DNA from: Ischnura elegans | Taxonomy: Eukaryota > Arthropoda > Insecta > Odonata > Coenagrionidae | Assembly: GCF_921293095.1 (NCBI RefSeq) | Contig: NC_060251.1 | Span: forward strand, 64,683,585-64,747,584 | Reading direction: 5' to 3' | DNA length: 64,000 nucleotides | Shown: in pieces, positions 1-64,000 of the stretch | How positions within the stretch are numbered: position 1 is the stretch's first letter | Layout of the letters: every line of letters begins with the position of its first letter | Made by a program: the position numbers and the translations under genes | Notes under the pieces: model-generated | Database searches by the model: none | What the model saw: the letters and a program-made list of their open reading frames with translations, nothing else | What the model was told of the DNA's origin: nothing

Positions 1-545
1 CAAGTGAAAATTGTCAAGAGCACGAAAATGCAACGGCTAAGTATGTATTCTGGGAAAATCCCATGTGATGTCGTTCTGGTTCCTGCTGCCACAAGTGAGG
101 TGACCTTGGGGCGAGGCTCTGAGCGCTGATACAATGCAGGATGCTATCAGGTAGCAGAGTACCATACTAGATGGTAGTGCTTGGCTTAAATAAGGAATAT
201 TACCTTATCAAACGAAGAAAACTTTCCAACCGTAGCCAGTTTTAATAGGTGATTATGAAGAGATGTTTCCCTGAGCTTTGTGCCTCATGCATGCATTGGT
301 AATCTCAGACGACATAAAACTCCTATCTACTCTTATAGAAGCTAGGTCCCTGTGACGTCACGTGGAGTGGCATCGCATGGGCACCAATCTGGCCTTTTTC
401 AAATGAGGATAAAATTGACCCTTACCATTCGTCTTAACTGGTATTTCTAAAACCAAATAATTTGTATATTATGAATACACTAATGGTGGGTTACGAATCG
501 CAATCAATGCCTTTCGTTTTCTTTGATGAAGGAAACTACCCTATT
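1..545 (+). repeat. Dispersed repeat, copy 1 (continues past window start)
   Basis: This stretch matches, in reverse orientation and with scattered substitutions, 19703-20250. Shared landmarks are the CACGAAAA block near position 22, the GACGTCACGTGGA block near 355-366, and the GCAATCAATGCCTTTCGTTT block near 500-520. The similarity stops at about 545, so this is one end of a repeat whose other end lies outside the window. No coding capacity is visible and the family is not recognised. The second copy lies inside a hAT transposase relic, so at least that copy arrived by insertion. Confidence 0.75.
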
Positions 546-562
546 GTAATAATGAGGTCCCT

Positions 563-795
563 AGAATATGATCAGGACATATATGCCTGTTTCATGGATT
601 TTGAGAAGTTTTTGATAGGTTGAACTGGGTAAAGTTAATGGGTATCCTCAAAAGAATAGGTGTAGATTGGAGGGACAGATGACTAATTCGTAATCTGTAT
701 ATGACTCAGACTGCACAAGTGAGGGTAGCAGAGGGAGAATCTGGATGGGCAAGCATTGGCTGTGGTGTGAGGCAAGGCTGTCCTCTATCGCTGAT
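563..795 (+). pseudogene. LINE reverse-transcriptase fragment
   Basis: Translated on the plus strand with frame slips, this reads like the RT palm of a non-LTR retrotransposon. Visible pieces are YACFMDFEKF (RT motif A region), then LMGILKRIGVDWRDR, then the turn GVRQGCPLS before position 790. The YADD box is absent, because the fragment ends in an AATAAATAAATA-rich stretch. It is too short and too broken to function. The residue pattern resembles arthropod LINEs of the same general type as the C-terminal piece at 40277-41080. Clade assignment is uncertain. Confidence 0.7.
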
Positions 796-1594
796 AGAAT
801 ACTATAATAATAAATAAATACAAGACAATGCCATCTTATGATATAAAAAAGTTATTACTTTGGTTCTGCTGTGTTTGGCAAAACGGGCGGAGGGGGCACG
901 ACCCCCATCTGTATCTGTCATTGTTCGCGTCTGTTGGTTGTTGTGAGCGATTACTTCTCTCAACGAATTACTATTTCTTGAGTATATCTCACCCGGTGGG
1001 AATCTGAGAAATTTTTCATTTACATATAAGATATGTTACTAAAATAAAACTATTTTTTCAAGGAAATAATCTCATAAACTGATGTCACATCTTGACTTAG
1101 GTACTCCCCCCTAGACTATGGCTTGCCCCCACCAAGACCATGGCTTGCCCCTCCTAGTCATGATCCTGGGTATGCCCTTGGGTGGCCAATTTCAGAAATG
1201 AGACAGAAGTGATCGGCCTGTTCGTTTACTAATGCTTCAGCCTGGTAGTGAGCGAAACATGTGTGTTTTCAACAATTTTGTAAAGCGAATACTGATATAT
1301 ATCTCAGTTGTGAATAATTGATGAAGTAATTTTCTCCAAATCCGACATTTTGGAGTTCAATAGAGACTTCAAGAGGCCCTTCGTTGAGGGCTATGAAGTG
1401 GAACGCTATAATCACATATTGGAAGTTGTCATGGTTGAATCACTGGAGTATTTGGTTCTTGTAATGGGCTTTTACATACAAGCGAGCATTATTAATGCCA
1501 TGTCACACAAGATACATGCTTTTCGGAAGAAAATTGGCATTTCGTTTTATGGTATAATGTTGGACGATTTTATTAACCATCTTTTACACAGGGG
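796..1594. other. No recognised gene
   Basis: A+T-rich DNA. An 85-codon open frame at 1350-1607 runs into the left arm of the inverted-repeat element and resembles nothing I recognise. I do not call it a gene. Confidence 0.5.
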
Positions 1595-2338
1595 CTATTT
1601 AATGTAGGCTAAGTAACAGAACTTTTTTATGGAGTTTTAAATTTTTATTCTAACATAAATAGCAAGACAGTATGGCATAGGGAATCAACAGGAACATATA
1701 ATACTTATAAAAAATATTGGGGGGGCCCATATCGGAGGTCTTGCCCTGGGAAGAGGTTAAATTCAAAGTGTGTCGCAGCACCGAAACACTACCATGATTC
1801 ACACCACTTGATTCAGTTAACCTGCTTAACCTCATAATTATTTGTTTCAACACACATTGTTGAATTTATTTTAAAAGGTAACTATCGTCAAACATGGGAA
1901 ATAAAAATAACAAATATATTTATGTGATTTCACAAAGCATAATATAACTTAATTATTTTCTTGAATTATTGAGGGGGCTCCGCCCCCCCAAACGAATCTT
2001 TGAGGGGGCGCGGGCCCCCTCAGGCCCCATGGAGTCGGCGCCACTGCTTTTACAATATATCATTATTTAAAATCATCAAACAATATGATAGGCATCTCCT
2101 CACGTAAGCCATCCATCCTCAATGAGCTAATATCTTTTGTTTTAAGGCTGTGAATAGTGATTCAACCTGTATCACTTTAGTGAAGGGAATTCCCACTCAG
2201 AAACCCTCATTGACGTAATAATTAACCAATCTTCATTGTTCCTGTTGATTCCCTATGCCATACTGTCTTGCTATTTATGTTAGAATAAAAATTTAAAACT
2301 CCATAAAAAAGTTCTGTTACTTAGCCTACATTAAATAG
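1595..2338. mobile_element. 744-bp element with ~100-bp terminal inverted repeats
   Basis: The left arm (about 1595-1695) and right arm (about 2239-2338) are reverse complements over roughly 100 bp with very few differences. The outer end begins CTATTTAATGTAGGCTAAGT and the inner end is GGAATCAACAGGAAC. The 540-bp interior has a G-rich/C-rich patch near 1970-2030 and no transposase. Long arms and lack of coding suggest a non-autonomous DNA transposon or foldback element. I could not fix a target-site duplication, so the superfamily is open. Confidence 0.7.
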
Positions 2339-5300
2339 ACAGATGCACGGCATTCGTGGTACTTGAGCATAGTATGCATGCTGGGTTTTGGAATACCTAC
2401 TACTAAGAGTTATTTCTTGCTCCTAGCCACTTCACATCATTCTCAGTTGTCACGATTATAATTATATCCCAAACCCTTCATTTTGTGACTGGATAGCTGA
2501 AAATTCAGTGATTGTTATAAAAAAATTTGTACATCCTTCCATCTGTCTGCATCCCCTCCTATACTCACACGAACATCTTTTAAGTAGGCATTAAATAATA
2601 CATCGACATTGTCATGCCCTTTATATATTTCTGTATGACCCATTCTAATTTTTTCTTAAGTAAGCTATTAAGCTTTTCTAGCTAACTCTTGCCCATTATC
2701 AAGATGTGCTCCACTTCTTTCTCAAATTAGGGGTTTAGGGGAATCTATGGAGAGAGATAGCTTTTGTCTCACACCGGTTGGTGCAACAATAAACGCCACA
2801 CAATTTGTTGCTCATGAACTTCTACCTCTGTTTTTCATCATAATGCCATTGATATTCGGCTAAGAGAGTACACTGGCACAGAAGTGGCGTGAGGAGTAAT
2901 TACATAATTGGTGAACATAACTGAAAAAGCTGGTGCAAGTTATTTCCACCTTTCAGTAAACTAGGGCTGAATGTCCTATCAAAAGTAAGGTGCCAGCTGC
3001 TATTTATTTGACTCTGTTGATTTAAAGTAATTCATTTAATGCATCAGTAATTAGCATTGAAGTCCAGAATTTAAAATTTATCAATTAACCCTTGCATATT
3101 GAGCACCACTCAACCCTTTCATGCTGAATGTCAGCAGTAGCCAACGAGCATCTTCATATGCAAAAGACCTAATCTTGGCTCCAACTGACACAGGTTTTTC
3201 AATGCAAACAACCGGACGTCAGATACAGCTGGCATAGGGTAAGGGAAGTGACCGCTGAGGTAGCAATGGTTGGAGCCATTCTGGTCCTGTCTGAGGCTCA
3301 GTTTAGCAAGACCTAGGAGCCACTCCTTGGGAATTGGCCCCGAACCTCTTACTCATTTATGATCCTCCTTACAGCAGAAATCCATAGTGGTGGTTATATT
3401 GTCCATGGTATTTGGAAAGAAACTTTTTGTTGCATGCTCAAATTAATAATATTTATATATATATATCGTTTCCTTGCCTGCAATTTCAAAGCAAAATTTT
3501 TAATTACCAATAACGGACATCTTAAGTCCTTGTGTTTACCAACTTCATAAAAGTATCTTCAAATTAGCAGCAAGTAGAAAAATACCTACTTGGAATTCTA
3601 AACTTCCTCTTCCTATCACTACTTGAAGATATTCGTAAATTATGTTAGTTTCATAATTTACAACTCAAGATCAGTTGAACCAATTTGAATGAAATTAGGT
3701 TTTTAAATATGTACTTCTTAGCCCGAAATAACCTTTAAAATATCACAAAATTCCACAGGAAAAAATTTACCATGATCTTAAAAATTGGTAACACTATAAC
3801 AAGTGTTGGTCAAACTTACGAGTATTAGTTCTTAGTGATGATTAGTCTTTGTTTTCAGCAATTTCATGGCAGAGCTTTGTAACAAAATCATAAACAATTC
3901 AATACATTGAGAAATCAACTTGAGTTAAAACTATTGTGACAAGCTGGCAGTGTTCCTGTTGATGACTCCAGCAGATAGATTTAATTTCCTCGGAATTTTA
4001 TCAATTCCATTTCATTGAAAGATGACCTTATCAGCACAGAGTCCCTGAACATGAAGTAGCCACAAAAATCACAATGGTTGAGTGAGCAATGAATATTAGT
4101 GGCTAAGAATGAAGATGCGGATGCCTTTAACTTTGGAGTTCAAAATCAAATTGTTGATACTCCACTTTTATACAATGCTATTGACTGCATGAAGGCCATA
4201 TTACACAATACATTAATACCTATGAGTTAATGTGACGTACGCATGTCTAAACGTATGAACGCCAAAATCCACCGTGTAACCGACCAACTAGTGCAAATGC
4301 ATGAACAGATAGTAGAACCAATACTATTTCGGTTCATGCATTCGTACATGTTCCGGTCCAGCAAAATCATTCACCAAACCTACATTATCTCATACGTGTT
4401 ACTGTACCCTGTAACCAGGCCTTCAGAAACAGCCACCAACTATTCATCTGAATTGAACTTCCAGGAAGTTGGGGTGAGAATTGTAAGCAGAAGTCTTTCT
4501 GACAAGCCATTGTAACACTTATTTTTGTAGTTAAATTAATATTTTTCCTCAAAGCATTACAACCAGTCAAACATGTTTAAAATTGGTACAGCCAATCTAG
4601 ATTTATAAATGGTGTAACTAAGCTGTTAATGTTAGGCGCTACGAAGTCTGCTGAGTCAGATAGATCATTATACAATATCATCCTTGAAGGTCTACTGAAG
4701 AAATAATTGGTTCCAAATGAATGAACCATAGTAGAACAGGTAAATTAGCATTACGTTTGGCGCTCTAAACCATATTGTGATGACACTACTTTCTGTCACA
4801 TCACATTCCCAGTTAAAAATTTTGTGAACATAACATATTAATAGCTGTTCAGTGGCTGGAGCTTACCAGCATCCCGCAATATGCACTATGTTAAGAGGAA
4901 AATAGTGGTAACCAGGTCAGATAACCGCATTCAGTGGAATCATCTGACTGATCCAAGTTCATATGTAAGGGATTACAGAAAATTTTTTTAAAGATCATTT
5001 CTTATAGCCAACAATGGAGAATAACTCAATAGAAAATTAATTACATGATGGACTAATATATTGCCTTATATTAAGCCATTAGGCGCAGGAAAGTTTTCTT
5101 CTCTTAGTCCATTTTTCCACAATGCCTCTAAGACCCAATACATAATCATTTCATACTCAGGTGACAAGTCGTTTGTAGAAAGCAAGGAGTGTGATATGGA
5201 AAAGACAAAAATATTAAGACAATACCAACAGCACAGGAAGATACTTAAGTATCATTTCTTTTGCTTAATGTCAACAACTACTTCACGTAAATGCAGTATT

Positions 5301-6532
5301 AATGTCTGTCCAGAAGATTCTACTAAATCCATGCATTCCAACAGAGCAGCAAATGAGACATCGAGAAGATTGACTGAACACACTTGATTCAAACGTTAAC
5401 TATCAGAATGAGATAAAACAAATGAATCTTAACAGCAAACATCACCACGGTACTAAGGTCCTCCTAAGTGCAACCTCAATGACCTGAACCTGTTAATAAT
5501 GTTTGGTTCAAATATTTAATGTTTCCACATTTTACCACAACATATCAAGTATTTATAAAAAGAGCTATGATAAAGCTTCTATTTCAGATGCCAATTAGCA
5601 TCATGGTCCTTAGTACAATTAAATCTGACTAGCTCCGTGAGAGCTAAGATTATACACGATGAATTTGTCATGTCTTGTGCCAACTGAAAAACTTATCCCG
5701 AGTCATGGTTACAGCAGAGACATTTCTCCTTAAAAAGAAAGAAAAATGACTTCGCCTGTGTGAATACTGAGAGCAAGTTTTTCCTTTCTCTAGTAATTTG
5801 GCATTAACAACACTGGATAAGTACCTTCCTGACAGTGTACCTAAGCACAATAACAAAAGGGGGAGACAAGGTTACCACAATTCTCAACTATTTTCAAAGC
5901 AGTGCAGCTACTCTTACAGGCTTTCGTAAGCCTTCAGTGATAAAATATAATTTTTGGTAGTTAATTTACGGTCTATAAGAGATCCACCTCCATAGCAAAA
6001 ATTTGATAATTTTAACCTCATCATCCAGCACACCATAAGGCAGACCATCAACCTAGAGTTACTCCCAGACAAATAAAGACAAGGGTAAAATTAACCAAGA
6101 GGGGTTAGGCACTACATACAAATACCACCATAGCAAAACTTAATGTGAAACTTAGCAACATCCTCCATCATTAAAAATTTCCTAAAGGCTGTTATAAAGC
6201 TGGGAATGTTACCTCAGACAAACTATGTTGAAATTGCTAGAACGTGAGCTTGAAATTGTAGAAGGGGCAACTTTGCTGCCTCACATCCACACATTCCACC
6301 ACTTGCATGCAATTTGGATTGGGTCTTTGTACATACATCAGATTGTGCAATGACACCTTGGGTTAAACTGCCTTTACAATTAAAATGCCATTTCTAGAAT
6401 AATAAATGATAATTCCCCTGAAAAGTAAGGGTCTACTGATAGCATTACCCAATACCACCACATTGTTTATAACAAAATTGAAACAGCTTCACTAGGCAAA
6501 TAAATTATTACAAGCATTAGCGCGATTAAATA
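2339..6532. other. Intergenic DNA without recognised genes
   Basis: About 4 kb of A+T-rich sequence with only short, unconvincing open frames (for example 4243-4515 and 5061-5387). It contains an imperfect hairpin at 4297-4341, with arms ATGCATGAAC/GTTCATGCAT and an inner ATAGTA/TACTAT pair. Nothing else could be assigned. It lies downstream of the 3' end of RpS8. Confidence 0.5.
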
Positions 6533-6538
6533 TTTATT
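6533..6538 (-). promoter_or_regulatory. RpS8 polyadenylation signal
   Basis: AATAAA on the minus strand, about 40 nt beyond the RpS8 stop codon. This is the only canonical hexamer at a sensible distance, and it implies a very short 3' UTR, as is usual for ribosomal protein genes. Confidence 0.65.
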
Positions 6539-6578
6539 AAACACGCCATCACTTTTACAATGTACAACCAAAAGCAGT

Positions 6579-9101
6579 TTATTTTCCTTTCTTGGCCTTA
6601 ATTTTTCTCATATAAAATTCTAACTCCTTCCCTTCCAAGATGTAACCATCAGAACGTCCACATTGGCCTGGACGACTGGAGACACATGCTGCAAAAGAAC
6701 ATTAATAATGTTAAGGACGGCCATTACCAGCTGTGACTGCATATGAAACTAGCATCTAACTCAGAGTAACTATGACATGCTATTCATCGGCTAAGAGGTT
6801 AGCTCAAAACGAGTGCACCCCATATGAATAACCTCGCATTAAGAAATTATCATCATTGTCATTATCTCAATAAATCTATGCTATAAGAGAACATACCCAA
6901 AATCCTAGCAGTTTGAAACTGCTCCTCCAGAGCTGGTTCTAATTTAGCGAGTCGCTGTCTTGCCTTGTACTTCTTTTCTACCTTCTTTGAACGCTTCTTG
7001 TTGAGGACAGCCTCTTCTGCCTCGGTCTGAAAAAGATAGCAGTCATTTATAACAGCTCCACATCCAGAAACCATATATAACTTCAAAGAAATCATCAGTT
7101 GCCAGTCATAATCATTTCTATCATATGACACACAAATTAATCATCATTTTAATAACCTCTTAATGAAAGAATTTCAAGTTAAGAGGCAACCCTCCCTGTT
7201 TCACTCCCATTACATTTAAATGATAGTTGCCAATACAATCAAGAGAAACCAGTAAAAACACGAGGTGAACACTAGTTGCCAAGCGTTATTATCTTAAATG
7301 CATTAAAATTTATCCCCAACTCATGCAAGTCCACAAGTTTACGTATCTTATTCGGTCCTCCATTTACCAGGCTGGAATCTCTACAATCTCATAATATCAA
7401 TCGTTTGGTCAGCACTGTTACTTTCGAAAATATTTCAACATAAGCCAGTACACCAATTCGAAAAAACAGCTCATTGAAAGTAGCTATCAAAAAGCCCAAT
7501 ACACAACATGCTAAGAAATAAAAAATCACATTTTGAGAGCGTCTGTTTACTAAGACACTGTGATCACTACTCTTAATAATGGGGTTCATGTGTCATGACC
7601 CTGTAAGTGCACAAAATAATAACATGCAATTTTACACGAAGGATTTACGAAAACTAAGTTCTTACTTATTCTTACCAATTAACATAACCATGACAGACCA
7701 ACTGTCGCATTCTTAATCATTATAATTATCAAAATGCCGAAGAAACACGGATATGAACAATAACCTAAGATCATAATCCTAGGCCTCAAAACAAACTCAA
7801 GTAAAAATACTAACCAACTTGGCGCCCTTCTTCCTTCCCAAAGGTAAAATATAGTGCGACTCGTACCACTGCCGGAATGGGGTAGCATCAACAATAACAA
7901 TAGCGTTCTTTACAAGTGTCTTCGTTCGCACCAATTCATTGTTCGATGCGTTGTACACGACGTCAATAATACGAGTCTTCCTCGTACAACCTAGAAAGAA
8001 ATAAGGGAGTGAGATTTGGCATTGGTTACCCACACTAAACACGACGACGCAAGATTTCAGATTAATGTTTGACCTCACAACTTTCAGAGTAGGTAAGGTT
8101 ATGTTCATCACGTGGGTGGGTAAAATCCATACATAAGTATCATTTCTGAAGCCTAGTGCAGTATAACCATGCACAAAACAATAGTGAAAGTAAGCCGAGA
8201 GTTATCTATACTATTGCAAGAGGCTTATTAAGCCGAAATAAGAGTCAAGGAAAAGCAGGGTGAACATATAATTCGGCAGAATACTTACATTCCGAACCCC
8301 AAGAGAAGTTTCCTTGGTCAAGTCGCAACGCACGGTATTTCTTATTACCACCACGTGTCCTGACAGTGTGAATACGTTTAGGTCCAAGCTGAAAGTAAAA
8401 TTCAATAGAATTTAAAGACGAAATACAAACACATGTTTCTTATCAAATATAAGACCTCAGCACGTTAGAGGTTATAAACCCTCATCATTTTCAGGTTAAG
8501 CTAAAAAGCAATGTCATCATATAAAAGGCAAACAGAGGGGCAGAAAGAAATGACATATACCTTAGTATTCGCGGCAGGTCGTCCTAATTCGAACTTCCTC
8601 TTCTTCCGAAGAGGCTTCCTCTTTCCTCCAGTGGCCCTCCTCTTGTGCCAATGGTCTCTGGAAATACCTATAAGAAAGCAATGAAGCCTTAGAAAAGAAA
8701 CTTGGAGCTATTTCCAGCTATTTTACCCACGATTTTCCTAAACAATATATGTTTATTTAATGTGGCACACTTCAATTTTTTTCCGGCGAAAAAGTAAGAA
8801 ATAAATAACGCCAGGATCACGTTTTAATAGATTATTATTAAGGAGTTATCTTATGACTAGAATATCGTGACAACAAATACATGAACGTATGCTATTCTTT
8901 ACACGTGTAACGAATGGTTGCGGTCGCCTATTTATAAAGCGGTAATTAAGGAATATCATAGAAGATCGTACGAAAGTAAATACATAAATAACTTATAGTA
9001 CATTAAGTTTGGATATTTAAAGTAAAATCAGTCAAGAAAACACACTTCCATTGCAAGGATGATTGAGGATTGATCGTTAGCTACACGGAGTACTTACCCA
9101 T
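6579..9101 (-). CDS. RpS8: 40S ribosomal protein S8 (eS8), six coding exons
   Basis: Component of the small ribosomal subunit, acting in the cytoplasm after nucleolar assembly. Exons on the minus strand are 9101-9098, 8667-8561, 8388-8289, 7990-7815, 7026-6897 and 6688-6579. All five introns are GT-AG and the joined frame is 627 nt, giving 208 residues, the usual length for animal eS8. The protein begins [12 protein letters not shown], carries the basic [14 protein letters not shown] stretch and [19 protein letters not shown] in the centre, and ends KIKAKKGK. The first exon holds only ATG plus one base. No frameshift or stop is seen, so this looks like the functional host gene and not a retrocopy. 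Fip1 is divergently oriented about 0.9 kb away. Four introns hold box C/D snoRNA candidates, as RPS8 does in vertebrates. Confidence 0.97.
6761..6856 (-). ncRNA. Box C/D snoRNA, U46 (SNORD46)-like, in RpS8 intron 5
   Basis: C box ATGATGA is at 6856-6850 and D box CTGA at 6764-6761, 96 nt in all, with a C'-like CGATGAA in between. Directly upstream of the D box is GTCATAGTTACT, complementary to the conserved 28S rRNA stretch AGTAACTATGAC next to the R2 target region. The fifth nucleotide before the D box pairs with an adenosine, which would be the predicted 2'-O-methylation site. Human SNORD46 is also encoded in RPS8, is similar in length and is known to target this part of 28S rRNA. The D box ends 72 nt before the 3' splice site. 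The terminal stem is weak. The rRNA match is from memory of a very conserved sequence. Confidence 0.78.
7095..7147 (-). ncRNA. Candidate box C/D snoRNA in RpS8 intron 4
   Basis: ATGATGA at 7147-7141 and CTGA at 7098-7095 bracket a 53-nt unit whose D box ends 68 nt before the 3' splice site. The possible guide ahead of the D box is ATTATGACTGGCAA. Internal C'/D' boxes are poor (ATGATTA is C'-like). The rRNA target is unknown to me. Support comes mostly from the same position as in the other introns, and it could be chance in A+T-rich DNA. Confidence 0.4.
8057..8111 (-). ncRNA. Candidate box C/D snoRNA in RpS8 intron 3
   Basis: GTGATGA (a standard RTGATGA C box) is at 8111-8105, a D'-type CTGA at 8087-8084 and a final CTGA at 8060-8057. 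The final box ends 66 nt before the 3' splice site. The C' box would be the weak TGTGAGG. Possible guides are ACCTTACCTACT before D' and TCAAACATTAAT before D. I cannot assign an rRNA target. At 55 nt it is at the short end for this class. Confidence 0.45.
8457..8520 (-). ncRNA. Box C/D snoRNA with perfect C, D', C' and D boxes in RpS8 intron 2
   Basis: C box ATGATGA is at 8520-8514, D' CTGA at 8494-8491, C' ATGATGA at 8488-8482 and D CTGA at 8460-8457. The spacers of 19, 2 and 21 nt fit the geometry of a double-guide C/D RNA. The D box ends 68 nt before the intron's 3' splice site, which is the favoured distance for intron-processed C/D snoRNAs. Guides would be CTTTTTAGCTTAAC (before D') and TAACCTCTAACGTG (before D). 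I do not recognise their targets. The terminal stem is short or external. Confidence 0.68.
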
Positions 9102-9990
9102 CTTGATGTCACATTGAAGGAGGAAGCCGGTGGCATGCTGGGTAGCTTATTGCACCTAGATTCGTTGGACAGCCGGAAGTTCAATCTGGTTCAACCAATG
9201 AAATTATGAATTGAAATTCCTCCAGGCACAGAAAATATTAAATTAAATCTGAACAAATATATTCATTGGTAAAAATTGATATAAAAAATTAATTATGAGT
9301 ACAACACTTAATTTTAATGAATTATAACTAAGTATGAGAATTTACTACAAACTCTTTCACCCTAATGCGCAAAGTGGCATAATGAACAATCCTACTTTTC
9401 GTGGTAAAAATTTAAAAGAGCCAATGTAAAACACTCATAAACTGCGTTTAGTATTAAGATTGATGTAATTGTTGGAATTAACCTGATAACTTCAATTTAT
9501 CAAAGTTGGACCCTCAAGTACCGGCCCCCATTCATGTCGACACTGGACCAATTGAATGATTTAAATCAATTTCTAGGATTATACATAACAATGAGAAAGG
9601 ATTTAAGGAAAAACAGTATTCAACCCAAGTAAATCTACCAATTTGCGAGAATTTGAAACATATTTGAAGAGAAATCAAGTAGCCGGCAGAATATTTGGCT
9701 GGTTACTTTTTCATTCATTACATTTGTTGTCATATTGCCTGCTGTGAGCTATGATGCGAGTATAGAATGACTGAATTATCGAAAAATGGTGGTGCTCGGC
9801 ATTGGACATGGTGGGGTAAACATGTAGATATTTTCTCAGCTTTTGACGGATACTCTCAGTATTCATGTATTATATATTTGGCGCTTTTGTGATAAACGGT
9901 GTCTGATTGAGTGCAACTGTTATTTAGAGAATTTCTCCGTCATACTGTGAGTTTTCATGATTGTAAATAATAAGCTACAGAGGCACAGTA
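9102..9990. promoter_or_regulatory. Divergent RpS8/Fip1 intergenic region
   Basis: About 890 bp separate the RpS8 start codon from the Fip1 start codon, which point away from each other. The RpS8 side has a pyrimidine-rich CTTCCTCCTTC at 9115-9125 (minus-strand reading), a possible 5'TOP-like tract. The rest is A+T-rich and no transposon is recognised. It must contain both core promoters, but whether they share elements cannot be told from sequence. Confidence 0.5.
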
Positions 9991-12900
9991 ATGGCGGATG
10001 ATTCCGGTAATGAAGACCAGTGGCTTTATGGCGATTCAAATCAGGAAGCAGTAGAGAATGGCAGTAAGGAAGAGGAGAACAATGATAATGCCCCGGAAGC
10101 TCCACCGGGTGAAGAACCGGTGATTGAATCAAGGGAAGAAGAGGTAAGATTCTGTCATGCCAATATCAGTATCTAGCCTATTTGCAATGAGCAAGACATT
10201 TATGACAAATTTTCTGCTCTAGAATCCTATTCCTGCGGATCGTGAAGAAGGGCAGTTAAGTGCAGAAGAGGAGCAACCGGAACAAACAACCCAGCAAGGT
10301 AAGTTTACCGTCATGTAATTCTTTTGTTGCTTTTTGTATGTGTTTCACTTTCGTGCTTCAGTAGGCGTAAGAGATGAAGCTGAAATTAATGGGCGAAGAG
10401 GAGTAATTTTCTGTGTTCTTAGGAATAATGTCTTGACTCATGGTTTTGGCCAAGGTTTTATTAATGTTGGTAACATGATTCCAATTATAGAAAACGAAAA
10501 TGAGGAGGAAGACGACGACAGTGATGATGATGATGTTCATGTCACAATTGGTGATATTAAAACCAGCCCTACGTACACAACTCTGAACCTGAAACGTGGA
10601 CCTCTGCCATCAGCTGCAGGAGGGGATAAAGCCAAGGTTAGTAATTAATCATGATTCGCTGTGTACTTACATCGCCTTTTATTTTTTATTATTTTTTAAA
10701 ATTATTATTTAGTCTGATTCTTTCAAACTGTAATCGAGAAGGATGTTGGTATAGTTTGAAAGAGGGGGGAAATTGATATGTATATATGATAATTATATGT
10801 TCTAATGAAGTGGTCTACTGGTAATTTGAGTGGGGGACGGGCTGGCATGAATAGTATAGATTTCCTAATTAACCTACCTTAACCAATATATTTAGTGTAT
10901 TACCTGGTTTTGATAATTATCCTTCCATACAGCTGATTTACATCTGTACTTACCCTTTGATTGCTCTGTTATGTATTTGTATTCTGCAATATGCACTCTC
11001 ATTTTCTCTTGTAAGAAAAATGTGTATCTCGAGTTAAGTGATGTATATTGTGGTAGTTAGTGTTATGACCAAGTATGCATGACAGAATTACAAGACAGGT
11101 AAAGGGTGTGAGGAATATGGCTCAACGACTAGTCATGAGGAGTCCGAAATACAGAGTAGACATATGTGCATTGAGGAAGGAATATGAGATTAGGCTGGGG
11201 TGGTTGGAGAAGAATTGAGAAGTTGAGGTGGGCTGAGAGGAAACTTCTGGTGGATATTAAGAGGAGACAAAGAATATGAACGAGTAGCATGCTAAATGGT
11301 AACGGTATGCCCATAAACCAAGCTAGAGGGAAAAATATTAGGTAAGAAGGGAAGGGTAGGAAAAAGGATTTTATGAATGGAATCTGGAGGATTGTATTTA
11401 GCAACTAAGCTGCTCAAGCCACTTATTTCATTATTTCGAATTTGTTTCTAAGTGGAGGATTTCTTGTGGAAGAGGAGGAGAACATAAGGGAAGAAATTAG
11501 ACGCCCTCGAAATATTGGAAATATAATATACTTAGGGATGTGCGAGTAGTACTTTTTGATCTTGAGTCGAGTTGAAAACTACTTGCGAGTATCGAGACGA
11601 GTATGGTAATTCCTGGACCAGGCAGCACAACTATGCTCCAACATATCGATGGCTAAGTTCTAACAACATGTACTGATCTCAAATTGGGCCGGTTTGAGAC
11701 AGGTATCTTATACAAAATGTAATGACATTTAAAAAAATAAAATACAAGCAAAAACAACTCTTTGTTTGCAAGTGAAAGCTTCTTTTTCATTTTATGAAAT
11801 TTTGGTTTTTAATTTCAGTACACTTACAAGTAAAAAAATAATCGTTTTTTTGTTCTCCTGAAAAGTTGCTATTTTTGAGATGTGTGTCGTTAGAACTTAG
11901 CCATCGATATCCTCTTTTTCCAACCCCATAGTTAATATTCTATTTTAAATGCTTAGCTTCGAGTGAAAAGGAAAGGATAATGAGGAACCTTGATGGTAAT
12001 TTTGTCAGAGTTAGGAGAAAGATGAAAATAAATGCATATTAAACAGGTCCATTAGCACAATTGAAATGAATTAGCCTTAAGTAATATGTCATCAATTTAA
12101 TTAGTATATGTATTCATACCGCTGGGAAGAGCTCTGAGTAAAAGCATTTGCACAACTGTAGCAAATATTATATCTACATAAATGAAATATGCAACAGCTT
12201 TCTAATTCTCATGCAGAAAAACCAATTGTTCTACATGCTCAGGCAGCAGGTTTTGACGTCTCCATGTTACAATATTTCTGCCTGCAGAAAATTGTCTTTC
12301 TCTACACAATTGTGTGGCTGGCCAAATTGTTAAAATTGCAATCTATGAGAACCTTGGGAATTCTTATAAAAAATAATATCAACAATTTTTATGGATCATT
12401 AATCTTCATGGAATTTAAGTGAACAAAATATAGAATTTAGCTTTAGCTTCGTAGACCAAAAAAAAATTTTCTTTATTTCTCGCTCTGTTTAATCAAGCTT
12501 AGGAACTCTTGTTTTGTAATTTCAAGAAGGAAACTAAATGTAACAAAGGAATAAATGAAAAATATTGGACGTTGGAAATATTGAAAATAACATTGGACGT
12601 TGGCAGTAATAAAAATGGCTAAAATACAGCACCATTCGTGAAGTTGTTACGTCAAACTCTCGAAAAACTGTAATTGTCCTCTAAAACCTACAAATTACAT
12701 TCTTTTCTCATAAATCTTAACAGCTTTTATGTATTATTGCGGTGCTTGAGTAAAGAAAGTAGGATAGGGTATAAAAGTATCACATACGAAAGTATGAGCA
12801 ATGCAGTGGTCCACTCCGATTACTCTGAATATGCCGCCAGTTCGGAAGACAATCGGCCGCCTCGGCTGACAAAAAGGTATTCGGTGCCCACGTCGGCCAC

Positions 12901-15900
12901 TATAGGGAGTACAGCAAGGTAATACTCCAAGACCAAGGTATAAGAGTTACTTATCAACTTTAAAAATGACATTATTACATGAGTTCCATGATGGCACCTG
13001 GATAGATTAATTTGTCATTAGATTACTGAACTTATTGACTTCGACAGATCTGTCACCCAAACTACTAGACTCGAATTTTCGAGTACTCGCACTCGCATGT
13101 CCATTTTTACTAATTTCACTCTGTTGCTAGTGTGGGTAGCCTCATTGGTTTTTGGAAATTAAGTTTTACACAAAGACAGGACTGGGAATTATTTTCATTG
13201 AAATATAAAATGCTAACTGGACCAGGAGCAATTAGGGTATTCCATTTGGGTGGTTAGTTGTGAATTGAAAATGTAAATTATTTGCTAGTAATTTCATGTG
13301 AGCCTTTAATGGCTTCTTAATCTTTCTCATTTGTGTTTGTTGTAGTCACAAACTTCTTTTTTTTTTGTAGTACAATTCCTTGTCCCTGCAGCAGCCAGGA
13401 AAATTTTCAATTGAAGAGTTTGAAGCAGTTGGAACCATCAATGGGGTTCAAGCTCATGACTTTAACTTGGATTCTTTGGAGGATAAACCCTGGAGAAAAC
13501 CAGGAGCTGATATAACAGGTTGGGAATGAATGAATTGCTGTTTGGGATACTAATTTGAAATCCTAACGTTTGTTTTATTGTGCCTCATCATTTTTCCATC
13601 CCCATTGTAATGACCTATGACCTTTTGCAGACTACTTCAACTATGGTTTTAATGAGGAAACTTGGCGTGCATATTGTGAGCGACAGAAAAGAATGAGAAT
13701 CCATGAGTCTGGAGTGGGCCTTGGTCAAATTGGGGGGCCCGGAAAAGTAAGCGAATTCCTTGGGTCGACCTCGGTATGAGCTCTCCTTAGTTTACTTCTT
13801 TTTCTACAATAGTTTGTAATGTAGAGAGAGCCCCTCTCTAGAGTGTGTTATTTCAACATCTAGCACCTATAACAGTGTTAAGTACTGAATGGCTGTTCTT
13901 TAGAATTCTTACTTGTTAAAGATTTTGTTCCTGTTGTACTATTTTATCCTATTGTACTAGAATGTGGTCCATTGCTATAGCTTATGTTCATTGATTGATG
14001 GCTTTCATAGGCTGAAATTCTTGTTCATGCATTAAGCTTTCAGCTGATCCTTGGATTGTCTTAGTGGAAGAAATGTTATCAATTTTTATTAAGTGCAAGT
14101 TTCTTATGAAATGTTTCTAGTTTGTCTTGCTTAGTTTGCATTATATTCTGTTGAGAAGTAATTTAATATTGTTTTCTAGTAGTGCCTTCGCCATATGTGG
14201 CTGCTTTGTATATCCTACATTGCTTGCTATCCCTCCCTTTGCACTGCTCATGTTTTGTTCTTTTGGATGAATTTTGTTTTTAAATGCAAGGTGTCAACCA
14301 AGGGCTGCCAATCCGTTGTGCTTGCAAGGAAAGTGGTTTATAGCCAAAATCCCTTTTAACCCTACTCGAAGTAGGTAGTCCATTATTTCCCTGCATTTAC
14401 CTACTAGGTCTTTGGTTGCACAAAGTTTATTTACTGGTTCATGCCAAAGATCTTTTGATCTTTTTGTGGATCCATTCAAAGGCCAGTATTAGATAAGGGG
14501 CTGATTAAGGTCTTTGTTTAAATTAGACTGATCTCAACTTCTTGTGAGGTTGGTATCTTGAAGAACTTTGGATTCAGGATAACCTCCCTTGGCAAATTTA
14601 AAGACCAGAAACCTGTACAAACCACTCCAGCATTGTATTTTGGAATCCTCTTTAAAAGGTCAAGGGTTAGGAACAATCGAACAAAGAAGGATTACTGAAA
14701 GGGAAAGCATAGCATATCTAGTTTGATAATAAACTTTGTTAGATTGCATGGTACTGTGATTTCAGTAAAAGTCAGATCCTTTGCATGATTTTACGTAGGA
14801 GAAAAAATGGCATAACTCTTAACCTCATGGCGAGGTGTTGTAGATTCTTGTAGATCTTTGCTGTTATTTTCGGCTACTTTCCATCTACGCTTTCTACTTG
14901 TGTCTCGTAATTTACCCAGGTAGATTTTATGGGTACACTATTCACAAGAGGTGACCTTGGTGGATAGCACATAAATTTGTTAATATACTGCTGACTTACC
15001 ATGAATTTTGTCGGATATTCTGGATGCCATAGCCACATGGGAGGGAGTTATTGTAAGACATACGCCTTTTTTCAACTGTGATTTTTAGGGAAAATGTGTA
15101 TATTTTACAAAAGTTTATGCAGTATTAATCACCAAAACAGTGTGCCGATACTTTTAAACAGGTTCTTATCATGCATTGGGCTGATTGTATAAAAACCTAC
15201 TTTGGATAACTAGGTGGTGATAACCTTTATTCTTATTTCTCAGAAATTATAGACCACTGGGAGAAGCCTTATAATGTTACCTTGGTTATATGCCACATTT
15301 TATGAAGTAATTTTTAAGTAGGCGAGTCTAAAATATTTTTAATAGATGGCAATAATTTTGCAGAAAATAACTTTGCTTTTATGATTCTAATTCAATGATT
15401 GCCCATGTTAGGACCCAATGTTCCGTCAGTAATGCATAATCATAACTTTATGTGAGAGTTTTTAGAACGTTAAACCATCTGATGTCCAAGTTATTATCCT
15501 AAAAATATAAATATTGGACGATGAAATATATCTCCATTTATAGTTAATAAGTTATAATTGTCATTTTTCTCCTTTCATCATTGAGAAGTAGATGTGTGTG
15601 GCGTATGTCACATTTGACTTGAAGGGAAACATAAGGACTAAATCTAAGACTTGGTGAAGAAGTTTTTGTGAAATGAATTGGAAGACTTAGTATGCAAATA
15701 TTGTCATGGCGTACTAAATTTCATTTTATAGTACTATATGTTTTTTTAAGTATGGTGCAATGAAAACAGTTTTTGTTTACTAGTCCGTTCCGATGTTTGT
15801 GATCCCAGTTACTTTGGAAAATTAGGTAACTCCTCAATTCAAAGTTCTTATGGCTCCTAGAGCTAATGGGCTGAGCAGGTTGCAATTAGGTAATTAGTTG

Positions 15901-18900
15901 TTATATTTTCCTATCGACATTGACTTCTAATCTTTACAGGGCAACATTCCTGTCGCGATCGTGAATGACAACTCAAAGTATTCTGGAAGTATGGGACCTA
16001 AGAAAGCTGGACCTCCTCCTGGACGCAAGCTGGCTGGTTCCATTGATGTCATCGGAGGCACTTCCCTTGCATCACGTCGTAGTCTTGACAAGCCTGCAGC
16101 TACTGCTAAAGAAAATGTCATTGAGGTTTGTATCTTTATTTAATTATTCTCATTGATCGAGAAATGGAGGAGACTACAGTCCGGCTGGTGGGAGTTGTGT
16201 GATGACAGCACAAAAGGAGGCGTGGAAAACCCTGCGCCAACATGGTTTGCAGCCAATCGCTGTCCCTCAAAAGCACCTCACACCCTCGTCTTGTCATACA
16301 ACGTTGTCACATGCATATGGAGCTCCAAAATAAGCCTGAACTACCAAAAAAGCCGTTTCTTGAAATCACTGAAGCAAGGGATTCTTCCTTTGGGTCCTTA
16401 ATGCTTGTCGTCCCTTCAAGCTCCTTTCTTTAAAAAACCCTTATGTTTACAAGTGACGTGGGCATTTCTCTTTCTTACCTGGCAACCTTGCATCCTACCC
16501 CGAACTAGACCCTTCCACCTGTTATCGGACAACTCTTGGCGGCTGGACTGTAGTTAAGCTTTTGTGATTGATTTAGATGATTACTGGGTACTTTATATGC
16601 TGTCATGTGTTAGATTTTGCTTCTTTTATTATCAATGAAAGTGACATCTAGTCCATGATCATTGATGCACTGAAAATTTCTGTTTGATGTTGAAATCCAT
16701 TTTGTTTCATGTCAAGTTATTTAAAAATTATATGATCGATGATTTTCCCTTTCCCTGAAGAAATTGTCTTAGTATATTTTGCAATTTGCAATTAAAAATT
16801 TTGACATTTTTTCATACAAATATTTTGTAAAATGTTTTAATGTTGGAGATATTTAACTCTTGCTTGTCACATATCAAATTTGAGGGTTTGGTACGTGTTT
16901 AATGAAGCAGAATGGGACATCTTATCTTGATGCTTGATGTTGATGTTTGTTGAGGGTAGAATGAAAACACATCATCTATGTCTTTATGGTAATGAAGCAC
17001 CTATGTATTTGATAATTGTAGTATCCTTTGATTAAACAAGTTTGTATTTTTGTTATTATCTCTGGGGTATTCTGACTGGGCATATGTCTTCTCATTGTTT
17101 TCATTTTGAATCAGGTGATGACTGCAGATAGGCGGGAATACAGCCGGAAACCATTTCCAGACATGTCGGTACCACCACCTGGTTTGCCTCCATTTGACAT
17201 TCCGCCCCCTCACAATCTTATACCTCCCATTACTACGTAAGTAATATCTTCATTTATTACTCTGATTCGGTAAAAATCCTGCATTTGGGTTTGTGTGCTA
17301 CTAGTGATACCGGGGAAAGTCCAATGCCTAAATCTCAGTTTTCATGAAAATAAGGTGAATGTAAGATGCATATGTCCTCTTGGCATGTTTCGAAACAGTG
17401 GTATGATGCTTTCGGTAAAGTACAAAGTTACTTGTTTCATGCAGACTTTGAAATTCCGTGCTGGCGCAGGGTTTTCCGCCCCTGCTTTTGTGCTGGCATC
17501 AGGAAACTCGCCAGCTGGACTGTATTTAAGGCATCAAAGAGTACAGTTGGAACGAAACTCCTAGGGCGGGCTCACAAGGATACACTCCTGGGGGCAAGGT
17601 CTGTAAGCGCTAGCTTTTTACCTCTGCTCCCAGAAGGGGGAGGACAGGAAGGAGGCGCCGCTGTGATAGGAGCCCGACGACGCTTCCTGGGATGGGATTG
17701 GAAAGGAAGGGAAGGGATGAGAAATGCCACACCGTCACAAAGGCGGGCGGGTCCTACCACCAGCGAAACCAGGCATCAGCCATTGCTATTCTAGCAACTT
17801 TGGAGGATTATCCTATGAAGAAGAATAATCCAACGATCAAATCGTTAGATCATCAAAGAATACAGTTAGGCCCCGGGTACGATACGAGCGGCAAGTGGCG
17901 TGAGCGGCGCCGCTCTGATATCGGGCCTCATTTAGTTGCGTGTAAATCCATTGAGGGTGGGTACGATATGTTTGAGCGGTGAGCGGCGCCGCCCAGTGCC
18001 GCTCATGGTTCCAAGTCCAGACCGATTTCTTTTCCACTGCCGCTCGCCGCTCAGTAGATTCATCCTTCAGTGTAGTTGAAAATGTAAGCAGAGAAACATC
18101 AAAGTAGTGAGAATACGGCCAAACAAAGGAAGACTGAAGTTAGAAAAGGTGATAAACCTGAGCGGTTAGAAAATTGCCGCTCGTATTGTAGCCACCGCTG
18201 CCGCTCAGGTTGCCGCACGCCGCTCGTATCATACCCGAGGCCTTATCCTGCTGAATGCAACTCTGCATTACAAATGTGCACTAACTCACGATTATAACGA
18301 ACTCAACTACCTGGGTGTGCAACACAGCCGGAGTTGAAAAAATCGCTATCCGCAGTAAGGAAGAATGGGCGTAACGCTGAATAGTTCCTAACTTCACACC
18401 TGATTCAATAATACATTGTTCAGATTATGCCCAAAGTGCAAGTTCCTCTACGCCACACTGCGTCGCATCGGCCAAATCGAAAGGCGCCAAATTCAAAATT
18501 AGAAATTTTTGAATTCTCATATCTAAGTTCATAAGTCGAATGTGCGTAGGAAGAGGACTAACTGTACATCCAATTTACAAGCGGTTGTGAATGGGCAACC
18601 ATGATTCCACAGGAATGAAGCTTATTATATGATGTTGCTTGTATACTGGAGAAAGAAGCATAATTGATGCTCTTGGGTACATTACACAAGGAGAACTTAA
18701 AAGTGGCGTAATTATTAAACCTTGGCGTAGTGTATATTTTTTTTTTTTTTATTTTTTTATTTATTTCCACTACCCCATAAACAGCACTTTTACGGCCTTT
18801 ACAATGGGGAATTAATCTATTAACAATGAAGGACATTCACACACGCCCATGCCCTGGATAAGGGTAACTTACCCAGGCAGGACTCGAACCCGCGACCTTC

Positions 18901-21900
18901 GGTTTGGCAGTCGAGGACTTTACCCCACCGCCACCGAGGCCGGCAAATGAATACCCACCGAAATGCCGTTGCTAATTCGTGGAACTTGGCAATAAATTTC
19001 ATTTTGTAACTACTGGGACTAAGGTTTTTAATTTCGTAGTTACGTCTTTTCCTATAGGTTAAATTGGTGTTTCCGTTGGGACCAACGATTTGATTCATAA
19101 TAATGAGAGCTTCGTAATAACGTTGTTCGTATTAACGAGAGTCTACTGTAGTCATAAGCCTTAGCTGCAGTTTTTGTCTATAAATATAACTTTCTTGAAT
19201 TTAGGATAGTACTTATTGCATGTATAGGATTACTTTCACATGACCCATACTAGACATTAAGAGATGCCAACATACCTTTTCAGATGCCATCATGCCTACC
19301 AGCTGTCTTTGTTAGGCTCTGATGAACAGAATTAACAATTGGTATAACTTCAGGTGCACTTGCTAAGCTTTTGTTTCTACTCTATAGATAAGTAATATAT
19401 CAACAATTGTTTGTATGCATGACCACTGTACATAGGTAAGTTCAACTGGAACGCTTAGCTCTTGAGAGGTACATGAAACAGCCCTTCGCTGTTCAAGTAA
19501 TATTTCAAGCATATTTAGGGTACTGTTCCAAGGAGTTGGCTCATCCTGCACTAACTTATGCTGTGGCACTCCTAGAACTTTCCAGGACTTCTTCATAATC
19601 TTATTGGCTTGTATGGAGTGTTTATAATAACCAACTTAACGTCTACAATTTTTAAGCAGATTATTGATTTCATTGTTGTGGAATGTGCCATCTTTGACCA
19701 CTAATAGGGTAGTTACCTTCATCAAAGAAAACGAAAGGCATTGATTGCGATTTGTTACCCAACGTTAGTGTATTCATAATATGAAAATTATTTGGTTTTA
19801 GAAATCGAAGTCTAGACGAATGTTAATGGTAAATTTTAACCTCATTTGAAAAAGGCCTGATTGGCACACATGCGATGCCATTCCACGTGACGTCACAGGG
19901 AACTAGATTGTATAGGAGCAGTCAGGAGTTTTACGTTGTCTGAGATTACCAATGTATGCATGTGGCACAGAGCCGAGGGAAACATCTCTTAATAATCGCC
20001 TATTAAAATTGCCTTAGGTCTGAAAGTTTTCTTTTTTGTAGGGTATTAATAATACTTATTTGAGACAAGCGCTACCTGCTAGCAGGGTACTCTGGTACCT
20101 GCTTGCAGCCTGCATCGTAGCAGCACTCATATCCTCGCACAAAGGTGGTCTCACATGGCGACAGCAGGAACCAGAATGATGTCACATGGGATTTTCCCAG
20201 AATTCATACTTAGCCATCGCGTTTTCGTGCTCTTGAAAATGTTCACTTTTCCTTTAATCGCGAGAAATAGATGTCATGATTTAAAAATCTAAAAGCGTGA
20301 AGTACGTGCTCCAGAAGTGATAATCTTTCGATTTAGGCAATTAAAAAGAAATGGGAAACCACCCTATGTGCAATGCATAGAATATGTTCAAATTTTCCTT
20401 TTTCCATCGCAGGTATAAAGTTTCTGCCATTGCCCTTAACTGTGAAATTAACTTTTTCAACTGAATTCCATTCTTCAAAACAATCACGAAGAAAATTATT
20501 TATGTTTCCTCCTATATGAATTCCCACAGTAAATGGGATAAGAGCCAAAGAAATGTGCTTTAGTTCATACTCTGGTGTTATAAAATGACCTGACAAGGCC
20601 AAGTAGTCTTCATTAGCTGGAGATGACCGCAATGTAAATATGTAGTAATGCTTAAAAGTTTTTGGATAACTGATAGTATTAGCTCACAAACTGAGTTTGT
20701 TGTAGTCTTATAGGTTGTTGGTATGGCTACATATGAAAAATATTTTGACCCGGTTTTGTTCATTGTGGTTCTAAGCACAGGCGGTCCTCGACTTACGTAC
20801 ATTCCGAATTGACACCTTTTACTTGACTTTCATACGCTAAATTAAGACTTTCGAAAGTTAGTCTGTAATTTTTTGCTGTTCCTGGGATGTTTACTGCGCA
20901 TCCCAACATTAACTGTTTCATACGGTAGTACAGTGGAACTTGGTTAGTACGTTCCTCCTTAGTACGTTTTCCTCCTTAGTACGGCAATTTCCCTCGGTCC
21001 CGGTACCATCCGAACAAAATACAGGTAAAAGAATTTGGTTAGTACGTTTGAAAAAATTGCGCTTTCCTGGTTAGTACGCTCAATTGCTTGCCGTGACGCA
21101 ACCCGCAATTCGTTCTCTAGTGTCTTCTTAAGGGTCGCAAACGTCTGAATTCATGATTTAATTTATAATTATTAGCCATTTACATTCTTCCATTCATTCC
21201 ACATCTCTTTCTTCTACCGTAATTTATCCAAATGCATTTCTGAATTCTTGTGACGTGCTGAATAATAAAATGCGGCCATTTTTGGGGAATTTCTGACTAT
21301 GAAAAAGTACAGCCAATAAGAAGCCCCAATTTTCCCCACCCCGAGCTCCTCACCTTCTGTTGCCTTTGGAGCGCTTGGGAGTGCCCACTGCTGCGCATAA
21401 AGTTCGTGAGTGGGCAATTGTTGCTATTGCACGAGTTATCATGATGAAGAAATGAGTCTTAACGGTATTAGACAATTCCCACATTATCTAAAGCAGTACT
21501 GCTCCATAAACTCGATGTCGTGCGTATTTACTTGACTACTGTTGCGGGAGCAGACGATCCTCTGGATCTCCACGCGAAGCTTAGCTTAAAAATACTTGAT
21601 CTCGGAACGAAAGCAGACGACATTAGACAAATTTTGAAAGTAAATTTCAACTGTTTAATATAAAATTTTCTAGTAATTACGTCGTAATCTAATAATCTTG
21701 CGTGTCATCAGTCGATATATCGATCGATTTTACAATCGAAATGGTATCATTCCAGAAGGGAATGTCTACGGCTGTTGCCGTAATTTGAAAGTCAATATAA
21801 TTTTGCCCAATTTTTATCATGTTTAAAAAACCAGTCGACTTACTCCGGGTCGTTGTTATATTCTCCGAGTACGCTGTGAGAAAGAAAAATGACTTGTCTT

Positions 21901-24900
21901 CGCTTGTGTAATCACAAATATAGCACCTGTTTTTGCCCATATCTGCAATTTGAGCTTCGAGAAAGGTGAATTTCCTAATCCATTGAAAAAGGCAGTAGTC
22001 ATTCCAGTATTTAAAAAAGGGGAACGGCTCAATATTGAAAATTATAGGCCTATTTCACTACTTTCCATACTATCTAAAATAGTTGAGAAGTTGATGAAAA
22101 AAAGACTCCTTAGCTATCTCCATAAAGTAAAATTCTTTAGTGTTAATCAGTTTGGTTTTTTAAGTGGTAAAAGTACTGAACACGCATTAATGAATTATAT
22201 GACTGATGTTTTTGAAGGTATTAATGCCAAGAAACGAGTTGGGACTATTTTTATTGACATCAAAAAAGCATTCGATTCATTAGACCACAAAATACTGTTA
22301 CAGAAATTAGAAATGGCTGGCGTAAGAGGTATAGCTCTTAACTGGTTTCGGAGCTACTTAACTAATCGTTCACAATGTGTAAAGGTAAAAAACTCGTTTA
22401 GTGCCTTTAGCAGTATCAATACTGGTGTACCTCAGGGTTCTGTATTGGGCCCTATTCTCTTCTTAACTTATATTAATGATTTATGTAACCTTGAATTAAA
22501 TGGTAAGATAACAACTTTCGCAGATGATGTGGCCTTAAATTATGTGTATTCTACCTGGGATGAAGTTGTTAATGCCATGCAGCATGACTTATCCTGTCTA
22601 CGACACTGGTTTCAATATAACGGCTTGGAACTAAGCGAAAGAAAAACACAATGTATGTTTTATGATATTTGTGACTATTATAATCTTGATGTCAAATTAC
22701 AGTATCACACCTTAGACTGTTCAATGCACTCTTGTACTTGCCCTGTTATTAAAATGACAAAAGAAGTGAAGTATCTGGGAGTAACATTAGATTATCGCCT
22801 GAAATGGGATAAGCAAATCGCAAATGTAAGTGCTGTTTTAAAGCGTAGTCTCACCAAATTTTATTTTATCCGTAATAAATGCCCTCTCTTTGCCCGAAAA
22901 ATGATTTACCATGCTTTGGTACACTCCAAGTTGGATTATGGGCTTACTTGTTGGGGTGGAGCTTATTTTAACACCTTAAAATCAGCCTACTTCGTGCAGA
23001 AAAAAATTGTTAGACTATTATTACTTAAAAAGCGTTACGAACATTCCCGTCCTTTATTCATTGAACTTAACATACTCCCGCTAAGATATATGTATTGCTA
23101 TAAAGTGTTAAAAAATTTTTTTTTGCGTAGTGGATATAGCCCAAAAATTTTTGGGAGCTATGTGCTGTTTAATCCTCGCAGAGGTTTCTCGATCCCTATG
23201 CACAAGCCTAATTTAACGATGTATAAAAGGAGTTTTTTGTATATGGGACCAAAATTGTATAATATGCTACCAAATACAATTAAAGAGACAAATTGTTTTG
23301 GTAAATACAAAAGGTTGATACAGAAATGGATAATGACTTTTGAAGACATCGAAAAGCTATGGTAAAGGGTCGGTATATTGCAGAAAATACCCTAGGCATC
23401 ATATGTGTTGTACATTATAAGTTGTATCTCATCTTAAGGTCAGCTCTGTTATTATATTATTACGCACATGTATTTTTTTCTCAAGGTATTGTGTATTTTG
23501 GTTGTATGTGTTATCATTTCCGCAATTAATGAAAATTGAAGTTAGCCCAAACACAGGCTTATTGCCTTATGGGCTACCTTACTTCCTTGAATGGATGTAA
23601 TATTCTGTAAAAAAAAAAAAAAAATATGTATGCATGGAAGAATAAATTATTATTATTATTATTATTGTCTGAGCTTCACTCGTCCTCGTTCCGTAAATAT
23701 ATATAGGATAAATCACGGGAGATAGACGCCGTAATCATGAAATCGTCTCCGGGATGTCCATGAAAAATTGCGATTTTTATTCACGTGGTATTGTTTTTCA
23801 TGGTAGAGCTCATTTCCTTGATTTTAAATGTGAAAAGAGTTCAGGAAGGCGATCCTATGAGAACTACCGATAGTAATTGTAATTATGACGACTTTTTCAC
23901 TGATTGCAATAACCCCGACTGCTTTTATTTACTTTCCTCGTTAGTACGTTTTCCTGGTTAGTACGTTCATTTTTCGTGGTCCCTTCAGAAACGTACTAAC
24001 CAAGTTCCACTGTATATGCGGACAATACGAACGTATATGATTGAGGGCAGAGTTGACTTTAATCAAGGTGATTTTTTTTAGAAAGACACTGCTTGCTATA
24101 GGCTCCTTTTTCAAGAGTAGAGAAAGCTGTAGTGCAACCTTCATTAAAAGTTGACTATACGCCTCCACACAGCTTTCAATAAAATTAATGAATGAAAGTG
24201 CTTCTTCTTAATAGTGTTTTTCTATTCGAGTGCTGTTTAATTCATGTGCAACATCTACACTTTCCGCAACGATATTGCATGAAATATTATCTGAATTCAG
24301 AGTGTCTTCTGTATATTTTTGAATAACATGCAAAATATTCTCAATGTTTCGACTTACGTACACATTTTCAGGAACACATTGTGTGCAAAAGTCTGGGACC
24401 ACCTGTAATTGATTTAATCCCTAAATCCTTTATCTTCCACTGGTGTAAAGGGTTGTTGTCTGTTGCAATCATTCTGGCTGTCAGTTCGGTGGTTTTAATT
24501 GCGCTGTAATGAAGTGCATGATAAAGTTTTTTCTTCTTAATCATATCACGTATAGTTGGCTGCATATTATGTGAACTTGGTAATGCATCACCTGTAGTGG
24601 AAGAATATGCAGCTTTGTTCGCAAATGTGGGCGTAGCCTTGTGTAATGCAGAAACTTTACCACAGTAGTTTGCTAAAAAATTAACCTGCTTAGGAGTATT
24701 TTCCTCACTGATTTCTGCTTTGAGATTAACTCTTCCAAGAGTTGAAAGACTACTAGATTCGAAGCTTGAATCAATCTCAAAGCAAGGTAATGATCCTAAG
24801 TCCTCGGTGTAGCACTTGAGCTTGGCTGCAACGCATCCAACGGCAGACAGTCCTCCTCATCTGGTGTAGGCACTAACTGTGTCTTTTTAGCCGAGTCAGG

Positions 24901-27900
24901 TCATAACTCAGGCAGTGGCGGCTCGTGAGTCAAATGCTGGGGGGGGCGCACTCCACCGGGGGTCATAGTTTTTTAATATTTCGTGTATTTTATTAAGTTT
25001 TTACGGCAATCTAGGAATAAAATTTTGTGATGCCATATGTTCCGTTTATTTCTACAAAAATACCTTGTTTTCCTAATAAAGCTTGATTAATAAATACTAA
25101 ATGCAGTAGACTCTCGGTCATACGGATCGGCTTAGTCCGGACTCTCGATTATACTAAACAATGATCTTGAAGAATAAAAATATATTTGCTGCGATATTTT
25201 GCAAATACAAACGAAAATACGTAACTTTAGGTTTTAGCGCCTAAATTCTTCGTGCGGATATGCCCGCAATACACTTATGTTGTTCATTTTGCAATCGTAA
25301 TGCGTTATTTGTCAAATATATTCAACATTTGCAAAGATTTAGGTAGCAATGACACTTGTAACACCTGAGGAGGGAGGGGAGTGTCACTGACTTCCACTAG
25401 GTAACAAACACTACTAGAATGCGCGCGCTTTGCTATTGCAGATGTAAACTTTGATTGCTGTGTACGCGTTGCTTCTTGAATACAGTATGATTTAAAATCA
25501 ATAATTAAACATTTCTCACACATTTTTAACAAAATCTGAAATACTCACATGCCTTTAGTTATATTGCAGAAGTCCATCCTTCTTTCCTTTTGTCCAGCGA
25601 AGTGATCAATTACACGTTCGTTGAAATCAGCGCCGGACAACAATTTCTTTCCGATTGAACACATGGTAAGGGCACTAGTCTATAAATAAACAAGGGACTT
25701 AATAAACAAGGGACGACACAAAATGAGCCGACGAAAAATACGACCAAAAGAACAAGGTGCCTGGACACAGATTTGGGGACAATTTTTCCCTATATTTCCC
25801 TATAACAAAAACGAGCACTGTTGCTTAATTCAAAATTGTCTTCGTGAATGTACACACAGCACTAAGAAACTTCTTAATCGGCAATTAAGCACAGTTAACC
25901 CCTCAAAAATGATGTCTGAACTCATTTCACTCCGTTCTTTCCGAGAGTCTTGCCGTTACTATAAGGAAGACTCAAGGGAGATGGAAGTCGTGGTCCACTA
26001 ATGCTGATTCAGCTGAGGGACGAATTTAAGGTCAGCAAAGGCATTCAAGCAGACGTCACGGACCATCTCCTTGAGTCTGATTCATGTGTGGTAAACACGC
26101 GAAACGCCAACGGTTCGCACTTGGAATAACCATGTCTTCGAAATCATTGCCATGATATAATAGAATATAAATTCTAGATCGTAAAAGAAGACGACTCTGA
26201 ACCACAGATAGGAGCTGTAAGGATATCCGCACTGATATGAACTCTTCGAAGCCACTTAAATCAGACCCAAGGGGACATTTTCCGTCAGACAGCTACCGCT
26301 CTGCCGCTGAGGAATTAGGTGAACATGAACTAATAGAACAAGGATGGCTAGAAAAATGATGACCCTACACACAAAAGGTGCATTGTACGCGGAACTTCTT
26401 GACATTCATTGAATAACTCCATTTAAAGTCACGTTTTACGGGTTAAATCATGTTTAATCCTTCCCTATCACGCACGCACCCATTTCTTAAATTATAAATC
26501 AGTGGGGAATGTTAACTGATTTTCCTAATACTGCAGGTCTTTTGATAAATTTATCTGAAAAATAGGTACCGCATTTCTAAACATCGGGAAGATATGAATA
26601 CATTGTTCAGGCCTAAACATTATAATATTAGTTTCCCCAAGGTTCTTGAAATTCGTAATCATAATAGAACTGTGGCAAATACTCGGGAATAGTTTTCCTA
26701 CATCAATACGGCCTTTAACTGGTTGATTTTATGTGTTCCGGAATCCAAACACCAAAAAAACGCAAGCATAATGGGATAATTTATTTTCTGTAGCAATACC
26801 TACCAGTAATTAAAAATTAAAATCGTATAACTACACCCAGTACAGTGACCATTCTGATTCCGTACGTCCCTTTTCTGTGGCAGCACCAAGTAGACGCCAG
26901 ATTGTACGCCCGCCGGCCTGCGCAGCGATGTCAACTCAAACGTCGCTCTGCGCATTTTCGGACGACGTCCCAAGAGTTCCATAAGACACAACGTTAGACG
27001 CGTCATAGCACCAGCGGCCCCCACCACTACCACTCTCCATATAACTGCATGGGGATGGATTGGGACGTTCTGGCCAGCGCCCCACGGCTACAAATACGAA
27101 CTTCTTGCGCTTTTTCTTTTCGTGTTTTTCCAACACTTTCGATGTATGTGACTGAAAAAACACTTTGATTAATTAGATATATAATTATAAATTCATGGAT
27201 ATTTATTTTTTTTTACTTTTTCAAATATTTGGGAGGGGCGGCGTCCGAGAGTCCTTATGGGCAAGCCGCCACTGAACTCAGGCTCGACATTAGAACTAGG
27301 CCTATGCTTACCATGGACCAGCGCATGGTGTACTGCAATTTGCTCCCTCATATTATTTGTAGTAAAACTCCTCACATGTTTTTCCCCACTCGAAACTCTT
27401 ACGTTACACAAGGTGCAAATAGTATGTTGGAGGTCACTTTGAACTTCTTTGAAACATCTCCAAATTTCACTGTATTTTTTACTGGGCATGACTTTTTTTC
27501 CTGTCATTGTAAATAATCACATTTCATCAAATTATTCCAAAGCTACCATGAAGTCAGCATTGCGTAGCTTAAGTAGAAGACATTGCTTCAACACACAATT
27601 CCATATAACAAAAAGAAAATTGCAAGAACTGCTTTATACTATAAACAAAAGCACGTAGTCGTAAGATAATTAGCATACTTATTGATTTTTAAATATCTAA
27701 TGTAATTATGAAAGAATGACTTTGGTGTTCGAAAGAAACACACTCTGAAACCGTCTCAGTCTTACTATTAGATAACTTTTCCGATGGCATTTGGTACCAT
27801 AGCGCTCTAGCAGGAGAAGGCAACACCTCGTTTGATTGGTCACAGTAGCGGTAAAAATCTGAAATTTGAAAATATCGGATAAGCACTGACTTGACTGCCG

Positions 27901-30900
27901 ATACTGATGCTACCAATACCATAAATATCAGCCTATACTTTATATCGGTATTTGAATCGGTCCATCCCTACTTTAACTGAATTAGTACATGGGTCAACCT
28001 CACACCATGGAATCTCCCCTTTCGATCCTTCCAAAGCACATCTGTCCAACAGTTCACTTCAAAAATAATATTACCGTATAAGCGCGTGTAAGAGGCGCAC
28101 CTTTTTTCCCAGAAATTGCAGCAGAAAATGAGGGTGCGCCTCTTACACAAACTTCTTATCTTCCCCCCTCCCCTTCACCGGTCGCAAGTCTAAGGGGAAC
28201 TGAGTGTCCTTGGTTTTCAGTGTGAGTCAGTCATCTGTAATCCTAGGTGAAAAACAAGCGGTAGGCAGGGGAGTTTCTCCCTTAGTGACGTATTTTTAAA
28301 ATGCTCCTGTTTGCTTTTCTTTTAAGCATCGCGCCGTCACGTCGGTTCCCCGGAGGTGAACATGGAAAAGATCGCGTGGGGGTTTTTCACTCCGAAGGGC
28401 GCGCTAAATTTACTGCCACAAGTGGGCATCCCGCGGCATTTATACTGCATATAGTAATCGGTTATCAAACAGAGAAACGCGTATTTTTGGATGACATACC
28501 TGGTCAATAGTCAACATCTGTCTTGCCTAGTGATTTCCATTACGCTGAGGACCTGATTTTCCAAAAATCATCTTCAGACGCTAATATGAGGATTATTGCA
28601 ACTGAAAATTATATTGGTTTAAAAACCTGCGCTTTAAAAAATTCGAACGAGTGTGTTCATTGTTGGACTAAATTGTGGATGGAAGAAATCAGAAATGCCT
28701 ATAAGTGAAGAGCGTGGAAGGAGAGGTTGAGGGGAAGGAGTGCGAACCCTCCGTCTTCGAAGCAAGCAACGAAATACGGAGGGGAAGGAGCGCAGTCCCT
28801 CCCCTCCGTATTTCAAGCTACGAGGCTATGAGCGAAGGAGCACGGGAAGAACACGTCCGATCTTGCATTGACATCGTTGCCTTCAAAGCGAAGGGGCGAA
28901 GGCGCAGCAAAGTGATATACACAGTTTGCGTTGCCTAAAGTTTCCAGTCCGTCTCGTCTTGTTTGAATGCGCTTATGCTACGCTTGTTTCTTCCGAAATT
29001 GTTCTGTTTGGATTATTTTGAATATTAGTTGCCTTGTTGTAACTATAAATCTTTGTGTCAAACAATTAGAGCTTAAAAAATTCAAATTCTGTCAGATATG
29101 CGTCGCGTTAGATCTCTTTCTTTTATTTGAACCTCGTGCGTGTCATACAATTATTGAAAGCTATCGAGATATCTTCGGGCTCAGTAGATGACTCACCTAG
29201 CATTTGGCCTCCATAAAATGGGAGATCGATCAAGGTCAGTTGGTGAGACGGGGTAGGGATAAAACACATTTCCATTGTTCCCCTGTAACTTGATGTTTTC
29301 CTATTTTCCTGTGGGGTCTCGGAAAGGAAAAAAAACGGCAGAGGCATTGGCCGATGGAGGGCCGAGTGTGGTTCCGTTAAATTTACGACGTGGTTATTAT
29401 CCCACGGCGCTGAGATTGCCCCGGTGCTGAGATTGTTGTCCAAGCTCTTGGGAAGGTTCATGCTATGTGCCTGTCGTGTTTTGCCTTAAAATTTTCCACG
29501 GCTGCAATTCTATTGCAATACTCCTGCGAGAGCATTTAAACAAAATTCTTCGTGAATAGGACAAGCATCGTAGAGCAACGGCGTACTCTTTCTACTCCCT
29601 CTTATGCTGCTATTACCGCCGCAGTTATCAAAATTTCCTCTTTTAATTAATATTGAAAGAGGAAAGTTCGATAACTGTCGAAATTCCAGGCGTACGTCTG
29701 CAACACCGCGCGATAGTATTAAAAAAAATGCCCAAAATTTTTTTCTTCACAGCTCCGATTCTCAAAATAGGGGTGCGCCCACACACACACGCTTATACGG
29801 TACATTGTATGTACGTACTATGTAAACAAAGCAAGGTCAATGGCACACATGCATATATTTAAACCTATTCATGCATATGAAATACTGTTTTGGTTTTAAA
29901 CCTATGTACGTGGTGCTGTCTTTTTTTTATAAATTTCGTATGCATTTTGTAAAAATTATTTTTATATTATTCCACAAATTTTTACTGCCTTTTTTGGATT
30001 AGTTATTACTTGGTGGCTATCCCTAGCAATTCCCATTTCATGCATTCTGTTCTGTCATTAAATTATCATACAAACTTGTTATAAAAGATTTAACTTGTTG
30101 GTGTGGTGAATGGGGATAAGGAAAAGATCTGAATTTAATGAGGTGAAATGAATAGAGATGTGCGAATAGTATCCGCGAATACTCGAATACCTCGAATACT
30201 AGAAAGTATTCGATATTCGAGATTTCGAATAGTTATGCGAAAAGTACCGCCTCGAATACCTCGAATACTTTGAATTTCGCGTCATACACTGTCGCACGCA
30301 CGTCGTTGGTAGTGACTCGGAAAAATGTAGAGAACTGTAGTCATTTAGTGCTCGCAGCGCCGTTCTACGCAAGTTGACGAATTGCATCAAATTCGTGGAT
30401 TTTAGCGGTGAAAAGTGTTCGACGAGGGGAACCGAAAATAGTCGGGTGAAAAAATCCGAAAATCCCCGATTCCCCCCACCGGGAGAAACTCAGTGCCGTG
30501 GGATAGCAACCTTAGGGCATTTCCCACGATCCTCTATCCCCCTCCATTCAGCACTCGCCTCAACCACTCTGACGCTTTCCTCTTCTCCGAAATCAAACAA
30601 AAGGTCCCAGCTCGCGCAGGAATCGCATTACGAAGACCCCTGCTTCGAAAAAAATATCGAGTTACGAGAACAATAAAAACGTGTTTCACGCCCTCCCCCC
30701 TTTTCTCACCCACTGACCTTTTTCTGGCTACCTGCTTCGAAGTTCCCCATTTCTGGAGGTCAACTGCTGTGTGAGTACCGTGGGATACTTACATTAGCGC
30801 ATTTCCCAAGGTCCGGTATCCCTCTCCATTCAGCACTAGCCCCCCCTCTGAGGCTTTCCTCTTCTTCAAAATAAAAAAAAGGTCACAGCTCGCGCAGGGA

Positions 30901-33900
30901 TCATATTACGAAGACCTTAGCTTCGAAAAAATACGCGAGAACAATAGAAACGTGTTTCGGGCCCTCCCTTTCCTCCCCCACTGACCTTTTTTTTCCTACC
31001 AGCTTCGAAGTTCCCCATTTCTGTGGAGGTCAACCGCTGCATGAGTCATCTATTAGCACAAAGGGTGTCTAAGAATGACTTTCGTCAATTGATGTTACAC
31101 CTTTATTGAATTGAAATATTAGTAATGTGCGCGTAATTTCAAAAAGAATAAGACCAAACACGACGTATTTCTGAGTTTATTTAAGCATTTTACGCAAAGA
31201 AATAAATGTCAAAACACGACGGAGACTTAGCATTCTGGCGAAACTCGATATGAGCAGCAAAGCTTCTCGGAAGTTGATGCGGTATTTTTTTCCGAAAACA
31301 TATATCAAGTTACAATTTATGAGTGGTGCTATAAATCTTTATTGTTACAGTCACAGACAAAAGGATATTTTCTCAGAATATTTGGTTTCTCCCTGATAGC
31401 AATTCCAATTCATCTTCTTATCTCGTGAGAACTCCCAAAGATGGACTGAAAATAATTGAAGAAAATCCGGTGGAAAAGAGCTTGTATTTTGCAAAATGCC
31501 TCAGATTGTCAGCTAGCACTTGGCAGCAGGAGTGGGGGTAAAGCGATGTTAGTTGAATTAATTATATGCCCAATTGTTTCCATAAAATTAAATTATTCAT
31601 TAATCAGCTAAATTCCTGTTCGAATCACTTTAAGGAAATCAAAATTACTCCCCAAAATCTTGTGTTGCCTGCTGCATAGGCAACCGAGTCAAACATTCCA
31701 GCATTCATCATTTAGTATTCGAGGTATTCGAAATTCGAGGTATTCGAATATTCGAGCTATGATTTAATATTCGAATTCGATATTCGAATTCGAGAAATCT
31801 GCTATTCGACCCATCTCTAGAAATGAATCAATTGCTGATTTTTTTTTTTTTTTAATATTTTGTGCAGATAATATGGATTTCTATTTTCAAAAAAGTAATA
31901 AAAAAGTCTTGTACGATATTTTTTCTTGTTTTGATCCTAGCCAGCTCAATTGCATGAGGTTGGGAGTTATGGGTTTGTCTTTAGGCAGCTGGAATGTAAA
32001 TCTCATGCATGAATTCATATTCCATTGAATTCTCTTATTTAATACGAGGGTGAGATCAGGCCATACCTAAGGACAACAATCAGTGAGAGGGAATATCAGA
32101 GTTGATATAACGTTCTAACTTCTTCAGTTTAGAAGTTCCTTTGAACTTTCAATTAGTAAAGAAATCTTGAAGCTTCGTTTGGTATGCAAACAATGTGAAA
32201 CTCTCGTGATAGTCTGGGGTTAAAATTAACCACCTAGGTCATAAAATTTTTGTTAAGAACTGCACCTTGCTGGTGAGCACATCAACTAATGAGCAATGAA
32301 TGGTTCTTTTGCAGATTTTCCTCACACCATGGAACCACTCCTTATGGAGCTGGAGAATTCTATACTCCTGAGGCAGATCCATATTACCACTCATATGAGC
32401 CAACTCAGGATTCCCAGTGGATGAACCAGGTAATCACAGATTGAATCCGGCTTGATTTTTATTGTTAATGTTATGCCATCTTAGTAAATTTACAATCACT
32501 TCATTGGTAAATCTATAAATTTTAGTTTCGGTGCCATGATTAATACAGTTAAATAATGTGAGAAATTAATTCCTGCAAAAGTTTTTGCGGCAATGTTCAT
32601 GATTAGTGCAGTTATCCGGGTTTTTGCTACTGACAAATGTGGCTGGAGAACCCGAATTATTGCACTCATCATGTCGGAAATGTGTCATACTTGGACTCAT
32701 TTGTTTTTATGTTGGCGTACATTACTAATATTGAAACCATACGGAGGTAAAACACTAATTGCGGAATGTTATTGGTTGTTACCAAAGAACACATCGGGTG
32801 GCTCATTGTATCAGCTTGTTTCAGAATTTGGGGACCAAGAAGGCAGATCGCATGAAAAGAGGGGAACTGGCGAGAAGGGGAGGGGCGATAGACTCAAAGA
32901 AGAGAACAGAAACCACTTCCTATTACTATCAGGTAACTTGAAACTTCTGTTCGATGCCCTTAAACTTTTCTCTGGCGAAGGAACTCCAAGCTCTATCCCT
33001 TCCAACTCCCCACTACACTTCCATTTTTAATTTTTCTCAGGGAAACTACTACCATGCTTAGCCCTTAACTACTGGCACGGTTTTTTGAGACGTTAGTACT
33101 GGCATGGGGACATATCAGATCCCCAATTTTTTCATTTAATTTCTTAATAACTACTGATATTTTGTCAAAACCAATATGCATTTTTGAAAGTTTAAATTGT
33201 TTTCAACAGTTGTAGATTATTAGATTTTGTTATTTTCAACATTTAATCTTCTATATTATTTCTACTGTACAGATACCTTTTTCTCAACATAATAGGCGAC
33301 CAAACTCTACAAATGAGGTACCAAAATGCACAGAATTTATCAGGGAACCTGCGACGGCATATCTTACTTCTTAAATATTGATATTGTTTCCTAAAATTGG
33401 TTTTTAAATAATTAAAAAAAAACAAAAAACAACAACCAGTAAATATTCCTGATGTTAACGGCGCGCAAACTGATACATTTGTTCATTTGCCACAATGTCT
33501 CGCATTCTTGAAATAACTTTTATCAAAATGCGGCTGATTCCACATTCAAGTCTCCTGTTGATACGTAAGTATGAGTCATTACGTGCGTATAACAGAAGAT
33601 AGTGTAATTACTTCCAATGTTGTGTTTAAAGAGGTCCTCTGACCTCAATTTGTACATGAACATTCCAATTAAATTTGTACATAAGTCCCTCCCTTTTTTT
33701 CTACATTTTGAAATTAGAAACGCGCCTATCCCTCTGTGGACCTGCATTGAAAAAGAGCGGGGGAAGCCCACTGGGAGCGGGTGCAGCAAGCTCGTATTTT
33801 TTATATTTTTAGAAAAAAAACTTGCATTATTTTCTGAAAACGTAAGGTCATATTTAATTTTCTCTTCATTCAGGTCCTGGGAACTCATAATTCAATTATT

Positions 33901-36900
33901 GTAACAAATTGATAATTAAAGTACCTAATATACACCACGCCACTTCACAATGGTAATTCCTTCAATGCAAAAAAAAACGAGGTATCTATAAGGCAACTAG
34001 TGGCGCGGGGCCATGCTGAGCCCCCAAATCACTTTGCACAATGTTTACCCTTCACAAGGGTGAGATAGACTGACAGAAATAAGTTTGGTGGGAGGGGGAA
34101 GTAGACTTGAAGCTACTAACAAGGGGGATACACGACCTTCGGGTGGCCGATTGAGCTCAAATTTTCTGAATCGGTAGATCACGGCCTTCAATTAAATATG
34201 CCGAAGCAAGACGACGCACTTCTCAAAAATTTTCGAGAAAAAAGCAATTAAAAATCGTAAAAACGGGTCTACGGTATATTTCCGGTATTTCCTTACCATT
34301 CCTTCAAGACAGCGGTGGTCCAGTGGAGACGGCTAATGAATACAAAATCGCCTTTGGAAAGGCTATTATACAGCCCTTGCTTCATTTTCTACCCGTTTCA
34401 GCACTTATTAGTATTTAAAAAATGAATTAAAAATATTTTAATTGAGTTAACGAAGATAAGAAAACAATCTTTGAAAATGCAAGCAATAAATCCTTGAAAA
34501 ATAAAATGAAAAAAAGTTCCGTGAATAAGGATCGAACTCTCCATCCTTACATCCACTGTCAACTGCCGTATCCACTGGACCACCCCTGTCTTGAAGGAGT
34601 GGTAAGGAAATACCGGATATATACCGTAGACCCGTTTTTTACGATTTTTAATTGCTTTTTTCTCGAAAAGTTTTGAGAAGTGCGTCGTCTTGCTTCGGCA
34701 TATTTAATTGATAGCAGTGATCTACCGATTCAGAAAATTTGAGCTCAATCGGCCACCCGAAGGTCGTGTATCCCCCTTGTTAGTAGCTTCAAGTCTACTT
34801 CCCTCCCACCAAACTTATTTCTGTCAGTCTATCTCACCCTTGTGAAGGGCAAACATTGTGCAAAGTGATTTGGGGGCTCAGTATGTCCCCGCGCCACTAG
34901 TTGCGTTATAGATACCTCGTTTTTTTTTGCATTGAAGGAATTACCATTGTGAAGTGGCGTGGTGTATATTAGGTACTTTAATTTGCATTTTGTTACAATA
35001 ATTGAATCGGCCACCCGAAGGTCGTGTACTCCCCTTGTAAGTAGCTAAGCGATGTTGCCAAATCACCCAGGAAGTAAGCAAGAAATTCACCAGCCTGGGG
35101 ATCTACCAGCACCAGTAGTTAAGGGTTAACAGACTTCAAAAATGTCAAAAGCACTCCGTGTTTGGTCTCATTTTCTTCCTAATTTTTTGCACAATACTAA
35201 TATTTAAATCAAATCAAGACACCTTATCATTTGATGAAAGTCATCTTGAGACACCTTTGGGCCCAACAGGTGAATCAAGTTGCAGTTGGCCGTGAGAAGC
35301 ATGGAGCTCGGTAGGCTGAAAAAGATCAGTTGGCGAGAAAGGGAAAAGGTGAAACATAACTTTCTCATGTAATTAGATGTTTTATTGTGAAGCTAATGAT
35401 ATAGTGTCTCAGTAATATGAACCCTGCACATGCCATGATCTGGGGGTGTCAGAGGCCTGCTGGGTGGTTGATGAGAGGAGGGAAACGTTTGAGGGGTGGA
35501 CTGAAGACTGATAGGTGGGGGATAGTGGATACTGGGAAATGTGCGACGTTGTTACTATCCTACAGGGCTAAGCTTCTCCCGATGGTAGCTCCATCTACTG
35601 GCAAAAATTCACACTATGAGCCTATTGTGTTTACCCTATGATTGCAACCATTCCAAATCTTTACCTCCTTTCGCACATGGAGCGGATAGTGCAGAAAGAA
35701 AAGCGCTCATAGTAATGAGTGACAACGTCAGAGCATATGAATAGTCTTGCCACAGTGAAATCAATACTTTGTCATGTTTTCAATATAGCTTTAATGTATA
35801 CAGTGAAGTGGCTACTTAATACCTCAAACATGTTGCCGCAGATGCCGATCCTAACTCTGATTATGACTTTGAAAAGACTTGAGGTGCCACTCCCTTTTGT
35901 GGCAGCTTACAGAATAGAATATAGAAATAGATTTGAACATATATCACTCCCACAATGTGTCATATTTCATATGATATACACAAGGTAAGTGCTTCGTAGC
36001 ATTGTGTTTCCTTTCTTCAAGTATCGTTGTATGCACAGACTTTAGATGAACGATGGGTTTTCTTTCAAATACCTTCAGAATGCTTTACAAGTTCCATTCT
36101 GTGCCATACTTACCAATGCTCATAGATACGTTCACCAATGCTAAACTCTGGAGAAACAAACGATAGGAATTTGATGGAAAATGGTGTGCAGCTTACATGA
36201 AAATCTGGAGGATTCTGTGTAAGCTGCGCACCCCCTGTATTTCACCAGCATTTCGGAAAAATGGTGGCTTCTATGAGTAAATACAGTAATTACAAAAATT
36301 GCATGATTTACATAAGACTTGTGAGACAATTGTCAGAGTACATTAGTGTGAGGGTGCATGTCCTGTCACATCCATTGCGAATTTAATAATTGCAATATTC
36401 TCTGGGTTCATTAATAATCCCAATACTGTCCATTGTGCTTAGGGTAGGTGTATAGAATAGAGTCACACTAAGTTTCCCGATGATGGAAATAGAGAAAGTT
36501 GGGGGATGCTTGATCTTTCAAACGTGGATAATGGTTGTCTTACAATCGCTCTCCAATCCGTCACCTTCTCTAACGTTAAGTTGTTACAAGCCTGTAAGCG
36601 ACTGTATCACCTCTAAACTGGCCAGCAAATGATCCCCTCTCTCATAGTTAATCTTTTTGCGCACCAAGGTCACTCAGCTCTCAAGGGATTTGATTGTTAA
36701 GCAGTCTAATAAAAAATTCATGTAATAGGTTCACCCTCATTTTCAGCTGCTTTTTCCAGAAAAAAGGTATTAATAAAATGCCAGTTAGCCCTCAGAACTC
36801 ACTGTATTTTGTTACTCTATAACAATTCTCTTGTGCATATTAGTAATTTGTATGAAATGGCTAACAATGACTCTGAATGATATCAGATAGTATAGCGACG

Positions 36901-38552
36901 AGTATTGTGCTTAGTATTTCATGTGTCCACGTATCTCAATGAAATTCATTTTTGGACTCTGCAATATTGTTGACTATCCAAGAAAAAAAATTGCTAGAAA
37001 CTCAAGATAACTTGTGTTTCCAGGTATGGAAGTATTGCTCTTGAGGAATGATTATGACCATTATGTATGTAAAATATTCTTGTATTTTGGTTAGATCATG
37101 ATGAAATTATGTTGTGAGATGGATTACAAATAATGAGCTACCATAAATGCAGGTTATACTGCCATAGACCATTTACCGGAATGAAAAGGAGGTGCTGGTT
37201 CAAGTGAAAAATTTGGGCGCTGAAAAGTTTTCTTTCGTTGCTAAGTCCTGTTTCTCTTTCAAAGCATCCGTTTTAGGTCTTCTCATTGAAATTTTTGCAT
37301 TTTGGTCACAAGAGGTCTCAGAATAAGCTCAGTTGCTTCAGGGTAGGTAAAAAGTAGCTAACTATGGGTAACTATCTTTTAACCATGAGAAGAGAATGCT
37401 TTAAATGTGCGGCAACTTACAGATTGAAAATAAGTACACCATTAATTGATGGTGTTTGTCACGAGTTCTCCAACATGTAAAACTATGTGTTGCCGTTGTC
37501 TTGATGTTCAACTCTAACATCTGGGGATATCTGAACAAAACATCAGCCATAGATAGACCCCGTGGAGAACCCGAGGAATTCCTTCACTATATAAGCCTAT
37601 GATCTTACTTTGCCTCATCAATTAATTAACTTATATTTCTTTCTTTGCATAATCCTGTTGCAGTCATGGGATTCCGCAAGTGGAGCAGAAATGGGTCATC
37701 CTCCTCCTCCAATAGGCATGGGTGGGCCAGCTCCTACAGCATTGGTGGTCCCCCTACCTCTCGCCAATTCATCTTCCACTGGTGTGTCATCTCCTATTCG
37801 CTCGAGTAGCAAGGATCGCAAGGAGGAACCAGGGCTTGTCAGCCAGGACTCATCGCAGGACGCTTTTGGTGGAAGTGTCAAGGGCAGCGGCTCAGTTTCG
37901 GGCAGAGGTGATCCTGATGACGAAAGGATCAAGGACGACATGGTGGTGGCTCCTCCACCTCCTCCGCCCAAGGAGAAGGAAGGCAGGCACAGGGACAGGT
38001 GGGTGATAAAATACTCGCGCCATTCCTGGTCACCTTGTTTTGCTGTTCATTCCTCTGCTCTAATTGACTTACCCAACAAATGTCACCGACCCATATTGGA
38101 GTTACATGTAAATTTTTTCCATACTTGATGGTCATACACGATGAAAGTCCACAAATAAAATACTCATGCCACTTCTGGTCACCTTGTTTTGCTGTTTATT
38201 TCCCTGCACCAATTGACTTACCCAACGAAAGTCACCTACTCACTTTGAAGTTACACGTCAATTTATCCATGCTTGATGGTCCTACAAGATAAAAGTTCTC
38301 AAATATCAATGGGAATGATATGTGTGGCTTTTACAATAATGATTGTAATTTGTGATATCGATTTTTATGTCAAGCCCTTCATTTTGCTATCCTTTGTCCG
38401 ATTTCACTTGTTGAAGGTCGCATCGTCACCGATCTCGCAGTCGCAGCACAGAGCGCAGGAGGCGGCACAAGAGCCGGAGTCGTAGCCCAGGCCACAGGCA
38501 TCGTAAGAAGAAGTCTAGGAGGGAGCGGGAGGTGAAGGAGGAGTCCGAGTGA
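9991..38552 (+). CDS. Fip1: Pre-mRNA 3'-end processing factor FIP1, ten coding exons
   Basis: CPSF-associated factor that tethers poly(A) polymerase during nuclear mRNA polyadenylation. Exons: 9991-10143, 10223-10298, 10491-10636, 13371-13518, 13631-13746, 15940-16125, 17115-17236, 32315-32429, 37664-37998 and 38417-38552. Phases agree throughout, giving 1533 nt and 510 residues. An acidic N-terminus ([11 protein letters not shown] near residue 90) is followed by the diagnostic Fip1 motif at about residues 163-185 ([10 protein letters not shown], then [12 protein letters not shown]). Next come a proline-rich middle, the [15 protein letters not shown] segment and an arginine/serine-rich end ([20 protein letters not shown]). 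Exon 3 could instead start at an upstream acceptor near 10363, since the frame stays open. An extra 36-codon exon at 32825-32932 may be included. Introns of up to 15 kb are filled with transposons, and none interrupts an exon. Confidence 0.93.
11533..13107. mobile_element. Possible hAT-type relic with degenerate inverted ends
   Basis: The left end TAGGGATGTGCGAGTAGTAC resembles hAT termini. The right end near 13060-13107 reads, in reverse complement, GGACATGCGAGTGCGAGTAC, followed by GAGTCTAGTAG. Both ends are rich in GAGT/CGAG words, as in the hAT element at 30153. About 8 of 12 terminal positions agree. No clean 8-bp target duplication was found and no transposase is visible, so the limits are approximate. 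Confidence 0.35.
11643..11910. mobile_element. 268-bp MITE with 22-bp inverted repeats
   Basis: The ends are near-perfect inverted repeats, ATCGATGGCTAAGTTCTAAC on the left and its reverse complement with one change on the right. The interior is A+T-rich and non-coding. It lies within the proposed hAT relic in Fip1 intron 3, so it is probably a younger insertion. The superfamily is not clear. Confidence 0.65.
13747..15939. other. Fip1 intron 5
   Basis: A 2.2-kb A+T-rich intron between the Fip1-motif exon and exon 6. I see no transposon end, RNA gene or open frame worth reporting. Confidence 0.55.
16174..16553. mobile_element. 380-bp MITE-like repeat with CTACAGTCC ends
   Basis: It begins ACTACAGTCCGGC and ends with the near reverse complement GGCTGGACTGTAGT. 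It lies in Fip1 intron 6. A partial inverted copy of its left end occurs at 17461-17527, which shows it is a repeat family. Short open frames inside are not convincing. No target duplication could be fixed. Confidence 0.55.
17461..17527 (-). repeat. Partial inverted copy of the CTACAGTCC repeat
   Basis: This matches the reverse complement of about 16172-16240. Shared words are GGCGCAGGGTTTTCC, CTTTTGTGCTG and the end CTGGACTGTA. It lies in Fip1 intron 7, just past exon 7. The rest of the element is not recognisable here. Confidence 0.6.
17879..18242. mobile_element. Harbinger-type (Tourist-like) MITE, 364 bp, TTA target duplication
   Basis: Terminal inverted repeats GGCCCCGGGTACGATACGAG (left) and GGCCTCGGGTATGATACGAG (right, reverse complement) continue into GCGGC. 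They are flanked on both sides by TTA (17876-17878 and 18243-18245), the 3-bp duplication typical of PIF/Harbinger elements. The interior is unusually G+C-rich for this region, with repeated GAGCGGC/GCCGCTC words, and codes for nothing. It sits in Fip1 intron 7. Confidence 0.85.
18736..18943 (-). repeat. tRNA-derived SINE
   Basis: On the minus strand it starts CCGGCCTCGGTGGCGGTGGG, with an A-box-like stretch at about 18918-18932. A strong B box GGTTCGAGTCC follows at about 18881-18891. A roughly 100-nt unrelated body then ends in an AATAAATAAA-type A-rich tail (18736-18767). Pol III boxes in the right order and spacing, plus the tail, identify a SINE head-body-tail. It lies in Fip1 intron 7, antisense to the gene. 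Confidence 0.85.
19101..19148 (-). mobile_element. pogo/Tigger-like terminal sequence
   Basis: On the minus strand, TA is followed by CAGTAGACTCTCGTTAATAC and a second TTATTACGAAGCTCTC-type subterminal word, a pattern typical of Tigger/pogo ends. The partner end was not found, so this may be a truncated element. A similar end occurs at 25106. Confidence 0.45.
19703..20250 (-). repeat. Dispersed repeat, copy 2
   Basis: Inverted copy of 1-545, inserted between two conserved blocks of the hAT transposase relic. No protein is recognised in it. It is non-autonomous or a fragment of a larger unknown element. Confidence 0.75.
21893..23365 (+). CDS. Non-LTR retrotransposon reverse transcriptase, 5'-truncated
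   Basis: An uninterrupted frame opens after a stop at 21890 and runs to 23365, about 490 residues. It contains the RT motifs in order: [13 protein letters not shown] and NYRPISLLS, then the motif A region [29 protein letters not shown] and the catalytic FADDVAL (FADD replaces the common YADD) follow, then KYLGVTLD. Next comes the C-terminal domain with [13 protein letters not shown]. Codons upstream of 21950 ([13 protein letters not shown]) belong to the same protein, so the first ATG or TTG is not the true start. The endonuclease and ORF1 are missing, which indicates 5' truncation. It resembles Jockey/CR1-group LINEs. An intact frame suggests a recent insertion. Confidence 0.9.
   Translation, partial: LVFACVITNIAPVFAHICNLSFEKGEFPNPLKKAVVIPVFKKGERLNIENYRPISLLSILSKIVEKLMKKRLLSYLHKVKFFSVNQFGFLSGKSTEHALMNYMTDVFEGINAKKRVGTIFIDIKKAFDSLDHKILLQKLEMAGVRGIALNWFRSYLTNRSQCVKVKNSFSAFSSINTGVPQGSVLGPILFLTYINDLCNLELNGKITTFADDVALNYVYSTWDEVVNAMQHDLSCLRHWFQYNGLELSERKTQCMFYDICDYYNLDVKLQYHTLDCSMHSCTCPVIKMTKEVKYLGVTLDYRLKWDKQIANVSAVLKRSLTKFYFIRNKCPLFARKMIYHALVHSKLDYGLTCWGGAYFNTLKSAYFVQKKIVRLLLLKKRYEHSRPLFIELNILPLRYMYCYKVLKNFFLRSGYSPKIFGSYVLFNPRRGFSIPMHKPNLTMYKRSFLYMGPKLYNMLPNTIKETNCFGKYKRLIQKWIMTFEDIEKLW
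23366..23667 (+). repeat. LINE 3' untranslated region with A-run and TTA repeats
   Basis: Follows the RT stop codon. It contains GTTAGCCCAAACACAGGC, an internal run of 16 A, then AATAAA and seven TTA-type repeats at 23647-23666 that mark the 3' end of the LINE. A similar GGGTTAGCTCCCATGAA plus TTA tail occurs at about 52670-52707, indicating a related LINE there. Confidence 0.8.
24913..27274. mobile_element. hAT-type element, 2.36 kb, perfect 8-bp target duplication
   Basis: The ends are CAGTGGCGGCTCGTGAG (left) and, in reverse complement, CAGTGGCGGCTTGCCC. The flanks are identical 8-mers AACTCAGG at 24905-24912 and 27275-27282, the length expected for hAT insertions. The interior has only short open frames with no recognisable transposase, so it is non-autonomous. 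It includes a second pogo-like end at 25106. It splits the BED-finger hAT relic directly after the finger. Confidence 0.9.
25106..25160 (+). mobile_element. Second pogo/Tigger-like terminus
   Basis: CAGTAGACTCTCGGTCATAC followed by a repeated GACTCTCGATTATAC word, close to the minus-strand end at 19101-19148. No matching far end was identified, so it is a relic or was captured by the surrounding hAT element. Confidence 0.4.
27508..27970 (-). repeat. 5' non-coding part and terminal repeat of the BED-finger hAT relic
   Basis: Between the BED-finger start and a hAT-like terminus at 27970 (TAGGGATGGACCGATTC on the minus strand). Several CGATA/TATCG words lie near the end (27880-27960). The expected matching 3' terminus is not found near 19 kb, so pairing with that transposase is an inference. 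Confidence 0.5.
28074..29800. mobile_element. 1.73-kb TA-flanked DNA transposon (pogo/mariner type), non-autonomous
   Basis: The left end CCGTATAAGCGCGTGTAAGA and the right end (reverse complement CCGTATAAGCGTGTGTGTG) converge again at GGCGCACC. Each is preceded by TA (28072-28073, 29801-29802), indicating a TA target. No transposase is visible. Inside is a perfect 14-bp hairpin at 28771-28814. Confidence 0.78.
28771..28814. repeat. Perfect hairpin, 14-bp stem
   Basis: GAAATACGGAGGGG and CCCCTCCGTATTTC flank a 16-base loop. It lies in the middle of the 28074-29800 element, in a purine-rich patch with repeated GAAGGAG words. Its role is unknown. Confidence 0.7.
30153..31819. mobile_element. 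hAT element, 1.67 kb, perfect 8-bp target duplication
   Basis: The ends are TAGAGATGTGCGAATAG on the left and, in reverse complement, TAGAGATGGGTCGAATAG on the right. They are flanked by identical GAAATGAA (30145-30152, 31820-31827). Both termini are dense in TCGAATA/TATTCGA words (30160-30270, 31700-31810), which would form many short palindromes and possible transposase-binding arrays. The interior contains a 280-bp tandem duplication but no transposase. It lies in Fip1 intron 7, about 0.5 kb before exon 8. Confidence 0.9.
30491..31045. repeat. Tandem duplication of ~280 bp inside the hAT element
   Basis: Unit 1 (about 30491-30772) and unit 2 (about 30773-31045) share CCGTGGGATA, CCATTCAGCACT, CAGCTCGCGCAGG and GCTTCGAAGTTCCCCATTTC in the same order. 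Many substitutions and small indels show the duplication is old. Confidence 0.8.
32430..33888. other. Fip1 intron 8, proximal part
   Basis: A+T-rich intron sequence. The only notable element is the candidate exon at 32825-32932. A 121-codon minus-strand frame (33523-33888) reads as low-similarity sequence and I do not call it. Confidence 0.5.
32825..32932 (+). CDS. Candidate cassette exon of Fip1
   Basis: A pyrimidine-containing acceptor ending TTTCAG at 32824 and a donor CAG/GTAACT at 32933 bound exactly 108 nt. The stretch is open in the frame set by exon 8 and would return to the exon 9 frame, so it can be included or skipped without a shift. It encodes 36 basic residues including [18 protein letters not shown] and ending TSYYYQ. 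The exact length and phase fit suggest a real alternative exon. The residues are not a known domain, and an overlapping frame also looks basic, so chance is possible. Confidence 0.45.
33889..35007. repeat. 1.1-kb foldback element with ~445-bp arms
   Basis: The left arm (about 33889-34334) and right arm (about 34565-35007) are reverse complements almost base for base. Examples are GTACCTAATATACACCACGC, CGGCCACCCGAAGGTCGTGT and TTTCCTTACCATTCCTTCAA and their mirror copies. A 230-bp spacer separates them. Read on the minus strand from the spacer edge, GGTGGTCCAGTGGATACGGC and, about 30 nt on, GAGTTCGATCC resemble the A and B boxes of a tRNA gene. The A-box-like part is also present in the left arm. 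A transcript from either strand would form a hairpin of over 400 bp. It sits in Fip1 intron 8. Confidence 0.88.
34498..34585 (-). repeat. tRNA-like core of the foldback element
   Basis: On the minus strand this has an A-box-like TGGTCCAGTGGATACGG and a B-box-like GAGTTCGATCC in tRNA-like spacing, then TTATTCACGGAAC. No full cloverleaf was checked by folding, and a functional tRNA is unlikely given the context. It may be a SINE head that seeded the palindrome. Confidence 0.5.
35008..37663. other. Fip1 intron 8, distal part
   Basis: The first 40 nt after the foldback repeat again CGGCCACCCGAAGGTCGTGT, a third partial copy of an arm segment. Farther on there is a 12-bp hairpin at 36186-36229 (GTGCAGCTTACA/TGTAAGCTGCGC). 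The rest is unassigned A+T-rich intron. Confidence 0.55.
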
Positions 38553-38767
38553 TTTGCTTGACCGAACAAGCATTCTCTTGTGTGTGGGACAGAAGCATGT
38601 TCACATGTGTTGTGTGTGAAATGAACATAGACAGGGATTGGGTAATTTTGTCCAAGAACGCTTGTGCAAGTACAAAGCCAGTGTTTATAATGAATTGTAA
38701 ATATAAATAATTTAATCTGTGTCTATGTTCACAGATAATCTCATCAGCTAAATTCACCAAGAATAAA
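38553..38767 (+). promoter_or_regulatory. Fip1 3' untranslated region and poly(A) signal
   Basis: Runs from the stop codon (38550-38552) to AATAAA at 38762-38767. A further AATAAA-like hexamer near 38862 could give a longer form. No transposon is seen in this stretch. Confidence 0.65.
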
Positions 38768-40276
38768 AGTCAAAACTTATCAGATTTACATGAATACACA
38801 TATTACCTAATTTATTGCACATTTTTCCTCTCAGAGATTGAAAATTACCAAATTCCTGTATAAATAAAATGTTGTTCTCTTTTGTTCTTCTTTTATTGAG
38901 TATAAGTGTTAGAATCAAAGCTAGTATGAGTGGTACCTTTGAGTGAAACCCATTATTTCTCATATTCTTGTTCCAAGGATGCTGCTCATAAAGATATTTA
39001 CTCGCTGACTAGATCTGTTTTAATATGTTTTCTATAAAATTCGTTATTTTTTATTTATTCATGATGTTCTGTAAAATTTCAATCAGAATTTTTATTCTTC
39101 ATTCCTCTCTTAACAATTGTTTGATAATATGGATTGTGCTGCAACTGGCATTAAGGGAGTACAATCACTGATGGCTATGAATCTTATATGTGCAACCTAT
39201 TCCACCCAATTATTTGAAAAAGGTGAGAAAGTGTTTAATCCCTCTTTCCATTAGCAAATGCTTCCCAACTTGCCTTGGTTAATTTAGCTAATATTTGCTG
39301 TGAATAATTAAGTGACATTTGTCATTTTATGTCAATATATGAGATTAGTACGCATGTGGGATTTTTTTTTGTTTTATCTTGTCCTCATTTTCTAAAAGAT
39401 GGTCTTAGCCAGACTTTTAATAGCCAACATATAGGTAAAAATTAGGGATTTCTTTTCAGAAATAACACTCAAAGTAAGCAATTTTTGTCTGAGAATGGTA
39501 AATTTTCTAGCCGATTTCAGCCTGTCACTGTAGACTGTCTCACATTATGGGCCAATGGGATCAAGAAGTGTTGGCCTTAGCAATTTATACTTGACCCCTG
39601 CGAGAAGGGGGATGGAGAATACTCTCGCAGTATCCCTGCTTGTCGTAGAAGGCGACTAAAAGGGTGGGGAAGTAACTGAAAAGCTGTTAAAAATTAATGA
39701 AAGGTTTACTTTCCCGTGCCAATTTTTAGGGGATGTGACATTTCATTCCTGCGAGTTACATAATTTTAAATATAATATTTTTTTCTGGTTCATGGTTGAA
39801 TGATTGAAATTTGTAATTTCAACAGAATTTATTTGAAATTAAAATCGCATTACACCTCACTGGCATCATCATAAGAACTGTCCCTGCACATAATGCATGG
39901 GTAAAAGTGCATTATTTTTCATGGACCCTATCCAACGAATTTGCCATTTGGACAGTTTCTTTACCCTAGAGTTCAACACATGATGCAGATGAAAATTACT
40001 AATGATGCAGTGAGAAATTGACCTCCGGTATATACGAGGGTCTTCTTCTTGAAGGGTAGAGAAGTGTTGGTAATCTTAGGGTCTTTGGAGGGAGGGAGGT
40101 TAGTAATTCTGCTGAGTTGGGCCCCTAGTGTCCCGCTAGTATCCCTCAGAGTATATTTCCGTATATTGGCATCAGTAAAATTTGTGAAGATATTCTCAAA
40201 GAGCTAAGGACCCTGAAGATATTTCCATGGCAGGTTCTGAAGCATTAATTTATGTTTTTATTTTGGTTATTTGTAT
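38768..40276. other. Intergenic DNA downstream of Fip1
   Basis: No gene recognised. At 39598-39670 there is a repeat-like block with CTCGCAGTATCCCTGCTTGT followed by CGTAGAAGGCGACTAAAAGG. It resembles a short motif I remember as widespread in arthropod genomes. Confidence 0.45.
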
Positions 40277-41080
40277 TTAGTATTGCTGACATAATGCATT
40301 GAGAGAGTATAGTATAGAGTATGCATTGACAGTGGAATACTTACAACTGACAGTAACAATATAATACATGACAAGAATGAATAAATTTCCATGGCATGTG
40401 TTAATAACTTTTCCACTAAATTTAATCTGAGGATTTTGATTTAGTTGAAGGAAGCAAATGAAATATGAGTCACAACATTCATATTTCGATCCACATTCAT
40501 CAAATGGTGTTCTACCTGTCGGTATGTCCCTTGTGCCAATGCTGTCTCCATTCTTTCCTGTTTCCATCCATTTCTTATTAGTCCCCGTATTTTCCCATCT
40601 TAAAATTGTTTTCTCCTTCCTCTTCTTCTGTTCCCTTCCACCGTTCCCTCCAAGGCTACCTTCAAAATGAGCACCTCCCATCACATGTTCCAGCCAGTTA
40701 CCATCCCTTACATTTATTTTAGCCATCAACTTTCTTTCCTCATCTACCCTGTTCAACACTTGCTCACTCCTTACTCGATCCATCCACCGTATTCCCTCCA
40801 TCTTCCTACAAAACCCTATCTTGAACGCCCCAATTCTTTCCCTATCTCTCTTCTCCAGCAAGCCTCAGAGCCATACATAAAAATGCATAACATGTAACCA
40901 ATCTCCTCAATTTTAAGTCCAGTCCCTTGTTACACAACACTATCCTTCTAGAAAACATCATTGGCCATTTCTATCCTCCTTTTTATTTTTCCTCTATTCT
41001 TCCAGTCCTCTGTTATCAAGTAGCTGTAGATTCTCACATTCTTTATTTCACCTTCTTTTGTCTTCACTCTCATACCATTT
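40277..41080 (-). pseudogene. LINE C-terminal fragment
   Basis: Minus-strand reading gives, in order and with frame slips, the post-RT region of a LINE: VKTKEGEIKNVRIYS, SYLITEDWKNRGKIKRRIEM, then GLDLKLRRLVTCYAF. A 194-codon open frame (40861-40277) follows with MEGIRWMDRVRSEQVLNRV and GNWLEHVMGG. This order (SMITEDG..., LRKRL.KCYVW, M..I.W.DRVRNEEVL, NWLGHVLRG) is typical of arthropod RTE/craton-like elements. The catalytic domain is missing. A truncated copy of its upstream edge recurs at 56735. Confidence 0.8.
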
Positions 41081-41129
41081 ACATTTTTCACATACATCTT
41101 TTTTACATTTCATTTCATATGTGGTCCAT

Positions 41130-41720
41130 TATGTGAATGCGTATTTCTTTGTGCCACTTCAGACACTGTGCCTCCATTTCCTTATACTCCACATTACATT
41201 AGGGTTTATTTACCAAATGGCCCCTCTAGGAGGTGGATGATGTCGAATCTGCTAGATATTTTGGTGCAATCATAAGGATATCCCTCCTTTCCTTCCACTT
41301 CGAAACACAAATCTCTTGAATCATTTCTCCTCTTCTTAATCGTTGGCGGACTGCCTTAGGAGGGTTCCCTTTTCAGTCTTTCCGAAGCATACCTGATTGC
41401 TTGCGTCACTCACTCAAAAGAGAGACCCTATTGTAAAAGTTGTTCATAGATATTGTATGGCCAGGACATTGTATTAAGGACCAAAGACAAATCTGTAACA
41501 ACGACTGCATCCATACCAGATTGGTCCTTGGTCCTGAGTTTTTTCCTCCTCATTCTCAGACCTGTTCTCCACATCCGTTTTCCCCTCATTTGCCGAATCG
41601 AGGAAAGAATAAAGATGTCCCTCTGTCCATTTCGGTCACTGTATAGGTCTCCCGTACAACAACTTTGTCCATATGCCCAACCTGGGCATCATTAGGGTCC
41701 TTCCCTCTCGCAATTACCTA
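41130..41720 (-). pseudogene. piggyBac-like transposase relic, copy A
   Basis: On the minus strand the fragment ISMNNFYNRVSLF (near 41460-41420) corresponds to the piggyBac DNFYTS.PLF block. It is followed by GNPPKAVRQRLRRGE and SKWKERRDILMI, which fit the GLP..LKK.L..GE and KW.DKRDV.LLSTIH blocks. Upstream is KWTEGHLYSFLDSANEGK. Stops and shifts break the frame. The assignment is from block order and spacing and the best copy is at 57073-57468. Confidence 0.6.
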
Positions 41721-42084
41721 CAAAATTCTCCTGGGTCTTCATGGTTCCGCCACCACCTTAAGGCTCCCGAGGTGTATCTGTAAATTATCGCCACAGTCGA
41801 CCAGTAGATATTCTACTGGGCAGCACGTGGGAATAGATTTTGAAGGGATGGAATTGGATCCAGAGGGCTAGGATAAAATGAAAAGGCACGGGATTCATTT
41901 TTTATTTTCTATGTTAGTTCGGAATAAATTTAGAAATTCATCCCCCTCCTTTTTTGATCATCAACCAACTCCTCCACTGAGGCTACCAGCCTCTCCAACA
42001 CATCCTCCCTCGCACTCAACGACCTCCTCTTATGCAATTGAGGGCTGTTGCTGTATGAGGTGGTGGATGCAGAGGAGCTCAAGG

Positions 42085-42545
42085 AGCACCCATCGCCTCC
42101 GTCCTGCAAGCTCCCTGGAGACTCCGGCTGGCTAGAAATAAATAGGCAAGGCAGAGAAACCGTATCCCGTTCGTAAAGCACCAAGTGCATGACCCCGTGA
42201 AGAGGTCATGTGGCCGCACACTCTCTATTCTTCTTCCTTCTCACTCCCTGTGGCAGGCTTCATTATGTTCTACAATAATGGTAAAAATGAAATTACTTGA
42301 GAGGATATTACGAGTAATGGAGCACCCATCGCCTCCGTCCTGCAAGATCCCTGGAGACTCCGGCTGGCTAGAAATAAATAGGCAAGGCAGAGAAACCGTA
42401 TCCCGCTCGGAAAGCACCAAGTGCATGACCCCGTGAAGAGGCCATGTGGCCGCACACTCTCTATTCTCCTTCCCTCTCACTCCCTGTGGGAGGGTTCCTA
42501 ATAATAGTAAAAATGAAATTACTTGAGAGGATATTACTAGTAATG
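42085..42545. repeat. Tandem repeat, two ~230-bp units (copy A)
   Basis: Unit 1 (about 42085-42316) and unit 2 (about 42317-42545) each contain GGAGCACCCATCGCCTCCGT, CTGGCTAGAAATAAATAGGC, ATGTGGCCGCACACTCTCTA and GGATATTACTAGTAAT or GGATATTACGAGTAAT. The same two-unit array is present in copy B (57822-58295). A minus-strand open frame through unit 1 continues to 41930 with an RREDVLERLVASVEEL-like helix (SLSAREDVLERLVASVEEL). Confidence 0.85.
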
Positions 42546-42689
42546 GAGCACATTCTCCACTTTACTTTACAACTTCGAAAATTCATATAAATTTTATTAA
42601 ACAAGGTACATAGCTGGTTTTGGTGTTATTTTAAAGGAAAAAACTTCCTCATTGGTTCTGAGAGATCTGGCGGGATCCTCCTTCAAGAT

Positions 42690-44340
42690 AATTCGACCAA
42701 CTGCCCTAGCCAGGCGTCATCCTGCCTATATACCCACCCGTCCGCCGAGGAACAGGCGGCCGAGCAGGCATAGGGAGGCAGGACGGTCAGCCGGATTATC
42801 GGCGGAGGGAATATACCGCCAGGTCACAGCACGTGACGAATCCTTTATTATTCGTAAGAAGAGTACAACAATTTCAGCAACATAAAAGAGCAGTCCTCTG
42901 CACTTGTCAAAGGAATTAACCACTGCAGTATTGTCACAAAATACATTAATGTTTGAGAACTAGGGCAAAAGTTATTGCGTGTATGGCGGCCATAAGGGCG
43001 GCCCAGGCTTCTGCCTCATATATTGACAATGTGTCAGGTAAGGACCATATCTCCGTGATATCAAGGCACGGGATGACCCACGCCACTTGAAAGGGTATGG
43101 CGTCGGAGTACACATCAAATGTTTGCTGGTAAGAGGAGAACTCCCTAGGCGATTGCCACACACGTTCGTCCCACAAAACATTAGGCCATTTGAGCCGTCG
43201 CTGGGCCACATCTTCAATTAGAAAATAGGGTAGCTTCTTTATATAAACGCACCACGAGACAAAGCCTATTGCCTTGGGCATATCTTCCTGCTGCAGACGT
43301 GGCACAACGTGACGTGGTTCGAGTGGAACCACGTCCGGTAGCTGATGGCTGGTCTTCTTGAGGAATGCGACAAAGAAATTTGACACAAAATCCTCGTCTA
43401 TCACGGACTGCTCGTCCTCCTGCAGTTCCTCCGGGACATCTGATGACGTGTCAGAAATAGTAGAGGGTGGACTATCAATAGTAATACTAGATTGTTCACT
43501 CACCACCGTCACGGTGTCGTCATCCGATGCTACTTCCGGCAGCTCGATGGGGTCCGGGGGCTTTCCTGTGCCTTCAAAGTTCAGAAGTTCGACCAGCCAT
43601 ACATCATCATCATCCGGCTCCATCAGGGGGGTGTCCTCCGCAGAAACTTGGTGACCGTCTCTCGAAGAAGCGCCAGCCGGATTAGGGACCCGTGGGCGCG
43701 CTGCTGGAGAAGTTGTTCTATGTTCGCGCGTCCCGGGCGCCTCTCCCTCGCCGGCCGCGTCCCCGAAAGGGCTGGAAGCCAGCTTGGGCGGAAGCGCTGG
43801 GTTTCGGTTGTCTTGGAGTGGGGTTTTGGATGATAATGGTGGGCGCTGGAACCGGGAGGGCTTGGGGGGGTATTCTCAGCAATTCGTTTCCCTGGGAGTC
43901 CCCCAATCTGAGCGCTGTTTCCCAACCATGGACTTGCACAATTCCCAACAACCGTAACCTATTGTACACTATAAATCTGACCTGTTCTGGCAGAACTGGC
44001 CATTCTGATGCAATGGACAGCATTGCATTTAACTCGTGCACGTCCCTTCTTGTTAGTTTGGTCGAACTTCGTCCCTCTCGCACAGTATGGAATAACCTGA
44101 GACACTCGTCTTCCTCTAAAGGCACTAAAATGTATAATGAGGGGTTTTCTACCTTTAATGCAGCGAAGGTCCTGGCTTCCGGGGGCTGTGGAGGCTGCTG
44201 CGGCGCCGCTGCATGTGTCCCCAGGGGACACTGTCCCCTTTACTTGTTGCGACAGCTGCGTGAACTGCTCCCTCAATGCTACGGCCCATGCCGGAACGTC
44301 CTCTGCCATACTGAAGAGCGTTGGAGAAGGGTTGCGCGGA
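42690..44340 (-). mobile_element. Gag/RNase H retroelement remnant (RT missing)
   Basis: Two neighbouring minus-strand frames. 44309-43623 has MAEDVPAWAVALREQFTQL, then after a frame slip ECLRLFHTVREGRSSTKLTR and a basic FRGRGRRGRGARDART tail like a retroelement nucleocapsid. 43623-42726 begins with an acidic MEPDDDDVW region. It then has DVYSDAIPFQVAW, IYEAEAWAALMAA, INVFCDNTAVVNSF (after one frame shift) and YIPSADNPADRP, the conserved layout of a retroelement RNase H. No RT, integrase or LTR was found. The ADNPADRP ending recalls DIRS-like elements, but the class is uncertain. It is absent from copy B. Confidence 0.6.
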
Positions 44341-44379
44341 GGCGGTGAATTGAGGCGGTGAGATCCCGACCTTTGGGAT

Positions 44380-44912
44380 GTTCAGTTTTTGCGAAAACGT
44401 GAGCGTGTATGCCTGGGTGAAAAGACTGAAGACCTAACCAAAAAACTGCCGTGCAGCTCACGAGATGCACGGCGGGTCGATTTCTTAGGGCTATTAACAA
44501 AACTTAGTCTCACTTGCTCAACGACTTCGTCAGATGTGCTTGGACGACCGGAGGATTTTTTGTTTCACTGAGCACCCTGTTTCTACAAAACACCTATGCC
44601 ACTCATAAATTGTAGGCCTACTAGGAGGATCTTTAGCGTACTAGGTACGAAAATTTCGCTGAACTGTTGTCGCAGACTTCGATTCTTCAAACCAAAACAC
44701 ACAACTAGCGCGCTCCGGTCCAGTGAAGGCAGCCATCTTTAACGTAACTGTCACTAGCGCTTGTGCGGCGCGATTAGGTACTAGCGGACTACGCGAGTCA
44801 AAAATTACACTGTTTTCCTTTAAAACAACACCACAACCAGCCCTGCACCTTGTTTAATAAAATTTATGTAAAATTTCAAAGTTGTAAATTCCTTTTTGAA
44901 ACACCCTGCATA
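44380..44912 (-). pseudogene. Mariner-superfamily transposase N-terminus (DUF4817-type HTH) with terminal repeat
   Basis: From ATG at 44736 the minus strand reads MAAFTGPERASCVFWFEESK, then TTVQRNFRT, YAKDPPSRPTIYEWHRCFVE and, after a shift, KSSGRPSTSDEVVEQVRLSF and SPKKSTRRASREL. This is the helix-turn-helix pair seen at the start of a mariner/Tc1-superfamily transposase group. A stop and a frame shift are present, and the catalytic domain is missing. The element end AGGGTGTTTCAAAAAGG lies near 44910. It abuts the gag/RNase H remnant. Confidence 0.72.
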
Positions 44913-46196
44913 ATGGCATGAGAGCATCGATGGAAGGCCAGGTAAAAGCAAACACGCATACAACTCTTGACTGAATACAAGACAGGACATTGCCACGAGA
45001 ACAGGAGCATGACAGGACACACAAATGTCTACTAAATTGACAAAACGATGTGCCAATTCGAAATTATGATGGTTTTTGTGCTACTATAATTCTACAACAT
45101 AAATCATTAGCCAAAACGTTTACTCCTCATTTGAAAATTGAAGACCTGTGTACTCAATGGAGGCATGTTACGGCAGTGTTTCAGATAAAAGTGTATATCA
45201 TGATTATAATTTTAGCATAAGAAACTGAGAAGTGCCTCACATCTTCGACTGAAATGTATCATAAATAGACTATTCAAGCGCAGTCATTGCAAGTTTAAAA
45301 AAACTACATTTACCTAAGCCTAAAGTCATGAAATATGAGGGCATGGTGAATGCATTATCTGCACTATGATAGCAGTCCTTAATAAGTGTAGCAGTAAGGT
45401 GCAACAGTCATGCAAAAACACTGAGATATCTAAGCTCAGATCTAATGGAACACACAACCCAGGAAAGATGGTGGGAACATGGCACTAACTCGTTCAGCAT
45501 CAGTGGATGGGCATTCAAAAACACATAGTCATTCAAAGCTCTTAACTTCATACAACTTAGACCACAGGCATACAATGACAAAAAATGAACATGAAAGGAC
45601 ATAGAAATACATTATGCCTTACCAAATATTTAATTAACGACAGCCTGAAGACCTGAAATATAACGGAATGGTTAATTGATGAACTTACCCCAGGATGGTA
45701 GGCCTCAAAAAGTGAAGCAGTGAGATAGGTTATGTTATGCGGCATTTACAGTAAACCTAGATAAATATCAATTTACAAGGAATATGCAACTTACGAAGCA
45801 ACACTTGAACTAACCATATGTTACTACTACTAAGCTTACATCTACTACATCATTTCTTTTCTCTATTGCTTAATTTAAATAGTGTAGTACAACCTAATCC
45901 TAAAACAATAACTTAAAATTATTATCAATGGTGCATCACTGCATGTAGGAAAGTCAATGTAGTAAGTGCTTGTTGAAGGGAACTGGGAAGAATACCCAAG
46001 CCCCCAACACTCTTTCATGACACTTACAAAAATAGTCTCACAAGCAAGGATGTAGTCGAGGAAAACTGTAGAAGGCACAGCAAGACCCCAAACGGAGACT
46101 ATTTGCCAAAGGCTTTTGCATGGATGAACCTTTTTATCCTCATTGATGAGTCCATCATCAGATACCTCCAGAATTCTACAACGTGGACAGTGGTAC
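44913..46196. repeat. Duplicated block 2, copy A (P-element 3' part)
   Basis: Matches 58686-59966 on the same strand. It contains the last part of the P-type transposase and about 950 bp of non-coding sequence beyond it. The match ends inside GTGGACAGTGGTACCACAGC, where copy B is joined to a LINE. Confidence 0.85.
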
Positions 46197-47461
46197 CACA
46201 GCAAGAGTTTCCGTAGAACAACTCCCACTGCATACAGAAAAGCTTGCCGTTCACCAAGGTCCCATCGCATTAAATCAGCTACCTTGTCAGCATCATCAGG
46301 TCCAAGGACACTGGTATTTGAGGAACACACAGGTGAAGGTTGCAGACCCAGACCCACAATGTCCCTAATAACTAGCATGCAGTAGTCTGGGTCTAACTGA
46401 CTTAATGTGACCGACTGACCCGAGGGACTTGACATGATCATTGAGCGGTAACTCAGATGTTTGTATGCCTGTTGGAATTGGTATGCTGTTGGATCTTTGC
46501 AGCCACCACCTCTTTGGCGAATTTGGTCAAAAAAGTTTTTTAGGCAGTCTTGATTTAATCTTCTCAGACTAAGTTGAGTAACACCAAAATTGCTGCGAAG
46601 ATAATTACAAAGCATGGTGGTTGCATTTATGGTAACCTTCCAAACTTTGAAGCACTTGATACGACCAGTCACACCATTATGCTCCTGGTCGTATGCTCTC
46701 AAGCTTTCTAAGAGAGCAAGGGAGCGTGCTAATAAGTTGAGGTGGTTGCTGCCCACGGCCATGGGTGTTTTCAGCACTTTTGTTGTAGGCTTAACAGTGC
46801 TATTGAAACAGTCGAATAATTGGTGCATCAGGCCAACGAATTCGGCTGTCCTAATAATACTGGTATGCCCTTCACTTGCCACCTCCAACATGGACGTTAC
46901 AGTGTGTGAGAAGACTACAGCAGAATGCAACCTTCATCCTTTGGAAATTGTTGGGGTACATACAAGTAGGGGTAAGTTTAGGGGACTGCCTAAATTTACG
47001 CTTAATATCTCGCTGGTACACCATTATAATATCCTTCCAGCTAGCTCTGAATTCCCCAAACTCAAAATTTTAGTTGAGAAGGTTGTTCCTAGAGTTTTTA
47101 GAAGGTGACGGTAGTGATTCCTTCATCCTCTTAACTTAAAACAGGATAAGATCCGTACTGATTTATTGATGAAAGAATTAAATAAATAATAGAAGCAATT
47201 GATGTGTTTCATTCATCACATTGTTTGAAAACCTTGGTCCTTATACACATTTTCTATCCTCCAGATTATTTTAAAAGGCTGAAATAAAAAAATCTATTAG
47301 TTAAATTCAGTAAGTAGTTAATTTGTTATCAAATGTATCTTATAAACAAACATTTACCTCTGGAAATATTCATCAATAAGGGTCCATCGCACTCTGCCCT
47401 GATTTTATGCTCCTGCCTGAATTTGATGTCCATTCGCCTCCCCCCCTGCCAAAAGATCTTC

Positions 47462-49168
47462 TCATGGGGCAACCATGGGGATCTCATCTCCGGCCCTCCG
47501 AAGGATGTTGTGCAACACTGTTGTGGCTGCTATTATAGGAAATGTATTCTCCTGCTTCACATTCACACCAACAGCTAATATCGGGAATCTTCTCTTCCAA
47601 TATCCAAACAATCTCTCCACAACATTCCTTGACCTAATCTGAGATTCATTGAAAAGATTTTCTTGAAGCGTCCTCGTAACATTTAGGGGAGGCATGAGGT
47701 TTGTCCTGCATGCATATCCAGCATTCACAAGTAACACTGAGTCGCCGTATGCACCCTGCTCAAATAAGGCTCTTTGGTTGCAGTTGTTAAATATGCTGCT
47801 GTCGTGAGTGCTGCCTGGCCACCTTGCCACAATATTAGTAAATTCCATCTCGGCACTGCAGATGGCCTGTACATTTAGGGAAAAGTATCCTTTCCTATTC
47901 CGAAATCGTTCAGCTTCATCTCCACCTTCAAGAAAAGATAAGCGCCATGTGACAATTTTCCCACTCCTAGGTATCACAATACATTACTCACACGTTGAAA
48001 TAAAAGAAAATGCTCTGCTCACAGTAAGTAACTATAACATTGTGCAATATTTGATTTTTATACAGAGATATGAATATAATGGTAATGTGAACTATTATAG
48101 AAAATATCAACTTGTAGTGCTCGCCCCCTCCTTTAGTGAAGGGAGTCGAACCCTAACATTGCCCTTTGGGTTCTTGCCTCTGGGTGCCAGAAGTCGTAAT
48201 AAAAAATGCAAGGGTTCATTCTCTTAAGATAGCGAGAGAAACGACACTTTACCTTCAAGGAGAGATATCGGGCTCGCGGGACGTTCGGCTCTCGGACAGA
48301 CGGGAGTGGTAAGGACTGCTATTCGCTGTGACGGCTGCGCGACTGCTGGCGTACCTGTCCCTCGCTTAGGAGTTCGAAGGTGCAGTCCGGCAGTATAGTC
48401 GTGGCCTCAAGGGCGCGGGGTTTCCCGGGTCGGCAAGCTGCACGGCGGAGAGTACGGAACTCACAGAGATGGCGCCTCACGGAAAAGCTGGCAGCAGGAC
48501 ACTTCGGAGATGGCACTTCCTGACCCCACACACACCAATTCACTCCGTACCACACTGACTGCTGCCAATTCCATAGAGTTTATATATCTATATTTTGGAT
48601 CCCGTAAGGCATCACCCCTCCTCTCGGTGACCTAAAGGAGCGGACCCTCCCTCTGTTTTAATTTAGAACGAGAGCGCCCGTTGTCACCGAAATGGTGACA
48701 AAGTTCCGTTTTCTCCTAGTAATAGCTTGCCTACCGATTTCTATTGATGGTCTTTAGCCGCTTCTACTGCCCCCAGCCATTCCTTCCCACGCCCCGTCTT
48801 GCCCCATGACCTCCTTTTCTCAATTGGCCGCAAATATATCATGCCCTCCTTTCTCAATATATTTGTGGCCACTACAAACTCATGCATGCTTATCATACTG
48901 TGAAACTGCAGGCCCTGAATACAATGGCAAAGGATGGACATACCTGGAGATCTTATTCTCACATGTATGCAATCCATTTCCCCGATGGCCTTTGGAAACC
49001 TGGAAATGCCATTTGAGCATCCAGGATTTCCTGTGGGCTGTTTGGCATTCTAATATGTGCTGGACGTAAGGCAGCAGTGGCACAACTAACCCTGTGGATG
49101 ATTCTATGGGCAGTCGACTTGCTAACTCCTGAAAAGTCTGCCAAACATAGCTTATCACCACCAGTGGC
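47462..49168 (-). pseudogene. Harbinger transposase (HARBI1-like) 1, two exons
   Basis: Exon 49168-48944 carries GVSKSTAHRIIHRVS and MDCIHVRIRSP, with the first catalytic Asp. A GT-AG intron leads to exon 47935-47462. The join gives SPGGDEAERFRNRKGYFSLN in frame, followed by RWPGSTHDSSIF (second Asp) and RNVVERLFGYWKRRFP (catalytic Glu). One frameshift lies before MDC. The triad is complete, but the frame is broken and the N-terminus is not identified. It lies within the P-element relic. The 1-kb intron contains a G+C-rich stretch (48200-48640). Confidence 0.85.
48118..48200 (-). other. tRNA-like B-box sequence
   Basis: The minus strand has GGGTTCGACTCCC, a good pol III B box, with a poor A-box candidate TGGCACCCAGAGG about 35 nt earlier. 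It lies in the intron of Harbinger 1. It could be a SINE fragment, and I do not call a tRNA. Confidence 0.3.
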
Positions 49169-49680
49169 CTAAAACCTTAATGTGAGCAGCAACTGACTTA
49201 TTGGTGATACTGCTTCGTTTCTGAAAAGTAATTATTGGGAACTGTGAAGTATACTATATGACCAGTAGCTTGAATGATAAGCAAAAAATACAGCATATAT
49301 ATGAGAATAATCATGGCTTGTTACATCATTTTCTTGGAGGTACCTATAATTAACTCTAGTTCCATTCTAATTTAGAAATGTGAGGCTATGGTCATGGCTT
49401 TCATATGAGCATACATAATCCGTTTTTTTCAGAATTGAGGAACTACAGTTAGAATACTTAAGCATTTGCGTCATCACGGAACGAAATTTCGGGGAAAATG
49501 TGTGTCGTGCCATTGAAAACCACGACTTACCACACTAGTTTATTGTGTTTCTTCTGATAACTTTAATGACACATTGTGTGATGATTGCGCTTTTGTAGGA
49601 AAGAAGATAAATAGGTAATAATTGTAGAATTTTGACAGCCCTACCATTATAATTTTTTTCATCAAGCACGAAGGCCTCCA

Positions 49681-50111
49681 CTTCTTTAGGCTATACCATC
49701 TTGACTTAAATTAACTTCATCTCGCTGGGGACCTATGCATTGAGAATTGAATCTGTCTTTTTCCTCTCCTCGTTTTTGGCCAGCGTGGTCACCCCATCCG
49801 TTTTCTTATTTTCAATCACTTTAGCGTGGTCCTCCGCGAGTAATATTAGTAATTCTTTCTCTGCGTACGACATATTACTTTTCCTCCTCTTCAAAATTGT
49901 ACCGCTGCTATCCATAATCTTTGATATAATAGATGATGTAACTGGCAGTGAGAGGAGTTATGTGCTCAATTGTTCAATGACAATCGCTTACTTACAGTCA
50001 TTTATTTTTCCGACGTTAGAGGTATGAAAAATTCACCACCAAAATGATTTCTTCGCATTAACTCGGTTTTGGAAAACTTGGATAAAACGACGTCGGTGAA
50101 ACGCGATCCTC
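49681..50111. repeat. Duplicated block 4, copy A: Myb-like/P-element junction
   Basis: Matches 56031-56470 on the same strand. The block spans the start of a Myb-like gene and the adjoining P-element coding sequence, so this fusion existed before duplication. Confidence 0.8.
49733..49915 (-). pseudogene. Harbinger-associated Myb/SANT-like protein, N-terminal part (copy A)
   Basis: A 60-codon frame with AEKELLILLAEDHAKVIENK and KTDGVTTLAKNEERKK, the Myb/SANT-like DNA-binding type that accompanies Harbinger transposases (Naif1-like). It stops early compared with the copy at 56327-56040, which continues with DEWKKIAVGFN. Only the DNA-binding start is present. Confidence 0.75.
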
Positions 50112-52149
50112 CTAGAGTTTTTAGAAGGTGAAGGTAGTCATACAGGAAGTAAACCTTTTGTCCCCCAACAAAATAAAAAGGTTTCTTAATTGTAACACCT
50201 AGCTTTCTTTGAAGCTTGATGAAGTTTCTGCCTTGGTCAGAAACTGAGGCAGAATAACCAGCATTCGCCATTTCTGTTGTTTCCTCAGTTAAAATACCAT
50301 GAACAGTATTTACTTCACAAGCCCCAGAACCAAATATGAAGCCAATAGGATGTTTCCAATGCTTGCATAGTCCTCTAGCCATAAAAACCAAAGCACACTT
50401 AGCATTGACCTTCGTACATGCACCATTACCACTATCAACGTACCCTACTATTCTATCGCTACATCTATCATAAATTAAACCTTCCTTAATCATAACTTCA
50501 TCTAAATTTAAGACACATAATTTATCCTTATCATCTAACTTACTTGCTACCGTCCGCAGACCTTTCAAAATTGGATATGAAAGACCTGCTGTTTGCTTGA
50601 ACCCACTCAACCACCTACTCAGACGTGACACAATGTGAATGTTTAGTAACACCGCAATGTGAAAATTTGTCTTAGGGCTTTGTGAGACTTCCGGCTGTGG
50701 AATGCTAATGACAAAGCAGTAACTTTATCCAAATCATTCCACCTCCGGCTGAACTTACTCCTCTGACAAAGTTTCATATTACTTCTGAGCAATGAGAAGG
50801 CAGCTGGTGGTCAGGCTTTTTCCATTTTACCCGTGACATCATCAGATGTGGTGTTACCTCGCAAATGGTAATATCTATTACGAAGTTTGCACACCATTGC
50901 ACGGGATCTTTCACCCTCTCGATAACACGTTCCACGTAAATCGAGGCCTTTGCGATGTCCGAAGTAGCTAGCGCTTCAGCCTGTATTGTACACTCTGTGA
51001 GGAGGATATAAGTGGTTTTACTGAACATCCTCCAAAATTAAATTTGGGTTTTACAAAACTACTTTATTTCACTGGAAATAATCCCTAATTATTCTTTGTC
51101 GGACTTGAAGCCCAGCTCTGTGATTTTGTCCTGCTTGATAAGGGTCAGCATACATCCCATTTTCCTCCACGTTTACAGGAATTTCTCCCTCTGCCACGTT
51201 TCTTTCGATGCACATGTTGTGCAGCACACAGCAGGAGTTGATTATGTTGCTTGCTTTCTCCGGCATATAATGCAGGACTCTGTGCTTCAACAAGCATCTC
51301 CATCGAGCCTTTAGCACTCCATTGCACTGCTCTACTATGCTCCGGGCACGGCAAAGGCTCCTGTTGTATCTATCCTCTGGAGAATTAGGAATTATATCCC
51401 CTGCTATAGGGGTCATTAACCCTGGCTCAAGGGGGTAACCACTGTCTCCTGAAAAATTTGGAGAAGAGGAAGGAGAATTATTACCCATTATTCAGCAGGT
51501 TTGTTACCCTGAGTAAAATTAATTTTTTTTGTTGGATTTCAACACTATACCAGATTTAAGTGCATGTGTTACTTATAACTAATTATTAATATAGTCATCA
51601 GAGCGTTATGCAGGCAGTATGTATGTATTTAAATTTACAGAAGGGAGAGAACACGTACTGATTAGCCAGGCATTGAAATTATATCTCTCCTTCATCTGTA
51701 TAAGGCCCCGTCGTAATTCGGAATTGGCATAAATATATGCATCATTCGTGGCCCCTGGAAATCTTGTATTAACATTTAAAATTCTCACGTTAGAGTCGCA
51801 AACCTGGAAGAGGAACGGTTACGAATTACAAGGCAATACTTGACAATCATTAGAAAACTCATAAAAAGAAAAATACAATTACCAGCTGTACGTTTATGGA
51901 ATGGTATCTCTTGTGGTTATAATATTGCCTTTCCACATAAATAGGGTTGTCCACTGGTGGAGCAACTATAGCCACATGGGTGCAGTCTATAGCCCCTATT
52001 GCTCCTGGAAAGCCATACTTCTGGTAGAAACAGGAAAAAGTAAATTTTAATGATATCAGTTTTGGTATCAGGCGACAATTGCAATCTTTGAAAATCAGGG
52101 TCATTTAGATGAAAGCAGTCGTTTTGAGACTATGTATTAGAATGTGCAG

Positions 52150-52707
52150 TTAATGATTTAAGGTAGCAAAAAACAGAGGATGAGCTTTCATCAATATAGA
52201 AGTGCAAGAAGATGGTGATTGGGGTCATGATAACACCACCAACTTAGCTGCTTTTAATCATTTCATAATAAGTGCAGTGTTATTTTCTTCACTCGGAGGA
52301 AACTCAGTCATAATTTTAGATATGTTATTGACAATGAAGCCATTCCAAGAGTCGGAAGTGTGATAGACCTGGGCGTTTAGTTTGACCAAGCTCTGTCTAA
52401 TAATGCTCATATTGATCGTGTTGTTTCAAAGTCCTTATGTATGCCAGGCTTTGGAACCTACAACATACATAACCATTTTCATATGCACTTTGATAGGTAT
52501 ATAAAAACAATAATTATCCTTTTGTTAAATAATAATAGCCACCTAATCATATGATTAAATGAATAATCCTCTTGTGTATGCACCTATACTCAAATGTAAT
52601 TTGTATTTGAAATGTTGCCTTGTAACTTTATTTTAAATGTATAACATTCCTTACAATTAATATTTGTAAATTGGGTTAGCTCCCATGAAAGAAATATTAT
52701 TATTATT
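52150..52707 (+). repeat. 5'-truncated LINE in intron 2 of Harbinger 2
   Basis: Plus-strand reading near 52290-52460 gives RKLSHNFRYVIDNEAIPRVG, DLGV, FDQALSNNAHIDRVVSKS and MPGF, the post-RT part of a Jockey-like LINE. A stop interrupts it. A 3' tail follows with GGGTTAGCTCCCATGAAAG and ATTATTATTATTAT at about 52690-52707, similar to the tail of the LINE at 23.6 kb. Confidence 0.75.
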
Positions 52708-53510
52708 ATAAGATATTTAAACTCAATTGAAAGAATACCAGTGTATGCAGACAAAGAGTTGGCAAGACGTGGGTTTCTATCGGCAAATGTATACTTAAAC
52801 TTTAATGAATTTTTAACAGAAGGAAGCTTATATATCTATATAGGTAACTATCACTCTTATTGTTATTATATCGTCGATCTAGCGAATTACTATTAATAAC
52901 CAAAGATAAAGATACCCAAAAATCCAAATTAGGAGTATAACAATGTCTCAATATTACTAAACATGTAAAATTCATCCTGGTGAGGAAGGGAGGCTTTGGC
53001 TCACATTCCATAAGAGGTAGCACAGTATTATTCAAATGTGAAGGCAAAGTGAAATGAAATACGACAACCAACACTAATACTAGGCGAACAGAAAGCTCAA
53101 TATATTAACCGTACTTTTCACCTAAATGGTAGTCAGACCCACTAAAAAGCTTTAGCTTCCATTTTTGCCTGACTTAAGATGATGTTAACGTTGAACAGAA
53201 GGAATTGGGAAATCAGAATTAACACAAAACGGTGAAATATTACAAACGAACGGCGAAATTCCAGAAGACAAGAATACTGATCCATTGCACATTATTGCAT
53301 TCTACCGTGTAGCTACTTGAAAAAAGTTTCTACAGCATAGCCATCAAGGTTCGCGACTCTCAAGCACATTCTCCCGGGGGGTAGTAATGAAAAATTTTCA
53401 TTGCACGTACATAAGAAAAAACTTTAAAGTTGTATTTTTGTGTAGCTTGTACATGCTTTTTATAAATTGATTAATACTACCAGCTCTGATTACTATTTTA
53501 AAACACTCAC
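52708..53510. other. Harbinger 2 intron 2, distal part
   Basis: A+T-rich sequence without a recognised feature. A 90-codon minus-strand frame (53074-52802) has no familiar pattern. Confidence 0.45.
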
Positions 53511-54160
53511 CTCTCACGAAGTCCAGCCACAGACTCTGGAGATAGATCTAATTTGATCCAATGATCCATCATGTTTTCACAGATTGCCTTGGCCACTTCA
53601 CTTACGCATCGACTCACCGTCGATTGGTCCATGGCTGTGTATTCTTCCTCTCCTATGTATGATTGATAGGGACCTCCAGCAAAAAACCTTAAAGCTGCCA
53701 ACACCTGCATGAATAGTGTTTGCTTAGTAGGAGCTCAAAACATCAAATAGTATATTTTATGTCAAATTAATTTGACAACGAATTCTAAATTCTTACCATT
53801 TCGAATCCCTGTATAAAGACCAAAGACCTTAATGCTACCTACAAATAACTATTTGCCAAGCAGAAGGCCTAGCATCCAAATAACATCTTAATTTAGGCTT
53901 ACTATAAACATTATAACTCCAAACAATTACTTTGTTTCCACAGACAAGGCTGAAGATCACGATAGAGCCCTTAGGTAAGGGGTTAATTGAGTAATTAGCT
54001 CGTGAGCTAATTCCTTCGGGAGGCGATAAAGTTTTTTAAACTTCTTCTCCTCCAAATGGAATGCCGAATTACGCTCCCGCATCAACCGTGGCGACCTTTC
54101 CTCTTCAATAATGTCATTTTCTTCATGGAGCATTATTATACCAAACATTGCAGCCGCCAT

Positions 54161-54658
54161 GTTTTCCCTGGTTCGTGTACGAACTCGTCCAGTTCCGACC
54201 GCACGAGCGCCTAGTTCGTATGAATCGCCCTCCCCGACGACTGGAGCATACCAAATTCAGCCGTCACACGGAATGTGACTACGTCATTCGTATGAAACTC
54301 CCCTCCCGTATACGAACCGAAGTTCGAGCATAGGGCCCCTGGTCTCAATCAGTCCGCAAGAGCCATCACAGTTCCTGAAAAAATGTTTTTGCAGGTGGTT
54401 GCCGTGCAACCAAAAAGAGTAGCAAGCACAGCAAAGGACAGGTTTCGCTTCATTCTCATGAGTGTTAAATTAACTTTGCACCTGTTATTTAAAAATTACC
54501 TAATGTTCTCAGGCTGGAGTGCAGAAAGCAAAGTAACCATATTGGCCAATTCCAAAAAGGAATCGAGACGAGTCATGTTGTGGAGGTTTCTCGCACTGGC
54601 GATCATGTCGGACACCGTTGAGTGAAAGTCACGTGGCATCCAAAATCCCTTGTCTCCT
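54161..54658. other. Region between the Harbinger 2 transposase and the Myb-like pieces
   Basis: Contains several TTCGTATGAA/TACGAACT-type words at 54165-54330. On the minus strand GGGGCCCTATGCTCGAACTT begins near 54345, which looks like a possible Harbinger terminus, but the matching end was not found. This would also be the promoter side of the transposase. Confidence 0.35.
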
Positions 54659-54950
54659 TCACACATTGAGTGCCAATACTACATTGTGTACCGCTAACCT
54701 CTCCATTTCCATCTCTCTCTCCAATTTAATCTTCTCCAACTCCAACTTCACCTTTACCTGCTCCACTTTGATGAAATGCAACTCATGCTGCCACTGATGC
54801 TCTTCCTTTGAGAAGCTGGTTGTGACAGTCAATGCCTCTGCGTTCCTCTTGTGCACGCTTGTGAGACCACCATCCTCTCAGTATGTGGCCTCCTCCTTCG
54901 TGACCAAGAAGGAGTTTGTGAGGCGGATGGCTTCTCTCCAGAGGCACTTC
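54659..54950 (-). pseudogene. Myb/SANT-like protein, C-terminal coiled-coil part
   Basis: The frame 54856-54659 reads HQWQHELHFIKVEQVKVKLE and then LEKIKLEREMEMERLAVHN, a charged coiled coil like the C-terminus of Harbinger Myb-like proteins. It ends about 500 bp from the transposase start. The sequence just upstream also contains KRNAEALTVTTSFSKEEHQW. Its N-terminal partner is probably at 56327-56040. Confidence 0.55.
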
Positions 54951-56030
54951 TTTGCAGTGCAGACTCAGCAGCAATGCAGGGCAATTGATGTGCCTCGTCT
55001 GCAGAGGCACTAGGCCAGAACAGGATTGATGCGGCTTTTCAGCATCAGAGGGGTGAAATTTCCCCAGTTCTGCTCTGGTGTTGCGTGTAAGGTAAAAATA
55101 TTTCATTGATAATGAATTGCATAACATCTGTCTGCTCTTGAGTTTCTGAGTATGAATAGAGAGAACAGAATGTGGAACAAGGATCAAAAGTTCGCGCTTT
55201 AGACAAAGCTTATTCAATAAGTTCAACTTCACTGTTATGAATTACACCCACAGTGAGAAAAATTGTACCTAAACGATATCTTAGAAATGAATTCACAGAT
55301 CTTTTAGAATCTTGTTTCTTGGAGCTAATGATAAGCAAACCATATGCATTCATGTAAGTCATTTCTCACACCTGTGGCTGACTTACAAAAGATTTGGATG
55401 ACCTCATATTGCATATAAATGTTCGACTGGTGTGCTCTGAAATGTGGTACTTTATCAGCCTATCAAAGGAACCATTTCTATATTCATTAACCATCCTAAG
55501 AAACCAAGCAATGATCACATGGAATTATAGCGATACAAATAAAGAAATAGAACCGTAGTGTGGATATAAACTGTACAAACAGTGAGAAATCCTTGGAAGG
55601 AATAGATACTTTTAAATAATTACAAATAATTCTATGCACTTTTAATTTCTAGTAGAAATAAGAGGAAGTTGTAGACTGAGACATATCCATTGGTTCTTTG
55701 AAGATACTTTGCAAGGACTAGTTCCATTTTAATTATTCTGACTGATTAAAGATCACGGATTACTTCAGTTAATACATAGATTGTATGTTGTGCACTCCGA
55801 TCCAGGAACAGAGTTTGATAGTATAAACACGAGAAACTATTAACTAGAGAGAATTTTACACATTCTACTTCCACTCCAAAAACTTCAAAATGCAATGGAA
55901 TGACTGAAGGACTTAATGGCAGTATAAAAATTATATGAAGATCTTCCTAAGAATCCAGCTTTGGCAGTATTGATGTACACATTTTGGCTCTCAAATTTCT
56001 AGCATCGGCCGCCACCTTCTTCGCTGACTT
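54951..56030. other. Unassigned spacer between Myb-like pieces
   Basis: About 1 kb of A+T-rich DNA with no supported coding frame. It could be intron or decayed coding sequence of the Myb-like gene. On the minus strand near 56035-55950 the reading KKSAKKVAADARNLRAK may continue the Myb-like protein after the domain. Confidence 0.4.
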
Positions 56031-56470
56031 CTTTAGGTTTTACCATCTTGACTTTAAATCAACTTCTCGCTGGAGACCTACGCCTTGAAAATTGAATCCC
56101 ACGGCAATCTTTTTCCACTCATCGTTTTTGGCCAGCGTGGTCACCCCATCCGTTTTCTTATTTTCAATCACTTTAGCGTGGTCTTCCGCGAGTAATATTA
56201 GCAATTCTTTCTCTGCATACGACGTATTACTTTTCCTCCTCTGTAAAATTGTACCGCTGCTATCCATAATCTTTGATATAATGGATGATGTAACTAACGG
56301 TGAGAGGAGTTTGTGCTCAACAACCAATCGTTCAATGACAAGCGCTTACTTACAGTCAATTATTTTTTCCGACATTAGAGGTATGAAAAATTCACCAGCA
56401 AAATGATTTCTTCTCATTAAGTCGGTTTTGGAAAATTTGGATAAAGCGACGGCGGTGAAACGCAATCCTC
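56031..56470. repeat. Duplicated block 4, copy B
   Basis: Same-strand copy of 49681-50111, covering the Myb-like N-terminus and the adjacent P-element segment. It ends at CGCAATCCTC, after which the sequence is unrelated to copy A for about 80 bp. Confidence 0.8.
56040..56327 (-). pseudogene. Harbinger-associated Myb/SANT-like protein, N-terminal part (copy B)
   Basis: Internal methionine MDSSGTILQRRKSNTSYAEK begins the Myb/SANT-like domain. It continues ELLILLAEDHAKVIENKK, KTDGVTTLAKNDEWKKIAVG and, after a small gap, LKSRW, completing the three-helix pattern. Residues before the methionine come from the joined P-element sequence. Harbinger elements use such a protein to help the transposase bind the element ends. 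The C-terminus may be the piece near 54.7 kb. Confidence 0.75.
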
Positions 56471-56550
56471 AGATTACTGAGATAATACTTTTAACTGAGT
56501 TGTCGAAAACTAAGATAACTGAGAATGTTATCGCTGTTGGTGAAACTGGC

Positions 56551-56733
56551 ACTAAGTTGAGTAACACCACAATTGCTGCGAAGATAATTCCAAAGCATGG
56601 TGGTTGTATATATGGTCACCTTCCAACCTTTGAAGCACTTGATACGACCAGTCGCATCATTATGCTCCTGGTCGTATGCTCTCAAGCTTTCAAAGAGAGC
56701 AAGAGAGCGTGCTAATACGTTGAGGTGGTTGTT
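56551..56733. repeat. Duplicated block 3, copy B (P-element middle)
   Basis: Same-strand copy of 46568-46750. The minus-strand frame 56685-56491 reads MRAYDQEHNDATGRIKCFKG, matching LRAYDQEHNGVTGRIKCFK of copy A. It joins directly to block 1 copy B at about 56734. Confidence 0.85.
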
Positions 56734-57072
56734 CCCAAGTAGCTGTAGGTTCTCACATTCTCTATTTCACCTTCTTTTGTCTTCACTCTCATACCATATA
56801 TATTGTTCTCTTACATCTTTTTTACATTTATTCACATTTCATAAGTGGTCCATTACGTGAATGAATATTTCTTGTGCCACTTCAGGCACTGTGCCTCCAT
56901 GTACTTATACTCCACATTAAGTTGGCGTTGACTTACCGAATGGTCCCACTACGAGGTGGATGATGTGATATCCGCTAGATATTTTGGTGATATCATAAGG
57001 ATTTCCTTTCCTTCCACTTCGAAACGCAAATCTCTTCAGGTTGGATCCATTAATGAACCATTTCTCCTCTTC

Positions 57073-57468
57073 TTAATCGTGTGCGGACAGCCTTAGGAGG
57101 GTTTTCTTTTCAGTCCTTCCGAAGCATACCTGTTTGCTTACGTGACTCAACAGTTCACTAAAAAGAGAGACCCTATTGTAAAAGTTGTTCATAGATATTG
57201 AATGGCCAGGACATCGTATTAAGGACCAAAGACAGATCTGTAACAACGACTGCCTCCATACCAGATTGGTCCTTGGTCCTGAGTTTTTTTCCTGCTCATT
57301 CTCAGACCTGTTCTCCACATCTGTTTTCCCCTCATTTGCCGAATCGAGGAAAGAATAAAAATGTCCTTCAGTCCATTTCGGTCGCTGTATAGGTCTCCCG
57401 CACAACAACTTTGTCCATATGCCCAACACGGCCATCATTAGGGTCCTTCCCTCTCGCATTTCCTTCAA
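57073..57468 (-). pseudogene. piggyBac-like transposase relic, copy B
   Basis: A 131-codon open frame, the best preserved copy. It has KWTEGHFYSFLDSANEGKTD, LLQICLWSLIRCPGHSISMN and NNFYNRVSLFSELLSHVSKQ, then VCFGRTEKKT. The DNFY..V.LFEELL block followed by C-GT-R fits piggyBac-type transposases. The catalytic aspartates of other blocks are not all visible and the frame ends soon after. The assignment is moderate. Confidence 0.6.
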
Positions 57469-57821
57469 AATTCTCCTGTGTCTTCATGGTTCTGCCGTCG
57501 CCTTAAGGCTACCGAGGCATATCTGTAAATTAACGACTTACCCTTAGGTATTCTACTGAGCAGCACACGGGCAAGGATTTTGAAGGGGTGGAATGGATCC
57601 AGAGAGCTAGGATAAAATGAAAAGAAAAGGGATTTATTTTTTATTTTCTACGTAAGGTCGGAATAAATTTAGAAATTCATCACCCTCCTTTTTTGATCAT
57701 CAACCAACTCCACTGAGGCCACCAGCCTCTTCAACACATCCTGCCTCGCACTCAACGACCTCCCTCTCTTATGCAGTTAAGGGCTGCCGCTGCATGAGGT
57801 GGTGGATGCAGAGGAGCTCAA

Positions 57822-58295
57822 GGAGCACCCATCGCCTCCGTCCTGCAAGCTCCCTGGAGACTCCGGCTGGCTAGAAATAAATAGGCAAGGAAGAGAAACC
57901 GTATCCCGTTCGTAAAGCACCAAGTGCATGACCCCGTGAAGAGGTCATGTGGCCGCACACTCTCTATTCTCCTTCCCTCTCACTCCCTGTGGCAGGGTTC
58001 CTTATGTCCTACAACAATAGTAAAAATGAAATTACTTGAGAGGATATTACGAGTAATGGAGCACCCATCGCCTCCGTCCTGCAAGCTCCCTGGAGACTCC
58101 GGCTGGCTAGAAATAAATAGGCAAGGCAGAGAAACCGTATCCCGCTCGGAAAGCACCAATTGCTTGACCCCGTGAAGAGGCCATGTGGCCGCACACACTC
58201 TATTCTCCTTCCCTCTCACTCCCTGTGGCAGGGTTCCTTTATGTCCTACAATAATAGTAAAAATGAAATTACTTGAGAGGATATTACGAGTAATG
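57822..58295. repeat. Tandem repeat, two ~235-bp units (copy B)
   Basis: Same array as 42085-42545, with the two units starting near 57822 and 58060. Units within B are as alike as units between A and B, so the array existed before the block was duplicated. Confidence 0.8.
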
Positions 58296-58308
58296 GAGCA
58301 CATTGTCC

Positions 58309-58685
58309 ATCTTCCTCAAGTTCAACGAGGAAGAGATATTCCGAGTACCATGGATCATAAGCTTTGCCAGTATTTTAATTGCTATTCGGGAAATTGAGAC
58401 AATCCACAAAACTGATGATGCTGGCCCCTTAAATGTTTCCGATATGCAGCTTACTTTTTATTACCTTTTTATACTGCAGCATAACTGTAAGGAAGACGGG
58501 TATGTAAAAGGAAAATGAAAGGACTATATTTCATTCATTATTCTTTTATTCAGGAAAACAATAAAGTGACATTTCAAGTAGGTGTAAGAAGTATATCTAT
58601 TAGAATTATAAACGTCAATGCAGAAGAATTAAATTGACGGAAAACAAAGCACAGGTAATATGATACACATACAATGGTATCATAG
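58309..58685. other. Copy B-specific 377-bp segment
   Basis: It replaces the 2.35 kb (42561-44912) found at the same place in copy A. A short frame (58303-58518) reads FLKFNEEEIFRVPWIISFAS and is not recognised. It may be the original sequence or a separate insertion. Confidence 0.45.
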
Positions 58686-59966
58686 AATGGCATGAGAGCA
58701 TCAATGTAAGGCCAGGTAAAAGCAAACATGCATACAACTCTTGACTGAACACAAGACAGGATATTGACACGAAAACCGGAGCTTGACAGGACACACAAAT
58801 GTGTACTTAAGTGACAAAACAATGTGCCATTTCAAAATTATGATGATTTTTGTGTTATTATAGCTCTACAACATAAATCATTAGCCAAAACTTTGCCCCT
58901 CATTTGAAAATTGAAGGCGTGTATACTCAATGGAGGCATGTTACGGCAGTGTTTCAGCTCAATGTGTAATGAGTATAATTTTATCATAAGAAACTGAGAA
59001 GTGTCTCACATCTACAATTGAAATGTATCATAAATAGACTATTCAAGCACAGTACTTGCAAGTTTAAAAAAACTACCAAATACTACATTTACCTGAGCCA
59101 AAAGTCATGAAATATGAGGGCACGGTGAATACATTATCTGCACTATGATAGCAGTCCTTAAATAGTGTAGCCGTAAGGTGCAACAGTCATTAAAAAACAA
59201 AGAGATATCTAACCACAGATCTAATAGAACACACAACCCAGGAAAGATGGTGGGAACATGGCACTAACTCGTTCAGCATCAGAGGAAGGGCACTCAAAAG
59301 CACATGGTCATTCAAAGCTTTGAATTTCATACAACATAGACCACTGGCATGCAATGAACATGAAAGGGCATAGAAATAGATTATGCCTTATCAAATATTA
59401 AATTAACGTCAGCCTAAAGACATGAAATATAACGGAATGGTTAATGGATGAAATGACCGCAGGATGGTAGCCCTTAAAAAGTGAAGCAGTGAGGTAGGTT
59501 ATGTAATGCTGTATTTACTGTAAACCTAGATAAATATCAATTTACAAGGCATATTCAACTTATGAAGCAACACTTGAATGTACCATATGTCACTACTACA
59601 AAGCTTATATCTACTACATTATTTCTTTTCTCTATTGCTAAACTTAAAGAGTATAATACAACCTAATCCTATAATAATTATTTAAAACTCTAACCAATGG
59701 TGCATCACTACATGTAGCAGAAGTTAATGTAGTGCTTCTTGAAGGGCACTGGAAAGAATACCCATGCCCCCAAAACTCTTCTTCGTGGCACTTACAAAAA
59801 TAGTCTCACAAGCAAGGATGTAGTCGAGGAAAACTGTAGAAGACACACCTAGACTCCCAAACGGAGACTATTCACCAAAGGCTTTTGCATGGATTAACCA
59901 TTTATCCTCATTGATGAGTCCATCATCAGATACTTTCAGAATTCTTCAACGTGGACAGTGGTACCA
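58686..59966. repeat. Duplicated block 2, copy B (P-element 3' part)
   Basis: Same-strand copy of 44913-46196. It breaks off within GGACAGTGGTACCACAGCAA, where a LINE begins. Confidence 0.85.
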
Positions 59967-61166
59967 CAGCAACAACAGTACACAATGCTGGCCTCCGGCT
60001 GGCCACTGGTGCGTTCAGGACCAGCCCGATTACTAGTATTTACGCTGACTGTGGAGAACCACCGTTGTACATCCGGAGAAATATTTTAATGTGCAATTAT
60101 GCTGCCAAAATTGTATCATTAAAAGATCACCCTTGTTTTACTGCAATTTTTAAACCTAGATTTATGGATGTTTTTAACCGTAGGACAAGATCTACGAAGC
60201 CTTTAGGCGTGAGATTTCGTAATTTTATGAATGAAGCTGAATTTCGGCTACCCGAGATCATCCTCCAAGAATGCTCAGCTAACCCGCCGTGGGTCATTCC
60301 ACGACCAGATGTTATTTTTTCTTTAGCGCGGGGAGCTAATTCCTCCACTTTGGATTTGGAGTACAAGCTCCTTTTTAAAGAAGTTCTCGACCGCAAACCG
60401 CGGCTATACCCATTTATAGTGATGGCTCAAAATCCGAATCAGCTTGTGCCTGCGCCGTCATTCCTTATGATGGCGGCACGATCCAAGCTAAACTCAACCC
60501 GCTCTGCAGTATATACAACGCAGAACTTCTTGCCATAAAATATGCTCTGGAAAATATATCTTTACGCAAGTCCTATCTAATCTGCTCAGACTCCTTAAGT
60601 GCACTTCGTGCCATTTCAGATTACTACCCCTCTCATCCCTTGGTGCAGTCCATACAAGATACCCTCTTTGAGCAGGACGGGCATTACAATTTCTTTCATG
60701 TGGATCCCGGGGCATGTCGGAATTCGAGGCAATGAGATAGTGGATGCAGCAGCGAAGAAGGCACTTAGTAAAACCAACATCGATGTTGTTAGGATCTCCT
60801 CCGACGATCCAAGAGCCGCACTGAAGAGAATGTTCCTGGAGCAATGGCAAGAGGTGTGGAATAATATCACGCTATAAACTGAGAAACATCAAAGTGGAGA
60901 CGACCGCTTGGTCCACCTCAGCCAGGAGTAGTCGTAGGGAAGAGGTCGCCCTCACTAGGCTTAGAATTGGTCATACCGCGCTCACACATGCATACCTCTT
61001 AACCGAAGAGAAGCAACCTCCCCGCTGTGATAGCTGTTATTGCATCCTTACTGTGAGACACGTTCTGGAGGAATGTACCAAATACTCTCGTGAACGCAGG
61101 GAACTAGTTGGAAACCAAGATATACGAACCGTTCTGGGTAATAATCTGGATAATAAAATAATGTAA
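59964..61166 (+). pseudogene. I-type LINE 3' part: RT tail, RNase H, zinc knuckle-like end
   Basis: The plus-strand frame 59964-60538 opens with HNAGLRLATGAFRTSPITSI and YADCGEPPLYIRR, the conserved block after RT. RNase H follows after frame slips: IYNAELLAIKYAL, CSDSLSALRAISDYYPSHP, then FMWIPGHVGIRGNEIVDAAA. The C-terminal LTRLRIGHTALTHAYLL and PPRCDSCYCILTVRHVLEEC end the element. RNase H inside a LINE suggests the I group. At least two frameshifts make it inactive. The RT domain is lost, so it is 5'-truncated into the P-element copy. Confidence 0.88.
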
Positions 61167-61627
61167 TGCAATATATCGTCAACACAGGAATAATTAAACT
61201 CTTGTGACTTCATACAATGGGATACCCTATTTATTGAAAGCGCTTAATAGAACTCAATAAGCTTCCTTGAGGGAAAGGAACTATGAGCGGTGCAAATGAC
61301 CCTGCTGTCGACGCACTCCTTAAAAAAAGGGTACTCCAAATAGGTGAGCCAATGCCTTACTCCTGCTAATAGACACCATTGAATTATTAAAATTAGTAAA
61401 ATGACTAATTAATAAGTGGTCATGTGGCTTGGGTGAGGTCCCCATTTTTGTTGTGAAGGCAGTCTTTTCCATTGTATCACATCCACTGTCCAGATGTTAT
61501 ATAGTACATGTCCTTCGAGGAAGGTAGCTTTCCTAGCATCCTTTAACATGCTCTGGTTATCCCATTGTAAAAACTGCCAATCTTGGTCCTCTGCTATTGC
61601 TTTCTTATAAACGATCCTCCCCACTAT
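61167..61627. other. No recognised gene
   Basis: Sequence after the I-type LINE, perhaps its 3' end (AATAATTAAACTC near 61190) and then unassigned DNA. Confidence 0.4.
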
Positions 61628-61945
61628 CTATCTATGAACATAACCCTATTGTATGCATATGATGCATTGTGTCTGATATATTCTAATTCTTGTAATGAAC
61701 TGATTGATGATGCTAACTCCTCAGTAAGTGATATGGATAAAAGGCGTTCCTATAACAAACTTCTCATTAACAGAAGTGAATCAAAATACCTCCGTTCTAC
61801 ATTAAAAAATCAACACCACTTCTCAGTCCCCTTATCAAATTGGATGACTTAAATATTGCAAAGGCCCCTCTAACAAAGTTTCTTGGTATGTGGATAACTT
61901 AGGACGTAAGCTGGGATTACCACACAGATGACGTCTATCAATCAT
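61628..61945 (+). pseudogene. Second LINE RT fragment
   Basis: Reads LLYAYDALCLIYSNSCNELI, where LYADDT has become LYAYDA, followed by NKLLINRSESKYL and, after a frame slip, AKAPLTKFLGMWIT. This is the order of RT motif C, the W..NKL.LN..KT segment and the FLG motif of a Jockey/CR1-type RT. The catalytic Asp pair is damaged. Confidence 0.75.
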
Positions 61946-62970
61946 CATGAATCACGCAATTCATGAAATATATCAAATAGAGGTTTAAATTAGACAATAG
62001 ATAGATTCCCATTAATTTGAAGTAACAGAAAATAAATATAACTTAAAATAAGAGGATGGTCAAAGCTTGAAGGTATTCTTACAAATGATATCTCCAGAAA
62101 TGTCATCCCTGGCTGTCAATGGTTCTGGAGATATACTGTCATTCCCTCAATTCGCTAATACGACATCGAACTCCTGCAATGATACTATAAAAGTATGTGT
62201 TACAAGGCAGTACCTGCTACATAAATGTCATTCAAAAAACTTGAATGTTTATTAACTCAACAGTCCATTACTTTACCTGCTCCTCGGGGTATGAATCTGG
62301 GCAATCAATCATTCCTTCAGCATACTCCCATCCAATTATTACCAGCACCTTCCTATCTACCTCATTTAGAGGGGGTATGCTGGTGGGCTGATTGCCCGTG
62401 GCATTTCTATTGGCCCTTATGGCAGCCCATTTTTTGGAAGTTTTAGATTTAAGGTCCCGCCAGCACTGAAAACACCGCCAATAAATAGATTACCTTGGCT
62501 CACAGGATTCTAATCAACTATGAAAATCATGGTAAATTATTTTGAGCTGGATGCATGAAACAGTGCAATTTTTAAAATAATTCCCCACTAGCCTCTCTCC
62601 AGGATTTCTCATTTTTCTCTTTTGTTCCTGGATTCCTCAAATCATTAAGCTGGGCTGTCAGCCCTTCCCAGCAGCCCCTCAACTCATCTCTCCCATGTAT
62701 TCCTATGTCAAATCCATTGAAGGAATTTTCAGTCTTAACAATAAGTTATTAAAAATATTTCCAGCATTCTAATTTCAACTTATAATAAATTTTTAAGTAT
62801 CAATTCAATAAAAAACTGAGGAAAGAAAAACTCCAATGGCCGTAACAAGGGACCTCGTCACAGGTAAAAACAAAACACTGTGTGGTATGCTGGAACGGGA
62901 AAGTTCGCAGCAGTGACCAACCCCTGCCTCTCAACCGGAAACCCTTCACTAACACACGTTCAACAGTGTA
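61946..62970. other. No recognised gene
   Basis: About 1 kb of A+T-rich DNA. Small open frames (62067-62446) show no family resemblance. Confidence 0.45.
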
Positions 62971-62975
62971 GAAAT

Positions 62976-63093
62976 CTTCGCGAGGGTTTTGGGGGACCTC
63001 GCTAAGGCTGCTTACGTTGAATCCAATCACTCGCTAAACTACGAAGGAACCTTCGCGAGGGTTTTGGGGGGCCTCGCTAAGGTTGCTTAAGTT
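62976..63093. repeat. Direct repeat of ~43 bp
   Basis: CTTCGCGAGGGTTTTGGGGG followed by CCTCGCTAAGG occurs at 62976-63018 and again at 63051-63093. It lies about 0.5 kb downstream of the Penelope-like ORF and could belong to that element's 3' region. Confidence 0.7.
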
Positions 63094-63299
63094 AAGGAAA
63101 CACACAATCAATCACACACACAACACTTACTCCGTGGGCTATACTCCGGGAGAATATGCTCAAAACTGAGCGATGGAACTGCCACATGGACGGGAAAAGC
63201 GTACCGGTTTCGGAATACAAGATTCCCTTCTCAACGCAACTGAGGTTAAAGCTGCACTTCAACAAGGTTGATTGATGAAAAAACAATAGACACCGCAGA

Positions 63300-63545
63300 A
63301 ATATATAAATAGAGAGTGAGGGGGAAATGGTTGTGGTGTAGAGGGTGGAATAGGAGAGGGGGAAATTGTGGTTGGACGTAAGACATGGGGGGGGGGTGGA
63401 AAAGGAGGGGAAGAGTTACGGACGGAGGTAAAGAAAGTGGGGGGAAGGGGGAAAGGGAAGGTTTTAACTTTGGACGGAGGGTGGGGGAAACGTGACGTAA
63501 GGATGACCGTTACGGAGTGGAAAAAAACTGTGGGCGTAATGTTCT
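63300..63545. repeat. Purine-rich, G-tract-containing stretch
   Basis: A strongly strand-biased run of G and A with many GGGG tracts (including eight or more G in a row near 63390). Minus-strand reading gives proline/serine-rich peptide. It may be 3' sequence of the Penelope-like element. Confidence 0.55.
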
Positions 63546-63586
63546 TAGCGCAATAGAGAAAATAGAGAAGAATTTGGGATGGGTCC

Positions 63587-64000
63587 TTAATCACTATTAA
63601 GGAGTTCCCCTTTGTTTTTATAAATGTAAATGCTCTCGCATGCGTCAAGTGGGTGATTTGATGTTAGTTTCAATAGAGTTAGGTTGTCTAGGGTAATTTC
63701 GTGGCCTGTGTCTGTAAGGTGTTGTGCAATGCTGGATTTCTCAGGTTTATTGTTTTTGTAATATGAGAGGTGTTCTTTGTATCTGGTGAGAATGTTGCGT
63801 CTTGTTTGACCTATGTAGGAAGCTTGGCAGGAATTACAATTCATCTGATATATGCCGGATTTTTCTTGAAGAGGTATCTTATCTTTACTGGTGCCTAAAA
63901 GTTGTTTTAGTTTGTAATCGTTGGTGTACGTGATTTTAGTGTTAACTGAGTTGAAGACTTTATCTAGATCTTTTGTTATGGTGAGGTTAAACGGGAGTTT
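63587..64000 (-). CDS. Penelope-like retroelement, C-terminal GIY-YIG endonuclease (partial)
   Basis: An open minus-strand frame enters at the window edge and runs to 63587. It covers a linker KLKQLLGTSKDKIPLQ, then the GIY-YIG nuclease start SGIYQMNCNSCQASYIGQTR, RNILTRYKEHL, SIAQHLTDTGHEI and the acidic CESIYIYKNKGELLNSD. The paired Cys between the GIY-like (SGIY) and YIG parts are typical of Penelope-like elements. The RT domain must lie beyond position 64000. The stop after LLNSD comes a little earlier than usual, and coding-like GPIPNSSLFSL follows it, so this may be an in-frame stop. The element is possibly recent. Confidence 0.88.
   Translation of the reverse strand, partial: KLPFNLTITKDLDKVFNSVNTKITYTNDYKLKQLLGTSKDKIPLQEKSGIYQMNCNSCQASYIGQTRRNILTRYKEHLSYYKNNKPEKSSIAQHLTDTGHEITLDNLTLLKLTSNHPLDACESIYIYKNKGELLNSD

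Follow-up and report, generated by a model that had tools for sequence, protein, structure and literature searches.

The RpS8 gene and its introns

The window, a stretch of 64,000 nucleotides from the damselfly Ischnura elegans (C6:64683585-64747584 of an assembly of 1.72 Gb in 110 contigs, which was also the genome searched), carries on its minus strand an intact gene for ribosomal protein S8 (RpS8, eS8), encoding 208 amino acids over six exons. Its identity is supported by a Pfam S8e match (E 1.2e-55) and by solved eS8 chains, which match it over the full length. The coding region extends from 6579 to 9101, the two outer ends having been counted by hand, and is interrupted by five introns, all read on the minus strand: intron 1 (9097-8668), intron 2 (8560-8389), intron 3 (8288-7991), intron 4 (7814-7027) and intron 5 (6896-6689). 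A genome search for paralogues of this intron region returned that region alone. Head to head with RpS8, on the plus strand, lies an open frame (10319-10648) without a Pfam match, which presumably contains a FIP1-like stretch.

Box C/D units at a constant distance from the acceptor

Introns 2 to 5 each harbor a unit with an exact box C (RUGAUGA) near its 5' end and an exact box D (CUGA) near its 3' end, all four on the minus strand. The intron 2 unit (8457..8520) has box C ATGATGA at 8520-8514 and box D CTGA at 8460-8457; that of intron 3 (8057..8111) has GTGATGA at 8111-8105 and CTGA at 8060-8057; that of intron 4 (7095..7147) has ATGATGA at 7147-7141 and CTGA at 7098-7095; and that of intron 5 (6761..6856), the longest, has ATGATGA at 6856-6850 and CTGA at 6764-6761. 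The distance from the end of box D to the acceptor is 68, 66, 68 and 72 nt in introns 2, 3, 4 and 5, respectively, exactly as the preliminary description had reported. The same description had placed RTGATGA 45-90 nt upstream of CTGA, which is correct give or take a few bases, the gaps between the boxes being 53, 44, 42 and 85 nt (60, 51, 49 and 92 nt from first base to first base). Its statement that intron 1 is without such a unit also holds, as this intron contains no RTGATGA and offers no box pair at the corresponding spot, even with one mismatch allowed per box.

The inner boxes are less uniform. Both are exact in intron 2 (D' CTGA at 8494-8491 and C' ATGATGA at 8488-8482), intron 3 has an exact D' (CTGA at 8087-8084) and a weak C', and neither is clear in introns 4 and 5. 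Terminal stems, assessed without a chance control, are external in introns 3 (possibly TTACCCAC/GTGGGTAA) and 5, bulged in intron 4 and weak in intron 2; those outside intron 2 are external, short or bulged.

The probability of such an arrangement arising by chance was evaluated with dinucleotide shuffles of all five RpS8 introns over 20,000 rounds, a unit being defined as a CTGA ending 60-80 nt before the intron end and 35-95 nt after RTGATGA. No intron carried a unit in 19,872 rounds, one did in 127 and two did in a single round; more were never reached, and four are observed. As a background, RTGATGA...CTGA pairs at any place and on both strands were counted in 12 loci of the same genome, which had been fetched for their rRNA pieces and hence are not a random sample, and one was found in 237,806 nt. 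The window without RpS8 yields seven such pairs in 121,600 nt over both strands, six of which come from one repeat at 10521-10527, the GATGAT repeat of the open frame at 10319-10648, and are chance pairs. Besides those of the RpS8 introns, the minus strand has two RTGATGA...CTGA pairs, at window positions 6024 and 49477.

Ribosomal RNA sequences available for target searches

The rDNA of the species is represented by one contig end (L021), which carries the 18S and 5.8S and breaks off after the first 773 nt of a 28S match. A 31-mer presumed to span the R2 site has no match in the assembly when up to one mismatch is allowed, and a second presumed 28S pattern likewise gave none. Because the 28S match ends at the contig end and these patterns were not found, other 28S targets were taken from dispersed, partly degenerate fragments and from presumed human cores. 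Six guides over the four units were compared with 400 shuffles of a set of 4,556 nt, composed of the damselfly's own 18S, 5.8S and 28S start together with presumed human 28S cores, from which much of the 28S is absent. Clusters at C14:18.43-18.47 Mb and C16:0.91-0.99 Mb (L003-L017) are made up of repeated, incomplete stretches of 28S surrounding the R2 target site, and pieces from either side of that site are found there in altered order.

Comparison of the guides with rRNA gave a clear match for intron 5, a probable one for intron 2 and a possible one for intron 3, as detailed below, and none for intron 4. In Rfam no match in the window reached a gathering score, and a permissive scan of the window yielded seven weak matches.

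The U46-type unit of intron 5

The box-D guide of the intron 5 unit, GTCATAGTTACT (6765..6776, minus strand), forms 12 perfect pairs with 28S AGTAACTATGAC. This target occurs in 28S fragments of the damselfly's own genome, and none of the 400 shuffled rRNA sets contained an equally good match. Pairing to 28S AGUAACUAUGAC begins at the base adjoining box D (guide position 1), and the predicted methylation site is the rRNA A opposite the fifth guide base from box D. U40/U46 and yeast snR63 constitute one functional class, which guides methylation of 28S AGUAACUAUGAC. Among the five RpS8 introns, the U46 guide core is present in intron 5 alone. The exact 15-mer TCATAGTTACTCTGA occurs at a single place in the 1.72 Gb, namely in intron 5, while its reversed control occurs at four; the lone place thus means that there is no second exact copy of the guide, and is not proof beyond chance.

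Three of the weak Rfam matches share the intron 5 element: snoR442 (E 0.077), SNORD46 (E 2.6) and GlsR7 of Giardia (E 7.3), the last of them with 15/15 identical letters. The SNORD46 model (RF00218) scores the unit at 17.4 bits, below its gathering score of 40, and since this is far under the cut-off, the unit is called U46-type by its guide and its host, and not as a member of RF00218. What it has in common with SNORD46/U46 is the host, which is RPS8 in chicken as well, the box-D guide UCAUAGUUAC, the 28S stretch to which this guide is directed and a C-to-D span of about 100 nt. The differences lie in the body, which in the damselfly has diverged to under the Rfam cut-off, and in the base adjoining box D, which is A in the Rfam consensus and U in intron 5. 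RNAfold predicts an inner hairpin both in the intron 5 unit (GAGGTTA...TAACCTC) and in the SNORD46 consensus, whereas Rfam's own model is without it.

Candidate targets of introns 2, 3 and 4

The box-D guide of intron 2, ACCTCTAACGT (8462..8472, minus strand), makes 11 Watson-Crick pairs, at guide positions 2-12, with the damselfly's own 18S at GACGTTAGAGGT (933-944), which is probably its target; the predicted site is 18S U937, and 3 of the 400 shuffles were equally good. An alternative pairing of 10 bp at 18S 1021-1030 begins only at guide position 4. For intron 3 a possible target is suggested by its box-D' guide CCTTACCTAC (8089..8098, minus strand), which forms 10 pairs with 28S GTAGGTAAGG, a presumed human core (equalled in 9/400 shuffles), and nine pairs with a degenerate 28S copy of the damselfly's own genome, the predicted site being the G of 28S GUAGGUAAGG. 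With six guides tested, these two matches are modest and serve as leads, not as proof.

The remaining guides gave no target in an rRNA set that is short of much of the 28S: the D guide of intron 4 was equalled in 309/400 shuffles, and the intron 2 D' and intron 3 D guides were at chance level (264/400 and 320/400, respectively). For intron 4, a GU-rich pairing located upstream of ATGA was set aside as weak.

Nature of the four units

From box anatomy and placement it is proposed, with good confidence, that each of introns 2 to 5 of RpS8 contains a single intron-processed box C/D snoRNA gene; these are very likely real and well placed, and of an ordinary kind. An alternative is that only some of the units are real, those of introns 2 and 5 being genes and those of introns 3 and/or 4 being decayed or chance look-alikes. 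It draws on the weak C' and the modest match of intron 3 and on the lack of clear D'/C' boxes and of a target in intron 4, but the boxes of both introns are exact and stand at the rule distance, a unit arises there in only 8 (intron 3) and 50 (intron 4) of the 20,000 shuffle rounds, and orphan C/D snoRNAs are common, so that this alternative is unlikely. That the units are a compositional accident of AT-rich introns, with no snoRNAs at all, would agree with the lack of any Rfam match in the whole window at gathering scores, yet it can be dismissed as barely conceivable given that three introns were reached in 0/20,000 shuffle rounds and that a 12-bp U46-type guide sits in the right place.

Units with U38- and U39/U55-type guides in other hosts

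The guides of the other vertebrate RPS8 snoRNAs were sought in the RpS8 introns and in the genome. Neither the U38 guide core AGTTCTGCT nor the U39/U55 guide core CCTTGGAGA is present in any of the five RpS8 introns with one mismatch allowed. In the genome the U38 pattern CCAGTTCTGCTNCTGA occurs at two places (none for the reversed pattern). At one of them, C6:93967398, the pattern belongs to a complete C/D unit, whose host intron is part of an hnRNP-type gene with two RRMs; the unit matches Rfam SNORD38 with E 7e-7 in a 261-nt scan, its 39.7 bits falling just below the cut-off of 44, and its D' guide pairs over 10-13 nt with the damselfly's own 28S fragments in the eight pairings listed. The other place, at C1:36072789, has the second exact U38-type guide next to a CTGA, with RTGATGA 117 nt upstream and no CTGA within the next 200 nt.

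The U39/U55 pattern CACCTTGGAGANCTGA, which was built partly from the presumed target site, occurs at three places (one for the reversed pattern). At C8:106242596 it belongs to a C/D unit hosted by an RpL7 intron, with the guide CACCTTGGAGA adjoining box D; the best Rfam match of this unit is Afu_294 (E 1.2e-5), followed by snoZ101 (0.27), and SNORD39 is absent among its three matches. The other two places, inspected by eye, have no box C in 110 nt.

In both the hnRNP-type gene and RpL7, the distance from the end of box D to the acceptor is exactly 68 nt. As these two units were picked by their guides and not by their position, they constitute independent support for the spacing rule.

A proposed splicing-coupled processing route

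According to a review (PMC8162545) that cites Hirose and Steitz for position-dependent intronic assembly, most mammalian C/D snoRNAs occupy a conserved position upstream of the acceptor, the optimum lying some 50 nt before the branch point, and AQR/IBP160 couples their assembly to splicing. The constant short distance from the acceptor is common to that mammalian system and to the odonate, where the four RpS8 units, on which the finding is based, have it at 66-72 nt and the two units found by guide at 68 nt. By analogy, the tight spacing of the damselfly fits the same coupling to splicing, and would suggest that an odonate uses acceptor spacing as mammals do. The proposal of the preliminary description, that C/D snoRNA units are placed here by a splicing-coupled rule, is backed by the box anatomy, by the U46-type guide of intron 5 and by the guide-found units. 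The spacing also offers a handle on C/D snoRNAs that fall under the Rfam cut-offs.

The following model can be proposed. If the units are expressed, the snoRNP would assemble during or after splicing of the RpS8 pre-mRNA on the C/D core, which lies some 68 nt ahead of the acceptor, and the assembled particle would shield the unit while the remaining intron is broken down. The RNA from intron 5 would then guide 2'-O-methylation of the 28S adenosine in AGUAACUAUGAC, as U40/U46 and snR63 do, the intron 2 RNA would probably act on the 18S uridine and the intron 3 RNA possibly on the 28S guanosine, whereas that of intron 4 may be an orphan or have a target that went unrecognised.

History of the U46-RpS8 association

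In chicken, RPS8 is described as the host of five snoRNAs, intron 1 carrying U39/U55, introns 2 and 3 carrying U40/U46, and introns 4 and 5 carrying U38a/b (PMC2653536). Among the vertebrate RPS8 guides compared, only the U46-type shares the host RpS8 in the damselfly, and it does so in intron 5 and not in intron 2 or 3. The U38/SNORD38-like unit, at 68 nt from the acceptor, has an hnRNP-type host, and the U39/U55 guide unit sits in RpL7.

A mobile view of snoRNA location has been put forward by Hoeppner and Poole, who found no deep stability of intron location across 44 eukaryote genomes and proposed that snoRNAs move freely among broadly expressed hosts (PMC3511168); neither 'rps8' nor 'snord46' appears in the main text of that survey (PMC3511168). 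Ribosomal protein genes are ordinary snoRNA hosts in insects: 27 of them are given as hosts in Drosophila (PMC2246290), and a preprint on Drosophila S2 cells reports a share of 30% (73/239) for ribosomal protein hosts (PMC13228274). The term 'rps8' was not found in the accessible text of that preprint (PMC13228274), nor is it present in the main text of a paper on sponge ribosomal protein introns (PMC3412847). No title on RpS8-hosted snoRNAs of invertebrates stood among the literature matches listed, from which no absence is claimed.

Under one reading, to which we assign about even chances, the U46 guide would have resided inside RpS8 since before the split of insects and vertebrates, shifting between introns and never leaving the gene, while U38 and U39/U55, at one time or another its neighbours there, changed hosts. 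Almost all chicken snoRNA paralogues are reported to derive from within-gene duplication (PMC2653536), which explains how the intron could change without a change of host. The alternative of convergence, in which vertebrates and the damselfly line each acquired U46 in RpS8 by an independent move, ribosomal protein genes being favored hosts, seems to us doubtful, though a serious contender. It is in keeping with the different introns (5 in the damselfly, 2 and 3 in chicken; PMC2653536), with the U38- and U39/U55-type units in other genes, which indicate that hosts do change, and with the mobility for which Hoeppner and Poole argue (PMC3511168). Against it, a second landing in RpS8 would by our estimate be an event of roughly a few percent, with some hundred broadly expressed genes as possible hosts and three guides allowed for, and the within-gene origin of most chicken paralogues means that an intron shift needs no change of host (PMC2653536).

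A stronger form of common descent, in which RpS8 has held the same set of snoRNAs since before the insect/vertebrate split, is very improbable. It had been suggested in the preliminary description, which considered that both number and host were kept and counted four snoRNAs in vertebrate RPS8. The host and one guide, U46, are indeed common to both, but the count in chicken is five (PMC2653536), and with the U38 and U39/U55 cores in 0/5 damselfly RpS8 introns and their guide units in other genes, the vertebrate set has not been kept as a set; for U38 and U55 this reading is largely refuted.

Should the U46 guide have descended within RpS8 in this way, its link to this gene would represent a rare case of deep persistence, at odds with the view that snoRNA-host associations drift freely. 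U46 in RpS8 provides a concrete pair with which deep host retention can be tested against the 'constrained drift' model across animals.

Other features of the window

Elsewhere in the window, a reverse transcriptase frame of 490 amino acids without stops lies on the plus strand at 21893-23365 (Pfam RVT_1, E 4.3e-36). Transposase pieces of the DDE_Tnp_4 type are located on the minus strand at 47465-47983 and 51072-51491, and TNP-like RNase H parts, also on the minus strand, at 45878-46933 and 50005-50724. At 57822-58301, a 236-bp unit is present in two tandem copies that are 96% identical.
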